NCBI GenBank assembly: GCA_026003395.1
Contig: BPHE01000014.1
Coordinates: 1-64,000 of the forward strand
Length of the DNA stretch: 64,000 nt
Direction of reading: 5' to 3'
Source: Vicingaceae bacterium
GTDB taxonomy: Bacteria; Bacteroidota; Bacteroidia; Flavobacteriales_E; Vicingaceae
Shown here: one piece after another, positions 1 through 64,000 of the stretch
How the letters are laid out: every line of letters starts with the position of its first letter
How positions within the stretch are numbered: position 1 is the first letter of the stretch
Notes under the pieces: generated by a model
What the model was told of the DNA's origin: nothing
Database searches by the model: none
Seen by the model: only the letters and a program-made list of their open reading frames with translations
Position numbers and translations under genes: made by a program

Positions 1-13
1 ATATTTAAAAATA

Positions 14-43
14 AAAAAGCGGGACCAATAGATCCCGCTTTTT
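14..43 (-). terminator. Rho-independent terminator of array gene A
   Basis: An 11-bp perfect stem (14-24 pairs with 33-43) with an 8-base loop is flanked by A and T runs. It lies just past the stop of the minus-strand gene ending at 65. The symmetric A/T flanks would let it work in both directions. It differs in sequence from the terminators of the other four array genes, so gene A has a unique 3' flank. Confidence 0.85.
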
Positions 44-64
44 ATTAATGTATGGGTATTAATC

Positions 65-2995
65 TTACTCTATAATCAACTTTTTGATAATGGCAGATTG
101 ATCATCTTGCAGTTTAAGGAAATAGATTCCTTTGGCCTGGTTGGTCAGGTCGACCGGCAAGACATCGCCGTTGTTGGCTTTAATCACTTGACGGAACACT
201 ACCTGTCCTTGTGTATTGAGTATTTCAAGCGTAGCATTGCTCCATACCCGGTTGAAACGTACGTTGATCAATCCATTGTTGGGATTGGGATAAACGGCAA
301 GTGTAGTGGCATCTGTTTCGTTGATGGCATTGGGTGATCCGGGTATAGTGTAAGTTACGGTGTCGCTTGTACACTGCCCATAAGCGATTAGCGTAACGGT
401 GTGGGTATCTCCTGATGCATAAACATGCGTAGGATTCATGTCGGTGGAAGTATTTCCATCGCCGAAGTCCCAGAAGTAGGAAGAAGCGTTGGTGGAGGTG
501 TTATTGAAGGTATAGATGAATTGCGAACCGGTGTAAGAGAAATCGGCAACAGGATCGGGTATATTGGTGATTTTGATATTGTCAAAACCTGTACCACAGG
601 CATTTGTGGCATTGAGGGTATAAGTACCCGGATTGACCACTTGAATAGTGGCAGTGGTATCACCTGTTGGCAACCAGGCAAAAGTTCCGTTAGGTTCGGG
701 GAATCCGATGGTTACGGTATCGCCGGGACATTTTTCGATATCAGGACCTAAGAAGTTGTTGGAAGCAGGGTTGGCAAACACATCGGCACCGATAAATGGG
801 TAGTTGGGATTGCGGGGATTTCCGTCGATATCGGTAGAGATGGCAGCAATGTGCATACCTGCTCCGGCAAGAGAATCCTGGCAAGAATGCAGGTCGAAAT
901 CGGAGTAGAATTTAGGATTGACAGACAAGGAATTGGCATCGAATCCTGTATTGATTTGCCATGCATAGAGAGAAGGATAAGCCGTACCGAGGTATCCGAA
1001 GTTGGAGGAGGCGGGGATGAAGTAGTTGTTGTAATCCATGTTATTGATGAAAGCACCGCTGATATAAATGGCATAACCTCCTGTCGTTTTTCTGGCTGCG
1101 ATGTTGTTGTTGTAGATATTAAAACCACCACCGCCGGTTAGGTATATGGGATAGGTAGTGCCCGTATTTGGGATACTAATGTTGTTATTATAGAGATTGA
1201 TGTAAGAGCAAGTAGAGGCATAGATGCCGTAACCTGTAGAAGAGTTGGTGCTGTCTCCGATGGCAATGAAGTTATTGGCAAAGAGTGCGGGATTGGAGGG
1301 GGTACCATTGGTCTGATACATGTAAAGTCCATAGACAAAACCGGATGGTTTGTTGAAAATAAACTTATTTTTTTGTACGGAAGAAATCTTATCAACGTAG
1401 TAAAAATAAGCCAGATAAATGGAGGATGAATAATTGATGGAAGCTGTTACATAGTTATTGTTGAACGATAATCCGTCTGCATAATATACATGAAGCGGTC
1501 TGTAGTATTGCATCATAAATTTGTTACCGTCAAAGACCGTATTTGTGTTTCTGTTGGTAGTGCTTTGACCATACCAATAAATTCCATAGCTACCTCCTTT
1601 GATGGTGTTGTTGAGGAATTTGATGTTGTTGGTAGGTGTTCCGGATCCTTTGTAAACAACCGTTTTATTGGTTGAAGTGGAAGTGTTGTTGGTATCGTTC
1701 ATTAAGATACAGTTTTTAATTGTAATATTATTTTCACCGCCGTTAAAGTTAAGAACAAAAGCATACGTAGAACCTGTATTGACGATTTGCAAGCTGTCGA
1801 TACGGTAATGAGAGGCACCTCCGTCAAACTTGATGACATAGTTGTCGGAAGTAGAGGCAGAAGCAAAGGTTAAGACAGAGTTGAGGTTTTTTCCTTTGAA
1901 TGTTACGGTGTTGGTGGCACTCATGCCTTGTACGGTAGTCAGAGTGATTTGTTCATTGAATGTAGAATCATGCACGATAAAAGTTACCGGACCGCAAACA
2001 CCGAAGTTATTCAAGGCATTGACGGCAGCGGTGAAACTTGGATAATTGGCAGTAGGTCCGCCAATGTAATAAGTGCCGGACAGGGAGGGGATTAAAGTAA
2101 TCATTGCCGTATCATTAGATGGAATTGAGTCATTTACACCGTTTGGATTTGAGGTATAAACTTTAAGTATATCACCATTGCTAAATGTATAATTACCAAT
2201 AACCACATTTGCAAGAGTTTGTAATGGTGCTATTGCACCGGACCAATTGTAGGGTGTTTGAGGCACTCCGTTTACTTCCCAATTGATTGTGCAATTAAAA
2301 AGAGTGTCAGTTCCTAAGTTTTCTAATGTTACTACAATATTTGAATTGCCAACTGAGCAAGTAGGCACATAAGGTGTGTCGATGGATGCAATTCCGGCAT
2401 CATTCGGATATGGACAAAGGGCAGTAATAATTACATCATCAATGTATATACCATCATAGTTGTTTGCAATTCCATCAATTGAGTTAAAATTAAATCTTAA
2501 TATTATATTTTGACCGGCAAATGATGATAGGTTATAGGTAACATTATGCCATCCACCAAATAATAATCCTCCCGGATTACTATTGGTACTAAAAATATTT
2601 GTGAAGGTAGACCCACCATTATTAGAAATTTGCACGGTTAATACATCATAGGTACAAGGAACTGTAAAGCATTCATTGTTAACATAGTAATTAAATGATA
2701 AAGTAGCTCCTGTAGATGGGATTGAAATTGATGGAGATACAAGATTACCAGAAACAGTTAAGCTACCATTACCAAATTCGCATCCTGAACCTTGAAATAA
2801 AGCACTTCCCGGTGCACTATGTCCGGAAGCACTACTTTGACTACAGGAAGTGGTAAAAATCCAATTACCATTTACACCATTTGCAGCTGTAAATTGCCCT
2901 AAACTTGAATTAAAAGTTTCTTGAAAGATTGGGCATTGGGCATAAATATTCAACAATAAAATGTTGAATGTGAAAAATAATAATAATTTTTTCAT
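65..2995 (-). CDS. Array gene A: secreted beta-helix/PKD protein with T9SS sorting domain (intact copy)
   Basis: A 976-residue secreted protein, the only intact member of the five-gene array. Visible order: signal peptide (about 1-19, ending YAQ), a MAM/jelly-roll-like head (about 20-195) ending near FDGIYIDDVIIT-like text, a CARDB-like segment starting NDAGIASIDTPYVP, a long Asn/Tyr-rich region of NNNI and YNNN repeats typical of a right-handed beta-helix (about 305-720), an Ig-like segment, a PKD domain with FWDFGDG, and a type A T9SS sorting domain (about 900-976, AVYPNPNNG to KKLIIE). By family knowledge it is exported by Sec, crosses the outer membrane through T9SS, and ends up on the surface or released. 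Adhesion or glycan binding is inference. A TAnnTTTG box lies upstream and a hairpin terminator downstream. Confidence 0.9.
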   Translation of the reverse strand: MKKLLLFFTFNILLLNIYAQCPIFQETFNSSLGQFTAANGVNGNWIFTTSCSQSSASGHSAPGSALFQGSGCEFGNGSLTVSGNLVSPSISIPSTGATLSFNYYVNNECFTVPCTYDVLTVQISNNGGSTFTNIFSTNSNPGGLLFGGWHNVTYNLSSFAGQNIILRFNFNSIDGIANNYDGIYIDDVIITALCPYPNDAGIASIDTPYVPTCSVGNSNIVVTLENLGTDTLFNCTINWEVNGVPQTPYNWSGAIAPLQTLANVVIGNYTFSNGDILKVYTSNPNGVNDSIPSNDTAMITLIPSLSGTYYIGGPTANYPSFTAAVNALNNFGVCGPVTFIVHDSTFNEQITLTTVQGMSATNTVTFKGKNLNSVLTFASASTSDNYVIKFDGGASHYRIDSLQIVNTGSTYAFVLNFNGGENNITIKNCILMNDTNNTSTSTNKTVVYKGSGTPTNNIKFLNNTIKGGSYGIYWYGQSTTNRNTNTVFDGNKFMMQYYRPLHVYYADGLSFNNNYVTASINYSSSIYLAYFYYVDKISSVQKNKFIFNKPSGFVYGLYMYQTNGTPSNPALFANNFIAIGDSTNSSTGYGIYASTCSYINLYNNNISIPNTGTTYPIYLTGGGGFNIYNNNIAARKTTGGYAIYISGAFINNMDYNNYFIPASSNFGYLGTAYPSLYAWQINTGFDANSLSVNPKFYSDFDLHSCQDSLAGAGMHIAAISTDIDGNPRNPNYPFIGADVFANPASNNFLGPDIEKCPGDTVTIGFPEPNGTFAWLPTGDTTATIQVVNPGTYTLNATNACGTGFDNIKITNIPDPVADFSYTGSQFIYTFNNTSTNASSYFWDFGDGNTSTDMNPTHVYASGDTHTVTLIAYGQCTSDTVTYTIPGSPNAINETDATTLAVYPNPNNGLINVRFNRVWSNATLEILNTQGQVVFRQVIKANNGDVLPVDLTNQAKGIYFLKLQDDQSAIIKKLIIE

Positions 2996-3019
2996 AGTTA
3001 GAGGTTTTTATTTGAGTAA

Positions 3020-3027
3020 CAAATATA
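3020..3027 (-). promoter_or_regulatory. -7 promoter box of array gene A
   Basis: Read on the minus strand this is TATATTTG, an exact match to the Bacteroidota -7 consensus TAnnTTTG, 25 bases before the ATG at 2995. I see no good TTTG at the usual -33 distance, only AT-rich sequence, so the call rests on the -7 box and its position. The same box is present before gene C. Confidence 0.55.
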
Positions 3028-3093
3028 TAAATTTTTATCAGATTTTAATATTAATTTTTTATCAAATTTTAAATTAACTTTAAACAACAAAAA

Positions 3094-3117
3094 AATAGCG
3101 GCTATGAAGCCGCTATT
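3094..3117 (-). terminator. Rho-independent terminator of array gene B
   Basis: A perfect 10-bp stem (AATAGCGGCT with AGCCGCTATT) has a four-base ATGA loop on the plus strand. On the minus strand the stem is followed by a T run, as expected for a gene ending at 3151. The matching terminators of C and E carry the loop in inverted orientation. Confidence 0.85.
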
Positions 3118-3150
3118 CTAAAGGTGTTTGGAGTATTTAAAAAATGTTAA

Positions 3151-5950
3151 TTACTCTATAATCAACTTTTTGATAATGGCAGATTGATCATCTTGCAGTT
3201 TAAGGAAATAGATTCCTTTGGCCTGGTTGGTCAGGTCGACCGGCAAGACATCGCCGTTGTTGGCTTTAATCACTTGACGGAACACTACCTGTCCTTGTGT
3301 ATTGAGTATTTCAAGCGTAGCATTGCTCCATACCCGGTTGAAACGTACGTTGATCAATCCATTGTTGGGATTGGGATAAACGGCAAGTGAAGCGGCATCT
3401 GTTTCGTTGATGGCATTGGGCGATCCGGGTATAGTGTAAGTTACGGTGTCGCTTGTACATTGCCCATAAGCGATTAGCGTAACGGTGTGGGTATCTCCTG
3501 ATGCATAAACATGCGTAGGATTCATGTCGGTGGAAGTATTTCCATCGCCGAAGTCCCAGAAGTAGGAAGAAGCGTTGGTGGAGGTGTTATTGAAGGTATA
3601 GATGAATTGCGAACCGGTGTAAGAGAAATCGGCAACAGGATCGGGTATATTGGTGATTTTGATATTGTCAAAACCTGTACCACAGGCATTTGTGGCATTG
3701 AGGGTATAAGTACCCGGATTGACCACTTGAATGGTGGCAGTGGTATCTCCTGTTGGCAACCAGGCAAAAGTTCCGTTAGGTTCGGGGAAGCCGATGGTTA
3801 CGGTATCGCCGGGACATTTTTCGATATCAGGACCTAAGAAGTTGTTGGAAGCAGGGTTGGCAAACACATCGGCACCGATAAATGGGTAGTTGGGATTGCG
3901 GGGATTTCCGTCGATATCGGTAGAGATGGCAGCAATGTGCATACCTGCTCCGGCAAGAGAATCCTGGCAAGAATGCAGGTCGAAATCGGAGTAGAATTTA
4001 GGATTGACAGACAAGGAATTGGCATCGAATCCTGTATTGATTTGCCATGCATAGAGAGAAGGATAAGCCGTACCGAAGTATCCGAAGTTGGAGGAGGCGG
4101 GGATGAAGTAGTTGTTGTAATCCATGTTATTGATGAAAGCACCGCTGATATAAATGGCATAACCTCCTGTCGTTTTTCTGGCTGCGATGTTGTTGTTGTA
4201 GATATTAAAACCACCACCGCCGGTTAGGTATATGGGATAGGTAGTGCCCGTATTGGGATACTAATGTTGTTATTGCATAGAGATTGATATAAGAGCAAGT
4301 AGAGGCATAGATGCCGTAACCTGTAGAAGAGTTGGTGCTGTCTCCGATGGCAATGAAGTTATTGGCAAAGAGTGCGGGATTGGAGGGGGTACCATTGGCC
4401 TGATACATGTAAAGTCCATAGACAAAACCGGATGGTTTGTTGAAAATAAACTTATTTTTTTGTACGGAAGAAATCTTATCAACGTAGTAAAAATAAGCCA
4501 GATAAATGGAGGATGAATAATTGATGGAAGCTGTTACATAGTTATTGTTGAACGATAATCCGTCTGCATAATATACATGAAGCGGTCTGTAATATTGCAT
4601 CATAAATTTGTTACCGTCAAAGACCGTATTTGTGTTTCTGTTGGTAGTGTCTTTGACCATACCAATAAATTCCATAGCTACCTCCTTTGATGGTGTTGTT
4701 GATGAAATTGATGTTGTTGCTAACAACGGAGTTCCGGAACCTTTGTAGACAACCGTTTTATTGGTAGATGTCGTAGAAGTGTTGTTTGTATCATTCATCA
4801 AGATACAGTTCTCAATGATGATATCATCTTCACCGCCGTTAAAGTTAAGAACAAAAGCATAAGTAGATCCTGTATTGACGATTTGCAAGCTGTCGATACG
4901 GTAATGAGAGGCACCTCCGTCAAACTTGATGACATAGTTGTCGGAAGTAGAGGCAGAAGCAAAGGTTAAGACAGAGTTGAGGTTTTTTCCTTTGAATGTT
5001 ACGGTGTTGGTGGCACTCATGCCTTGTACGGAGGTTAGAGTGATTTGTTCATTGAATGTAGAATCATGCACGATAAAAGTCACCGGACCGCAAACACCGA
5101 AGTTATTCAAAGCATTGACCGCATCATTAAAACTAGCATAATCTGCCATGGGTCCCCCAATGTAAAATGTTCCACTCAAAGAAGGGGAAATAATCGTATT
5201 TAAAGTATCATTTTGATTGATTGTGTCAGGAACGTTGTTGGGATTATATGTCCATATTTTTAAATTAATGGTTGTTGTTAAATTGATAGTACCTAAATTG
5301 ACTTGAGCTGTAGTTGGATTCGAACCTCCGTTTGTATCCAACAATATATAATAAGTTTGAGACGGTTGTGGTACTCCATTAATTTCCCATGCAATTGAAA
5401 ATGTATCCACTTGATTCATTCCAAAATTTCCAACAGTTACAACTACAGGCGTAGGACCCGGGCATGCCACAGATGGAGTGTCTAATGAAACGATACCAAT
5501 ATTGTTGTAACCTTGAACATAATTGTAAGTTAAAACCGGGGTAATACAAAAAGATGCGCCACCCGTACAAATATTATTTACTGAGGATGTTGCCGTATAA
5601 GTAAATGTAATGATTCCATCCATAGACCAACTATTGATAGAATCAACAGGAATTGTAAATGAGGTAAAGTCATTTCCGCATTGCATACCCTGGAGTGTTC
5701 CCAATACACCACCATTCTCAGTATAAATGGTAACGTATTCCGAAGATAAATCCAAATCGCCGGTAAAATATACGTCTAAGGTACCACTGTTTATTGCACC
5801 AAATTGTGCATTGTTATGATTCACAATCTCAGTACCTCCGGTTACTAAGTTACAAATTTGAGGTATGGAGTCATAATACACTCCTGCATGGGTTTCCCAT
5901 GATATCAACATAACGAAACCCGTGATTAATAAAGTAAAGATCTTTTTCAT
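3151..5950 (-). pseudogene. Array gene B: head type 2 fused to the shared beta-helix/PKD/T9SS module (frameshifted as given)
   Basis: Begins at 5950 with signal peptide MKKIFTLLITGFVMLISWETHA, then a head unlike gene A (GVYYDSIPQ onward, a CUB- or lectin-like beta domain by appearance), a CARDB-like segment, then the shared module. The first frame runs 5950-4205. Inside it a stretch near 4640-4735 is read out of frame (TTPSKEVAMEFIG replaces NTIKGGSYGIYWYG) and is then restored. The final break is near 4255-4280, where two extra bases and one missing base relative to gene A put the rest (Ig, PKD, sorting domain, 4125-3151) in another frame. Apart from these indels the codons are intact, which suggests either recent decay or consensus errors. 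Own promoter box and terminator are present. Confidence 0.75.
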
Positions 5951-5976
5951 AGCATTATTTTTTACATTTTATGAGA

Positions 5977-5984
5977 CAAAGATA
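5977..5984 (-). promoter_or_regulatory. -7 promoter box of array gene B
   Basis: Minus-strand TATCTTTG matches the Bacteroidota TAnnTTTG -7 box exactly, 27 bases before the ATG at 5950. The sequence around it is unrelated to the gene A promoter, so head type 2 carries its own promoter. The -33 element is not obvious. Confidence 0.55.
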
Positions 5985-6030
5985 ATGAATGTTTATGTAA
6001 AGTCCATTAAATACATATGGATGTAAAAAA

Positions 6031-6054
6031 AATAGCGGCTTCATAGCCGCTATT
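6031..6054 (-). terminator. Rho-independent terminator of array gene C
   Basis: The stem AATAGCGGCT / AGCCGCTATT has a TCAT loop, and an A run on the plus-strand left side becomes the T tail on the minus strand. The 24-base hairpin is the exact reverse complement of the one after gene B. Confidence 0.85.
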
Positions 6055-6087
6055 TTAAAGGTGTTTGGAGTATTTAAAAAATGTTAA

Positions 6088-9019
6088 TTACTCTATAATC
6101 AACTTTTTGATAATGGCAGATTGATCATCTTGCAGTTTAAGGAAATAGATTCCTTTGGCCTGGTTGGTCAGGTCGACCGGCAAGACATCGCCGTTGTTGG
6201 CTTTAATCACTTGACGGAACACTACCTGTCCTTGTGTATTGAGTATTTCAAGCGTAGCATTGCTCCATACCCGGTTGAAACGTACGTTGATCAATCCATT
6301 GTTGGGATTGGGATAAACGGCAAGTGTAGTGGCATCTGTTTCGTTGATGGCATTGGGTGATCCGGGTATAGTGTAAGTTACGGTGTCGCTTGTACACTGC
6401 CCATAAGCGATTAGTGTAACGGTGTGGGTATCTCCTGATGCATAAACATGCGTAGGATTCATGTCGGTGGAAGTATTTCCATCGCCGAAGTCCCAGAAGT
6501 AGGAAGAAGCGTTGGTGGATGTGTTATTGAAGGTAAAGATGAATTGTGAACCGGTGTATGTGAAATTGGCAACAGGATCGGGTATATTGGTGATTTTGAT
6601 ATTGTCAAAACCTGTACCACAGGCATTTGTGGCATTGAGGGTATAAGTACCCGGATTGACCACTTGAATGGTGGCAGTGGTATCACCTGTTGGCAACCAG
6701 GCAAAAGTTCCGTTAGGTTCGGGGAATCCGATGGTTACGGTATCGCCGGGACATTTTTCGATATCAGGACCTAAGAAGTTGTTGGAAGCAGGGTTGGCAA
6801 ACACATCGGCACCGATAAATGGGTAGTTGGGATTGCGGGGATTTCCGTCGATATCGGTAGAGATGGCAGCAATGTGCATACCTGCTCCGGCAAGAGAATC
6901 CTGGCAAGAATGCAGGTCGAAATCGGAGTAGAATTTAGGATTGACAGACAAGGAATTGGCATCGAATCCTGTATTGATTTGCCATGCATAGAGAGAAGGA
7001 TAAGCCGTACCGAGGTATCCGAAGTTGGAGGAGGCGGGGATGAAGTAGTTGTTGTAATCCATGTTATTGATGAAAGCACCGCTGATATAAATGGCATAAC
7101 CTCCTGTCGTTTTTCTGGCTGCGATGTTGTTGTTGTAGATATTAAAACCGCCACCGCCGGTTAGGTATATGGGATAGGTAGTGCCCGTATTTGGGATACT
7201 AATGTTGTTATTATAGAGATTGATGTAAGAGCAAGTTGAGGCATAGATGCCGTAACATGTAGAAGAGTTGGTGCTGTCTCCGATGGCAATGAAGTTATTG
7301 GCAAAGAGTGCGGGATTGGAGGGGGTACCATTGGTCTGATACATGTAAAGTCCATAGACAAAACCGGATGGTTTGTTGAAAATAAACTTATTTTTTTGTA
7401 CGGAAGAAATCTTATCAACGTAGTAAAAATAAGCCAGATAAATGGAGGATGAATAATTGATGGAAGCTGTTACATAGTTATTGTTGAACGATAATCCGTC
7501 TGCATAATATACATGAAGCGGTCTGTAGTATTGCATCATAAATTTGTTACCGTCAAAGACCGTATTTGTGTTTCTAGTTGGTAGTGCTTTGACCATACCA
7601 ATAAATTCCATAGCTACCTCCTTTGATGGTGTTGTTGAGGAATTTGATGTTGTTGGTAGGTGTTCCGGATCCTTTGTAAACAACCGTTTTATTGGTTGAA
7701 GTGGAAGTGTTGTTGGTATCGTTCATTAAGATACAGTTTTTGATGTAATATTATTTTCACCGCCGTTAAAGTGTAAGAACATAAGCATAAGTAGATCCTG
7801 TATTGACGATTTGCAAGCTGTCGATACGGTAATGAGAGGCACCTCCGTCAAACTTGATGACATAGTTGTCGGAAGTAGAGGCAGAAGCAAAGGTTAAGAC
7901 AGAGTTGAGGTTTTTTCCTTTGAATGTTACGGTGTTGGTGGCACTCATGCCTTGTACGGTAGTCAGAGTGATTTGTTCATTGAATGTAGAATCATGCACG
8001 ATAAAAGTTACCGGACCGCAAACACCGAAGTTATTCAAGGCATTGACCGCAGCGGTGAAACTTGGATAATTGGCAGTAGGTCCGCCAATGTAATAAGTGC
8101 CGGACAGGGAGGGGATTAAAGTAATCATTGCCGTATCATTAGATGGAATTGAGTCATTTACACCGTTTGGATTTGAGGTATAAACTTTAAGTATATCACC
8201 ATTGCTAAATGTATAATTACCAATAACCACATTTGCAAGAGTTTGTAATGGTGCTATTGCACCGGACCAATTGTAGGGTGTTTGAGGCACTCCGTTTACT
8301 TCCCAATTGATTGTGCAATTAAAAAGAGTGTCAGTTCCTAAGTTTTCTAATGTTACTACAATATTTGAATTGCCAACTGAGCAAGTAGGCACATAAGGTG
8401 TGTCGATGGATGCAATTCCGGCATCATTCGGATATGGACAAAGGGCAGTAATAATTACATCATCAATGTATATACCATCATAGTTGTTTGCAATTCCATC
8501 AATTGAGTTAAAATTAAATCTTAATATTATATTTTGACCGGCAAATGATGATAGGTTATAGGTAACATTATGCCATCCACCAAATAATAATCCTCCCGGA
8601 TTACTATTGGTACTAAAAATATTTGTGAAGGTAGACCCACCATTATTAGAAATTTGCACGGTTAATACATCATAGGTACAAGGAACTGTAAAGCATTCAT
8701 TGTTAACATAGTAATTAAATGATAAAGTAGCTCCTGTAGATGGGATTGAAATTGATGGAGATACAAGATTACCAGAAACAGTTAAGCTACCATTACCAAA
8801 TTCGCATCCTGAACCTTGAAATAAAGCACTTCCCGGTGCACTATGTCCGGAAGCACTACTTTGACTACAGGAAGTGGTAAAAATCCAATTACCATTTACA
8901 CCATTTGCAGCTGTAAATTGCCCTAAACTTGAATTAAAAGTTTCTTGAAAGATTGGGCATTGGGCATAAATATTCAACAATAAAATGTTGAATGTGAAAA
9001 ATAATAATAATTTTTTCAT
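6088..9019 (-). pseudogene. Array gene C: head type 1 copy of gene A (frameshifted as given)
   Basis: The start, signal peptide and head (9019 to about 8110) match gene A with no difference that I noticed by eye. The first frame runs 9019-7766 and stops after GSTYAYVLTL. An extra base near 7770 is followed by a missing base near 7742 and another extra base near 7575. The remaining module (beta-helix from RNTNTVFDGNKF onward, Ig, PKD, sorting domain) is open from about 7575 to 6088. All three indels sit where the paralogues differ by single bases, so a consensus artefact is a real alternative to pseudogene status. PKD residues differ slightly from gene A (VANFTYTGSQFIFTF). Confidence 0.75.
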
Positions 9020-9043
9020 AGTTAGAGGTTTTTATTTGAGTAA

Positions 9044-9051
9044 CAAATATA
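9044..9051 (-). promoter_or_regulatory. -7 promoter box of array gene C
   Basis: Minus-strand TATATTTG in the same position and context as the box before gene A, consistent with duplication of the whole head and promoter. Confidence 0.55.
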
Positions 9052-9117
9052 TAAATTTTTATCAGATTTTAATATTAATTTTTTATCAAATTTTAAATTA
9101 ACTTTAAACAACAAAAA

Positions 9118-9141
9118 AATAGCGGCTATGAAGCCGCTATT
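9118..9141 (-). terminator. Rho-independent terminator of array gene D
   Basis: Same hairpin and loop orientation (ATGA on the plus strand) as after gene B, with an A run on its left giving a T tail on the minus strand. Confidence 0.85.
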
Positions 9142-9174
9142 CTAAAGGTGTTTGGAGTATTTAAAAAATGTTAA

Positions 9175-11970
9175 TTACTCTATAATCAACTTTTTGATAA
9201 TGGCAGATTGATCATCTTGCAGTTTAAGGAAATAGATTCCTTTGGCCTGGTTGGTCAGGTCGACCGGCAAGACATCGCCGTTGTTGGCTTTAATCACTTG
9301 ACGGAACACTACCTGTCCTTGTGTATTGAGTATTTCAAGCGTAGCATTGCTCCATACCCGGTTGAAACGTAAGTTGATCAATCCATTGTTGGGATTGGGG
9401 TAAACGGCAAGTGAAGCGGCATCTGTTTCGTTGATGGCATTGGGCGATCCGGGTATAGTGTAAGTTACGGTGTCGCTTGTACATTGCCCATAAGCGATTA
9501 GCGTAACGGTGTGGGTATCTCCTGATGCATAAACATGCGTAGGATTCATGTCGGTGGAAGTATTTCCATCGCCGAAGTCCCAGAAGTAGGAAGAAGCGTT
9601 GGTGGAGGTGTTATTGAAGGTATAGATGAATTGCGAACCGGTGTAAGAGAAATCGGCAACAGGATCGGGTATATTGGTGATTTTGATATTGTCAAAACCT
9701 GTACCACAGGCATTTGTGGCATTGAGGGTATAAGTACCCGGATTGACCACTTGAATAGTGGCAGTGGTATCTCCTGTTGGCAACCAGGCAAAAGTTCCGT
9801 TAGGTTCGGGGAAGCCGATGGTTACGGTATCGCCGGGACATTTTTCGATATCAGGACCTAAGAAGTTGTTGGAAGCAGGGTTGGCAAACACATCGGCACC
9901 GATAAATGGGTAGTTGGGATTGCGGGGATTTCCGTCGATATCGGTAGAGATGGCAGCAATGTGCATACCTGCTCCGGCAAGAGAATCCTGGCAAGAATGC
10001 AGGTCGAAATCGGAGTAGAATTTAGGATTGACAGACAAGGAATTGGCATCGAATCCTGTATTGATTTGCCATGCATAGAGAGAAGGATAAGCCGTACCGA
10101 AGTATCCGAAGTTGGAGGAGGCGGGGATGAAGTAGTTGTTGTAATCCATGTTATTGATGAAAGCACCGCTGATATAAATGGCATAACCTCCTGTCGTTTT
10201 TCTGGCTGCGATGTTGTTGTTGTAGATATTAAAACCACCACCGCCGGTTAGGTATATGGGATAGGTAGTGCCCGTATTGGGATACTAATGTTGTTATTGA
10301 TAGAGATTGATATAAGAGCAAGTAGAGGCATAGATGCCGTAACCTGTAGAAGAGTTGGTGCTGTCTCCGATGGCAATGAAGTTATTGGCAAAGAGTGCGG
10401 GATTGGAGGGGGTACCATTGGCCTGATACATGTAAAGTCCATAGACAAAACCGGATGGTTTGTTGAAAATAAACTTATTTTTTTGTACGGAAGAAATCTT
10501 ATCAACGTAGTAAAAATAAGCCAGATAAATGGAGGATGAATAATTGATGGAAGCTGTTACATAGTTATTGTTGAACGATAATCCGTCTGCATAGTATACA
10601 TGAAGCGGTCTGTAATATTGCATCATAAATTTGTTACCGTCAAAGACCGTATTTGTGTTTCTGTTGGTAGTGTCTTTGACCATACCAATAAATTCCATAG
10701 CTACCTCCTTTGATGGTGTTGTTGAGGAATTTGATGTTGTTGGTCACGGAGTTCCGGAACCTTTGTAAACAACCGTTTTATTGGTTGAAGTCGGAAGTGT
10801 TGTTGGTATCATTCATCAAGATACAGTTCTCAATGATGATATCATCTTCACCGCCGTTAAAGTGTAAGAACAAAAGCATAAGTAGATCCTGTATTGACGA
10901 TTTGCAAGCTGTCGATACGGTAATGAGAGGCACCTCCGTCAAACTTGATGACATAGTTGTCGGAAGTAGAGGCAGAAGCAAAGGTTAAGACAGAGTTGAG
11001 GTTTTTTCCTTTGAATGTTACGGTGTTGGTGGCACTCATGCCTTGTACGGTAGGTCAGAGTGATTTGTTCATTGAATGTAGAATCATGCACGATAAAAGT
11101 CACCGGACCGCAAACACCGAAGTTATTCAAAGCATTGACCGCATCATTAAAACTAGCATAATCTGCCATGGGTCCCCCAATGTAAAATGTTCCACTCAAA
11201 GAAGGGGAAATAATCGTATTTAAAGTATCATTTTGATTGATTGTGTCAGGAACGTTGTTGGGATTATATGTCCATATTTTTAAATTAATGGTTGTTGTTA
11301 AATTGATAGTACCTAAATTGACTTGAGCTGTAGTTGGATTCGAACCTCCGTTTGTATCCAACAATATATAATAAGTTTGAGACGGTTGTGGTACTCCATT
11401 TATTTCCCATGCAATTGAAAATGTATCCACTTGATTCATTCCAAAATTTCCAACAGTTACAACTACAGGCGTAGGACCCGGGCATGCCACAGATGGAGTG
11501 TCTAATGAAACGATACCAATATTGTTGTAACCTTGAACATAATTGTAAGTTAATACCGGGGTAATACAAAAAGATGCGCCACCCGTACAAATATTATTTA
11601 CTGAGGATGTTGCCGTATAAGTAAATGTAATGATTCCATCCATAGACCAACTATTGATAGAATCAACAGGAATTGTAAATGAGGTAAAGTCATTTCCGCA
11701 TTGCATACCCTGGAGTGTTCCCAATACACCACCATTCTCAGTATAAATGGTAACGTATTCCGTAGATAAATCCAAATCGCCGGTAAAATATACGTCTAAG
11801 GTACCACTGTTTATTGCACCAAATTGTGCATTGTTATGATTCACAATCTCAGTACCTCCGGTTACTAAGTTACAAATTTGAGGTATGGAGTCATAATACA
11901 CTCCTGCATGGGTTTCCCATGATATCAACATAACGAAACCCGTGATTAATAAAGTAAAGATCTTTTTCAT
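9175..11970 (-). pseudogene. Array gene D: head type 2 copy of gene B (frameshifted as given)
   Basis: The head from 11970 is almost identical to gene B; I saw about three substitutions in roughly 800 bases. The first frame ends in nonsense after FNEQITLT because of an extra base near 11053. Further indels occur near 10863, 10790, 10745, 10680, 10300 and 10278. The shared module is then open in pieces (11039-10857, 10698-10294, 10149-9175). This is the most broken copy, yet each piece keeps good coding sequence up to the exact indel. Own promoter box and terminator are present. Confidence 0.75.
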
Positions 11971-11996
11971 AGCATTATTTTTTACATTTTATGAGA

Positions 11997-12004
11997 CAAA
12001 GATA
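11997..12004 (-). promoter_or_regulatory. -7 promoter box of array gene D
   Basis: Minus-strand TATCTTTG, identical in sequence and position to the box before gene B. Confidence 0.55.
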
Positions 12005-12050
12005 ATGAATGTTTATGTAAAGTCCATTAAATACATATGGATGTAAAAAA

Positions 12051-12074
12051 AATAGCGGCTTCATAGCCGCTATT
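12051..12074 (-). terminator. Rho-independent terminator of array gene E
   Basis: Same 10-bp stem as the other array terminators, with the TCAT loop orientation shared with gene C. An A run on the plus-strand left side gives a T tail on the minus strand. Confidence 0.85.
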
Positions 12075-12107
12075 TTAAAGGTGTTTGGAGTATTTAAAAA
12101 ATGTTAA

Positions 12108-14961
12108 TTACTCTATAATCAACTTTTTGATAATGGCAGATTGATCATCTTGCAGTTTAAGGAAATAGATTCCTTTGGCCTGGTTGGTCAGGTCGACCGG
12201 CAAGACATCGCCGTTGTTGGCTTTAATCACTTGACGGAACACTACCTGTCCTTGTGTATTGAGTATTTCAAGCGTAGCATTGCTCCATACCCGGTTGAAA
12301 CGTACGTTGATCAATCCATTGTTGGGATTGGGATAAACGGCAAGTGTAGTGGCATCTGTTTCGTTGATGGCATTGGGTGATCCGGGTATAGTGTAAGTTA
12401 CGGTGTCGCTTGTACACTGCCCATAAGCGATTAGTGTAACGGTGTGGGTATCTCCTGATGCATAAACATGCGTAGGATTCATGTCGGTGGAAGTATTTCC
12501 ATCGCCGAAGTCCCAGAAGTAGGAAGAAGCGTTGGTGGATGTGTTATTGAAGGTAAAGATGAATTGTGAACCGGTGTATGTGAAATTGGCAACAGGATCG
12601 GGTATATTGGTGATTTTGATATTGTCAAAACCTGTACCACAGGCATTTGTGGCATTGAGGGTATAAGTACCCGGATTGACCACTTGAATGGTGGCAGTGG
12701 TATCACCTGTTGGCAACCAGGCAAAAGTTCCGTTAGGTTCGGGGAATCCGATGGTTACGGTATCGCCGGGACATTTTTCGATATCAGGACCTAAGAAGTT
12801 GTTGGAAGCAGGGTTGGCAAACACATCGGCACCGATAAATGGGTAGTTGGGATTGCGGGGATTTCCGTCGATATCGGTAGAGATGGCAGCAATGTGCATA
12901 CCTGCTCCGGCAAGAGAATCCTGGCAAGAATGCAGGTCGAAATCGGAGTAGAATTTAGGATTGACAGACAAGGAATTGGCATCGAATCCTGTATTGATTT
13001 GCCATGCATAGAGAGAAGGATAAGCCGTACCGAGGTATCCGAAGTTGGAGGAGGCGGGGATGAAGTAGTTGTTGTAATCCATGTTATTGATGAAAGCACC
13101 GCTGATATAAATGGCATAACCTCCTGTCGTTTTTCTGGCTGCGATGTTGTTGTTGTAGATATTAAAACCACCACCGCCGGTTAGGTATATGGGATAGGTA
13201 GTGCCCGTATTTGGGATACTAATGTTGTTATTGATAGAGATTGATGTAAGAGCAAGTAGAGGCATAGATGCCGTAACATGTAGAAGAGTTGGTGCTGTCT
13301 CCGATGGCAATGAAGTTATTGGCAAAGAGTGCGGGATTGGAGGGTGTACCATTGGCCTGATACATGTAAAGTCCATAGACAAAACCGGATGGTTTGTTGA
13401 AAATAAACTTATTTTTTTGTACGGAAGAAATCTTATCAACGTAGTAAAAATAAGCCAGATAAATGGAGGATGAATAATTGATGGAAGCTGTTACATAGTT
13501 ATTGTTGAACGATAATCCGTCTGCATAGTATACATGAAGCGGTCTGTAATATTGCATCATAAATTTGTTACCGTCAAAGACCGTATTTGTGTTTCTGATT
13601 GGTAGTGCTTTGACCATACCAATAAATTCCATAGCTACCTCCTTTGATGGTGTTGTTGAGGAATTTGATGTTGTTGGTAGGTGTTCCGGATCCTTTGTAA
13701 ACAACCGTTTTATTGGTTGAAGTGGAAGTGTTGTTGGTATCATTCATCAAGATACAGTTCTCGATGATGATATCATCTTCACCGCCGTTAAAGTGTAAAA
13801 CATAAGCATAAGTAGATCCTGTATTGACGATTTGCAGGCTGTCGATACGGTAATGAGATGCACCTCCGTCAAACTTGATGACATAGTTGTCGGAAGTAGA
13901 GGCAGAAGCAAAGGTTAAGACAGAGTTGAGGTTTTTTCCTTTGAATGTTACGGTGTTGGTGGCACTCATGCCTTGTACGGTAGTCAGAGTGATTTGTTCA
14001 TTGAATGTAGAATCATGCACGATAAAAGTTACCGGACCGCAAACACCGAAGTTATTCAATGCATTGACCGCAGCGGTGAAACTTGGATAATTGGCAGTAG
14101 GTCCGCCAATATAATAAGTTCCGGATAGGGAGGGATTGATAGCTTTCACAACCGTATCGTTCATGGGCATGGAATCATTCACACCATTGGGTAATGAGGT
14201 ATACACTTTTAAAATATCGCCTGCCGAAAAATTATAGTTCCCGATCAGGACATTTGACAGGGTTTGATAGGGAGGGATAACGCCTGTCCAGCTGTAAGGT
14301 GTTTGAGCCACACCGTTGACCATCCAGTTGACAGTGCAGTTAAACAAGGTGTCGGTACCCATATTTTGCAGGGTAATCACCACATTGGATTGTCCTACTG
14401 TGCAAGACGGCACATAAGGAGTGTCGATGGAAGCCACCCCGGCATCGTTGGCATAGGGAGGGAGCACCACAATGTCATAATCTTCAGCTTCTCCCCATGT
14501 GATGGAATTGCATGGATCAGATGGTACGCCGGCATATTGACATCTAACCCTCATACGGTATGTTCCTCCTGTAGCATTGGCCGGAGCCGTAATAGAACCT
14601 GTAAAAGGGGAAGTGGAGGATGTTCCTGAGTTCCATACATCCTCTCCGGGGTCGTTGAAATCAAAGTCATTGTTCCAATCCACCCAAATCCTGAATCCTT
14701 GTGAATATGCAGATCCTGCTTGTACGGTAAAGTTGAAGGACCCCATGTAATTGATGGTCACTTTGGTTGCCGTGTGATAACTATAATTACCGGAGCTACA
14801 GCCGGAATTCAAATTGCTGATATTGGTGATACCTCCGGTGGTAGAAAAATTTTCAATTTGGTCACCCAACTACAACCGGTTGAATATTGAGGAGTGCAAT
14901 ATTGCCCGTAACCGGAATACAGGGCAAATCCTCCCAGTAAAGATAGTAGAATTTTTTTCAT
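12108..14961 (-). pseudogene. Array gene E: GEVED-like head fused to the shared beta-helix/PKD/T9SS module (frameshifted as given)
   Basis: The ATG at 14961 gives a signal peptide (MKKILLSLLGGFALYSGYGQ) followed by YCTPQYSTGCSW. The frame then breaks at a CCC run (14865-14867), and the next frame continues GDQIENFSTTGGITNISN, the usual text of GEVED-type secreted proteins. One base appears to be missing there. The head continues with FRIWVDWNNDFDFNDPGEDVW and a CARDB-like segment (NDAGVASIDTPYVPSC) and joins the shared module near 14125. Two more indels near 13600 and 13232 split the beta-helix. The C-terminal part (13225-12108) with PKD and T9SS sorting domain is intact. This is the only copy with head type 3. 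Confidence 0.75.
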
Positions 14962-14983
14962 AACTTTTAGTTTTAAGTTTAGG

Positions 14984-14991
14984 CAAATATA
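14984..14991 (-). promoter_or_regulatory. -7 promoter box of array gene E
   Basis: Minus-strand TATATTTG, exact to TAnnTTTG, 23 bases before the ATG at 14961. Surrounding sequence is unrelated to the promoters of heads 1 and 2. Confidence 0.5.
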
Positions 14992-15152
14992 ATGTTTTTT
15001 TGATGAGATGGTCTTAAAAAGTTATGCACGGTTTTGCCGGATGTTATTTTTGAATAACACATTAAATTGTTTTATATCAATGGTTAAGGTATTTTTTCCG
15101 GGGTGTTTTTAATTGTTAAAAAAATACCTGATTCAAAAATGATGTTTTTTGT

Positions 15153-15160
15153 TAACTTTA
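15153..15160 (+). promoter_or_regulatory. Possible -7 box of the umuDC operon
   Basis: TAACTTTA matches seven of eight positions of the Bacteroidota -7 box and lies 25 bases before the umuD ATG. No clear -33 TTTG is present at the right spacing, and I cannot identify a LexA operator. The 14,962-15,185 gap otherwise holds only the divergent promoter of array gene E. Confidence 0.3.
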
Positions 15161-15185
15161 CAAAGATTTTTCAAAAACATCACAA

Positions 15186-15632
15186 ATGAGCATCAAGTTG
15201 TACGAAGGATCACGGCTGGAGATATACAGTGCAATGACGGATACGGTCCTGGAACGTCCTTTTGTGGGAGGAGGAATAAGTGCCGGATTTCCTTCTCCGG
15301 CAATGGATTTTGAATTTGACGCTATTGATTTAAACAGGTTTTTGGTAAAGCATCCTGCTGCCACTTTTTACGGAAGAGTAAAAGGAAACTCCCTTAAGAA
15401 TGCAGGGATTGATGATGGCGACATCCTGGTGATCGACCGGAGTATGGAGCCCTCCCATGGCAAAATAGCTGTTTGCTATATTAATGGAGAATTCACGGCC
15501 AAACGCATCCATATCAGCAAAGGTGAAGTGTGGTTGATGCCCGAAAATGAAGATTATGAACCCATCAAGGTGGAAGAAGGCAATGAGTTGATTATTTGGG
15601 GAGTGGTTACGTATGTGATTAAAGCAGTGTAA
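15186..15632 (+). CDS. umuD: UmuD-like LexA/S24-family peptidase, translesion polymerase V subunit
   Basis: 148 residues, the usual UmuD length. It has the self-cleavage junction Ala33-Gly34 ([11 protein letters not shown]), the nucleophile Ser69 in [10 protein letters not shown] and the catalytic Lys106 in FTAKRIH. In the known system RecA-stimulated cleavage gives UmuD', which binds UmuC to form DNA polymerase V for damage tolerance. It lacks a DNA-binding N-terminus, so it is not LexA itself. The umuC gene starts 7 bases downstream and a YedK-type gene follows, making a three-gene damage operon. Regulation by the SOS system is inferred from the family. Confidence 0.93.
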
Positions 15633-15639
15633 GCGAGGT

Positions 15640-16896
15640 ATGTTTGCATTGATCGATTGTAATAATTTTTATGCTTCATGTGAGAGGGTGTTCAGGCCCG
15701 ATCTTCTTGGCAAACCGGTGGTGGTACTTTCCAACAATGATGGATGTGTGATAGCCAGAAGCAACGAAGCAAAAGCATTGGGCATCCCGATGGGGGCGCC
15801 GGCTTTTGAGTATGAAGAGATTTTTGAGCAACACAAAGTGCATGTTTTCTCGGCCAATTTTCCGTTATACGGAGACATGAGCCGCAGGGTGATGAGTATC
15901 ATAGCGGACATGTCGCCCGGAGTGGAGATATACAGCATAGACGAGGCCTTTGTCGACCTTCGGGGAGTGGACAGAGAGCAACTGAAATCATGGGGAAGGT
16001 CCTTACGCGAAAAAGTGTTGAAATGGACAGGAATACCGGTAAGCATAGGCATTGCTCCTTCAAAAGCTTTGGCAAAAGTGGCCAACAGAGTAGCAAAAAA
16101 GTTTCCGGACCAAACCGCTAATTGTCATGTAATAGACAGCGATTATCTAAGAGAAAAAGCTTTAAGGTGGTTATCTATTGAAGATGTGTGGGGAATAGGT
16201 CGCCGATATACGCGTAAGTTGCAAGCCATGGGAATAAAAACAGCTTTCGATTTTTGCCGCTTGCCCGAAGCTTGGGTAAAGAAGCACATGACCATTCAAG
16301 GGTGGAGGTTGCAGCAGGAGCTCAAAGGCCATCCTGTTTTGGATTTAGAAGTATCCATACCAAAGAAATCGATTGCCACCACGCGGTCGTTTGACCGGCA
16401 TTATGAGAACTTTGACGATCTGCGTGAACGTATAGTGACGTTTGCCGCATCGTGTGCCGAAAAATTGCGCCGGCAAAACTCTCTGTGCAGCGTGCTCATT
16501 GTGTTTATTCATACCAACGGTTTTCGGAAAGATTTGCCTCAATACAGCCGGAATGTGTTGCTGCAATTGCCTTATCCTACCGACTCTACCTTGGTGATTG
16601 CGCGTTTTGCCGAAGAAGGTTTAAAACGTATCTATAAGCCGGGATTTGCTTATAAAAAAGCAGGCGTGATATTGACCGATTTTGTCAATCATGCTTCTGT
16701 GCAGCTTAATTTGTTTGAAACGCCGGATATGCGCCATGGACGTTTGATGAAAGCTATTGACAACATCAACAGCCGCTGGGGAATGATGAAGATTCGTCTG
16801 GCTGCACAGGATGCCAAAACATGGAAAATGAAGCAGGCATTGCTTTCTCCTCAATATACCACACGCTTGAGCGATATATTGGTTATTAAAGCATAA
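15640..16896 (+). CDS. umuC: UmuC, Y-family DNA polymerase V catalytic subunit
   Basis: 418 residues, typical of UmuC. The Y-family palm motifs are intact: Asp6 in [16 protein letters not shown] and the Asp101-Glu102 pair in [10 protein letters not shown]. The helix-hairpin-helix region ([16 protein letters not shown]) and a little-finger domain with a C-terminal UmuC extension follow. It copies past damaged bases with low fidelity when bound to UmuD'. It lies 7 bases after umuD and 6 bases before the SRAP gene, so the three are almost certainly co-transcribed. Confidence 0.95.
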
Positions 16897-16902
16897 AAAA
16901 AT

Positions 16903-17505
16903 ATGTGTTTTTATACATCACAAAGCAAAACAGCTCTGCAATTGGAACAGCGTTTTCATGCCATTTTTGAAGATGTACAAAGGTATACACCGGGCCTATA
17001 TGTGGCATTTGCTTATCCTGAGACCCCCGTGATTCGTCATCATACACCGGATAAAATAGAAATGCTCCATTGGGGACTTATTCCGCCATGGGCTAAAAAT
17101 ACAGACATACGCAAATATACGCTAAATGCCAAAATCGAAACTATCGAACAAAAACCATCGTTCAAACCGGTAGTAAAAAATCGGTGTTTGGTATTGGTGG
17201 ACAGTTTCTACGAATGGAAATGGCTTGATCCCAAAGGGAAGCAAAAACAAAAGTACCGGATAGCATTGCCGGAAAATGAACCTTTTGCATTGGGGGGATT
17301 GTGGAGCGAATGGATCGACAAACAAACAGGCGAATTGTGGAAAACATACACCATATTGACTACTGATGCCAACGATATGATGGCTGAAATACATAACAGC
17401 AAAAAAAGAATGCCGATAGTTTTGCACCCGGATTATGAGCAAGAATGGTTGAAGGGTGGAGACCCGGTTATGCAGGATGACCGCTTGGTGGCTTTTCCGG
17501 AGTGA
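16903..17505 (+). CDS. SRAP-domain abasic-site shielding protein (YedK/HMCES family)
   Basis: 200 residues beginning Met-Cys, so Cys2 becomes N-terminal after methionine removal, as the family requires to form a thiazolidine crosslink with an abasic site in single-stranded DNA. Other active-site positions are present: Asn75 in TLNAKIET, Glu104 in DSFYEWKW and His164 in AEIHNSKKRMP. These fit E. coli YedK Cys2, Asn75, Glu105 and His160. Placement directly behind umuDC suggests protection of abasic sites and error-prone bypass are switched on together. The Arg of the usual NAR-ET motif is Lys here. Confidence 0.92.
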   Translation: MCFYTSQSKTALQLEQRFHAIFEDVQRYTPGLYVAFAYPETPVIRHHTPDKIEMLHWGLIPPWAKNTDIRKYTLNAKIETIEQKPSFKPVVKNRCLVLVDSFYEWKWLDPKGKQKQKYRIALPENEPFALGGLWSEWIDKQTGELWKTYTILTTDANDMMAEIHNSKKRMPIVLHPDYEQEWLKGGDPVMQDDRLVAFPE

Positions 17506-17624
17506 GCTGAAATAATTTTCGACAACATAGCAATCTGATGATGTTTGATTCTCGTCATTAAATTACGTGAGAAATGGATTGCATGTAAAATCAAGCATTT
17601 CTGCAGGTGTAGAAAACGGGCAAT

Positions 17625-18704
17625 TTATTTGGGTGTTTTTTGCAAAAGATAAATGGCCAATATCCCATAAAGGAAATTTGGAATCCAAACCGCCACCCAG
17701 GGTGTAAGCCCGGCATTGGTGGAAAATGTGGTAGAAACCTGCATCAACAGAATATAGCTGAAACTCAAAGCAATTCCTAAACCTAGATGAGCACCGGTGC
17801 CACCACGCACTTTTCTCGATGCAATGCTTACACCGATGATGGTCAAGACAAAAGCAGAAAAGGGAAATGCAATACGTTTTTGCTTCTCGATTTCATAATA
17901 TTCAATTCCCAGAGAACCTTTGAAACGTTCTTTTTCGATAAACTCATTCAATTCAAAATAGTTCATTTGTTCTATGGTATTCTCCCGACGGTAAAATTCA
18001 CTCACATCAATGTATAAAACAGTGTCTTTCGTAAGTCCTTGGTGAATAATTTGTTTTCCATCGGGCAAAAATGTGCGTTCCACAAAATTGTGAATTTTCC
18101 AATTACCGGTTATCGTATCGTATTGTGCAAAATCGGCATTTAACTTATAAACTAGGTTGTTGCCTTCAAATCTTTCGATGGAAAATTTATAGCCTATGGC
18201 AGAGAGATTGTTGAAACTTTCAAAATATACAAATGTATTTGGATCAATCCGGCGGTGAATATCTCGGTCAAAAAAACGGTAAGGATTGCGAATATATGCC
18301 TCTTCAAATGCTAATCGTTTTTGGTTGGCTACGGGTATCACAAAATTGTTGAGAATTAAAGACAAAATGGCCAAAAAACCGGCTACCAGCAGATAGGGGC
18401 GCAACATCCGGTTGAAACTTATACCTGCGCTCAAAATGGCAATGATTTCAGTATTGCCGGCCATACGAGACGTAAAATATATAACGGATATGAAAATAAA
18501 CAAAGGACTAAATAAATTGGCAAAATATGGTATGAAATTGAAATAATAATCGAAAATGATAGCTTTCAACGGAGCTTTGCGTGATATAAAATCTTCAAGC
18601 TTCTCGCTGATGTCAAATATCACTGCAATTAAAACAATCAGAGCAATGGATAAAAAAAATGTGCCCAAAAACTTTTTGACAATATATCGGTCGATGATTT
18701 TCAT
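17625..18704 (-). CDS. LptF/LptG-family lipopolysaccharide export permease
   Basis: 359 residues in the YjgP/YjgQ fold: transmembrane segments near 13-32, 52-72 and 97-118, a periplasmic beta-jellyroll part (about 140-255), then three C-terminal helices including GVSIASRKVRGGTGAHLGLGIALS. The start MKIIDRYIVKKFLGTFF is typical. In the known Lpt system LptF and LptG with the ATPase LptB extract LPS from the inner membrane. It starts five bases after the stop of tgt, and a tgt-lptG pair is common in Bacteroidota. Whether it is the F or G subunit cannot be decided here. Confidence 0.88.
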   Translation of the reverse strand: MKIIDRYIVKKFLGTFFLSIALIVLIAVIFDISEKLEDFISRKAPLKAIIFDYYFNFIPYFANLFSPLFIFISVIYFTSRMAGNTEIIAILSAGISFNRMLRPYLLVAGFLAILSLILNNFVIPVANQKRLAFEEAYIRNPYRFFDRDIHRRIDPNTFVYFESFNNLSAIGYKFSIERFEGNNLVYKLNADFAQYDTITGNWKIHNFVERTFLPDGKQIIHQGLTKDTVLYIDVSEFYRRENTIEQMNYFELNEFIEKERFKGSLGIEYYEIEKQKRIAFPFSAFVLTIIGVSIASRKVRGGTGAHLGLGIALSFSYILLMQVSTTFSTNAGLTPWVAVWIPNFLYGILAIYLLQKTPK

Positions 18705-18709
18705 AATGC

Positions 18710-19840
18710 TTATAAACGGCGGCTGATAATGGGAATGATTTCTTTTTTCCAGGAATCAAAGTTACCGTTTATAATTTTCTCTCGGGCTGTTTTGACAAGA
18801 TTTAAATAAAAGGCCAGATTATGCAACGTGGCAATTTGTGGTCCGAGCATTTCTTTGGATACGAACAAGTGCCGCAAATATGCTTTTGAGTAATATGTGT
18901 CGACAAAGGATGTACCATTTGGATCAATGGGAGAAAAATCTTTTTTCCATTTTTCGTTACGGATATTGATGATTCCTTGTGAAGTGAACAACATGCCGTT
19001 TCTGGCATTTCTTGTTGGCATGACGCAATCAAACATATCCACACCCAATGCGATGTTTTCCAGAATATTCACCGGTGTGCCCACACCCATTAAATATCGT
19101 GGTTTGTTTTCAGGGAGTATTTCACAAACTCTTGCGGTCATTTCATACATAAGATCATCAGGTTCACCTACAGACAATCCTCCGATGGCATTTCCATCCA
19201 TATCCAATGATGCCACAAATTCTGCAGATTCTTTTCTCAGATCAGGATAGACACTGCCTTGCACGATGGGGAAAAGCGATTGATATTTGCCATATTTGGG
19301 AGATGTTTCAAGGTAACGATTGATGCAACGTTGCAGCCATTTGTGTGTCAATTGCAACGATCTCCGTGCATATTTTTTATCGCACGGATAAGGAGTACAC
19401 TCATCAAATGCCATCATAATGTCAGAACCAATGGAACGTTGAATGTCAATAACATTTTCGGGCGAGAAGAAATGTTTAGACCCATCAATATGTGAGGAAA
19501 AATATACCCCCTCCGGTTTAATTTTTCGCATGGAAGCAAGCGAAAATACTTGAAATCCGCCACTGTCTGTCAATACCGGTTTGTGCCAATTCATAAATTG
19601 ATGTATTCCTCCGGCCTCTTCCAATATTTCTGTACCCGGTCGCAGGTATAAATGATAAGTATTGGCCAGAATGATTTCGGCATTGGTATCATTTTCGAGG
19701 TCTCTGTGAAATACTCCTTTGACATTGGCCAATGTTCCCACAGGCATAAAAATCGGAGTGTGAATCGATCCCCTTTCTGTATGTATAATCCCTGCCCGGG
19801 CTTTGGTTGTAGCGTCTTTTGATTCGATAATAAATTTCAT
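18710..19840 (-). CDS. tgt: tRNA-guanine transglycosylase (queuosine pathway)
   Basis: 376 residues. It exchanges guanine 34 of GUN-anticodon tRNAs for the queuosine precursor preQ1. Asp92 lies in the VLTDSGGFQVFSLA motif and the nucleophile Asp271 in MFDCVMPTRNARNG. The C-terminal zinc site of most bacterial Tgt proteins (CxCxxC plus His) is altered: 306-317 reads DPNGTSFVDTYY with no cysteine, while His340 of the HN motif remains. I recall this cysteine-free form as common in Bacteroidota. queE, an early queuosine enzyme, is at 61,282-61,920. Upstream TATTTTTG is a -7 box. Confidence 0.95.
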   Translation of the reverse strand: MKFIIESKDATTKARAGIIHTERGSIHTPIFMPVGTLANVKGVFHRDLENDTNAEIILANTYHLYLRPGTEILEEAGGIHQFMNWHKPVLTDSGGFQVFSLASMRKIKPEGVYFSSHIDGSKHFFSPENVIDIQRSIGSDIMMAFDECTPYPCDKKYARRSLQLTHKWLQRCINRYLETSPKYGKYQSLFPIVQGSVYPDLRKESAEFVASLDMDGNAIGGLSVGEPDDLMYEMTARVCEILPENKPRYLMGVGTPVNILENIALGVDMFDCVMPTRNARNGMLFTSQGIINIRNEKWKKDFSPIDPNGTSFVDTYYSKAYLRHLFVSKEMLGPQIATLHNLAFYLNLVKTAREKIINGNFDSWKKEIIPIISRRL

Positions 19841-19857
19841 GATGTAAAAATTAGGGG

Positions 19858-19865
19858 CAAAAATA
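19858..19865 (-). promoter_or_regulatory. -7 promoter box of tgt-lptG
   Basis: Minus-strand TATTTTTG matches TAnnTTTG exactly, 18 bases before the tgt ATG, implying a very short leader. Confidence 0.5.
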
Positions 19866-19939
19866 CTGCATATTCCGGCGGATCAGGATAATTTTATGAA
19901 AGAATCAATGAGTGAAATAAATTTTTCGGCAGCGATAAT

Positions 19940-20731
19940 TTAATCGTGAAAAGCAGTAATACGCCATGAAAGTCCTGTGCTGACAAAATAATAATTGAAT
20001 TTCCCACCTGTGAAATTCATTCCACCAAAAACATCCAATTGTATATTATCTGAAACTAACCAGGCAAGCCCCATGTCCCAGTTGTTTTGTAAAAATTTGT
20101 TGCCAAAATTTTCAATGTGGAAAAACAGGTTTTCTTTTTCGTTGATGGTTTGTGTGAGACAAAACGTATAAAAGTATGATTTATCAGAAAAATCAAAACG
20201 GTTGAAGTATTTTTCAAAAAAGAATTTAAGGGATGTCTTAGAAAATATTTTTTTGGAAATTATTCCTTGTATACTTCCGGTAATGGCCCGGCTGTTATTT
20301 TTAAAAAAATTGTTGTAAAAATAGGTGCCTGCATGGATACCGATATTGGGGAGGATTTTATTTTCGCTGAGCAGAGCAAATCTGAACCAGGGTGCTAAAT
20401 AGTTAAGCGAAGTGTTGGCATAGTTGGCAGAGGGAAAAAGTTTATTTTCGTATCTGACTGTGTTCAGGTTGATATCCGTAGCAAAATCTATTTTTTCGGC
20501 AATCCCAATCCGAATTCTGTTGTCGTAATTAAAATAACGAAAGAAATTTTTATCGTCAAAAACTTTATGGTCTTTGTAAGTGAAACCGTGTTGAAATTGA
20601 AGCACTCCCTGACCTACGGTCTTTGGAGAGTTGCTCAACGATGGACGATCGCTGACTATCTTATCATTAAATTGTGCTTTTGAAATTGAAAATGAAAGCA
20701 ATGTTAATGCAGACAATAAATATTTTTTCAT
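19940..20731 (-). CDS. Outer-membrane beta-barrel protein, Phenol_MetA_deg/transporter-like family
   Basis: 263 residues from the ATG at 20731. An ATG five codons earlier (20746) overlaps a -7 promoter box, so the later one is preferred. Signal peptide MKKYLLSALTLLSFSISKAQ, then KIVSDRPSLSNSPKTVGQGVLQFQ-like text that fits the Phenol_MetA_deg family of putative outer-membrane channels. The rest alternates aromatic and polar residues as in a beta-barrel and ends in Phe-His-Asp. Substrate unknown. Single gene between its own promoter and tgt. Confidence 0.7.
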   Translation of the reverse strand: MKKYLLSALTLLSFSISKAQFNDKIVSDRPSLSNSPKTVGQGVLQFQHGFTYKDHKVFDDKNFFRYFNYDNRIRIGIAEKIDFATDINLNTVRYENKLFPSANYANTSLNYLAPWFRFALLSENKILPNIGIHAGTYFYNNFFKNNSRAITGSIQGIISKKIFSKTSLKFFFEKYFNRFDFSDKSYFYTFCLTQTINEKENLFFHIENFGNKFLQNNWDMGLAWLVSDNIQLDVFGGMNFTGGKFNYYFVSTGLSWRITAFHD

Positions 20732-20743
20732 GATTCTTTTTTG

Positions 20744-20751
20744 CAAAAATA
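20744..20751 (-). promoter_or_regulatory. -7 promoter box of the 19,940-20,731 gene
   Basis: Minus-strand TATTTTTG, exact to the Bacteroidota -7 consensus, 12 bases before the ATG at 20731. It argues against starting translation at 20746. The rest of the 20,752-20,992 gap holds no other gene that I can see. Confidence 0.5.
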
Positions 20752-20992
20752 TCTGTTTCCGACTAAATAAAAAAATTCTTTTTTTGGAATAAAACGTTTT
20801 TACCTGAAAAAAAAATCAACGTGTTTAAATGATTAAGGCCATTAAATTACTTTCTTACAATTTAAACCGGAATTGATTTTGAATATTAAGAAAAAGTATA
20901 TTTTTTGTTATGCTATGAACTATTAACAATAAATTAACCTTTTGTTATAGTGAAATTAATGCACGTATTGAAATTTTGCGAAAATTATTTTT

Positions 20993-21661
20993 ATGAAAAA
21001 AAATTTGTGTTTAGTCTTTGTTTTGTGCATGTTAAATCGAATTCAAGCGCAAATCTATCAAGAAACCAGATATCAAATTATGATTAATCACAGGTTTAAA
21101 GAAAAGAATTTAATCAGCTTTCAACCGGAGATGCGTGTCAACGATTGGGTGAAAAGCACTACTCTAACACTGTGGAGATTGGTTTATCAACGTCAAATAA
21201 ATGATAAAGTAACTTGGGGTTTAGGAGGAAACTGGTTTAACAATTGGTACAATTATGATGTAACAGGCAATGAAATCAGATTTCATGTCGAAAGCACTTT
21301 GAAAGACAAATTAGGCCATTGGACTTATTCAAACCGTTATCGTTTGGAATATCGTAATTTTTATACAGGTCAATGGGATTACAAAAAAAGCACCTTCAGG
21401 ATGCGTTATTTGTTGGGATGGAGTAGGGATATCTATAAAAGCGAAAACGGCCTAAAAGTTACACTCACATTGGCCGATGAAATTTTTATTAACGTAGCCG
21501 GGACCAAACATTTTAACTTATACGATCAAAATCGTTTGGGAGGATATTTGATCACTAAATTGAACAAATCCATACAAATACGCACGACTTATTGGTGGGA
21601 GTATAGAGGTAAGAAAAATTACAATCACCAAGTGTGGATGCAATTTGGAGTGGATGTTTAA
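20993..21661 (+). CDS. DUF2490 family secreted/outer-membrane protein
   Basis: 222 residues with signal peptide MKKNLCLVFVLCMLNRIQAQ. The body has short beta-strand-like stretches rich in Trp, Tyr and Arg (YRLEYRNF, MRYLLGWSRDIY, YWWEYRG) and fits DUF2490, a family predicted to form a beta-barrel at the outer membrane. No function is known. It is divergent from the Phenol_MetA_deg-like gene and its stop overlaps the end of a small minus-strand reading frame by two bases. Confidence 0.75.
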   Translation: MKKNLCLVFVLCMLNRIQAQIYQETRYQIMINHRFKEKNLISFQPEMRVNDWVKSTTLTLWRLVYQRQINDKVTWGLGGNWFNNWYNYDVTGNEIRFHVESTLKDKLGHWTYSNRYRLEYRNFYTGQWDYKKSTFRMRYLLGWSRDIYKSENGLKVTLTLADEIFINVAGTKHFNLYDQNRLGGYLITKLNKSIQIRTTYWWEYRGKKNYNHQVWMQFGVDV

Positions 21662-21816
21662 ACATTTCTTACAGGAATATTGTTTTGTTTAAGTAGATCC
21701 TTGATATCTTTAGGTGTGTATTGTGTGAAATGAAAAATGCTTGCGGCGGCTGCTGCCGATATGTCTACTTTAATAACTGATATCGGGTCATCTTCAACCA
21801 CAAGGATTTTATACAT
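21658..21816 (-). pseudogene. 52-residue reading frame starting like a response-regulator receiver domain
   Basis: The frame from ATG 21816 reads MYKILVVEDDPISVIKVDIS and then continues with an Ala run and a Lys/Asp-rich helix to a stop at 21658. The first 12 residues are the standard beta-1 and acidic pocket of a receiver domain, but the phospho-accepting Asp strand and most of the domain are absent. It may be an internally deleted receiver gene or a small functional peptide. An exact -7 box (TAAGTTTG, minus strand, 21847-21854) lies upstream. The remaining gap 21,855-22,076 shows nothing I can name. Confidence 0.35.
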
Positions 21817-21846
21817 ATTTATTATTTTCAGGACTTAAATTAATTA

Positions 21847-21854
21847 CAAACTTA
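21847..21854 (-). promoter_or_regulatory. -7 box before the receiver-like small frame
   Basis: TAAGTTTG on the minus strand fits TAnnTTTG. A TTG lies 22 bases further upstream, slightly longer than the usual spacing. It suggests that the small frame is, or once was, expressed. Confidence 0.35.
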
Positions 21855-22076
21855 CATAAAAGGGATAAAAATTCCGCAATAGATTTTTAGTAGAAAATTA
21901 AATTTGATTTTTATTCATAATCTTCGTTTTAATCATTTAAATTGTATAAACTGTGGGTACTTTAACTTAATAAATAAAAATTAAATAAAAATTTACCTGT
22001 AGGAGATGTGTTCAAATAAAAAATTCGTTGCTTTATCATTGAAAATACTTTAAATTAGCCCGCAAAAATAACAGGT

Positions 22077-23717
22077 ATGAATGAAAAAACAGATTTGGAA
22101 TTTAATGCCAATGAAGATCAAATGCGGTTGCTGCTTTCGGACTTAAAACGTAAATTGAATGAGGTTTCGTTGGGAGGCGGCAAAAAAAGAATAGAGAAAC
22201 TGCATCAACAAGGTAAAATGACTGCCCGTGAGCGTATAGAATATTTGTTGGATAAAGATAAACCTGTGATTGAAATAGGACAATTGGCTGCAGACGGAAT
22301 GTATGAGGAATATGGAGGATGTCCGTCGGCAGGAGTGGTGGTAGTGATTGGTTATATTGAGGGGCGCCAATGTGTGGTTGTGGCAAATGATGCCACGGTC
22401 AAAGCAGGGGCGTGGTTTCCAATGACTGCAAAGAAAAATCTCAGGGCTCAGGAAATTGCTATGGAAAACAACTTGCCTATCATTTACCTGGTTGATAGCG
22501 CCGGTGTTTTTTTGCCTATGCAAGATGAAGTGTTTCCGGATAAAGAACATTTTGGGAGAATATTCCGGAATAATGCCATCATGTCTTCAAAAGGCATCCC
22601 GCAGATTGCAGCCATTATGGGAAGCTGTGTGGCCGGCGGTGCCTATCTTCCGATTATGAGCGACGAAGCTTTGATCGTGGATAAAACAGGGACAATTTTT
22701 TTGGCAGGGTCATATTTGGTGAAAGCCGCCATTGGTGAAGAGATTGATAATGAAACACTGGGAGGGGCCACTACTCATTGCGAAATATCCGGTGTAACCG
22801 ATTATAAATGCAGGGATGACAAGGACTGTCTGGATAAAATACGTTTTATCGTGAACAAATTGGGTCAATTTGAAAAGGCCGGTTTTGACAGAATTGCACC
22901 ACGGCCGCCTGTCTTGGATGAAAGGGAAATATACGGCATTTTACCACGCACACGTGAAAAGCCCTATGATATGAGGGAAATAATCAAGCGTTTGGTAGAT
23001 AATTCCGAATTTTTGGAATATAAAGAGAAATTCGGGCAAACCATCATTTGTGCTTATGCCAGGATTGACGGTTGGGCTGTTGGTATAGTGGCAAATCAAC
23101 GTTTGATTGTAAAAAGCAAAAAAGGAGAAATGCAGTTTGGAGGCGTTATTTATTCCGATTCTGCCATCAAAGCAGCGCATTTTATCATGAATTGCAATCA
23201 AAAAAAGATACCCTTGGTGTTTTTGCAGGATGTCACCGGATTTATGGTCGGATCAAGGTCTGAACACGGAGGCATCATTAAAGACGGTGCAAAAATGGTA
23301 AGTGCACAATCGGCAAGTGTAGTGCCTAAATTTACAGTAATTATCGGAAATTCATATGGAGCCGGAAATTATGCCATGTGTGGAAAGGCATACGACCCAC
23401 GTTTGATTGTAGCCTGGCCCACAGCACAGATTGCCGTGATGGGTGGAGCACAAGCAGCAAATACATTGTTGCAAATCGAAAAATCATCAATGGAAGCAAA
23501 AGGAGAATCGCTCTCACCCGAGAAAGAAAAAGAGTTGTTTGAAAAAATCAAGAAAAGATATGATCGACAAACATCACCTTATTATGCCGCTTCACGTTTG
23601 TGGGTTGATGCCATCATTGATCCTTTGGAAACACGCAAATGGATTTCTATGGGTATAGAGGCCGCCAATCATAAACCCATCACCGAAAAATTTAATCCGG
23701 GAGTAATCAGAACATAA
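22077..23717 (+). CDS. Acyl-CoA carboxylase carboxyltransferase (beta) subunit, methylcrotonyl-CoA carboxylase-like
   Basis: 546 residues of the biotin-dependent carboxyltransferase fold. KMTARERIEYLLD opens the N-terminal crotonase-like half, and GSCVAGGAYLPIMSDE and FLAGSYLVKAAIGEE follow. The C-terminal half has FLQDVTGFMVGS, GNSYGAGNYAMCGKAYDPR and AVMGGAQAA. The text LVDSAGVFLPMQDEVFPDKEHFGRIF resembles methylcrotonyl-CoA carboxylase beta more than propionyl-CoA carboxylase, pointing to leucine breakdown. The biotin-carrying alpha subunit is not in this window. Substrate is inference. Confidence 0.9.
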   Translation: MNEKTDLEFNANEDQMRLLLSDLKRKLNEVSLGGGKKRIEKLHQQGKMTARERIEYLLDKDKPVIEIGQLAADGMYEEYGGCPSAGVVVVIGYIEGRQCVVVANDATVKAGAWFPMTAKKNLRAQEIAMENNLPIIYLVDSAGVFLPMQDEVFPDKEHFGRIFRNNAIMSSKGIPQIAAIMGSCVAGGAYLPIMSDEALIVDKTGTIFLAGSYLVKAAIGEEIDNETLGGATTHCEISGVTDYKCRDDKDCLDKIRFIVNKLGQFEKAGFDRIAPRPPVLDEREIYGILPRTREKPYDMREIIKRLVDNSEFLEYKEKFGQTIICAYARIDGWAVGIVANQRLIVKSKKGEMQFGGVIYSDSAIKAAHFIMNCNQKKIPLVFLQDVTGFMVGSRSEHGGIIKDGAKMVSAQSASVVPKFTVIIGNSYGAGNYAMCGKAYDPRLIVAWPTAQIAVMGGAQAANTLLQIEKSSMEAKGESLSPEKEKELFEKIKKRYDRQTSPYYAASRLWVDAIIDPLETRKWISMGIEAANHKPITEKFNPGVIRT

Positions 23718-23767
23718 AACCAATAAAACAGTTAAAATGTCAAACGAATATTATATCATACCAATGT

Positions 23768-24637
23768 TTGATTTGTAGGTCAACCGGGTATGATAGTTTT
23801 TTGGAATCAAAGGATTATTTTTTCACATTGGAAACGTTTAGAATTGTTCGATGCAAATCCTGCGGATTTTTGTCAACATTCCCACATCCTTCTATGGAAG
23901 AAATCCACAAGTATTACAAAACCGAAAAATATATCTCACACAGCGATCAATTGGATCAATCATTGATGACACGCCTGTATCATTGGGTAAGAAATATCAT
24001 GCTAAATAAAAAATACCGATTAATTTCACGGGAATTTTCAATGCCCGGCAGAATTTTGGATATAGGCAGCGGCACAGGGTATTTTATTAAATACATGCAA
24101 GACAGACATTGGATTGCCGAAGGTGTGGAACCGGATGAAAATGCACGGAAATATGCGTTTGACAAATTTAATTTAAGAATGATTGATCCACAAGAATGGC
24201 TCAAAGACGAAGAACATGAGTATTGGGATTGCATAACCATGTGGCATGTATTGGAACATGTCCATTCGCCGGATGTATATCTGGAGCATATTTACAAACA
24301 ATTGAAACATAAAGGGTCACTATGGATTGCTTTGCCCAATCCGGATTCTTTTGATGCAGGATTTTGGAAAGAATATTGGGCTGCATGGGATTTGCCTCGT
24401 CACTTATGGCATTTTGCACCCGATAAAATTATTGAGTTGGCCGGCAATCATGGGTTTGCGTTAAAAGCCATGCACCGGCTGCCTTTCGATTTGTTTTATG
24501 TTTCATGGCTTAGTGGTCGATACAAAAAAACTCTTCATCCTTTATATTTTTTAACGGCTTCTATCCTGGGGACAATCTCGTCGTCCTTAAATTTGCTGAA
24601 AACAAGTTCATTAATTTATCATTTCAAAAAATTATAA
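23768..24637 (+). CDS. Class I SAM-dependent methyltransferase with N-terminal zinc-ribbon-like segment (5' end probably frameshifted)
   Basis: The methyltransferase core is clear: ILDIGSGTGYFIKYM is motif I and DCITMWHVLEHVHSPDVYL the post-motif segment, as in SAM enzymes that act on cell-surface sugars or lipids. CKSCGF and an upstream CLIC form a probable four-Cys zinc site. The open frame has only a TTG start at 23768, in the middle of that zinc site. An ATG at 23737 (MSNEYYIIP) is one base out of frame; removing one A of CCAATG (23761-23766) would give MSNEYYIIPCLICRSTGYDS. The true gene therefore likely begins at 23737. Substrate unknown. The next gene follows after one base. Confidence 0.82.
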   Translation: MICRSTGYDSFLESKDYFFTLETFRIVRCKSCGFLSTFPHPSMEEIHKYYKTEKYISHSDQLDQSLMTRLYHWVRNIMLNKKYRLISREFSMPGRILDIGSGTGYFIKYMQDRHWIAEGVEPDENARKYAFDKFNLRMIDPQEWLKDEEHEYWDCITMWHVLEHVHSPDVYLEHIYKQLKHKGSLWIALPNPDSFDAGFWKEYWAAWDLPRHLWHFAPDKIIELAGNHGFALKAMHRLPFDLFYVSWLSGRYKKTLHPLYFLTASILGTISSSLNLLKTSSLIYHFKKL

Positions 24638-24638
24638 A

Positions 24639-25895
24639 ATGGATATAAAAAGAAAATTCAAACCGGAAAGTTTAATGATGTCATATGGCTACAATCCCGG
24701 TTGGAGTGAAGGAGCCATAAAATGTCCCATTTTTCAAACATCCACATTTGTATTTAAAACTGCCGAAGAAGGAAAATCTTTTTTTGAGTTGGCCTATGGC
24801 TTGCGATCGCCCGAAAGAGAGGAACAAATGGGGTTGATCTATTCAAGAATCAATAATCCGGATCTGGAAATTTTGGAAAACCGTTTGTGCTTGTGGGATG
24901 ATGCTGAGGATTGTGCTGTTTTTGAAAGCGGTATGTCTGCCATCACAACGGCCATGCTTGAATTTTTAAAACCCGGTGATGCATTGCTATTTACGTCACC
25001 CCTTTATGGAGGAACTCATCATTTTATTCGCAAAATATTGCCTTTGTGGCAAATAGAATCCTATGAAATTTATCCCGACCAATCAAAAGAAGAAATCTTA
25101 GAAACAATCAAACATCTTGGATGGGAGAAAAAAGTTAAAATGATTTTTGTCGAGACACCGGCCAATCCTACCAATAACCTTTTTGATTTAGAAGAATTAG
25201 CAGAATTGGCTGCCATATTGGGAGAAAAAAGCGCCCGCCCTGTTATTGCCGTTGATAATACATATCTTGGCCCCCTTTGGCAACATCCGTTAAAACATGG
25301 AGCCGACCTTGTTTTATATTCTGCCACAAAATATATTGGAGGACATAGCGATGTTATTGCCGGAGCATGTTTGGGAAGTAAAGAGCTGGTCAAGAGAATA
25401 AAAGGATTGCGTACTTTTTTGGGAAATATGGCAGGTCCTTGGACCGGCTGGCTTTTGTTGAGAAGTTTGGAAACACTTAAAGTCAGAATGGAGCGTCAAG
25501 CCGAAAATGCAGCGAAAATAGCCGATTTTTTAAAAGAGCATCCCAAAATACAAAAAGTGATGTATTTGGGTCATTTAAAACCGGAGGATGGTAAAATTTA
25601 TGAGATTTACAAAAAACAATGCTTGTCGCCCGGAGCTATGTTAGGATTTGAAATAAAGGGAGGAGAAAAAGAGGCATATAAATTTTTGAATTCTTTAGAA
25701 CTCATAAAATTGGCAGTAAGTTTGGGAAGTACCGAAAGTTTGGCACAGCATCCTGCAACTATGACCCATATAGATGTGGATGAAGAAGAAAAGTTGAAAA
25801 TCGGAATAACCCCTTCATTAATCAGAATGTCAGTGGGCGTCGAAGATCCCGGTGATTTGATTGATGATATTCAACATGCTTTGGAAATGGTATGA
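24639..25895 (+). CDS. Trans-sulfuration family PLP enzyme (cystathionine gamma-synthase/lyase-like)
   Basis: 418 residues of the Cys/Met metabolism PLP family. The cofactor lysine is Lys231 in YSATKYIGGHSD, preceded by Asp206 in AVDNTYLGP and by FVETPANPTN. YSRINNPDLEILE and FESGMSAIT mark the tetramer and phosphate-binding parts. Members make or split cystathionine, or release methanethiol from methionine; the sequence alone does not decide. Its stop overlaps the start of the YggS gene by four bases (ATGA), linking a PLP enzyme to PLP homeostasis. Confidence 0.88.
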   Translation: MDIKRKFKPESLMMSYGYNPGWSEGAIKCPIFQTSTFVFKTAEEGKSFFELAYGLRSPEREEQMGLIYSRINNPDLEILENRLCLWDDAEDCAVFESGMSAITTAMLEFLKPGDALLFTSPLYGGTHHFIRKILPLWQIESYEIYPDQSKEEILETIKHLGWEKKVKMIFVETPANPTNNLFDLEELAELAAILGEKSARPVIAVDNTYLGPLWQHPLKHGADLVLYSATKYIGGHSDVIAGACLGSKELVKRIKGLRTFLGNMAGPWTGWLLLRSLETLKVRMERQAENAAKIADFLKEHPKIQKVMYLGHLKPEDGKIYEIYKKQCLSPGAMLGFEIKGGEKEAYKFLNSLELIKLAVSLGSTESLAQHPATMTHIDVDEEEKLKIGITPSLIRMSVGVEDPGDLIDDIQHALEMV

Positions 25896-26569
25896 AAATG
25901 AGCACAAATGATACAGTTGTCGGAAATTTGTTGAAAATAAAAAATTCCTTGCCGGATCATGTGACATTGATTGCGGTCAGCAAAAACCATTCTGTGGATG
26001 TGATCAAAGAAATTTTACCTTATCACAATATCTTAGGAGAAAACAGAGTGCAGGAAATGATGGCAAAAAAAGATTTCTTGCCCGGGGCCCGCTGGCATAT
26101 GATTGGTCATTTACAATCCAATAAAGTTAAGTATATCGTACCATTCATTGAGATGATCCATTCGGTCGACAGTATCAAACTTTTGAAAGAAATCGAAAAG
26201 CATGCCGCCAAACATCAAAGAAAAATACCCGTGCTTTTAGAAATTCATATTGCCAAGGAAGAATCAAAATTTGGAATAAAACCCGACGATGCCGGTTTGT
26301 TTATTCAAGAAGTTATACAATTAAATTTTCAACATGTCGAAATTGCCGGATTGATGGGCATGGCAACATATACTGAAGATATGAATTTGGTCAGACAAGA
26401 ATTCCGCTTATTAAAAGAATTATTTGAAACATTAAAAAAAGAATACTTTTCAGATCAACCCTGTTTCAAACATTTGTCTATGGGTATGTCCCACGACTAT
26501 CAAATAGCCATTGAAGAAGGAGCAACGATGGTTCGTATTGGTTCGGCCATTTTTGGAGAAAGAAAATAA
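25892..26569 (+). CDS. YggS/PLPBP family pyridoxal phosphate homeostasis protein
   Basis: 225 residues with the single-domain PLP-binding barrel. The PLP lysine is Lys31 in LIAVSKNHSVDVI. Conserved LGENRVQE, RWHMIGHLQSNKVKYI, IHSVDS and LSMGMSHDYQIAIEEGATMVRIGSAIFG are all present. Proteins of this family are not enzymes; they buffer PLP and affect amino-acid pools. Translationally coupled to the upstream PLP enzyme by a four-base overlap. Confidence 0.95.
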   Translation: MKMSTNDTVVGNLLKIKNSLPDHVTLIAVSKNHSVDVIKEILPYHNILGENRVQEMMAKKDFLPGARWHMIGHLQSNKVKYIVPFIEMIHSVDSIKLLKEIEKHAAKHQRKIPVLLEIHIAKEESKFGIKPDDAGLFIQEVIQLNFQHVEIAGLMGMATYTEDMNLVRQEFRLLKELFETLKKEYFSDQPCFKHLSMGMSHDYQIAIEEGATMVRIGSAIFGERK

Positions 26570-26587
26570 TTTACAACACATAAAGGT

Positions 26588-27130
26588 ATGCAAGAAAAAG
26601 AACGTAAAAAAAAGGTCAAAACATTATTGCAAAAAATTCAAAAGTCAAATTCCGCTGAATCATTGTCTACATATCTTCAGGAATTGGGGGAATTGGGAGA
26701 TGCTTCTACCATAAGGCCATTGTTGGAATTGTATGAAAATTCACCCGAAGGACCTTTTAGAAAAAAATTGGAAGAATTTTTTTATGATATAAAACAACAA
26801 AATGCTGCCGCAGAATTTATTAATTATTTGTCAAAAACTAAAAAAGCAGAAGTCAAGAAAATGATTATATCGGTTTTTTGGCAATCTGTCTTGAGACCGG
26901 AAGAGTATTTGGATATATTTATTGAAGAAGCCATCAAGGGTGATCAAGAATTGGTGATAGAGGTGCTTTCGGTAGTCGAAAACATGAATAGTGAATTCAC
27001 AGAGGAAGAATTAAACAACAATATTCAAAACATTCAGGAAGCGCTTGAAATGAACAATTTTGACGAACTGAAGGCCAGTTTGCTGAATGAGTTGATTTTT
27101 GAATTGAAAAAACGTTTTATTGAGGAATAA
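26588..27130 (+). CDS. Predicted helical-repeat (HEAT-like) protein of unknown function
   Basis: 180 residues, no signal peptide and no membrane segment. It is almost entirely helical, with a basic start (MQEKERKKKVK) and two to three HEAT-like pairs, such as LGELGDASTIRPLLELYENSP and PEEYLDIFIEEAIKGDQELVIEVLS. Conserved enzyme motifs are absent. It follows yggS by 18 bases and shares one base of its TAA stop with the ATG of the ubiD gene (TAATG), which implies coupled translation. It may act as an adaptor, but this is only inference. Confidence 0.7.
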   Translation: MQEKERKKKVKTLLQKIQKSNSAESLSTYLQELGELGDASTIRPLLELYENSPEGPFRKKLEEFFYDIKQQNAAAEFINYLSKTKKAEVKKMIISVFWQSVLRPEEYLDIFIEEAIKGDQELVIEVLSVVENMNSEFTEEELNNNIQNIQEALEMNNFDELKASLLNELIFELKKRFIEE

Positions 27131-28962
27131 TGAAAAGTGAATTTCGCAAAACTCTTGATTTTTTGAGAAGTAAAGGAGAATTATTGGATATAGAATCCGA
27201 AGTTGATCCTTATTTAGAAGCTTCACATTTGCATTTATTGATCAATCAAGCCAAAGGACCTGCTTTGTTTTTTCACAAAATTAAAAATTGCCGGTTTCCT
27301 GCTGCATCCAATATTTTTGGAACCTATGACAGAATGGAACTTTTATTCGGGTCCAATACAGGAATTATTCAATTTTTGATTGATTTAAAAAATCATCCCG
27401 ATAAGGTTTTTAAACAACCTGTGCAATCCTTGAAAGTTATTCCGGGATTGATAAATGCCTTGCCAAAAAAGAAAAAAAGAAATAATTTAATCGAAATCAC
27501 CAAAAATGATTTGCCCGCCATTGTATGTTGGCCGGATGATGGCGGAGCATTTATCACCATGCCGCAAGTTTATTCTGAGAATCCTGTCAATCCCGGTTGG
27601 CGTAATTCCAATTTAGGAATGTACCGGATTCAAATTGATGGCAATCAATACAACACAGATGAAATGGGATTGCATTATCAACTGCACAGAGGTATTGGTG
27701 TGCATCATACTTTGGCCAAAAACCACAATCTGCCTTTTAAAATCAGTATTTTTGTAGGAGGACATCCTGCTATGCCCTTCTCGGCTGTTATGCCTTTGCC
27801 TGAGGGGATACCTGAAGTGTCTTTTGCCGGTGTGTTGATGGGTAAAAGATTTGCTTATTACCGTGAAAATGGATTTGTCATTAGTCAACAATCAGATTTT
27901 GTAATTACGGGCGAAGTCATCAAAGATTTAAATAAACCTGAAGGACCATTTGGCGATCATCTGGGTTATTATAGTTTGACACATCCTTTCCCGGTTTTAA
28001 AAATACATAAGATTTATGCCGTTCCCGATGCAGTGTGGCATTTTACTGTGGTAGGAAGACCACCACAGGAAGATTCTATGTTTGGCAAGTATATACATGA
28101 TTTGACAGGAAGGGCGTTGCCTGCTGAAATTCCCGGTCTACAATCCGTTAATGCCGTTGACGAATCCGGAGTTCATCCTTTGCTCTTTGCTGTTGGGTCG
28201 GAAAGATATACGCCTTACCTTGAAACACAAAGGCCACAAGAATTAATAACCATTGCCTTGCATATTTTGGGAACCGGTCAGCTTTCACTGGCAAAATACC
28301 TGTTTATAACCGCACCTTTTGAAACACAACATAAAATTGATCCATACAATACAAAAGATTTTTTCATTTACATATTAGAAAGAATCGATTTTTACAGGGA
28401 TTTGCATTACATCACTCAAACAACTATCGATACGCTTGATTACAGTGGCGATGATCTCAATGCCGGATCGAAAGTAATTGTGGCAGCTTATGGAGCTAAA
28501 AAAAGAGATTTGGCTGTTGAATGGCAGGGAGATAAGCAGATTCCGTATGCGACCGGCATCAAAATGGCCATGCCCGGGGTTTGCATGATTGAATTTCCGG
28601 CATTTAAAAATTATGAAATAGCCAAAAATGAAATAAAAGAATTGTCATGTTGGTTAGAACATAATACCGGAGATGATATTCCCATGTTTGTTTTGGTTGA
28701 TGATGTGGATTTTGCATCGGCCAATATGAGCAATTTCCTTTGGGTGACATTTACCAAAAGCGATCCTGCCAAAGATACTTATGGTGTAGGAGAAGTCACC
28801 GTGAATAAACATTGGGGTTGTCGTCAGTGGATTATTGATGCCCGTGTGAAACCACACCATGCGCCTGAATTGAAGATGGATCAAAATGTATTAAAACGTA
28901 TCGATCAAAAATTCAATCATTCCGGCAGCCCATTATACCGTTATTTAAAAAGCGTATTGTGA
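27130..28962 (+). CDS. UbiD family (prenylated-FMN) decarboxylase
   Basis: 610 residues. It matches the UbiD family of reversible decarboxylases, which use prenylated FMN made by UbiX. Landmarks are LHYQLHRGIGVHHT, PEGPFGDHLGYYSLTHPFPVLKI, the TVVGRPPQED segment and a C-terminal half with VLVDDVDFASANMSNFLWVTFTKSDPAKDTYG. In quinone makers this enzyme decarboxylates the aromatic ring precursor. In Bacteroidota the likely pathway is menaquinone-related, but the substrate is not shown by sequence. No ubiX in the window. Overlaps the upstream gene by one base. Confidence 0.88.
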   Translation: MKSEFRKTLDFLRSKGELLDIESEVDPYLEASHLHLLINQAKGPALFFHKIKNCRFPAASNIFGTYDRMELLFGSNTGIIQFLIDLKNHPDKVFKQPVQSLKVIPGLINALPKKKKRNNLIEITKNDLPAIVCWPDDGGAFITMPQVYSENPVNPGWRNSNLGMYRIQIDGNQYNTDEMGLHYQLHRGIGVHHTLAKNHNLPFKISIFVGGHPAMPFSAVMPLPEGIPEVSFAGVLMGKRFAYYRENGFVISQQSDFVITGEVIKDLNKPEGPFGDHLGYYSLTHPFPVLKIHKIYAVPDAVWHFTVVGRPPQEDSMFGKYIHDLTGRALPAEIPGLQSVNAVDESGVHPLLFAVGSERYTPYLETQRPQELITIALHILGTGQLSLAKYLFITAPFETQHKIDPYNTKDFFIYILERIDFYRDLHYITQTTIDTLDYSGDDLNAGSKVIVAAYGAKKRDLAVEWQGDKQIPYATGIKMAMPGVCMIEFPAFKNYEIAKNEIKELSCWLEHNTGDDIPMFVLVDDVDFASANMSNFLWVTFTKSDPAKDTYGVGEVTVNKHWGCRQWIIDARVKPHHAPELKMDQNVLKRIDQKFNHSGSPLYRYLKSVL

Positions 28963-29082
28963 GTTTATTTGGTAGTATCTCATTTTGTGTGTAACGACAT
29001 TTTAATTCTTAGCCGTCGCTTTGAAATTTTCAAATGTTGGATGGTCTGTTTGTTTTATTTCAATTTATAAAAAATATTGAAG

Positions 29083-30108
29083 TTAATTCTTATCAACGGT
29101 TTCTTCTTTTGAAAAATTGACGGGTGGAATGTTTTGAAAATAGAGTGATTTTTTTTGCAAACTTTCTACAGGGCGGTAAATATAGTATACTTTACCTGCG
29201 TATATTTTTATATTTTCCGGATAACGGTGTTTGAGGGTAATCACAGGATAATGCCGGCCGTTGTGAATGTTGATGCCATAAATTGTAAGGTATCCATTTT
29301 TGGTGGCTGTTGTGTAAAATTGATCAAAAACAGGATCGTGAATGATTTGCCTGTTCCAATTTTTCAGATCTTGATGATAAGCAATCGGTGTTTTCTTGAT
29401 TAGTAAAGTGTCTTGTGAAAATATACATACCTGATGGGTGTAGTGATCGAACAAAACAATATCTGTATAGGTTTTGAAAACGGGTGCATACAATGGTTCA
29501 TACATCCAATCATCGGCAAATCCGGTCATTATGGCTGCAATGTCATGTTTGTCGTATCCTTTGTAGTAGTATGCAATCCTAGAAGCATAAGCTTTTTCGG
29601 CATTGGTAAGTTTGTAATATTCGTAATAATATTGCCAATCCAATACCGGGTCAATTACTTTGTAAAAATCTTTCAAAGCACTGTCTTGGGGATGATAATA
29701 AAATAACTTGAAATAAGGCAAGCGATACTGTTGATTGGTAAAAATTATGCGAAATTGGTCGGCAGAAACGATGTTTTGTAGTTGTTCCTTGGAAGGCGAA
29801 CGTTGATCGACAGGGAGTAAAAATAATCCAAAACTATTGTATAACACTCGGAAGTATTTTCTTTTATTATAAATGTAAACGCGGTTCTCGTAATCTGTGA
29901 ATAATCCTTGAAATTCCGGGGAAATATTTTTTTGAACCAGGATATTCCCTTCAAAGTCGGTAACCATGAGTTTGGAAGGTTTGTTTCGAGCATCGCCGGT
30001 CATTATTACCAAACGATTTTCCAATGGAATATAATCCAAAACGTGAAAATTGACAGAGGAGGTAATTTTAACCGGAATATCCGGGGATGTGACTTGAAAT
30101 GTCTTCAA
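29083..30108 (-). CDS. C-terminal part of a CarboxypepD_reg plus beta-propeller protein (split by a frameshift)
   Basis: 341 codons opening only with a TTG at 30108. The text has WD/NHL-like blades (NRLVIMTGDARNKPSKLMVTDFEGNI, DIVLFDHYTHQVCIF, GYLTIYGINIHNGRHYPVITL), as in Bacteroidota exported beta-propellers. There is no signal peptide, no ribosome binding site and a 41-base overlap with the preceding gene. Read upstream in its own frame it gives GLIELKTFQVTSPDIPVKI, a natural continuation of the 115-residue gene. The two are therefore probably one protein of about 450 residues. Confidence 0.6.
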   Translation of the reverse strand: MKTFQVTSPDIPVKITSSVNFHVLDYIPLENRLVIMTGDARNKPSKLMVTDFEGNILVQKNISPEFQGLFTDYENRVYIYNKRKYFRVLYNSFGLFLLPVDQRSPSKEQLQNIVSADQFRIIFTNQQYRLPYFKLFYYHPQDSALKDFYKVIDPVLDWQYYYEYYKLTNAEKAYASRIAYYYKGYDKHDIAAIMTGFADDWMYEPLYAPVFKTYTDIVLFDHYTHQVCIFSQDTLLIKKTPIAYHQDLKNWNRQIIHDPVFDQFYTTATKNGYLTIYGINIHNGRHYPVITLKHRYPENIKIYAGKVYYIYRPVESLQKKSLYFQNIPPVNFSKEETVDKN

Positions 30109-30415
30109 TTCTATTAATCCGGGGTGTTAATGCAATGACGGTATCTTTTGGGCAACAATACATGTTGAATCGTAAACTATTGTATTGCAGATGCGAAATA
30201 TAGACATAAAATTGATTATCGGCTGGTATTTTGAATGTAAATTTTCCGGAAGAATCACTGATTTGTATGTATTTAAGATTGATAACAATATGCGCATTTA
30301 CAACAGGTTTATCTAAAGAGGCATCTATCAGGCGGCCAGAAATAACCACTGTGTCAGTTTGAGCAAACAAATTTATAAAAAGTGCCATTAGCCCTATGGT
30401 AAGGAGTCGTGTCAA
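30068..30415 (-). CDS. N-terminal part of the same protein: signal peptide and CarboxypepD_reg-like domain
   Basis: 115 residues. Signal peptide MTRLLTIGLMALFINLFAQ, then VVISGRLIDASLDKPVVNAHIVINLKY... SDSSGKFTFKIP, the carboxypeptidase regulatory-like Ig fold found at the start of many Bacteroidota exported proteins. It ends at an unnatural tail (EDISSHIPGYSG). A GGGG run on the plus strand (30121-30124, CCCC on the coding strand) is a likely place for the one-base shift: dropping one base there joins the two frames as ALTPGLIELKTF. Confidence 0.65.
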   Translation of the reverse strand: MTRLLTIGLMALFINLFAQTDTVVISGRLIDASLDKPVVNAHIVINLKYIQISDSSGKFTFKIPADNQFYVYISHLQYNSLRFNMYCCPKDTVIALTPRINRIEDISSHIPGYSG

Positions 30416-30476
30416 TGATTTAAGTTTATTATTAAGAGTTAGAAAATAAAAAATTCCACAATTTTTATTGATCTTT

Positions 30477-31427
30477 TTACAACCATCCCTTTTTCTTAAA
30501 GAAAAAGACGGTAATCAAAACAGAAAATAGCATGAGAAGAATGGCAAATGGATAACCAAAAAGCCATTCCAGTTCGGGCATATATTTGAAATTCATTCCG
30601 TAAATGCTTGCAATTAAAGTTGGTGGCATAAAAAGAACAGATGCCACAGTGAACAATTTGATAATTTTGTTTTGTTCGATGTTGATCAATCCCAAAAAAG
30701 AATTTTGCAGATATTCCAATCTTGTAAAGTTGAAATTGGTGTGTTCTATCAAAGAATTGATGTCTTTAAGCAGCCCACGGAGGTTTTCGTTATATTCATT
30801 GGTGATAAATTCATTCTTGAGTAACGCCGAGAGCACTCTTTGTTTGTCAAAAAGTGCTTCTCGCAGTGACATTATGTGTTCTTGAAATTCGTTAATTTTG
30901 ATGATGTTGGACTCGTCCAGTTCGCGGTTGTAATTTATTTTTCGGCTTAAAATGGCGATGCTTCGCGACAGGGCCTCAATTAAATCGGCATCATAATCAA
31001 TACGGGTTTGCAATATTGTGATTAGAATTTTTATAGGAGAATTGTATAGGTTGGGAGCTTGTTTAATTTTTTTTACGGTTTCTTGCAATACACGACTTTC
31101 AAAAAAACGCAGGGTAAACAAATGGTTTTTTGTAACGATAAACGAGATTTCATTTTCGTCCAGTTCTTTTTCTACTGGATTGTATGAAATAAAAGTTGAA
31201 TTTATGATGATGTTGCCGTTTTCTTCGATGTATCGAGAACTACTTTCAATTTCTTCTTGTTCCTGACGGGTAGGAAAATCAATGCCAAATTTTTCTTCTA
31301 TTTTTTTTATTTCTTCCCGGGTGGGAGAGTGTAGGTCAATCCAGGTGACATTTTTAAAATCAAATTCGGGATCATAGCTTTCCAGCTTGACTTGTGCATA
31401 TTCCGGCAAGTAATAACAACGAATCAT
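30477..31427 (-). CDS. corA: CorA-family magnesium/cobalt transporter
   Basis: 316 residues. A soluble, highly charged cytoplasmic part (1-250) is followed by two transmembrane helices. The signature Gly-Met-Asn is present in IASIYGMNFKYMPELEW between the helices, and the protein ends FFFKKKGWL, as CorA proteins usually do. It forms a pentameric channel for Mg2+ (also Co2+ or Ni2+) in the inner membrane. Monocistronic by position, divergent from the DUF3108 gene. Confidence 0.95.
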   Translation of the reverse strand: MIRCYYLPEYAQVKLESYDPEFDFKNVTWIDLHSPTREEIKKIEEKFGIDFPTRQEQEEIESSSRYIEENGNIIINSTFISYNPVEKELDENEISFIVTKNHLFTLRFFESRVLQETVKKIKQAPNLYNSPIKILITILQTRIDYDADLIEALSRSIAILSRKINYNRELDESNIIKINEFQEHIMSLREALFDKQRVLSALLKNEFITNEYNENLRGLLKDINSLIEHTNFNFTRLEYLQNSFLGLINIEQNKIIKLFTVASVLFMPPTLIASIYGMNFKYMPELEWLFGYPFAILLMLFSVLITVFFFKKKGWL

Positions 31428-31538
31428 CCCATTTAAATTAAGTGTGCCAAAATAAGCAAAAAATTGACAGAGTGTCTGATTTTAATGGAAATATTCGGAT
31501 ACAAAAACTATTTTGTTATTTTGTGACAGAAAAAAGTT

Positions 31539-32324
31539 ATGAAGTTACATATTTTTTTCTACTTCACAATGTTGAGTTTTATTGTCCGGGGTCAAGAGTC
31601 GGGAAATAAAAGTTGGTTGTGTCATCCGGGCAATTATCCGTTTAAGGCCGGAGAAAGCATTACTTATAAAATTTTTTACAACTGGAAGTTTGTTTGGGTA
31701 GAGGCAGGAGAAGTAACTTTTTCTGTTGATACGACAAAAATCTTCAATAAAAAAGCATTTTATTTCAAAGGCGAGGGACATACCTATAAGAAATGGGATT
31801 GGTTTTTCAAAGTCAGAGACAAATATGAAGCTTGGGCTGATATGGAATCATTGCGCCCTTACAGGTTTAAAAGAGTAGTCAACGAAGGAACGTATTACCT
31901 CTATGAAGATTGTTTATTTGACTATAAAAGAAATAAAATTTATTGTTTTTGGTCAAGAAAACCGGGTGAATTAAATAAAGACACATTGGATATGCAATCT
32001 TGTGTGTTTGATGTTCTTTCACTTATTTATCTTGCGCGGACGGTTGATTTCTCTAATATGCAACCTGATGAATATACTTGGTTGAAGGTTTTTGTAGACA
32101 GAGCAATTTTTGAAACATACATGCGATTTATCGGAACAGGAGAAATTCCCGACCGCAAAGAAAAAGACCGGGCATTTATTTTCAGAGCCAAACTTATTTT
32201 GGGAACGATGTTTAAAGAAGGAGAAAAAATGCAGGTATGGATCGGAGATACTCAAAAGAAAATACCGGAATATATCGAATCTGAGATTCTTGTAGGGTAT
32301 ATCAAAGCAATAAGAATCAAATAA
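31539..32324 (+). CDS. DUF3108 domain exported protein
   Basis: 261 residues, signal peptide MKLHIFFYFTMLSFIVRGQ. FKAGESITYKIFYNWKFVWVEAGEVTF is the classic DUF3108 opening, and DVLSLIYLARTVDFSNMQPDEY and YIESEILVGYIKAIRIK also fit. The family is periplasmic and of unknown function, often described as a beta-rich envelope protein. Divergent from corA with a short AT-rich gap between them. Confidence 0.8.
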   Translation: MKLHIFFYFTMLSFIVRGQESGNKSWLCHPGNYPFKAGESITYKIFYNWKFVWVEAGEVTFSVDTTKIFNKKAFYFKGEGHTYKKWDWFFKVRDKYEAWADMESLRPYRFKRVVNEGTYYLYEDCLFDYKRNKIYCFWSRKPGELNKDTLDMQSCVFDVLSLIYLARTVDFSNMQPDEYTWLKVFVDRAIFETYMRFIGTGEIPDRKEKDRAFIFRAKLILGTMFKEGEKMQVWIGDTQKKIPEYIESEILVGYIKAIRIK

Positions 32325-32417
32325 GTTTCAATAAATTCCGGGTATGAATGACTGCATCCGGATTGTCTCAGCATTTAATTGTGAGGTGTTTGATTCGAAA
32401 GAGGCAAAGGGTATGAA

Positions 32418-32927
32418 TTAATTCTTGATTTTCGTAAGATATTTGGCAAAAAGCCAACCACAAACTTTGGCATCGCTCAAGGCATCGTGATGTTCATGAG
32501 GCAATTTGTATTTGTCGGATAATGTTTTCAAACCACGACGATAAATGCGATAAGTATCGTGAGGAATGTATTCCGGAATGGGAAGCCCGTAAAAAGATAA
32601 TGTTTGATTCAAACATTTAAAATCAAAAACAAATCCATTGTGGGCAACAACATGTTGACCTTGAATGTAGGGCAAAATTTCTTGCCAAATTTGATCAAAT
32701 GTTGGAGCAGAGGCCGTATGTTCCGGAGTTATGTCATGAATCAGTGTGTAACAATGTTGGAAATAATTTCCGGGAGGTTTGACAAGCCGGCAATATTCAA
32801 AAGCAATTTGATTGTCGATAAAATGAACCAGCCCAATCTGGCAAATGCTGGTTAAAGACCTGCATGAGGTCTCAAAATCAATAGCCGTAAAACTTTTGAT
32901 GTTTTTTTCGGTGTAATGATTTATCAT
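32418..32927 (-). CDS. DEDDh 3'-5' exonuclease (DNA polymerase III epsilon-like)
   Basis: 169 residues with all acidic positions of the DnaQ fold: Asp17 and Glu19 in FTAIDFETS, Asp102 in HNGFVFDFKCL, and His147 with Asp152 in HHDALSDAKV. It would trim 3' ends of DNA or RNA. It is a stand-alone short member, not a polymerase subunit fused to other domains. Its ATG overlaps the stop of the upstream phosphoribosyltransferase gene by four bases. Confidence 0.88.
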   Translation of the reverse strand: MINHYTEKNIKSFTAIDFETSCRSLTSICQIGLVHFIDNQIAFEYCRLVKPPGNYFQHCYTLIHDITPEHTASAPTFDQIWQEILPYIQGQHVVAHNGFVFDFKCLNQTLSFYGLPIPEYIPHDTYRIYRRGLKTLSDKYKLPHEHHDALSDAKVCGWLFAKYLTKIKN

Positions 32928-33421
32928 TTTAAATAAGCTTTAAAACCTTTTGAAGATTTTGTAACTTCTACGTGATCTTTTAACGTAGTGGAAAGTTGCA
33001 TACCATTGAAGCGTGGGAAAACGGGAAATTTTGGATGATTGCGGTTAATCAATACAAGTGTGTTTACACTTTTCACAGGTTGGTTATGAAACAATCCGGC
33101 AGTATAATACAAGACCCTTCCTGTGTTCATCACGTCGTCAACAATTAAAATTTCTTTTCCTGAAAATTGTTTGGGATCAAAATTTATTTTGGATTGAGGC
33201 AGGTTCTTTTTGTTGAGTTTAATTGAATAGAGTTGATATTTTATGGGAGAAATAATTTTTAATTGGTCTAAAATTTTCTTTGCCAGATTGAAACCATACT
33301 TTTCTATGCCAAGAATGATCAATTCTTCGGAGTCATAATAATGCTCATAAATTTCATACGCCAAGCGGGTAATGATACGATCGATTTTTTCGGAATTCAG
33401 TATTAATGTTGCATTTTTCAT
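32924..33421 (-). CDS. Type I phosphoribosyltransferase-like protein
   Basis: 165 residues. The PRPP-binding loop is clear: EILIVDDVMNTGRVLYYTAG, with Asp95-Asp96. It resembles the PyrR/hypoxanthine phosphoribosyltransferase group but lacks enough markers to name the base used. Overlaps the exonuclease gene downstream by four bases; the pair may salvage or clear nucleotides, which is inference. A seven-of-eight -7 box (TATCTTTA, minus strand, 33,439-33,446) lies upstream. Confidence 0.85.
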   Translation of the reverse strand: MKNATLILNSEKIDRIITRLAYEIYEHYYDSEELIILGIEKYGFNLAKKILDQLKIISPIKYQLYSIKLNKKNLPQSKINFDPKQFSGKEILIVDDVMNTGRVLYYTAGLFHNQPVKSVNTLVLINRNHPKFPVFPRFNGMQLSTTLKDHVEVTKSSKGFKAYLK

Positions 33422-33506
33422 TGATAAAAAATATGGTGTAAAGATAAAGAGTGTAATGGGGAAAATGGAAATTTATTCAAAAGATTTTTCAACAATTTTT
33501 TAAAAA

Positions 33507-34301
33507 TTAGAACAATGATTTCAAAAACTTTTCCAGATCTAGCAAAGACACAGGTGAATATAGTTTTCCACGATATGCAATTGAAAGCAGGCCGGATTCT
33601 TCAGATAAAATAAAAGCAAGTGCATCGGTTTCGAGGGTAATTGAAAGAGCTGCACGGTGCCGCAGGCCGTATTCGTAAGAAATTGAAATGTTTTCTGATA
33701 ATCTAATAACACAACCGGCTGAACGGATACGGTTATCTTTGATGATAACCGCACCATCGTGCAAGGGGGAGTTTTTGAAAAAAATGTTTTCGATAAGAAT
33801 AGATTTTACACGGGCATCGATGATGTGCCCACTCAGAATGTATGGCGAAAGATTGTCTTGATTTTCAACGATAATTAAACATCCTGTCCGGGTTGATTGC
33901 ATATTGTGAAATGCTTTCTTTAGTTCCGGCAAAATATTGAAAACAGGGTGGGGAGGGGGCGTTTTGGGTGATTTGTCATTTAAAAAAATTCTGATCCAGT
34001 GGCGTCTTTGCCACGATTGCTCACCTATTCTGATAAGAAATCGTCTAATTTCAGGTTGGAAGACAATTGCCAAAAAAATGATACCGAAGTTGAACAGTTG
34101 ACCAAGCATTTCGCTGAAAATTTTCAGTTGCAACGCCTTGACCAATTGCCAAAATATGTATAGCAACACAAAACCATAAAAAACTTTCACCGATGAGGTG
34201 CCTTTGATTAGTTGATAGAATTGATAAATGAGAAAAAAAACCAGTGAAAGATCAATGATGGTGATAAGGATTTGCTTGTATTCGTAATAGTTTAATAGCA
34301 T
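33507..34301 (-). CDS. cdaA: Diadenylate cyclase CdaA (c-di-AMP synthase)
   Basis: 264 residues. Three N-terminal transmembrane helices are followed by the DAC domain with both signature motifs: Asp182-Gly-Ala in LHDGAVIIKDNRI and Arg214-His-Arg in YGLRHRAALSIT. It joins two ATP molecules into the second messenger c-di-AMP, which controls potassium and osmotic balance in other bacteria. The folP gene lies upstream on the same strand, a common pairing in Bacteroidota; usual partners CdaR and GlmM are not here. Confidence 0.95.
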   Translation of the reverse strand: MLLNYYEYKQILITIIDLSLVFFLIYQFYQLIKGTSSVKVFYGFVLLYIFWQLVKALQLKIFSEMLGQLFNFGIIFLAIVFQPEIRRFLIRIGEQSWQRRHWIRIFLNDKSPKTPPPHPVFNILPELKKAFHNMQSTRTGCLIIVENQDNLSPYILSGHIIDARVKSILIENIFFKNSPLHDGAVIIKDNRIRSAGCVIRLSENISISYEYGLRHRAALSITLETDALAFILSEESGLLSIAYRGKLYSPVSLLDLEKFLKSLF

Positions 34302-34473
34302 AGTATAGATTTTAATTTAAAACAGTTTGAAAAATTTTCCATTGTCAATCAAATCAGAATATCCGGAAACTGTGAAGCCATTCACTTGTTTCTCAAACAT
34401 TGAACATTCTATAATTTTAGTAATTTCCATATACTTCAAAAATGAAAGATTACATTTTTTTAATCAAAATCCC

Positions 34474-35334
34474 TTACAAATTAGCTTCTTGAAATTCTTT
34501 ATACAGACAAATGAGTTCTTTGACCGGTTTTACATCGTGCACTCGAAAAATTTGCGGATTTTTATTTATTACCAGCGTATGCATGATGGTTGTGCCGTTA
34601 AGGGAATCTTCAGGGGTGGTTTGAAGGGTTTTATAAATAAAACTTTTCCGGGAGATACCAATCAAAACCGGATAACCAAGGATTTGAAATGCATCAAGAT
34701 ATTTCAACAATAAAAAATTTTGATTGATAGTTTTGGCAAAACCTATACCGGGGTCAATGATAATGTTTTGTATGCCAAGTTGTTGAAGGTGGTTTATTTT
34801 ATTTTCAAAATAGGTGAATATTTCATCAAAAAAATCGTCGTACTCGGTCAATGATTGCATGGTTTCCGGTGTTCCTTTGCTGTGGGTCAAAACATAGGCC
34901 GTTTTGTGGCGGGCAATGGCTTCAAACATTTTTGGGTCGAATCTTCCGCCGGATATATCATTGATTACATGAATGCCTAACGTTGCCAATGTTTCAACAG
35001 TGGAAGCATGATAGGTGTCGATACTGATGATAATTTCGGGAAATTTTTTACGTATTGCTTCTACAATGGGAGTGATCGCCCGAATTTCATCTTCAGCATT
35101 GCAGAGCGGGGCACCGGGGCGGGTAGAAGCGTATCCCAAATCTATGATATCTGCACCTTCTTCTATCATTTTTTCAACTTGACTTAAAGCACATTCTTTT
35201 TCCGGGAATCGACTGCCTTTGTAAAAAGAATCCCGGTTTATGTTTAATATGCCCATTATGAGCGGTTTGTCGTAGATTTTTAAAATCCCGTTGAAATTTG
35301 TAGTAAGATATCCGGAAATTGTCGTATTTTTCAC
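34474..35334 (-). CDS. folP: Dihydropteroate synthase
   Basis: Folate pathway enzyme joining pterin pyrophosphate to p-aminobenzoate. Motifs in order: LIMGILNINRDSFYKGSRF, ISIDTYHASTVETL, VINDISGGRFDP, YVLTHSKGTPETM, IIIDPGIGFAKT, GISRKSFI and the final RVHDVKPVKELI. No ATG precedes the first motif. Possible starts are GTG at 35334 or TTG at 35358; I chose GTG because the TTG overlaps the divergent gene's ATG at 35351. The 34,302-34,473 gap before cdaA shows no gene. Confidence 0.9.
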   Translation of the reverse strand: MKNTTISGYLTTNFNGILKIYDKPLIMGILNINRDSFYKGSRFPEKECALSQVEKMIEEGADIIDLGYASTRPGAPLCNAEDEIRAITPIVEAIRKKFPEIIISIDTYHASTVETLATLGIHVINDISGGRFDPKMFEAIARHKTAYVLTHSKGTPETMQSLTEYDDFFDEIFTYFENKINHLQQLGIQNIIIDPGIGFAKTINQNFLLLKYLDAFQILGYPVLIGISRKSFIYKTLQTTPEDSLNGTTIMHTLVINKNPQIFRVHDVKPVKELICLYKEFQEANL

Positions 35335-35350
35335 GGCGCAAAAAAAGTTT

Positions 35351-35920
35351 ATGGGCAAAGATACGATTGTTCAATACAAAGAGATTCAAAAAAGATGTCA
35401 AAATATTTTTGAAGCAAAATTGGAAGATTATGGTCCTTCGTGGAGAGTGATGCGTTTTGTGTCTATATTGGATCAATTGTTTATCAAGGTTAAACGCATT
35501 CGCCAATTACAACAAACAGGCAAGAAAATGGTTGACGAAGGACCTGAAAATGAATGGATGGCATTGGTTAACTATGCCATCATTGCATTGATTCAAAGAG
35601 ATCTGGGGGCTGCTGAGGAGGTGGATATTGACAAAGAACGAGCTTCGACTCTCTATCATCAATATTTTGAAATGGCTTTTGAGTTGATGAAGAAGAAAAA
35701 TCATGATTATGGAGAAGCATGGCGCGAAATGAAATTGGAAAGTTTTGCCGATTTGATTCTGGTTAAGCTTATCAGAATCCGTCAGATAATTGAAAACAAT
35801 GAAAAAACCAAAATATCTGAAGGGATTGAGTCAAATTTGCTCGATATTTTGAATTATGCTATGTTTGCCTTGATAAAGATTTATGAGTCAAATACGAATA
35901 ATGATAAATTTGCCGTATGA
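35351..35920 (+). CDS. DUF1599 domain protein
   Basis: 189 residues from ATG 35351 (MGKDTIVQYKEIQKRCQ). An upstream in-frame start would run into folP. It contains two similar halves, each with a long helix and a DYG/EAWREM or DYGPSWRVM motif, matching DUF1599 (nucleotide-modification-associated). Function is not established. It is the first gene of a co-directional series and overlaps the next start by four bases. Confidence 0.82.
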   Translation: MGKDTIVQYKEIQKRCQNIFEAKLEDYGPSWRVMRFVSILDQLFIKVKRIRQLQQTGKKMVDEGPENEWMALVNYAIIALIQRDLGAAEEVDIDKERASTLYHQYFEMAFELMKKKNHDYGEAWREMKLESFADLILVKLIRIRQIIENNEKTKISEGIESNLLDILNYAMFALIKIYESNTNNDKFAV

Positions 35921-37428
35921 AAATACTTTCGGGGGGATATAAAGAAATCATTGCATTGTTTTTGTTGCTGACAGGTGTGGCTGCATTTGCGGCATCTTTC
36001 GTGAAACCTGATATTGTTGACGACTTTCATTTGTTCTATTACTTTTCCCTGTCTTCGATATTGGCCGGTAGTTTGTATTTATTTGAAAAAACACGGCCAT
36101 GGGCTTTGAGTCTGTCGCGTTTGCTGGTGGGTAGTTTGTTTATTGTGTCCGGATTGATAAAATGTAACGATCCAATGGGATTTTCCTTTAAGTTGGAAGA
36201 ATATTTTGATGAAAGATCTTTGGGTGCTTTCTGGGCCATTTTCCATCCATACTCATTGCCATTGGCATGGTTGATTGCAGTAGTGGAAGTTGTTTTGGGA
36301 TTTTGGGTAGTGGCAGGAATTAAGTTGCGTTGGGTGTCCTGGATTTTATTGGCGATGACTTTGTTTTTTGGTTGGTTGACATTTTATACAGCCGGTTGCA
36401 ACGATATGCAGGCCATTGCCATGCAAAAAGGATTAACTTTTGACAAAATTTGTGTTACCGATTGCGGTTGTTTTGGTGATGCTTTAAAGGGCAGCATCGG
36501 CCGATCCCTTACACCTTGGGAATCATTTTACAAGGATTTGATCTTGTTGGTTTTTGTAATTGTTATTTTCCTGGAAAGAAATTCTTTTACAAAAGAAAAA
36601 TTTGAATCAAAAATTGTGTTTTTTTCAGCGTCTTTATTGTTTATATCTATCTTTAGTGGCGGGTTGTTTCAATGGTGGTTTCCTGTAATTTTTTCATTTA
36701 CGGTTTATGCATTGATGGTTTTATTTTTCAAACTTGGTAGAGAATTTGCAGCAGCCCTAACAGCAATTCTTTTCACAGCGGTTTTTGCGGGTTACACGTT
36801 GGCATACTTGCCCATAAAAGATTTTAGACCTTATGCCGTAGGGAAAAACATTGAGAAACAGATGCAGATTCCTGAGGGGGCACAACCGGATGTTTTTGAA
36901 ACTATTTTGACTTATAAAAATAAATTAACGGGAGAAGTTAAAGAATTTAACGATAAAGATTATCCATGGCAGGATACCAATTGGGTGTGGGTAAGCACAT
37001 CTACCAAAATTGTAAAAGAAGGAGACAAACCGGCGATAACTGATTTTTCACTTAACGATGAAGATGGCAATGAAGTAACCTATGATCTATTACAGGATCC
37101 TACACCAATGATTTGGATTATATCTTATAATATCGGAAAATCTAATGAAAATGCATGGAAGGATATTGCAGCCATGATAGATAATCTTTACGAAAAGGGA
37201 TGGACAATTGTATTTATCACTGCTTCACCAAAAGAGGAGGTATATAGAGTTTTAAATGACCATGCGGACAAGGTGTATATTTATTTTGCCGATGAAGTTG
37301 TGTTAAAAACAATCATAAGATCTAATCCGGGTATATTGCTAATGCAACAAGGTAATATTTTGGGCAAATGGCCTCATAGAAGATTGCCCGGTGAAGATGA
37401 GTTAAACAAATTAATTATTAAACAGTGA
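35917..37428 (+). CDS. BT_3928-like DoxX/MauE-type membrane protein with periplasmic C-terminal domain
   Basis: 503 residues. About nine predicted transmembrane helices over the first 310 residues, including the DoxX-like LSRLLVGSLFIVSGLIKCNDPMGF. A conserved Cys-rich loop (CVTDCGCFGDALKGS) faces outward. The last 190 residues are soluble and fold like a thioredoxin-related domain (DFSLNDEDGNEVTYDLLQDPTPMIWI) but have no CxxC. Possible role in membrane redox chemistry, by family. Overlaps DUF1599 by four bases and its stop overlaps the GTG start of the permease gene. Confidence 0.8.
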   Translation: MKILSGGYKEIIALFLLLTGVAAFAASFVKPDIVDDFHLFYYFSLSSILAGSLYLFEKTRPWALSLSRLLVGSLFIVSGLIKCNDPMGFSFKLEEYFDERSLGAFWAIFHPYSLPLAWLIAVVEVVLGFWVVAGIKLRWVSWILLAMTLFFGWLTFYTAGCNDMQAIAMQKGLTFDKICVTDCGCFGDALKGSIGRSLTPWESFYKDLILLVFVIVIFLERNSFTKEKFESKIVFFSASLLFISIFSGGLFQWWFPVIFSFTVYALMVLFFKLGREFAAALTAILFTAVFAGYTLAYLPIKDFRPYAVGKNIEKQMQIPEGAQPDVFETILTYKNKLTGEVKEFNDKDYPWQDTNWVWVSTSTKIVKEGDKPAITDFSLNDEDGNEVTYDLLQDPTPMIWIISYNIGKSNENAWKDIAAMIDNLYEKGWTIVFITASPKEEVYRVLNDHADKVYIYFADEVVLKTIIRSNPGILLMQQGNILGKWPHRRLPGEDELNKLIIKQ

Positions 37429-38498
37429 CTACATACATAATACGCAAATTGTTATACGGCTTATTAGTGTTGTTTGGAGTGGTAACCGTGGTGTTTTTTC
37501 TTTTCAATGTTTTGCCGGGTGATCCTGCACGGTTGATGTTAGGACAGAGAGCCGATGAAGAGTCCATAAAATTGATCAACAGGGATTTAGGACTGGATAA
37601 ACCTTTGTCGGTCCAATTTGTGATGTATCTGAATGATTTGTCACCTATTTCAATTCATTCAACCGATCCCGGACATTATCTTTATCTGGATTCCACTAAA
37701 TATACTTATGTTCCATTAATTAAGACCGGAAAAAAAGTAATAGTTTTAAAATATCCATACTTACGCCGTTCTTACCAAACAAAACGAAAGGTTTCGGAAA
37801 TCATATTAGAAACATTACCGGAAACGGCTGTGCTGGCTTTTGCTTCCATAATGATTGCCGCATTGATTGGGATAATATTTGGAATACTCAGCGCCTTGAA
37901 AAAAGACACTATCTGGGATAATCTTATTTTATTTTTCGCATCATTGGGAATGTCCGGACCATCGTTTTATATAGGTGTCATCATTGCTTGGGTTTTTGGA
38001 TATTTGCTTTCCGATTACACCGGTTTAAATGCCATTGGAAGTTTATATGCTATTGATGATTACGGAGAAGGCGAATATCTCGAATTGAAAAATTTAATCT
38101 TACCATCGATTGCCTTGGGAACAAGGCCATTGGCTGTGGTTATACAATTGATGAGAAATTCGTTGCTCGAGGTGTTGTCTACTGATTATATCCGTACAGC
38201 ACGTGCCAAGGGAAATTCTTTGTTCAGGGTGATTTTTAAACATAGCTTGAAAAATGCTTTAAATCCGGTAGTTACAGCATTGTCCGGTATGTTTGCAAGT
38301 TTGTTGGCCGGTGCATTGTTTGTAGAAATTATTTTTTCTTGGAAAGGGATAGGGTGGGAGCTATACAGCGCGTTGATTAAATATGATTTACCTGTGGTGA
38401 TGGGCGGTGTGTTGATTACTTCCACGGTCTTTGTGTTGATTAATATTTTGGTGGATATTGTTTATGCCATTCTTGATCCGAGAATACGTTTAAGTTAA
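37425..38498 (+). CDS. Peptide/nickel-type ABC transporter permease (DppB/OppB family)
   Basis: 357 residues starting at GTG (37425), inside the stop of the previous gene. First helix LYGLLVLFGVVTVVFFLFNVLPGDPARLMLG and the EAA-type coupling loop RTARAKGNSLFRVIFKHSLKNALNPVV are typical of DppB. An insert of about 60 residues (STDPGHYLYLDSTKYTYVPL) sits in the first periplasmic loop. No ATP-binding, second permease or solute-binding partner gene is in the window, so the rest of the transporter must be elsewhere. Confidence 0.88.
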   Translation: MTTYIIRKLLYGLLVLFGVVTVVFFLFNVLPGDPARLMLGQRADEESIKLINRDLGLDKPLSVQFVMYLNDLSPISIHSTDPGHYLYLDSTKYTYVPLIKTGKKVIVLKYPYLRRSYQTKRKVSEIILETLPETAVLAFASIMIAALIGIIFGILSALKKDTIWDNLILFFASLGMSGPSFYIGVIIAWVFGYLLSDYTGLNAIGSLYAIDDYGEGEYLELKNLILPSIALGTRPLAVVIQLMRNSLLEVLSTDYIRTARAKGNSLFRVIFKHSLKNALNPVVTALSGMFASLLAGALFVEIIFSWKGIGWELYSALIKYDLPVVMGGVLITSTVFVLINILVDIVYAILDPRIRLS

Positions 38499-38518
38499 AT
38501 TTTTTTTTTTCGTTTGTC

Positions 38519-39247
38519 ATGAAAAAATATTTATTTGCCAATTGGAAAGAAAATCACGATTTATCATCTGCCATATTGTATTGCAGGGCATGGGAAGAGT
38601 ATATTCAAAAATATCAAAAAAAAGAAGTGGAATCTTGCCTTTTTCCACCATTTCCTTTTATCGGTCTTTTAAAAGAAAAGTTTCCATCTTTAACATTTGG
38701 AGCTCAAAATGTTTCTCATTTTGAAAAAGGGGCATATACCGGAGAAGTATCTGCCGGTATGTTGAAATCATGTGGGGTTGAATATGTTATTGTTGGACAC
38801 AGTGAGCGCAGACAGATATTCGGTGAAAATTCCGGTTTGTTGAAAAATAAAATTCAACTGAGTTTGCAAAACCAATTGATACCTGTCTATTGTATTGGTG
38901 AAAGTTTGGAGCAAAGAGAAAATGGGAAACATTTGGATGTAGTCAAAAATCAAATAGAAGAGGTGCTTGAAAATATAGAAACTGCCTTTTTAATTATTGC
39001 ATACGAGCCGGTATGGGCTATAGGAACCGGAAAGACAGCCAACACCGATCAAATTAGAGAAATGCATGAGTTTATTTATCGTATTATCGAAAAAAATTTT
39101 GGTCATCAATGGCCGGTCTTGTATGGTGGAAGTGTAAATCAACATAATATTGCCGAAATATTGTCAGTGCCTTGTGTTGATGGTGCATTGGTCGGGTCGG
39201 CCTCGCTTCAGGTAACCGGATTTATCGAGATGTATAAACAACTATAA
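38519..39247 (+). CDS. tpiA: Triosephosphate isomerase
   Basis: 242 residues, slightly shorter than most. It converts dihydroxyacetone phosphate and glyceraldehyde 3-phosphate in glycolysis. Catalytic residues: Asn8 and Lys10 (ANWKEN), His94 (IVGHSERR) and Glu163 (AYEPVWAIGTG), plus the phosphate loop VLYGGSVNQHN. The motif NWKMN reads NWKEN. Start ATG lies after a T-rich stretch with no visible Shine-Dalgarno. prmA follows after 3 bases. Confidence 0.95.
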   Translation: MKKYLFANWKENHDLSSAILYCRAWEEYIQKYQKKEVESCLFPPFPFIGLLKEKFPSLTFGAQNVSHFEKGAYTGEVSAGMLKSCGVEYVIVGHSERRQIFGENSGLLKNKIQLSLQNQLIPVYCIGESLEQRENGKHLDVVKNQIEEVLENIETAFLIIAYEPVWAIGTGKTANTDQIREMHEFIYRIIEKNFGHQWPVLYGGSVNQHNIAEILSVPCVDGALVGSASLQVTGFIEMYKQL

Positions 39248-39250
39248 GGT

Positions 39251-40069
39251 ATGCCAGAGAATTACTTGAAAATTATTGTTGATAAAGAAAGCATCGTTAA
39301 TGAAGCTAATTTTTGGGAAATAATTGAAAGTGGACCATTTGAAGGAAGTTTGGAACAGGATTCTTTTATAGAAATTTATATATCGTCTCATGCAGAAAAT
39401 TGCGAATATTGGTTGCAAGAATTGAAAAATATTGTTGTGTCTATTTCAGTAGAAACATTTGAAAATAAAAACTGGAATGAAATTTGGGAAAAATCATTTC
39501 AACCTGTCGAAATTAACAATTTGGTGATTAGATCAACATTCCATCCGGCAAGAAAAGACAAACAAGAAATTATCATCGAGCCACGAATGGCTTTTGGTAC
39601 CGGCCATCATGCAACAACGGCATTGATGTGTGAATTGATGGAAGAAATAGATTTTAAAAATAAAAAAGTATTGGATCTTGGCACCGGAACAGGCATATTG
39701 GCATTTTGGGCAAGAAAACTGGGCTCTCGAGATATTGTGGCAGTTGATAACGATCCGGTTGCCATCGAAAATTCATGCCATAATGCAAGATTAAATAGCA
39801 TGGAGGACATAACGTTTATCATATCCGACAGGCCTGATCATTTAGAAGGAATCTGGGACGTAGTATTGGCTAATATACATAAAAATTTTTTATTGCAATA
39901 TGGAGCAATTATCTTTGAAAAGTTGATTCGTGGCGGATATTTATTGACCAGTGGATTTTATGAAAATGATTTTACAGAAATTTACGAAATTTACAAGAAA
40001 TCAGGATTTCACACGTTGAAAACTAAAGTTAAAAATCAATGGATGTGCGTTTTATGGCAAAAAAAATAG
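39251..40069 (+). CDS. prmA: Ribosomal protein L11 methyltransferase
   Basis: 272 residues. SAM motif KVLDLGTGTGILAFWARKLG and the PrmA hallmark FGTGHHATTALM are present, with an N-terminal substrate-binding domain (about 1-110) and VLANIHKNFLLQYG (the NxxxxxL motif). It trimethylates L11 in known bacteria. Located between tpiA and the large exported protein, whose start codon lies inside its 3' end. Confidence 0.92.
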   Translation: MPENYLKIIVDKESIVNEANFWEIIESGPFEGSLEQDSFIEIYISSHAENCEYWLQELKNIVVSISVETFENKNWNEIWEKSFQPVEINNLVIRSTFHPARKDKQEIIIEPRMAFGTGHHATTALMCELMEEIDFKNKKVLDLGTGTGILAFWARKLGSRDIVAVDNDPVAIENSCHNARLNSMEDITFIISDRPDHLEGIWDVVLANIHKNFLLQYGAIIFEKLIRGGYLLTSGFYENDFTEIYEIYKKSGFHTLKTKVKNQWMCVLWQKK

Positions 40070-43000
40070 CAATAGTATCAATTTTGTTATTATTGAACTT
40101 ATTCTATCTTGACATTAAATCCCAAACGGTATTTACTGCCGATTCTGTAGCATTTTTTGAGGAAATGCGGACGTTCCTGATGAATGACAGAAAAGATGAA
40201 GGCAAAGCATTTATGAAAGAATTTGAAAAAGTTTGGTATGGAGGTTATTTTACCGAAAATCTGCGTAAGGGTGTTTATGACATGTCCAATCGCATGCTGT
40301 CGTTAAAACTGAAGCCCTTTCCGGACTTTGTAAATTATCTGAATACTGTGGCAAGTTTTGTGAAAAGTCCTTATCAAACCGAAGAGTCATTCGAAAATTG
40401 GCAAAAGATATTAAACCGTTTGGTGGAAGGCAAAGGTAGAAAAGCACAAAAACTTTTTACCGATTTTCTTACCATTAGCAATGATATGTTTACCTATGGT
40501 GATTTATATTATTCACCTGCAGTGGAATGGGCTTCGTCAGACAAGAAATTCAAGTTTGATTATGATTCTTTACCTGTCATAATTTTCGAAAAGACCGATC
40601 TGATTTGTTATTCAAAGGGAGATAGTGCAAAAATATACGACACTAAAGGAAAGTATTATCCTACAGAGGGTAAATTCTATGGACAAGGCGGTAAGATTAC
40701 TTGGGAAAGGGCAGGTTATAAACCGGATGAACTATATGCAAAATTGGGCAATTATCAAATTTTGTTGAAAACACCACAATTTAAGGTTGACTCTGTGATG
40801 TTATATTTTCCAAGATATTTTAGTAAACCAATTTTAGGATCATTAGAAGAAAAAGTGCTTGCCAATGTGACCGAAGAAAAAGCAAGTTATCCACGGTTTA
40901 ATACTTATGACAAAAGGTTTGAGATTAAAAATATTTATCCGGATGTGGACTTTTCCGGGGGAATCAGCATTCAGGGGGCGCGGTTGTTGGCCAAGGGAGA
41001 TGAAGAAACGCCCGCAAGATTTGTTTTTTACAGGGACAAAAAACCTTTTATGCTGGTGACTTCATCTTCCTTTAGTATCACGCCTGATCGGTTAAGCTCT
41101 ATGATTGCCCAAGTGGTATTGCGTTTAGATTCGGATTCAATTGTACATCCCGGTTTGAACTTTAAATATTTGGTCGATAAAAATGAAATTACTCTGTTCC
41201 GTGATGGTCAGGGGATTTCAATGGCGCCTTATTACAATTCTTACCACCAGATTGAAATGGATTTCGAAACAATGCGTTGGAAAAGAGACGAACCAATGAT
41301 TTATTTTACTCATACCACCACGAATTCAAAAGCCCGTTTTGAAAGTCAGAATTATTTTAACAGTTATATGTATGAGCAATTCATGGGATTAGGCGAGAAT
41401 CATCCCATGGTGATGATTAGAAATCTTTCAAATAAACTTGAAACCCGGACCATCCACCTACATGATTTGAGTAATCATCTGAGATTGTTGGATCCACAAA
41501 CTGAGCAACTAATCATTCAATTGGCCAACAGAGGATTTGTCAGATATAATTTTAAAGAAAAAACCTTCGACATCAACGACAAATTGTTTAATTATGTTGA
41601 TGCCCGTTCTGGTAAAACTGATTATGATTATTTGCAGTTTAATTCGGAGGGTGTGGAAAACAACGGCATTCTAAGTTTAACGAGCTATGATTTGACTTTA
41701 AATGGTTTAAGTCCCATATTGTTGAGTGATTCTCAAAAAACAGTGGTGTTTCCGGCCAATCAAACATTGGTACTGAAAAAAAACCGGGATTTTGTGTTTG
41801 GCGGCAGACTAAGATCCGGCAAAATGGATTTATATGGAAAGGAATTTTATTTTAACTATAAAGATTTCAAAGTAGATTTGAAAAATGTAGATTCCTTGAT
41901 TTTATGGGCATGGACAGGCAATTTTGACCGTCAGGGCCGCCAGGAGTATATACCGGTGAGAACTACCATTGAAAAAATCCATGGGGAATTGATGATCGAT
42001 CATCCGATGAATAAATCCGGTCGTAAGAGTGTCCCCAGATATCCTATAATCACCACCGATCAGGAATCCTATGTGTTTTACGATCAAAAAAGTAAATACA
42101 AAGGTGTGTATAAAAGGGAAAATTTTTATTTTAAAATCTATCCTTTTACGATGGATAGTATAGATATCATGCCGAATGAAGCCATTAAGTTCGATGGGAT
42201 TTTTGCATCGGCCGGAATTTTTCCCGACATTGAAGAAACATTACGTTTGCAACCGGACTATTCGCTTGGATTTGAGCATAAAATCCCTGATGGAGGATAT
42301 CCGGTTTATGCAGGCAAAGGAGAATTTTACAATAAAATTATGTTGAGTAATGAAGGTTTGAGAGGAGACGGGAAATTGGAATATCTTACTTCCACCACTC
42401 TTTCCAATCAATTCAACTTTTTTCCTGATTCAATGAACACAATGGCTTTGTCTTATGAAATTAAACCTCAAAAAGAACCTGTGGAATATCCTTCGGCCAA
42501 AGGAGAAAATGTGTTGGTACAATGGTATCCTAAGAAAGAGGATATGAAAATTACCGCACTGCAGCAACCTCTGGCAATGTATGACAACAAATCTTATATG
42601 AAGGGATATCTCGACTTAACACCCCAAAAACTTACCGGAAGCGGACTTTATAGTTTTGAAAAAGCTGAATTGGAATCAAAAAACATTTTGTTCAAATATG
42701 AAGAATTTTTGTCTGATACTGCCGACTTTCGTTTGAAAGACGATATTTCTTCGTCGCTTCTTGCCTTCAAAACTACCAATGTCAATGCCTATGTGACATT
42801 TAAAGAACGCTATGGACACTTTAAATCAAACGGGGGCGGATCGTTTATCGAATTTCCTCAAAACCAATACATATGTTACATGGAAGAGTTTAAATGGTAT
42901 ATGGATAATGATGACATAGAGCTTTCATCCAGTAAGCAATCGGCTGATGATGCAACGGGAGTTAAATTGGAGGGTTCTCAATTTATTTCAATTCATCCCG

Positions 43001-44496
43001 ATCAGGATTCTTTAAGCTTTTTTGCACCCAAAGCACGTTATGATCTGAAAAAACACATTATTTATGCGGATGGAGTAAGGTTTTTCCAGGTTGCCGATGT
43101 GATGATTTATCCTGACAGTGGTAAGGTGGTTATAGAAAAAAATGCCAAAATGCGTATGCTCGAGAATGCCAAAATTGTGGCAAGTTATATCACTCAATAT
43201 CATAAGATTTACAAAGCAAATGTGAATATTTATGGAAAACGTAAGTTTTCCGGCAGTGGTTACATTGACTACGTGGATGAACTTAACAATAAAACTCCCA
43301 TTTATCTGGAAAATATCGGGGTGGATACAACAGGTATGACTTATGCTACCGGGTCGGTGCCCAAGGAAGAAAACTTTACTTTAAGTCCACAATTTGCATT
43401 TCATGGAAGAGTAATGCTTAAATCAAATCAAGAATTTTTGACATTTAAAGGATATTCAAAAATAAAGCATGAATGCGATAAGCTTCCTATTCATTGGTTT
43501 GAATTTACTGCTTCTATCGACCCTTCAAACATATTGATTCCGGTTGACAGTATAGTGGTAGGTGAAGAAGGAAATGACTTGGGCATAGGCATCTTCTACA
43601 ACAAAGATACATTAGGAAATTATCCTGCATTTATCTCTCCTGTTTATTCAAGAAAAGATCAAGCCATAATCCCTGCCGGAGGTTTTTTGATGTTTGACAA
43701 AGAAAGTAAAGAATACAGAGTGGCTAATAAATTGAAATTAAATGAAATGTCGTTTCCGGGTAATTATGTGGCATTAAAAACAGAACATTGTAAATTGTAT
43801 TCCGAAGGAAAAATTAACCTGGGTGCAGATCTTGGCAAGGTTGAGTTAATTACTGCCGGAAATATTATTTACAACACTGTGGACAAAACCATGGTGTCCG
43901 AAATGATGATGATTATTAACTTTTATATAGAAGAAAAAGCAATGGAAGATATGGCCAAAAGAATTAATGAAAAAACTTCGCTTGATCCGGTGGATTATAC
44001 CCGTCCCGTATATGAAAAAGCTTTGCGCGAATTGCTGCCAAAAAATGAAGCCGATAATTTGATTGCTCAAATTAATTTGAACGGTATGTTCAAGAAGGTT
44101 CCTTCTGAATTAAACAAAACTCTTGTGCTTACAGATGTCAAAATGAAATGGGATGATGTTACCCAATCATATGTCTCTATTGGGAAAATAGGAATTGGAA
44201 ATATTTATAAAGATCAAATTAACAAAATGGTTGATGGTAAAATCCAAATTAAAAAGAAAAAATCCGGTGATGTTATCAGTATTTATTTGGAGTTGGATCA
44301 AAACAATTGGTATTTCTTTACTTATACAAGAGGATTGATGCAAGTATATTCATCTTCCGAAACATTTAATTCCATCATTATGGAAGTAAAGCCGGATAAA
44401 CGGAAATTAAGTGCCGAAAAAGGACAGATGCCCTATCAATATATGCTTTCAAATAAAAGAAAATTAAACGATTTCCTTAAAGGTATTGAAGAATAA
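40054..44496 (+). CDS. Large exported protein of unknown function (1,480 residues)
   Basis: Start chosen at ATG 40054 (MAKKIAIVSILLLLNLFYLDIKSQ), giving a clear signal peptide; an ATG five codons earlier is weaker. The gene overlaps prmA by 16 bases. I recognise no catalytic domain. The text is mainly beta-rich, mixing charged and aromatic residues, with repeating phrases such as YDLTLNGLSPILLSDSQKTVVFPANQTLVLKKNRDFVFGG-like blocks of about 100 residues that may be beta-helix or OstA/LptA-like layers. No sorting domain, no lipobox and no membrane helix after the signal. Large Bacteroidota-only envelope protein is my best description; role unknown. Confidence 0.7.
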   Translation: MAKKIAIVSILLLLNLFYLDIKSQTVFTADSVAFFEEMRTFLMNDRKDEGKAFMKEFEKVWYGGYFTENLRKGVYDMSNRMLSLKLKPFPDFVNYLNTVASFVKSPYQTEESFENWQKILNRLVEGKGRKAQKLFTDFLTISNDMFTYGDLYYSPAVEWASSDKKFKFDYDSLPVIIFEKTDLICYSKGDSAKIYDTKGKYYPTEGKFYGQGGKITWERAGYKPDELYAKLGNYQILLKTPQFKVDSVMLYFPRYFSKPILGSLEEKVLANVTEEKASYPRFNTYDKRFEIKNIYPDVDFSGGISIQGARLLAKGDEETPARFVFYRDKKPFMLVTSSSFSITPDRLSSMIAQVVLRLDSDSIVHPGLNFKYLVDKNEITLFRDGQGISMAPYYNSYHQIEMDFETMRWKRDEPMIYFTHTTTNSKARFESQNYFNSYMYEQFMGLGENHPMVMIRNLSNKLETRTIHLHDLSNHLRLLDPQTEQLIIQLANRGFVRYNFKEKTFDINDKLFNYVDARSGKTDYDYLQFNSEGVENNGILSLTSYDLTLNGLSPILLSDSQKTVVFPANQTLVLKKNRDFVFGGRLRSGKMDLYGKEFYFNYKDFKVDLKNVDSLILWAWTGNFDRQGRQEYIPVRTTIEKIHGELMIDHPMNKSGRKSVPRYPIITTDQESYVFYDQKSKYKGVYKRENFYFKIYPFTMDSIDIMPNEAIKFDGIFASAGIFPDIEETLRLQPDYSLGFEHKIPDGGYPVYAGKGEFYNKIMLSNEGLRGDGKLEYLTSTTLSNQFNFFPDSMNTMALSYEIKPQKEPVEYPSAKGENVLVQWYPKKEDMKITALQQPLAMYDNKSYMKGYLDLTPQKLTGSGLYSFEKAELESKNILFKYEEFLSDTADFRLKDDISSSLLAFKTTNVNAYVTFKERYGHFKSNGGGSFIEFPQNQYICYMEEFKWYMDNDDIELSSSKQSADDATGVKLEGSQFISIHPDQDSLSFFAPKARYDLKKHIIYADGVRFFQVADVMIYPDSGKVVIEKNAKMRMLENAKIVASYITQYHKIYKANVNIYGKRKFSGSGYIDYVDELNNKTPIYLENIGVDTTGMTYATGSVPKEENFTLSPQFAFHGRVMLKSNQEFLTFKGYSKIKHECDKLPIHWFEFTASIDPSNILIPVDSIVVGEEGNDLGIGIFYNKDTLGNYPAFISPVYSRKDQAIIPAGGFLMFDKESKEYRVANKLKLNEMSFPGNYVALKTEHCKLYSEGKINLGADLGKVELITAGNIIYNTVDKTMVSEMMMIINFYIEEKAMEDMAKRINEKTSLDPVDYTRPVYEKALRELLPKNEADNLIAQINLNGMFKKVPSELNKTLVLTDVKMKWDDVTQSYVSIGKIGIGNIYKDQINKMVDGKIQIKKKKSGDVISIYLELDQNNWYFFTYTRGLMQVYSSSETFNSIIMEVKPDKRKLSAEKGQMPYQYMLSNKRKLNDFLKGIEE

Positions 44497-44543
44497 CCCA
44501 TTTTTTTAATTAATTTTATATTTTCGCTAAAATATTTGTAAGT

Positions 44544-45206
44544 ATGAGTATGTGGGATATAATTTTACCTGTTTGGGCTTATGTGTTGGGATCTATTCCA
44601 TCAGCCGTATGGATCGGGAAAATCTTTTATAACATCGATGTGAGAAACTTCGGAAGTGGCAATGCCGGGGCTACCAATACATTAAGAGTGTTGGGCAAGA
44701 AAGCCGCATTGGCAGTTTTGTTTGTAGATGTCATTAAAGGATTGTTTGCGGCTCGTCTTGCTTATCTTCATCCTGATCTGATTTCCGGTTCTTCTGAATT
44801 TATGCTTCATATGATTTTGTATGGATCTTTGGCAGTGGCCGGCCATATTTTCCCTGTATTTGCAGGATTTAAAGGAGGTAAAGGCATTGCCACTCTTTTA
44901 GGAATTATGATTACGATTCACCCAAATGTTGTTTTGATAGGAGTGGTAATTTTTATAATCACGGTTTTGATTACAAGGTATGTTTCCCTGGGATCGATAC
45001 TGGCATCTTTTTCCTTCCCGGTATATGTTATTTTAATTGAACATGCCCAAAACAAACCTTTAAGTGTTTTTTCTTTAATTGTGCCAATTGTTGTGTTGAT
45101 TACCCACCAAAAAAATATTCAACGTTTGCTTGATGGCTCTGAAAATAAGATTTTTAGCCATTCAAATGAAGAAGTTGAGGATGAAGAAATGATTGTTACT
45201 TCTTGA
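44544..45206 (+). CDS. plsY: Glycerol-3-phosphate acyltransferase PlsY
   Basis: 220 residues, five or so membrane helices. Motif 1 GSIPSAVWIGK, motif 2 RNFGSGNAGATNTLRVLG and motif 3 FAGFKGGKGIATLLGI are all present. It transfers an acyl group from acyl-phosphate to glycerol 3-phosphate, the first step of phospholipid synthesis. Its stop lies one base before the start of the giant SPOR protein. Confidence 0.95.
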   Translation: MSMWDIILPVWAYVLGSIPSAVWIGKIFYNIDVRNFGSGNAGATNTLRVLGKKAALAVLFVDVIKGLFAARLAYLHPDLISGSSEFMLHMILYGSLAVAGHIFPVFAGFKGGKGIATLLGIMITIHPNVVLIGVVIFIITVLITRYVSLGSILASFSFPVYVILIEHAQNKPLSVFSLIVPIVVLITHQKNIQRLLDGSENKIFSHSNEEVEDEEMIVTS

Positions 45207-45207
45207 A

Positions 45208-48200
45208 ATGTGCAATGTTTTCTTGAAATATAACTCAGTATTTCGTTCGTTTTTTGTTGTATTTGTCAGTATTTTTTTGTTTCTTGATGCAATATCCCAA
45301 GATTATAAATCTGAGGCAGATCTTGCCAAAAACGCAGAAAAACTTTTTGAAGAACGTAATTATGTTGAGGCATTACCATTGTTTGCTCAGTTGGCAAGTT
45401 TGCATCCGCAAAATCCAAATTATAATTTTAAATATGGTGCATGTTTGTTATTTGCCGGTGATGACAAAGAAAAACCATTAAAATATCTAAAGTTTGCCAT
45501 ATCAAAACCCAATGTTGAACCTTTGGCGTATTATTATTATGCCAAAGCGCTTCATCTGAATTATTATTTTCCGGATGCCATTAAATATTACAAGCAATTT
45601 ATTGAAAAAGGTGAAAAAAAACATATTCAAGAATTTATTCCTTCCCGGGAGATTGAAAGATGTGAAAACGGCATGCAATTGCTTGCCAATATCAAGGAAT
45701 TTGATGTGGTTTTTAAAAAGAATGTCAAACGGGACGAGTTTTTCAGATCTTATGACGTATCTGATTTAGGCGGAAAACTGGTGGTAGTTCCTGATGAATT
45801 TAAATCAAAATTGGATAAGAAGAAAAATGAAATCTCAGTAATGTATCTTCCGGCCAATACTAAAGATGAAGTATATTTTGCCAGTTATGGCGATGACGGA
45901 AAAAATGGAAAAGATATATACAGGGTATCGCGTTTGCCCGATGGCAAATGGGGGAAACCTTTCAACCTTGGCGCACCAATTAACACACCGGATGATGAAG
46001 ATTTCCCTTTTATGCATCCCGATGGTAAAACGCTCTATTTTTGTTCAAAGGGACATAATAGCATGGGTGGCTATGATGTGTTTAAAACCGTTTATGACCC
46101 CAACACAGGTCGTTGGAGCAAACCCGAAAATCTTGATTTCGCCATCTCTTCCCCGGATGATGACATTATGTATGTGACCGATATGGAAGGTAAGCTTGCT
46201 TTTTTTGCATCTTCCAGAAATGCAAAAGCAGGGGAGATTACTGTTTATCGAGTGAGTGTATTGCCAAAACCGGCAGAATATGTCATAATTAAAGGTAAGT
46301 TCATTCCCGAACAGAATCCCAACAAATCGGCTATAATCACTGTGGTTGATGCACGTACGGGGGAAATGTGGGGTAAATATAATGTCAATGCAGAAAATGG
46401 CCAATACATGATTGTTTTGCCGGGAAAAGGAGGACAATATAAGTTTATTGTCGAAACCACAGATGATGCCCCGATTCACACAGGCAATGTCAATGTGCCA
46501 CGACAAACAAAAGTTACTGCCCTGGCTCAAGAAATTTATTTGGTCGGTTCCGGCGAAAACGAAAAGCTGGTTATTAAAAATTTGTTTGACAAAGAAGTTC
46601 CATTTTCTATGAGTGATCCGGAATTGGTGGAGGCTCTTATTAAGAAAAAAGCACAACTTGACATCACGGCAACAGAAGCAGAGATTCTGGAAAAAACCCG
46701 CAGGGAACTTGAAACTAAAAAAGCAGACGAGCTCTCCGGTAATGACATTCCCCCAAGTGCTGAGATTAAAAAACAATCAGATATTCTCATCCGTCGTCTA
46801 AATGAGAAAATTGCCGATTTACAAAAACAACTCACGGCATCCTACAATCTGTCAAACGGGAAACTTCAACAAGCAAAAGAATATAAGAAAAAAGCCGATG
46901 AACTGAATAAACTTGCGGCAACTGCAGCACCCGACGAAAAACAAACTTTATTGAAACAATCGTCAGAATTTGAAAAGAAAGCAAAAGAAGCTGCCAATAT
47001 TGCTTTGGCCGCCAAAAAAATGGCCGATATGCTAAACAGTGATTTGCAGGATTTATATTCTTCTCAAACAGATATTCAATTGCTTGTAAATGATGTAAAT
47101 CTCAATCTTTCTAAGAACAATCCTAAAATTGCTTATCAAAAACTCAAAGAAGCCGAAGAAAAATTTAATGAACTTGCCGGACGGGCCGATACCTATCTTG
47201 CAGAAGCCGAACATTTGCAAAAAAGGTCTGAAGAGTTAAGAAATCAAAGAGATGTCGAATTGAAAAAAATGAATGATTTAAATGCTTCATTAAAGCAAAT
47301 CGATAATCAAATTGCTAATTTAGAACAACAATTATCTCAAGCAAAAAAGAAAAAAGATAAAGAATCTTTACAACAGCAATTGGATGCTCTTAAACTCGAC
47401 AAAGAGGATATTGCATTTCAATTGGAACAGCAGCAAAAAAAATTTGAAGAAGTTAACCGTCAATTTCTTGCTGCCGAAAATGAAAAAATGTTTTTCGATC
47501 AGGCCAAAAATGAGCTTTCTTCTATTCCCGTAAACAATTCTCCGCCCAAAAATGACGATCTGAACAACCTCTCTGTAGAAGTATCAAAATTGGAAAACCA
47601 AGGATTGGCCGGTAATTACATAGATCAAGCAATATCTCAAAACGAAAATTCATCCGGTCAAACAAATACATCTAATCAAATTTCCCAAGATCAATTGCAA
47701 GCATATGTCCAAAACAACGATCAATGGGAAGTTGAATTACAAGAGTTGATGTCGCAAAATGCCGATGAAGAAACTTTGTCTTCTTTAGAAGAAAAGATCA
47801 ACAAGCAATATCTTGAATTATCTTCTTTATTGCCTAAAATAAAAGATGAACAACAGAAACAACAATTGACTCAATTGATTGCAAATCACGAGAAACAAAT
47901 CAAACAAATTAGAAATTTAAAAGATTCTTTACTTTCGGCAAATCAAACAGATGCCGTTGCGCAAAACAATTCGGGAAATACTGGCGAATATCAAATTCCT
48001 GATGATTTCGATGCTAACAATATCATTCGGCAATCCGGAGAAAGAATAAATAATCTTACAACCGATATAGACCGGAACACTTCTCTTACAGATCAAGAAA
48101 AAATAGAACAAAAAATTAAAATTCTTACAGAAGAAAAAGAGTCCATTAAAGAAAAAGAGTTAGAAATAAAAATGGCCTGGGCTGATGAAGAGAATGTCGG

Positions 48201-51200
48201 AATAAAAGATAAATTAGGACAACAGATTTTACAGTTACAAGAATTTCAAAAATCTCTTGACGAAAAATTAAATTCATTGGAGCAACAGCAAAGTACCATA
48301 TTGGCCGAAACGCAGAATACTCAGGAAAACCTTACGACCACACAGGATAAAAATGCAGAGGTTGTAAACAATGATACCTCGTTGAATAATCAAAACTTAA
48401 ATTTCACCCAAAAAATTAAAGAGAATGAACAACAACTAACTAGCATACAAAATTGGATAAAAACACCCCAAGAATCAAAATCAATTGAAGACCAAAACCT
48501 GAAAATGAAGTTTTTTAATGAAATGAAATATGAAAATCCTCTTGCTGCAAAAACCATTCTCGAAGCCAGAAAAGAAAAAATTTTATTGACAGATTCATAC
48601 AAACAAGCTGATAATCTTAGAATTCAGGCATTTTCCGAAAAAGATCGGGCAAAAAAAGAACAACTTATCCAACAAGCAGAAGCCATAGAAAGCGAAAATG
48701 ATGCAAAAATCTTAGAAATTGCCCAAAAATATGCTTTGGCCAATCGTACTGAATATCAAAATTTATTGAACATGGCAAGGCAAAAAGACATAATTCTGCA
48801 AAACCTTGCCGATGCCGATGAAGTGGCAAGACCTTCTCTTTTGGTCGATGAAGCGGAGATATACTATCAAAAAGCATCTGAATTGCGAAAAAAAGCCCAA
48901 AATTCTTCCAATACTTTCGAAAAACAACAGTTGATGCAAGAGGCATATGAAAACGAAATTTTGGCTATTGGGCGCTTACAGTTAGCAAACGCAGTCTTTG
49001 ATGAGATTTCATTGAAAAATAATATAGAAATTCCCAAGGAAGTTGCACAATCCAATCAACCAGATGAAGAAAACGCAGGCACTCAAAACATTTCCGTTAA
49101 TGAAAATCCGAAAAATTCTATCGCACAATTGAACAACACTGAAACAACCGAAACTTCCCAAAACAATCCTTCAAATATTCAAAGTAATCAAAATAAAGCC
49201 GTTTCACCGGTGAATAATACTACTCAAATTCTGTCCGCAACTGATACAAATAATAGCACAATATCAACCGGCAATGAAATAGCAGAAAATAGCGGGAGTG
49301 AGATTATACAATCAAAAAATCAAAGCGAAACAGATCTGAATAGGTCTCTACAATCAGAAAATCAAGCTGAAACAAGCCAAAGTGAGTCATTATTTAAATC
49401 TTCTCAAACCATCAAAGAAGCAATTTCCCTCTATGAACAAGAAGAAAAGTTGTTGGACAATGAAATAGCCTTGCTCAGGGAACAATTGAATAATACCCGC
49501 AAGAAAAAAGAAAAAGTGAACATTGGTCAAAAGATTGATTCATTGGAAAATGTCAAATCCGAAATAAAACAAAGAATAGCCAAAAGTGCAGAAGTCATTG
49601 AAATGTGGGAATTGTCACGAAAAGAATTTTCAAATGCCGTTCAAGAAGCCGAGTTAATTTATAAAAATGAAAATGCTATACCTGATCAGGATTCATCTGT
49701 CAATCAAACAGATTGGAACCGTTTGGCAAGTGAACCCGATTTTGCCCAATGGCACAATTTGAAAAATGAAAAAAGAAGATTGATTAAAGAAGCATTAATT
49801 GAATATGAATTTGCTGAAAATTTGGCACAAGAAGCCGATCAACTTCAAGAGCAAGCCAATGAATTTCGTCAACAAGCACTAAATACAAATAATGTTGAAG
49901 AAAAACTGCAATTGTTGGAAAAAGCCAATACATTGGATAGGGCTGCAGAAGAAAAACGGCGTCAATCATTGGAAAAAATGTCAAAAGCGAATGAATACTA
50001 TCAAGAAGCTGTTAATCAAGAAAATGCTTTTAACCTTCTTGCATCGCAATTACCTGAAAACAAGCGCAAACAATACGATTATTTGGATAAACAACTTGCT
50101 TTAAATCCTGAATTTCTAAATCAACAAAAATCCTTGGCAAACAATAATTTATCTCAAAATAATAACATCGTAAATCCTACAACCCAACCTGCCGGCAATA
50201 ATACCGATCAATTTACAGATTCAACTCGTGATAATTCAGACAAACAGAAATCGAATAATGATAATCGTCAATCAGTTGACAACCTTGAAAACCAATTGAC
50301 TGCAGAAAATAATATGTCTTCCACTTCATCAACCGCTTCGAGCAATGAAACGCAACCAATCAACAAAACGACGACTAATTCATCAAACATAACAACAGGG
50401 CAAGGAATCAAAGTTTTAAGGAACAATAATGAAATAACCATTTTCTTGGAAGAGTTTGTCGTGCCTGCCAACCTCACCAAAGATATTTTCGCCAAAATAC
50501 CTGAAAACACATCGGCATATGATGAACGCCGCCCAATACCCGAAAATACCCGCATGCCACAAGGGCTGGTATTTACTGTGCAAGTAGGAGCTTTCCGCAA
50601 TCCAATTCCTCAAACATTGTTCAAGGGCTTTGCACCAATATGGAAAGAGCCATCGCCTTCCGGTCTAAATCGCTATCTTGCAGGTTTGTTTGTCAATTAT
50701 GACGAAGCGGTGAATGCAAGAAATCAAATTAGAAAATTGGGATATGATGATGCTTTTGTTGTGGCATATTTAGACGGAAAAAGAATTTCTTACCGTCAGG
50801 CCATGGCAATGATAGGCAAAAATGCTGAAGAAGAAATAATGGCAAATATTCCCCGTTCTCAAATCAATAAAAATCAAAGCAATACCAATCCGGTTTCTTC
50901 TAATTCACCTTCAGGAAGCGAAAACAATCCCGGTATTCAGAACAATCAATCGAATAACAATCAACAAAATAACGGAGTACAAGCTAATTATCAAACCGAT
51001 AAATTTGCTTATGACATAGCTTCCGAAAAAGGTATCTTTTTCACGGTTCAAATTGGCGTGTTTTCAAAGCCTGTAAATCTTAAAGAATTGTATGGAATAG
51101 ACGAGATAGTTTACAGTGAAACCACTTCATCAGGTCTATACCGTTATTTTGTAGGTAAATTTTCATCCCCCAATGATGCCCAACCTTTAAAAAACAAAAT

Positions 51201-51912
51201 GAAAGAAAAAGGCATAACGGATGCATTTATCACTGCATACAAAAATGGCAAAAAAATCACATTGGAAGAAGCAATGGCATCATCGGCAAGTAATTCGATG
51301 ATACCTCAACCAAATGTTCAACCGGAAGTACAATCAAATTACTTGATAATTATCGGTGAATTTGCCAACAATGTTCCCGGAGATTTTTCGCAAAAAGTAT
51401 CACAATCATCAACGAAAATTGCTGCTGTTGAAAAAGACGGCAAAATACGCTATATTTATTCTACGGCAAATAATTTGACTGAAGCAAAATCATTGAAAGC
51501 CAGAGCATTGTCGGAAGGTTGGAGTTATGTAAAGGTGGTTGAATCCAAAAATGGACGCGAATCTTTGATCGAAGAGACCGGCAACAATCCTTCGTCTCAA
51601 GCGGCCGTCAACAATAATTCGCCTGAAACTAAGCCAAATGTTAACACAACCACAAATAATGTTTCTGCCCAAAAAATCGTTTATAAGGTAATCATAGGAG
51701 AGTTTGATGAAGAAGTGCCTAATGATGTGGCTGAAATTTATCTTCAGTTGGATGATATCGAATCATATACAAGAGGCACCACAACAGTGTATACTGTAGG
51801 AAAATTTGCTACTTTTGAGCAGGCAATTAAAAAACAGGAAGAAATGATTCAATTGGGACTAACCAATTCAAGAATAGCAAAATACAATGAAAAGGGCGAA
51901 GAAATTAAATAA
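45208..51912 (+). CDS. Giant envelope protein: TPR, PD40 propeller, CRD-like domain, coiled coil and four SPOR domains
   Basis: 2,234 residues from ATG 45208, one base after the plsY stop (a TTG at 45193 is weaker). Layout: signal peptide (to about 30), TPR (30-155, AEKLFEERNYVEALPLFAQLA), PD40 blades (180-400, PFMHPDGKTLYFCSKGHNSMGGYDVF), a CRD-like domain (405-480), long Lys/Glu/Gln-rich coiled coils with Asn/Gln linkers (about 500-1750), and four SPOR-like repeats near 1785 (VFTVQVGAF), 1942 (FFTVQIGVF), 2045 (YLIIIGEF) and 2157 (VYKVIIGEF). The first half matches the T9SS protein PorE, but the peptidoglycan-binding OmpA end is replaced by SPOR, which binds denuded glycan. Role in T9SS or division is inference. 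Confidence 0.85.
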   Translation: MCNVFLKYNSVFRSFFVVFVSIFLFLDAISQDYKSEADLAKNAEKLFEERNYVEALPLFAQLASLHPQNPNYNFKYGACLLFAGDDKEKPLKYLKFAISKPNVEPLAYYYYAKALHLNYYFPDAIKYYKQFIEKGEKKHIQEFIPSREIERCENGMQLLANIKEFDVVFKKNVKRDEFFRSYDVSDLGGKLVVVPDEFKSKLDKKKNEISVMYLPANTKDEVYFASYGDDGKNGKDIYRVSRLPDGKWGKPFNLGAPINTPDDEDFPFMHPDGKTLYFCSKGHNSMGGYDVFKTVYDPNTGRWSKPENLDFAISSPDDDIMYVTDMEGKLAFFASSRNAKAGEITVYRVSVLPKPAEYVIIKGKFIPEQNPNKSAIITVVDARTGEMWGKYNVNAENGQYMIVLPGKGGQYKFIVETTDDAPIHTGNVNVPRQTKVTALAQEIYLVGSGENEKLVIKNLFDKEVPFSMSDPELVEALIKKKAQLDITATEAEILEKTRRELETKKADELSGNDIPPSAEIKKQSDILIRRLNEKIADLQKQLTASYNLSNGKLQQAKEYKKKADELNKLAATAAPDEKQTLLKQSSEFEKKAKEAANIALAAKKMADMLNSDLQDLYSSQTDIQLLVNDVNLNLSKNNPKIAYQKLKEAEEKFNELAGRADTYLAEAEHLQKRSEELRNQRDVELKKMNDLNASLKQIDNQIANLEQQLSQAKKKKDKESLQQQLDALKLDKEDIAFQLEQQQKKFEEVNRQFLAAENEKMFFDQAKNELSSIPVNNSPPKNDDLNNLSVEVSKLENQGLAGNYIDQAISQNENSSGQTNTSNQISQDQLQAYVQNNDQWEVELQELMSQNADEETLSSLEEKINKQYLELSSLLPKIKDEQQKQQLTQLIANHEKQIKQIRNLKDSLLSANQTDAVAQNNSGNTGEYQIPDDFDANNIIRQSGERINNLTTDIDRNTSLTDQEKIEQKIKILTEEKESIKEKELEIKMAWADEENVGIKDKLGQQILQLQEFQKSLDEKLNSLEQQQSTILAETQNTQENLTTTQDKNAEVVNNDTSLNNQNLNFTQKIKENEQQLTSIQNWIKTPQESKSIEDQNLKMKFFNEMKYENPLAAKTILEARKEKILLTDSYKQADNLRIQAFSEKDRAKKEQLIQQAEAIESENDAKILEIAQKYALANRTEYQNLLNMARQKDIILQNLADADEVARPSLLVDEAEIYYQKASELRKKAQNSSNTFEKQQLMQEAYENEILAIGRLQLANAVFDEISLKNNIEIPKEVAQSNQPDEENAGTQNISVNENPKNSIAQLNNTETTETSQNNPSNIQSNQNKAVSPVNNTTQILSATDTNNSTISTGNEIAENSGSEIIQSKNQSETDLNRSLQSENQAETSQSESLFKSSQTIKEAISLYEQEEKLLDNEIALLREQLNNTRKKKEKVNIGQKIDSLENVKSEIKQRIAKSAEVIEMWELSRKEFSNAVQEAELIYKNENAIPDQDSSVNQTDWNRLASEPDFAQWHNLKNEKRRLIKEALIEYEFAENLAQEADQLQEQANEFRQQALNTNNVEEKLQLLEKANTLDRAAEEKRRQSLEKMSKANEYYQEAVNQENAFNLLASQLPENKRKQYDYLDKQLALNPEFLNQQKSLANNNLSQNNNIVNPTTQPAGNNTDQFTDSTRDNSDKQKSNNDNRQSVDNLENQLTAENNMSSTSSTASSNETQPINKTTTNSSNITTGQGIKVLRNNNEITIFLEEFVVPANLTKDIFAKIPENTSAYDERRPIPENTRMPQGLVFTVQVGAFRNPIPQTLFKGFAPIWKEPSPSGLNRYLAGLFVNYDEAVNARNQIRKLGYDDAFVVAYLDGKRISYRQAMAMIGKNAEEEIMANIPRSQINKNQSNTNPVSSNSPSGSENNPGIQNNQSNNNQQNNGVQANYQTDKFAYDIASEKGIFFTVQIGVFSKPVNLKELYGIDEIVYSETTSSGLYRYFVGKFSSPNDAQPLKNKMKEKGITDAFITAYKNGKKITLEEAMASSASNSMIPQPNVQPEVQSNYLIIIGEFANNVPGDFSQKVSQSSTKIAAVEKDGKIRYIYSTANNLTEAKSLKARALSEGWSYVKVVESKNGRESLIEETGNNPSSQAAVNNNSPETKPNVNTTTNNVSAQKIVYKVIIGEFDEEVPNDVAEIYLQLDDIESYTRGTTTVYTVGKFATFEQAIKKQEEMIQLGLTNSRIAKYNEKGEEIK

Positions 51913-52723
51913 CACGCTGTTGCATAAAGCAGCAATTTTAGTGATAGGCATCATCTTATTTTGGGGATGTTCAAAAGTGCCAATTATAGGAAGAAAGCAA
52001 TTCAGGCTATTGCCCGAATCAATGATGCTGGCACTTAGTTTGGAAAATTATAATGCTTTTCTCAGTCAAAATCCCAAATTGCCTGACAATCGCAATGAAG
52101 TAAAATTGGTAAGAAAAATTGGCAACCGGATTGCCCATGCTTGCGAAAATTTATTAAAAGCAGAAGGATATCAAAAACGCTTAAAAACTTTTCAATGGGA
52201 ATTCAATGTTGTTGATCAAAATGTGGCAAATGCATGGTGTATGCCTGGTGGGAAAGTGGTAGTATATACAGGCATTTTACCCTATACAGAGACAGAAGAT
52301 GAACTGGCTGTTGTGATGGGACACGAAATTGCCCATGCCGTTGCCCGCCACGGCAGTGAAAGAATGAGCCAGCAACTTGCGGTATTATTAGGAGGTATGT
52401 CACTTTCGGTGGCGATGAAAGAAAAACCTGAGGAAGTAAGAAATTTGTTTTTAGCCGCCTATGGAGTGTCTGCCCAATTGGGTGTGTTGGCATATTCAAG
52501 AAAACACGAAACCGAAGCCGATAAGTTAGGATTGATATTTGCAGCCAAGGCAGGATATAACCCTGAAGCTGCCATTTCGTTCTGGAAAAGAATGTCATCA
52601 TCCGGAGGACCTAATATTCCCCAATTTTTGAGTACTCACCCAAGTCATGAAAAAAGAATAAAAGACCTGGAAGAGTTTATGCCTACTGCTCTTTCTTATT
52701 ATGAACCATACAACGGTGAATGA
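51887..52723 (+). CDS. M48-family metalloprotease lipoprotein
   Basis: 278 residues. Lipobox IILFWGCSK with Cys28 as the lipid site, so it is anchored to a membrane facing the periplasm. Zinc motif His146-Glu147-x-x-His150 in MGHEIAHAVARH and third ligand Glu208 in HETEAD. Resembles the LoiP/BepA group, which degrade or repair outer-membrane proteins. The start overlaps the giant protein's end by 26 bases, so they are likely co-expressed. Confidence 0.9.
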   Translation: MKRAKKLNNTLLHKAAILVIGIILFWGCSKVPIIGRKQFRLLPESMMLALSLENYNAFLSQNPKLPDNRNEVKLVRKIGNRIAHACENLLKAEGYQKRLKTFQWEFNVVDQNVANAWCMPGGKVVVYTGILPYTETEDELAVVMGHEIAHAVARHGSERMSQQLAVLLGGMSLSVAMKEKPEEVRNLFLAAYGVSAQLGVLAYSRKHETEADKLGLIFAAKAGYNPEAAISFWKRMSSSGGPNIPQFLSTHPSHEKRIKDLEEFMPTALSYYEPYNGE

Positions 52724-52726
52724 AAT

Positions 52727-53695
52727 ATGTTAAAGGTAGCAATAATTTTTGGGGGATTTTCAGGGGAAAGACAGATTTCCGAAAAAAGTGCTGCATTTGT
52801 TTATGAATGTTTGAGAGAATCTTATGAGTGTTATCTCATAGATATTGATACAAAGCAATGGTCATGCATCATTGATCAGCAAAAATATGCTGTAGATAAA
52901 AATGATTTCAGCGTCGACATAAACGGAAAAAAGTTGAAATTTGATATTGTATTTAATGCCTTGCATGGAAGCCCTGCTGAAGATGGTAAGTTGCCTGCAT
53001 ATTTTGAAATGCTGAATATTCCTTTCACCGGTCCGTCTTCTCTTCCTGCTGCTTTAACCATGGATAAATATCTTACCAATAGTGTATTGAAATATCATGG
53101 TATTGCCTGCCCTCCATCTCTTATCGTTCGTAAGGGCGAGATAATTCAAACGGAAGAAATTATTGGAAAATTTCAGTTGCCTTTATTTGTCAAACCCAAT
53201 CAGTCGGGAAGCAGCTTAGGAGTAAGCAAAGTGAAAAATTTTAACGAACTGACGGAAGCTGTTTCAGTAGCTTTTCAGCATGGCAACGAAGTTGTGGTGG
53301 AGCAAGGAATTCTTGGTAGAGAATTTTCTTGTGGAGTATACTTACATCAAAGCAAAATTATACCATTACCTGTTACCGAGATTGTTTCACATAACGAATT
53401 TTTTGATTTTGCTGCAAAATATCTTAATCAATCAGATGAAATAACTCCGGCTAATATATCACAACATCAATTGGAAGTTTTGCAAAATACTGCCGTGAGA
53501 GTGTTCAAAATTCTCAAATTGAAAAGTTTTGCCAGGATAGACATGATTTTGACAACCGATAACATTCCTTATGTCCTTGAAGTAAATACAGTACCGGGTT
53601 TATCACCTCAGAGTATAATTCCTCAACAATTGAAAGCTGCAGGATTGGAACCGTCCGAATTTTTTGATTTGATGATTCGTAACGAATTAACATAA
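52727..53695 (+). CDS. ddl: D-alanine--D-alanine ligase
   Basis: 322 residues, an ATP-grasp ligase making the D-Ala-D-Ala end of peptidoglycan precursors. Motifs: IFGGFSGERQISEKSA, NALHGSPAEDGKLPAYFEMLNIPFTGPS, FVKPNQSGSSLGVSKV, and ARIDMILTTDNIPYVLEVNTVPGLSPQSI with the metal ligands. It follows the protease gene by three bases and is the last gene before the repeat-rich gap. Confidence 0.95.
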   Translation: MLKVAIIFGGFSGERQISEKSAAFVYECLRESYECYLIDIDTKQWSCIIDQQKYAVDKNDFSVDINGKKLKFDIVFNALHGSPAEDGKLPAYFEMLNIPFTGPSSLPAALTMDKYLTNSVLKYHGIACPPSLIVRKGEIIQTEEIIGKFQLPLFVKPNQSGSSLGVSKVKNFNELTEAVSVAFQHGNEVVVEQGILGREFSCGVYLHQSKIIPLPVTEIVSHNEFFDFAAKYLNQSDEITPANISQHQLEVLQNTAVRVFKILKLKSFARIDMILTTDNIPYVLEVNTVPGLSPQSIIPQQLKAAGLEPSEFFDLMIRNELT

Positions 53696-53731
53696 ATTAC
53701 CTTGAATAAAACAAAATAGAATACTACTTGA

Positions 53732-53803
53732 CTCTGTGCCTCTATGTGTTTTCAGTGGTTTAGAAAAATAAATTCACCGCGGAGAGCACGGAGAAACACA
53801 GAG
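53732..53803. repeat. Imperfect inverted repeat built from a CTCTGTG...GTGG motif
   Basis: The left arm (53732-53760) reads CTCTGTGCCTCTATGTG and continues TTTTCAGTGG. The right arm (53775-53803) is its imperfect reverse complement (CACCGCGG ... ACACAGAG). The arms flank about 14 AT-rich bases and could form a long hairpin. Similar CTCTGTG/CGCGGTG strings are known as dispersed intergenic repeats in many bacteria. No reading frame. Confidence 0.65.
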
Positions 53804-54007
53804 AAAATAACATGTTTCTATTTCTATTCCATCTACTACATTTTTCTCTATCTTTTATTCAAAATTTTTACAGTTTTTTGATTTCTGTTTCGCTTTTCTA
53901 GTATTATGTCTGATACAAATTCACAATTCTTATATGTTCAATGGAAACGCAAAACGACGTAAAAACTATGATTTAAAGAATTGTGTAGAAGTGAGGGAAG
54001 GTCAAGA

Positions 54008-54077
54008 CCTCTCCCCAACCCCTCTCCTTCACAAGGAGAGGGGCGCCCGCAAGGGCGGGGTGAGGTTTCAAATCCCC
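54008..54077. repeat. Dispersed GC-rich palindromic repeat, copy 1
   Basis: It starts CCTCTCCCC and contains a perfect 11-bp stem CCCCTCTCCTT / AAGGAGAGGGG (54019-54029 with 54033-54043), then a second short stem CGCCC / GGGCG (54044-54057) and GGTGAGG. It is much more GC-rich than its surroundings. Short reading frames through it (KERGARKGGVRF) are artefacts of the repeat. The family is familiar from Bacteroidota intergenic regions. Confidence 0.8.
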
Positions 54078-54163
54078 GGTAATTACATTTTGGAGCAATT
54101 ACGAATTATAGAAACACAAAATGCTCGTAGGCAAGAATTTTATTAATTGAGAGGTGAAAACAA

Positions 54164-54235
54164 CCTCTCCCCAAACCCTTCTCCTTACAAAGGAGAGGGG
54201 AGCCCGCAAGGGCGGGGTGAGGTTTTCAAATCCCC
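54164..54235. repeat. Dispersed GC-rich palindromic repeat, copy 2
   Basis: A second copy, about 156 bases from the first, with a few changes (ACCCTTCTCC in place of ACCCCTCTCC, and an added T in the tail). Stem-forming pairs are mostly kept. Same orientation as copy 1. The 53,696-54,284 gap holds only these repeats, the inverted repeat at 53,732 and a partial ACCACGGGGAGCA string near 54,256. Confidence 0.8.
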
Positions 54236-54284
54236 GATATTTAAAAATACACTTACCACGGGGAGCATTGAAAAATTACTTACT

Positions 54285-55283
54285 CTATTCGCCTAACTCA
54301 TCTAAAATCTCACCACAATCAATCATAATATTTTTTCCGCACAGAAAATGACCTTCCGGACAATGTTTCCGTCCATGCAATCCACATGGCCTACAGGAAA
54401 GCTTCTCTTTCGTTTGTTTTACAATAGATTTGTCCGATAAAGGATAAAAACCAAATTCCGGTACAGTAGAGCAATAAAATGCCGTAACAGGAGCATTTAC
54501 AGCACTTGCCAAATGCAAAGGCGCAGAGTCATTAACATAATTCATCACTGCCGATTGCATCAAAGCAGCTGATTGTAATAAGGACAACTGCCCGCACAAA
54601 TTTTTCGCATTCTGCTTCTTTGATTTTTTGATCAATACATCAGCAAGATTTATTTCGGATTTAGAACCAATAAAATAGATAAAAATGTGACCGGGAATGC
54701 ATTGTAAAAGTTTCAACCATTTTTCCTCAGGCAGCTTTTTGGTTTCCCAAACCGACCCCGGTGCAATGGTCACATATGGTTTGCGATGTTTATATTCACT
54801 TACTACTTCCTCATCGAGAAGGGACGGATAAATTTTTGGTTTTTCAGGAGGTCCTTCTATAAACACTTGCAGCAAACGGTGATTTCTTTCAATCTCATGT
54901 ATTCCGGACGATAACGAATGTCTGATTCTATGGGTGTATAAAAAGGATAAAGGATTTTTATCAAAACCTGTCACTTGCTTAGCCCCGGACAATACTGCCA
55001 ACAAACCCGAAGTAAAAAAACGATGAAAGTTAAATACCAAATCAAAGGAATGCCCTCTGATTAATTTCATGAATGAAAGCAAATCCTTCCATTTACGATT
55101 TTTATCAAACGTCCAAACTTCCTTTAAAAAAGGATGGTTATCATAAACAGTTTCATTGCCTTTTTTCACCAAAAGGTAGATATTATCATCAGGGAAATGC
55201 TTATGCCAGGTTTCCAGAGCAGATGAAATGAGAATGGCATCTCCAATAAAAGCGGTTTGAATGAACAAAACCTTGCGTTTCAT
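54285..55283 (-). CDS. Glycosyltransferase family 9 (heptosyltransferase-like)
   Basis: 332 residues. N-terminal KVLFIQTAFIGDAILISSALETW and C-terminal domain with ITIAPGSVWETKKLPEEKW-type text and NDSAPLHLASAVNAPVTAFYCSTVPEFG fit the ADP-heptose:LPS heptosyltransferase family. A late Cys cluster (CRPCGLHGRKHCPEGHFLC) is typical of many members. It would add a sugar to the lipopolysaccharide core; sugar unknown. It follows the SUI1 gene by two bases. Confidence 0.9.
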   Translation of the reverse strand: MKRKVLFIQTAFIGDAILISSALETWHKHFPDDNIYLLVKKGNETVYDNHPFLKEVWTFDKNRKWKDLLSFMKLIRGHSFDLVFNFHRFFTSGLLAVLSGAKQVTGFDKNPLSFLYTHRIRHSLSSGIHEIERNHRLLQVFIEGPPEKPKIYPSLLDEEVVSEYKHRKPYVTIAPGSVWETKKLPEEKWLKLLQCIPGHIFIYFIGSKSEINLADVLIKKSKKQNAKNLCGQLSLLQSAALMQSAVMNYVNDSAPLHLASAVNAPVTAFYCSTVPEFGFYPLSDKSIVKQTKEKLSCRPCGLHGRKHCPEGHFLCGKNIMIDCGEILDELGE

Positions 55284-55285
55284 CT

Positions 55286-55651
55286 TCAGGCACCCGATCT
55301 TTTCGTTTTGTATCCCAAATCTTGAAGAATCTTTATCACTACATCCCTTTTATCCCCTTGAATAATGATATCTCCGTCTTTCACGCTGCCTCCGGTAGAA
55401 CATTTCTTTTTGATATACGCAGCCAATTCGTTTAATTTTGAAGTACTACCCATAAATCCGGACACAATCACTACAGTTTTTCCTCCTCTGTGATTTTTTT
55501 CGAGTTTAACGACCAATGTTTGTTCCTGTGGCGGTATATCCTCAAGATTTTCTTCATCTTCTTCCTCTTCATAAGAAAACCAACCGGAGGATGTGGAATA
55601 AACCAAACCGTCGTTTTCGTCTTCTATTTGCTTTTTTTTCTTACGACCCAT
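55286..55651 (-). CDS. SUI1/eIF1-like translation factor (YciH family)
   Basis: 121 residues from ATG 55651 (MGRKKKKQIEDEND); an ATG four codons earlier is possible. The C-terminal two thirds is the SUI1 fold: LVVKLEKNHRGGKTVVIVSGF, CSTGGSVKDGDIIIQGD, VVIKILQDLGYKTKRSG. The N-terminus is acidic and Glu-rich. Bacterial members may bind the ribosome and affect start-site choice. It overlaps the lipid-kinase gene by 28 bases. Confidence 0.9.
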   Translation of the reverse strand: MGRKKKKQIEDENDGLVYSTSSGWFSYEEEEDEENLEDIPPQEQTLVVKLEKNHRGGKTVVIVSGFMGSTSKLNELAAYIKKKCSTGGSVKDGDIIIQGDKRDVVIKILQDLGYKTKRSGA

Positions 55652-56526
55652 AGATTTAAACATTTCGGAATTACTTTAATTTGTATTTCTTTGCCGGTAT
55701 GATAAGGTTCTCCGTCTAAATGAACAAAATCAAACTGACTCTTTATTTCTACTTCCTTGATTTTTAACTCACTGTAATTGTCTTGCAAAAGTTCAAATTG
55801 TCTGTTTTGCATAATGCGGAAAAGTTTATACCATTGATAAAAAGGCAGGTATTTAATATTGACCAGGTTTAAAAAACCGTCATCCGGCAAAGCATCTTTG
55901 GAAATATAAAAACCGTTGCCAAAATGATTGAAATTGGCAATGGTAAGAAAAAGGCCATATTTTTTTAATTTGACACCATTAAAATAGACCCAAAATTCAT
56001 AATTTTCAATTCTTGGCATCATCCGTGAAACTGACCAAACATATCCGGGTATGCCTCTAATAGGTAAACGATCAAAAGTGTCGGCAACCAATGCATCGAA
56101 TCCAAGACCACAGGTTGACAGAAATATTTGATTGTTGCACCACCCGGCATCAACAGTCAGCCATTCACCTTCGTCAAAATGATTGAGCAAATACAGAATA
56201 TTGTCGGTCGTTCCAATTTCTTTTGCCACTCCATTACCCGATCCTATAGGAAAAATACACATTGCCATATCACTGTGCAAAATTTCTCCGGCAACGGATC
56301 TGACTGTTCCGTCACCACCACAGACCAACAACTTTTTGATTCCGGATGAACGGGCTAATTTGATCAAATCCTGTGTTGTCGTTTGGTCTTCGAGAATAAA
56401 TAACTTGAAACGATCATTCTTTTTTGTACTCGTAAAGTGTTTAATTTTTTTTAAAATTCGGGAGGTTGTGAATCTATTTCCCGAACGGGGATTAAAAAGA
56501 ATCCATATTTTTTTTTCTTTATTCAC
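55624..56526 (-). CDS. Diacylglycerol kinase-like lipid kinase (YegS/DagK family)
   Basis: 300 residues. FNPRSGNRF opens the nucleotide-binding lobe and the hallmark Gly-Gly-Asp-Gly-Thr (70-74) is in LVCGGDGTVRSVAG, followed by IFPIGSGNGVAKEIG. The C-terminal half is the beta-sandwich lipid-binding part. It would phosphorylate diacylglycerol or a sphingoid lipid; sphingolipids occur in some Bacteroidota. It overlaps the LtaS-like gene by four bases, suggesting recycling of the diacylglycerol that such enzymes release. Confidence 0.9.
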   Translation of the reverse strand: MNKEKKIWILFNPRSGNRFTTSRILKKIKHFTSTKKNDRFKLFILEDQTTTQDLIKLARSSGIKKLLVCGGDGTVRSVAGEILHSDMAMCIFPIGSGNGVAKEIGTTDNILYLLNHFDEGEWLTVDAGWCNNQIFLSTCGLGFDALVADTFDRLPIRGIPGYVWSVSRMMPRIENYEFWVYFNGVKLKKYGLFLTIANFNHFGNGFYISKDALPDDGFLNLVNIKYLPFYQWYKLFRIMQNRQFELLQDNYSELKIKEVEIKSQFDFVHLDGEPYHTGKEIQIKVIPKCLNLWVVRKKSK

Positions 56527-58409
56527 TTAGCAGGAGTCATTTGATTGTATAAAACCCGGTAATTGAATGAATAAATCAATGCACTTGCCATTGAATGGTA
56601 TTTTTTTACCAAATCTTCACGAGTATCTAATAGATTGTGTTTCAAATGTATGTCGTTTGATTGATAAAGCCCCACAGGACTGTCTTTTGATTGGTAAAAA
56701 TAATATTTTCCATCATACAACAAAAATGTTTGATTTTTATATGCCATAAAAAAACGTTGTTTTATCGTAGAATCACGATAACTTTTCCCCCAAGCAAGCA
56801 ATGTATCTTGCCAACCCATATAATCGACCAATGAAGGATAAACATCGGATTGTTGCATTAAGGTATCAATCTTTTCAAAGTGATCTGTTTCAGGATCATA
56901 AATAAAAAATGGCACAGAATAGATTCCGGTGGGTGTTTCATATATATCGTGCATGGCTACCGAAGTATGATCGGCCGTAAACACAAATAAAGTGTTTTTA
57001 AACTTTGGATGTTGTTTGTATTTTTCAAAAAATTTCCGAATCGACCAATCGGTATATGCAATTGTTTTCAAAATAGGGATTTGTCCTTCGGGAAATTTTT
57101 TTTCTAATTCTTGAGGAATCTTAAAAGGATGATGCGATGACAAACTGAAAAATACACAAAGAAAAGGTTCTTTTTGTTTCGTTATTTTATCCAGCATAAA
57201 ATCCAAGAAATAATGGTCATATATACCCCAGGTGCCGTCGTAATGTGATTTTTCAGGGTATTCATTCATAAAATAAGCATTATCAAATCCAACAATTTGA
57301 GCGAGCAAATCAAAGCTCATACTACCGTTTTTTGCACCATGAAAAAACATACTGCTATATCCGTTTTTACGTGCAGACGCAACCAAACTATTAATTTTAT
57401 TTACAGAAAATGGTGAAGTAACATATGAATCATCAAGCCATGGCGGAATGCCGGTCAATAGAGTCGTCACTCCGTCAAGAGAATGCAAACTGTTGGCATA
57501 AAAATTGTCAAATACGATGCTGTGTCTGATCAAGCTATCGAGAAATGGCGTATATTTGGATTCTTTGTTGAAAAAACCAATGTATTCTTTGGAAAAGCTT
57601 TCCAATATAAAGAAAACAATGTTTTTCTGACGGGGTTGATTATTGCTAAAAACTGATATGGGATGAAAAAATCTTTCGGCCTCGTCTAAATTTTTCACAT
57701 CCCCGGGTAAAAATATTTCGGGCTCAAACAATGATTTCAACAAAACAAACGGAGTGTTTAATACATATACCGTCAATTGCGGTCTTGCATATATGGCCGC
57801 ATTTGCCGAGGATATCGGCTTCAGTTGTATGCCTCCTCTCAAAATAATGATGCTGAGTGGTATCCAAAATAATAAATTCAATAATTTTACTTTACTTTTA
57901 ACCGGATCATATTTTTGCCAATTTAATTCCAATCCGGTCAACTTTTTACTGAAATAATATAGAGAAACTATCAGCAATACAATGATCGCCCAATAATCCT
58001 TGAAATAAACCATCATTTGATCGCCCATATTTTTGTTGGCCGCAATAATGGATAAAGAGCTTTTTGATGTGCGTTTGTGGGTAAACTCATACCAGGCCAC
58101 ATCCAACAAATTGCTTATCAATACAAATACTATACCTATTAAAGCCAAAGATAATGTAAACCGGATAAACCACATTTTTTTGACAGGTATGTGAACCAAT
58201 AAAAAGTATATCCCAAAAACCATCATCAAAGCAGATAAATCAAACCTGATACCACCTAACCAAATTCTAAGCATCTCAACGACAGAAGCAACCGGAGGAT
58301 TAAATATCATAAAAACGACACGGCAATAAAGAAAAATGGTCAACAAAAAAAACAAACGAATAAAATTCCGTTTATTCAAACTTAACCATTGATTCCAATA
58401 CCCGGACAT
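56523..58409 (-). CDS. LtaS-like sulfatase-family membrane enzyme (phosphoglycerol transferase-like)
   Basis: 628 residues. Five N-terminal helices (about 14-210) and an extracytoplasmic alkaline-phosphatase-superfamily domain: NIVFFILESFSKEYIGF (first metal site), NSLHSLDGVTTLLTGIPP with the predicted Ser nucleophile, FFSLSSHHPFKIP and FTADHTS. In Gram-negative bacteria such enzymes move phosphoglycerol or phosphoethanolamine from a lipid to a glycan. A 36-residue Cys-ended membrane peptide is encoded just upstream, and a lipid kinase downstream. Confidence 0.88.
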   Translation of the reverse strand: MSGYWNQWLSLNKRNFIRLFFLLTIFLYCRVVFMIFNPPVASVVEMLRIWLGGIRFDLSALMMVFGIYFLLVHIPVKKMWFIRFTLSLALIGIVFVLISNLLDVAWYEFTHKRTSKSSLSIIAANKNMGDQMMVYFKDYWAIIVLLIVSLYYFSKKLTGLELNWQKYDPVKSKVKLLNLLFWIPLSIIILRGGIQLKPISSANAAIYARPQLTVYVLNTPFVLLKSLFEPEIFLPGDVKNLDEAERFFHPISVFSNNQPRQKNIVFFILESFSKEYIGFFNKESKYTPFLDSLIRHSIVFDNFYANSLHSLDGVTTLLTGIPPWLDDSYVTSPFSVNKINSLVASARKNGYSSMFFHGAKNGSMSFDLLAQIVGFDNAYFMNEYPEKSHYDGTWGIYDHYFLDFMLDKITKQKEPFLCVFFSLSSHHPFKIPQELEKKFPEGQIPILKTIAYTDWSIRKFFEKYKQHPKFKNTLFVFTADHTSVAMHDIYETPTGIYSVPFFIYDPETDHFEKIDTLMQQSDVYPSLVDYMGWQDTLLAWGKSYRDSTIKQRFFMAYKNQTFLLYDGKYYFYQSKDSPVGLYQSNDIHLKHNLLDTREDLVKKYHSMASALIYSFNYRVLYNQMTPAK

Positions 58410-58420
58410 TTTACTTTGGC

Positions 58421-58531
58421 TTAATTAAAATCACATTTTTCACAAGAATTTTTCTTACTCTTTTTCAGAAAATAATTACCGAGGTAGATTACAGACAAAA
58501 CCAACAATATGATCAAAATAATTTCTTGCAT
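58421..58531 (-). CDS. Small Cys-ended single-pass membrane protein, FeoB-associated-like (36 residues)
   Basis: ATG at 58531, stop at 58421. One membrane helix (about residues 2-20: QEIILIILLVLSVIYLGNY), a Lys-rich stretch (FLKKSKKNS) and a C-terminal CEKCDFN with a CxxC pair. This matches the layout of the FeoB-associated Cys-rich membrane protein family, though no feoB is near. It ends 11 bases before the LtaS-like start and shares its strand, so it is probably co-transcribed. A seven-of-eight -7 box (TAATTTTA, minus strand) is at 58,557-58,564. No other gene is visible in 58,532-58,731. Confidence 0.6.
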   Translation of the reverse strand: MQEIILIILLVLSVIYLGNYFLKKSKKNSCEKCDFN

Positions 58532-58731
58532 TATAAATGATAAAAATATTTTGCCGTAAAATTACACATTAGAAAAAGAATTTGCATATCAAATCAAAAG
58601 ATTTAATGTAATTGACTTGTTTAGAAACGTTATTATTCACGGAGAATTCCATTTTTTGATTAATAAAATTATAAATGGTAAAAATTAGATTAAAATTTTT
58701 CCGGTAGGCATAATGAATTGACTCACCGGCT

Positions 58732-59256
58732 TTAAAAATACAATTGCCTTAACTCTTCTTTTAGGGCATCCACCACAATCTCATGCATACTTTTCTTTTG
58801 ACCCAAATTAAGTTCAAGAAGTTTGCCGGCAAGATCAAGAGCAGGTTTTTCAGGACCGGTTTTTTCGGCCAGGTTATTGATTAGTGCAATGGTTTCGTCC
58901 TTGTAGGTTTTGATAGCTTTCCAAACTGTAGAAGACAAATAAAGTTGTTGTGTCAGATTATGTTCAAATTCGGCATTCATGCCTTTGACCATATATTGTT
59001 GCAGTTGTCTGACAGTTAGTCCGGGTTGATGATATCGCATCACCAATTGATCGATACTGTTTCTTTCCAAAAACAATATCATTCTTTCGTATGCCTGAAT
59101 TCTTAATGGAGTGATAACTTCGTAGTTTTTGATTTGAATCGAACGTTGATAGCGTTTTTCCTGGTCATTAAAGAAATTTTGAAACAAAACGTAAATCAAA
59201 ATACCAATGCCACCCAAACTTATGACATATACGGCCAAAAGAACCCATTCATTCAT
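58732..59256 (-). CDS. Small membrane-anchored protein of unknown function
   Basis: 174 residues. One N-terminal helix (MNEWVLLAVYVISLGGIGILIYVLFQNFF) and then a soluble, helix-rich domain with YERMILFLERNSIDQLVMRY and LTVRQLQQYMVKGMNAEFEHNLTQQLYLS. I recognise it as a conserved Bacteroidota type but cannot give a function. It lies on the same strand as the PorE-like gene, 58 bases from it. Confidence 0.75.
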   Translation of the reverse strand: MNEWVLLAVYVISLGGIGILIYVLFQNFFNDQEKRYQRSIQIKNYEVITPLRIQAYERMILFLERNSIDQLVMRYHQPGLTVRQLQQYMVKGMNAEFEHNLTQQLYLSSTVWKAIKTYKDETIALINNLAEKTGPEKPALDLAGKLLELNLGQKKSMHEIVVDALKEELRQLYF

Positions 59257-59314
59257 AACGAAAATTTATTTTACAAAGAAATGAAAAAATCAAAGATTTC
59301 ATCATAATTTATGC

Positions 59315-61285
59315 TTAATCAACCGACAATATGGTAATTTCTGTTCTCCGGTTGAGAGCACGTCCTTCTTCAGTTTCATTTGTTGCAATGGGCTTCGTAT
59401 CGGCATACCCCTTAAAACTTAACCTTGAGGCATCAATGCCATTGCGAATCAAATATTCATATACTTTTTGGGCTCTTCGTTCCGACAACAACAAGTTGTC
59501 TCGGTATTTACCAACATTGTCAGTATGGCCCGATATTTCAATTTTTACCCGCGGGTTCTCTTTTAAAAATTCTGCCAATTTGTTTAATTCTACACGAGAT
59601 TTTTCCTCTAAATCAAATTTAGCAGTTTCGTAAAAAATATTTTTGAGAATAATGGTGTTTCCGGGTTTGATCGGTTGTAAGGGTACATCTTTTTCAACGG
59701 GTTTGCCATCTTGCCCTGCAATCAATTCAAAGTGATCGGAATAAAACATGTATCCTTTCTTAGATACATTCAAAGCATATTCCCTACCTAAGGGCAGTAC
59801 AAGCAAAAACTCGCCGGTTTCAGGATAGGAGTATGATTCGGCGATCACAGAATCGGCTTTCAGATCGATAAGTTGAAACCTTGCTTCTAGTGGGCGTTTT
59901 GTGTCTGCATCAAAAATTTTTCCTTTAAAATACGAAACCGGTAATGGTTTTGCATGCTCGGGCATTTCAAAAGCATAAAGATCGAGTTCACCCAGTCCTC
60001 CACTTCTGTCGCTGGCAAAAAATGCAAGTTTACCGTCAGACGAGACCAACACACTGTTTTCATCGGCGTGTGTATTGACAGGATAACCAAGATTGACCGG
60101 TTCGCCCCATGTGCCATCATCTTGCAAGCGTGAATAGAAAATATCTACTCCACCCATGCCGGGATGACCATTGGAAGAAAAATAAAGCGTTTTACCATCG
60201 GGATGAATATAAACCGATTCTTCGGTAAATGGGGTGTTTACTTTACCGGGAATAGGTTTGGCTTCGGTCCATGTGCCATTTTCCAGCAACCTGCTGTAGT
60301 ATATGTCTTGTTGTTTGCTTCCGTCACGGTTTTTTACACCACGGACAAAATAAAGTGTTTTGCCGTCGGCAGAAAACGAAGGTTGCGATTCCCAATGAGG
60401 TGAATTTATTTTACTGCCCAGGTTGACGGGACGAGACCAACGGGTACCAAGATTGCGTGTAAAAAATATATCACAACTGCCAAAACCTTTACGACCTTCG
60501 CCATAATCTCCATAAATTTCGCATGCAGTAAAAAACAAATATTGCCCGTCGGCAGACAGACTCGGAGCGCCTTCATTCATGAATGAGTTGACCGGAGGAC
60601 CTAAATTTACCGCTTTCTCCCAAGAAGCATCAGGATTATTTTGTTTTTTTCTTGCCACATAAAAATCTTCATTGTATCCGGTAGGAGTATTTTTGTCAAT
60701 CAATCTTCGGGTAAAAAGAAAATATGTATTATCGGCTGTAATGGCCGGAAAATACTCGCTCAACGGAGAGTTGATGGCCGGTCCCAGATTGATGGGATTA
60801 AATGGTACGGGATTTTGCATGGCTTTTCTAGCAAATGCACAATTGGCCAATTCTTTCATTGCTTGTTGCTCAAAAGAAGAATACTTTTGTTTGTAATTTT
60901 TTAAAAATATATTGAGAAAATATTCGGCTGAATCATACAAACCATGGTTGACATACAATTCTCCAACCCACACATACAAAGGAGGATAAAAATCCGGATT
61001 GACCGATAATGCCTTTTTATAATATTCAAAAGATTTTTTTTTGTCACTTTTCAAAGTATACATATCGCCAAGATAAATATACGGCTCTACCATAGAAGGA
61101 TCTTTTTTAAGCGCCATCAGAAAATTTACTTCTGCTTTTTCCCATTCATTCATTTGAAATGCTTTAATGCCTTCTTCATACAACGCTATGGCCTTTTTGT
61201 TGGTGGTTGAATATTGTTGTGCAAGAATTGGCGGGAAAGCACATAATAATAACAACAATAAAGTAAAAAATCGTTTCTTTTTCAT
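59315..61285 (-). CDS. PorE-like T9SS-associated protein (TPR, PD40 propeller, CRD, OmpA)
   Basis: 656 residues. Signal peptide KKRFFTLLLLLLCAFPPILAQ, TPR (about 28-145, AIALYEEGIKAFQMNEWEKAEVNF), PD40 blades (165-440, PSFSADGKTLYFVRG), CRD-like Ig fold (about 447-535, KIFDADTKRPLEARFQL) and an OmpA peptidoglycan-binding end (about 540-656, ISGHTDNVGKYRDNLLLSERRA, LNRRTEI). This order is that of PorE, an anchor of the T9SS core to peptidoglycan in Porphyromonas gingivalis. Other PorE-like paralogues exist, so orthology is probable but not proven. Overlaps queE by four bases. Confidence 0.87.
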   Translation of the reverse strand: MKKKRFFTLLLLLLCAFPPILAQQYSTTNKKAIALYEEGIKAFQMNEWEKAEVNFLMALKKDPSMVEPYIYLGDMYTLKSDKKKSFEYYKKALSVNPDFYPPLYVWVGELYVNHGLYDSAEYFLNIFLKNYKQKYSSFEQQAMKELANCAFARKAMQNPVPFNPINLGPAINSPLSEYFPAITADNTYFLFTRRLIDKNTPTGYNEDFYVARKKQNNPDASWEKAVNLGPPVNSFMNEGAPSLSADGQYLFFTACEIYGDYGEGRKGFGSCDIFFTRNLGTRWSRPVNLGSKINSPHWESQPSFSADGKTLYFVRGVKNRDGSKQQDIYYSRLLENGTWTEAKPIPGKVNTPFTEESVYIHPDGKTLYFSSNGHPGMGGVDIFYSRLQDDGTWGEPVNLGYPVNTHADENSVLVSSDGKLAFFASDRSGGLGELDLYAFEMPEHAKPLPVSYFKGKIFDADTKRPLEARFQLIDLKADSVIAESYSYPETGEFLLVLPLGREYALNVSKKGYMFYSDHFELIAGQDGKPVEKDVPLQPIKPGNTIILKNIFYETAKFDLEEKSRVELNKLAEFLKENPRVKIEISGHTDNVGKYRDNLLLSERRAQKVYEYLIRNGIDASRLSFKGYADTKPIATNETEEGRALNRRTEITILSVD

Positions 61286-61920
61286 GGAATATTTAAATAT
61301 TTATGAATTTGTAAACAAATTTGCCATTGAGGATTTTGCAAAACATATGCCACTATCAATGGCATCACTTTTTCGCGGACCGACCATTCCGGTTGTAAAA
61401 ACAATTTTGTACCGTTTTTGACCTTATTGGCATAATGTTCGGCCCATTTAAAATCGTGATGGTTATAAATGACAATTTTTAGTTCATTGGCTGCCTTAAT
61501 CACTTCATCAAGCGGTGGTTTGAATTTTTTAGGTGACAAACAGATCCAATCCCACTGACCGCTCAATGGCGATGACCCGGATGTTTCCAGGTGAGTTTGC
61601 AACTTGTGTTGTTTTGCCAACAACGTAAGCTTATCTAATGGATGTTCAAGAGGTTCGCCGCCGGTTATGACCAAAATTTTTGCCGGAGTTTTCACAACTT
61701 GTTCTACTATACTTTCAACATCCATAGTAGGATGCTTTGATGCATCCCAACTTTCTTTGACATCACACCAATGACATCCTACGGAGCATCCGCCCAATCT
61801 GACAAAATAAGCTGCTTTGCCGGAATGAAACCCTTCGCCTTGAATGGTATAAAAGTGTTCCATGACCGGTAAGTGCTCACCGGCATTTACATTGGTAGTT
61901 AATTCATTAATTTTTTTCAT
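61282..61920 (-). CDS. queE: 7-carboxy-7-deazaguanine synthase (radical SAM)
   Basis: 212 residues. Radical SAM iron-sulfur site Cys45-x3-Cys49-x2-Cys52 in LGGCSVGCHWCDVKESW, TIQGEGFHSGKAAYFVR before it and VITGGEPLEHP after it. It makes CDG from carboxy-tetrahydropterin, early in queuosine synthesis. tgt at 18,710 acts late in the same pathway, so queuosine is probably made; QueC, D and F are not seen here. Its start overlaps the lipoprotein gene by four bases. Confidence 0.93.
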   Translation of the reverse strand: MKKINELTTNVNAGEHLPVMEHFYTIQGEGFHSGKAAYFVRLGGCSVGCHWCDVKESWDASKHPTMDVESIVEQVVKTPAKILVITGGEPLEHPLDKLTLLAKQHKLQTHLETSGSSPLSGQWDWICLSPKKFKPPLDEVIKAANELKIVIYNHHDFKWAEHYANKVKNGTKLFLQPEWSVREKVMPLIVAYVLQNPQWQICLQIHKYLNIP

Positions 61921-62972
61921 TCAAAATAAATATTTCCCGGAATTACACCGGTCTGAAATGTATCAATGGGCAATCCTGTTTTGTCATAACGGAATACCTT
62001 GCCTTTTTCCACATAGTTGCCTGCATCACCTAAATAGATTTCATCTGTGTAAGGGTCAACGGAAAAAGTGTAAAAATTTCTTCCATCTGAAGTAATAAAC
62101 GGTTGTGCCGGCAGATTGTTGTCATCAACCGCCATTTTCCACAAATCTTCACTTAAATAAAATACAAATTTGCCGGATGGATCCGTCATAATGTGATGAG
62201 GTCTTTTATTCGCGGGGAAGACAAGTGTTTTTTCCACATTTTTATTGAATGGATTGATACAAAAGATTTTACCGGGAATTTGATTATTGCCGGAACAGGC
62301 CACCCATAAACGACCATTGTAATCTTCGGCAATCGAATTGGCACCATAAGACACAGGAATGCTGTCGGTTATTAGATCATTCAAAGGATCGATTTTATAC
62401 AAATAGCTCCGGTAGTAGTTACATACATATACCCATCCATTGGAATAAATCATGGCTTCACTCCAACCCGGCAATTCGATTTGTCCGGTTTTTTGCCATG
62501 AGAGAGGATTGACTATCGAGATGGAGTTTTGATATAAATCGCTGATGTAGGCCTTATTTTTCGACAAAAAAATCATATATCTGGGTGAAGTCAAACCGGT
62601 GATTTCTCCTTGTTTTTTTAATGACTGTTTGTCTATGGCTATGGCTTTTCCGGAATTATTGACAATCAACCAAAATTGAGAAGCATCCATAGCCATCGAT
62701 TGCAAAACATCTCCCACTGCTTCGTTGTTTATATCCCGGTAAATATCTTCAATTACGATACGCTTTTCTTTATCATAATAACTTAAAGATGCATTGCCTG
62801 CCATGAAATTTCCCTCGCAAGTGATAAAAACTCCCTTTCCTCCTGAAATTACCTGTGGTTTTGGGAGTTGTTCGGGCTTGTCACTCAAACACGAATTGAA
62901 CAAAAAAACATTACCTATTGCAATAGTATAAAAAACTATTTTTTGAAAAAAATGAAAAAATGATTTTGACAT
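61917..62972 (-). CDS. DUF5074-like beta-propeller lipoprotein
   Basis: 351 residues. Lipobox VFLFNSCLS places the lipid at about Cys28. The rest reads as YncE-like blades ([87 protein letters not shown]). This class is often found near outer-membrane vitamin or metal uptake genes, but none is present here. It is first in an operon with queE and the PorE-like gene. Confidence 0.82.
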
Positions 62973-62996
62973 TTGACGTGAAAAAATTTACTTTTG
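62965..62996 (+). promoter_or_regulatory. Promoter of sucC (TTTG-N20-TACTTTTG)
   Basis: TTTG at 62965-62968 and TACTTTTG at 62989-62996, with exactly 20 bases between them, match the Bacteroidota -33/-7 promoter in both sequence and spacing. The ATG of sucC is 17 bases after the -7 box, giving a leader of only about ten bases. The -33 box overlaps the first codon of the divergent lipoprotein gene. Confidence 0.7.
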
Positions 62997-62999
62997 GGG

Positions 63000-63007
63000 C
63001 AAATTTA
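63000..63007 (-). promoter_or_regulatory. -7 box of the lipoprotein-queE-PorE-like operon
   Basis: TAAATTTG on the minus strand matches TAnnTTTG exactly, 27 bases before the lipoprotein ATG at 62972. It lies between the sucC -7 box and the sucC start, where the sucC transcript should begin, so the two promoters overlap. A -33 TTTG at the right distance is not clear. Confidence 0.5.
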
Positions 63008-63013
63008 AGGAAT

Positions 63014-64000
63014 ATGAACATACATGAATATCAAGCAAAAGATTTATTGAAAAAGTATGGTGTTGGGATTCAAGAGGGAATTTTGGCCCATACGCCTGAA
63101 GAAGCTGTTGAAGCTGCCAAAAAATTAAGCGAACAAACCGGTACAAACTGGTGGGTTGTCAAAGCTCAGGTGCATGCCGGTGGAAGAGGCAAGGGGGGAG
63201 GTATAAAATTGGCTAAATCGTTAGATGAAGTTAAAGAATTGGCCGGAAAAATCATAGGTATGACCTTGGTCACACCTCAAACCGGTCCTGAAGGCAAACT
63301 GGTAAGGAAAGTTTTAATTGCACAAGATGTATATTATCCCGGCCCATCCGAACCCAAAGAGTTTTATATGAGTGTTTTATTAAACCGCACTTCAGGAAAA
63401 AATATCATTATGTATTCTACCGAAGGAGGGATGGATATTGAAGAAGTTGCCGAAAAAACCCCTCATCTTATATTTAAAGAAGAAATTGATCCGGGTACAG
63501 GCCTCATGCCTTTTCAGGCAAGAAAAATTGCGTTTAACCTTGGTCTTAGTGGTGAAGCTTTCAAACAAATGACCAAATTTGTTCAAGCGCTTTATCGAGC
63601 ATATATCGAATCTGATGCATCGCTTTTCGAAATCAACCCTGTGTTAAAAACATCCGACGATAAAATTATTGCTGTGGATGCAAAAGTCAACCTCGATGAA
63701 AATGCACTTTTCAGACACCCCGATCTTGCACAATTAAGAGATATTCAAGAAGAAGATCCCATTGAAGTTGAAGCCGGTGAAGCCGGATTGAATTATGTTA
63801 AACTTGATGGCAATGTGGGATGTATGGTAAATGGAGCCGGTCTTGCTATGGCTACCATGGATATGATCAAATTATCCGGTGGAGAACCTGCAAACTTTTT
63901 GGATGTGGGAGGGACAGCCAATGCCGAAAGAGTAGAAAAAGGATTTAGAATTATTTTGAAAGATCCCAATGTGAAAGCCATTTTGGTTAACATTTTTGGA
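63014..64000 (+). CDS. sucC: Succinyl-CoA synthetase beta subunit, 5' part (runs off the window)
   Basis: The first 329 codons of an ATP-grasp subunit, open to the window edge. [64 protein letters not shown] and [28 protein letters not shown] are characteristic. It joins succinate to CoA with ATP (or the reverse) in the TCA cycle, with the alpha subunit SucD. It has a good promoter just upstream. Confidence 0.97.

Follow-up and report, generated by a model that had tools for sequence, protein, structure and literature searches.

The first 15 kb of the window, a stretch of 64,000 nucleotides from a Vicingaceae bacterium, carry what are probably tandem paralogues encoding T9SS cargo that have undergone concerted evolution without programmed switching. 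Five direct copies, designated A to E, lie head-to-tail on the minus strand between position 65 and about 14,960, spaced 2933-3087 bases apart and transcribed in the order E, D, C, B, A (Table 1). They have a segment of about 2 kb in common, 96-98% identical in DNA, as the initial annotation had noted, and from A to E their heads follow the order MAM, unknown, MAM, unknown, GEVED (1-2-1-2-3). The same annotation had counted five tandem genes. Five direct copies are indeed present, but A alone is an intact frame, copies B to E being interrupted by small indels, and the extra A-B pair may be an assembly construct. The array occupies the very start of contig C14 (69,107 bases; the genome comprises 2.54 Mb in 33 contigs), the contig end lying 64 bases beyond it, and its copy number and order are weakly supported, coming from one contig end in a metagenome-like assembly. 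A 24-base unit, present in 2.5 repeats, was also seen upstream of both head-1 genes (3022-3081 and 9046-9105).

Table 1. Coordinates of the array and neighboring features in the window
Feature	Position	Strand	Description
Gene A	65..2995	-	Head 1 (MAM-like), CARDB-like domain, predicted beta-helix, PKD, T9SS type A sorting domain; sole intact frame, 976 aa
Gene B	3151..5950	-	Head 2 (no Pfam match), CARDB-like domain, shared tail; frameshifted in the assembly
Gene C	6088..9019	-	Head 1, equal to that of A; from about 7257 its 3' part and 3' flank are identical or nearly identical to E; frameshifted in the assembly
Gene D	9175..11970	-	Head 2; frameshifted in the assembly
Gene E	12108..14961	-	Signal peptide, GEVED head 3, CARDB-like domain, shared tail; frameshifted, including immediately ahead of GEVED; transcribed first
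Shared tail in A	65..2094	-	Predicted beta-helix, PKD, T9SS CTD; junction at 2027-2094 depending on the pair compared
Shared tail in B	3151..5123	-	
Shared tail in C	6088..8118	-	
Shared tail in D	9175..11143	-	
Shared tail in E	12108..14139	-	
Switch interval in C	7257..7335	.	Change from A-like to E-like affinity; either a putative crossover behind the 6.02-kb pair duplication or a join made in assembly
3' flank of A	1..64	-	Hairpin terminator unlike those of the other copies; contig start
umuD-like, umuC (IMS) and SRAP genes	15186..17505	+	SOS-type, divergent from the array; context

Three kinds of head were distinguished. The head of A is identical to that of C (0 differences in 1053 nt), those of B and D differ by 3 substitutions in 893 nt, and that of E differs from both pairs. 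A Pfam search identified an InhA-like MAM domain in head 1 and GEVED (PF20009; 75 bits, cut-off 24.4) in gene E, while head 2, searched as gene B, gave no Pfam match and a predicted fold with a pLDDT of 37. The heads had been described as unrelated. The MAM-like and GEVED types were confirmed, but the heads are not wholly unrelated, as a CARDB-like domain following the N-terminal domain is common to all three in diverged form (71% DNA identity for A/E and 54% for A/B). A signal peptide (MKK and a hydrophobic stretch) was read by eye in A, B, C and the start of E, in which the NR2 domain upstream of GEVED is absent and GEVED follows almost directly.

The shared tail contains PKD and Por_Secre_tail domains, the latter detected in A at 5.6e-14 and scoring 52.6 bits (cut-off 27), with 47.1 bits (cut-off 23) for TIGR04183; the C-terminal sorting domain is present in all five copies. 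Between head and PKD the proteins are predicted to form a beta-helix body, to judge from the match of Beta_helix PF13229 to the corresponding body of relatives in genome G003 and from regular short strands at 305-655 in the model of A, which is weak at full length (pLDDT 45). The same low-confidence fold, useful for the CTD and CARDB parts only, matches CARDB structures, and its C-terminus matches the CTDs of NucA and RemA as bound in the T9 translocon; by sequence, too, the CTD matches chain 8glk_D, the NucA substrate. A search of the genome for a T9SS component recovered SprA (SprA_N, 562.8 bits, 3.9e-169), and about 55-60 Por_Secre_tail domains are encoded genome-wide. Because of the sorting domain, the CTD matches, SprA and these further domains, export of the predicted array proteins by the T9SS, which had been proposed for the common module from the outset, is well supported. 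The heads might differ in the ligands they bind or in their adhesive role, with body and export signal kept in common; binding is suggested by domain family.

The near-identity of the tails extends to silent sites. Silent-site divergence (pS) between A and E is 0.76 before the junction and falls to 0.08, 0.04, 0.01 and 0.03 in successive tail segments; between A and B it is 0.71 before the junction and then 0.10, 0.03, 0.02 and 0.02. Comparison of silent sites before and after the junction (Fisher p of about 1e-45 for A/E and 1e-38 for A/B) excludes chance as the cause of the change in identity. The tails also show almost no amino-acid changes between copies. Selection was considered as the cause of near-identity and rejected, since purifying selection on protein cannot produce near-identical silent sites; their homogenisation points instead to recombination as what made the tails alike. 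Identity between A and E sets in at around alignment column 1144 (A 2094, E 14139) and between A and B at around column 1211 (A 2027, B 5123), about 67 bases later, close to the sharp stops originally placed at about 2085, 5110 and 14125 in A, B and E. This variation between pairs rules out site-specific exchange at the junction, as a fixed site does not fit breakpoints that differ by pair, whereas conversion tracts do. The tails thus appear to have been homogenised by homologous recombination between neighbors, either copied or exchanged, and the gene conversion suggested earlier, or else unequal crossover, of the common tail is supported by the silent sites, the varying breakpoints and the mosaic structure of C. 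Since the three genes share the diverged CARDB-like domain, they look like old paralogues with homogenised 3' halves.

The alternating order of the heads could be traced to a single event. Up to column 1976, C has the allele of A at 11 sites and that of E at 2; beyond this column it has the allele of E at 11 sites and that of A at none (p=3e-5 for the switch); likewise, the 3' flank of C equals that of E, and the flank of D equals that of B. The 1-2-1-2 order is the footprint either of a single tandem duplication of 6.02 kb, its crossover lying within C, or of a loop of identical topology made in assembly. The alternation reported initially is therefore real in the assembly, but one duplicated pair (A+B and C+D) explains it, rather than five independent assortments, and the assembled order would reduce to an ancestral array of three genes with heads 3-2-1. 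Each of these genes would have been expressed from its own promoter, and its product secreted or displayed at the surface, with a signal peptide, head, CARDB-like domain, beta-helix, PKD and T9SS type A sorting domain. Homologous recombination between neighbors would copy or exchange the beta-helix, PKD and CTD while the heads stay diverged, and unequal exchange between the tails of the head-3 and head-1 genes would have duplicated the pair in between. Most frameshifts in B to E would be consensus errors, and programmed switching would not be needed.

Relatives within the family are consistent with slower exchange between heads and bodies. A scan of a collection of genome contigs for the same array returned distant relatives only, mainly through PKD/CTD matches, and among 46 genomes of the family close full-length relatives were rare, being single genes in G011 and G020 and a GEVED-headed pair in G009. 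Identity is 97% within the array, against a protein identity of 41-44% to the single-copy relatives, a comparison across genera in which recent duplication would give the same pattern. Relatives of head 1 in G011 and G020 are borne on Ig_7 proteins and those of head 2 in G003 and G016 on proteins of about 2000 aa; heads and bodies or tails thus recombine over longer evolutionary time. Tandem CARDB/beta-helix T9SS cargo genes are common (G003, G042, G009, G019, G010 and G005), with copies at 64-83% DNA identity. In G009, contigs break inside the repeat of the GEVED-headed pair, whose copies alternate between identical and diverged stretches as a mosaic. Tandem T9SS cargo genes of 2000 aa in G003 and G042 (loci L153 and L155) have their last 90 codons homogenised (pS 0.23 and 0.04 vs 0.59 and 0.45), and the other tandem pairs tested in the family had no homogenised 3' end, so that homogenised 3' ends are recurrent in the family but not general. 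Conserved synteny with window gene g12 was considered and discarded: LptG and the cassette gene lie about 24 kb apart on one contig in G011 and G020, but in an order unlike that of the window. An internal direct repeat of 92-93% identity was also observed elsewhere in the genome under study, in a third tandem gene that has PKD-like sequence and stands beside two T9SS cargo genes (L172, contig C2, 7380-8065).

The three-gene core is common ground with an account that denies only the duplication, namely that the real locus has three genes (3-2-1), that the assembler rounded the shared repeat once too often, and that reads of other copies introduced the frameshifts during polishing. Every array junction fits a three-gene path with one loop, E-D being the same as C-B and D-C the same as B-A, and the array stands at a contig start. 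The tail indels all fall in columns 1303-2083, mostly at sites where the copies differ, with none in columns 2100-3187 of any of the five copies, and several odd alleles in B to E are hybrids of two copies' alleles: C reads GTTCTTACACTTT, combining the alleles of A and E, and D reads CCGTGACCAAC, combining those of B and A. E is also broken in frame between its signal peptide and GEVED. Elsewhere in the assembly, the ends of contigs C5 (1-2044; L173) and C28 (1-2042; L174) overlap for 2 kb in inverted orientation at 99.4%, with 8 substitutions and 4 indels making up 12 differences, and a T9SS-tailed gene there is split into two frames; this overlap gauges the consensus error and places the difference between B and D (about 0.6%) within assembly noise. 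Against this, the tail of A is distinct and is followed by a terminator of its own, which means that the contig does not merely stop within the repeat, and the substitutions between B and D reach into the heads. An assembly loop is accordingly a serious contender, if one falling somewhat short of an even chance. On either account, the hybrid alleles, the indels at sites of copy difference and the errors at the C5/C28 overlap make it likelier that the frameshifts in B to E are mainly consensus errors. The genome was presumably sequenced by nanopore, and nanopore assemblies are known for indels of this type (PMC9262707); the other 49 kb of the window carry continuous genes. A further explanation is that one gene was recently duplicated and that its copies, all with the same tail, acquired foreign heads by fusion, near-identity then reflecting youth. 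The occurrence of the heads on other bodies in related genera would agree with such capture, as would an orthologous cargo gene (L108 in G020, L109 in G011) with a 220-aa Ig/GEVED segment in G020 only and otherwise conserved surroundings. Identity nevertheless stops after the CARDB-like domain, of which each of the three genes has a diverged version, as expected of old paralogues converted in the 3' part only, and the breakpoints vary by pair, making recent head capture unlikely.

The initial annotation had further envisaged a cassette-shuffling locus for surface variation, a reading that found no support. Each copy from A to E has its own TAnnTTTG-type promoter-like box and hairpin terminator, which speaks against an antigenic-variation cassette, where a single expression site would be accompanied by silent copies lacking promoters. 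No recombinase was found among the 20 neighboring genes scanned, and no invertible segment was detected, the long inverted repeats being terminators only and all copies having the same orientation; an invertible shufflon was dismissed on these grounds. The terminators after B and D and those after C and E were observed to be the same hairpin with the loop flipped (TCAT vs ATGA), as if the hairpin were inverted (3066-3117, 6031-6082, 9090-9141 and 12051-12102). Nor were further head cassettes found in the genome: queries with head 1, head 2 and the tail recovered only the array and one head-1 relative at 46%, and thus no spare store of heads 1 or 2. It could still be argued that intact A is the expressed gene and that B to E are silent, broken donors of heads or tail segments, given that A alone is intact and that the tails recombine. 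Yet the head of A equals that of C, so no new head has been installed; B to E retain promoter boxes and terminators; the tails are nearly free of amino-acid changes; and the frameshifts look like consensus errors. Together with the results for head stores, inverted repeats and recombinases, this renders a switching locus very improbable. More improbable still is a T9SS surface-protein archive in which the frameshifts are real, A is the sole expressed gene, and B to E are donors with their shared tails as recombination arms.

Concerted evolution of tandem cargo genes, the preferred reading, is a known kind of gene-family evolution. In Porphyromonas gingivalis, rgpA, kgp and hagA likewise encode T9SS-exported proteins with differing N-terminal parts and near-identical repeated segments plus CTD; their repeats carry adhesin segments, domain rearrangement and gene conversion have been discussed for them, and their assemblies are broken by the repeats (PMC5266723). 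Unlike these, the array genes are in tandem, their heads are not proteases, and in place of cleaved adhesin domains they have a predicted beta-helix/PKD body in common. A second counterpart is provided by the babA/babB and homA/homB genes of Helicobacter pylori, in which intragenomic conversion maintains the concerted evolution of a 3' segment and other segments diverge (PMC2795765). Like the array, these genes encode paralogous surface proteins with a homogenised 3' segment and a diverged remainder, although the bab and hom products are outer-membrane proteins rather than T9SS cargo, and strain comparisons are documented for them. Gene E, with an N-terminal GEVED on a stalk, resembles the CshA_NR2/GEVED fibrillar adhesins, in which a GEVED close to the N-terminus is joined to a variety of stalks and domain shuffling has produced mosaic architectures (PMC10952558), but gene E leaves no room for NR2 between signal peptide and GEVED, and its anchor is the T9SS CTD. 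The tandem genes of the family share the architecture and placement of the array and, in G003 and G042, the homogenised 3' end; compared with their 64-83%, the 2 kb at 96-98% is the extreme.

Repeats of this type can distort assemblies, in that false frameshifts and uncertain copy number mimic pseudogenes or a switching locus. The array itself offers a clean example, from an uncultured member of the Bacteroidota, of a T9SS cargo family in which the export and stalk part is homogenised while the exposed part diverges, a pattern that appears in milder form in G003 and G042.
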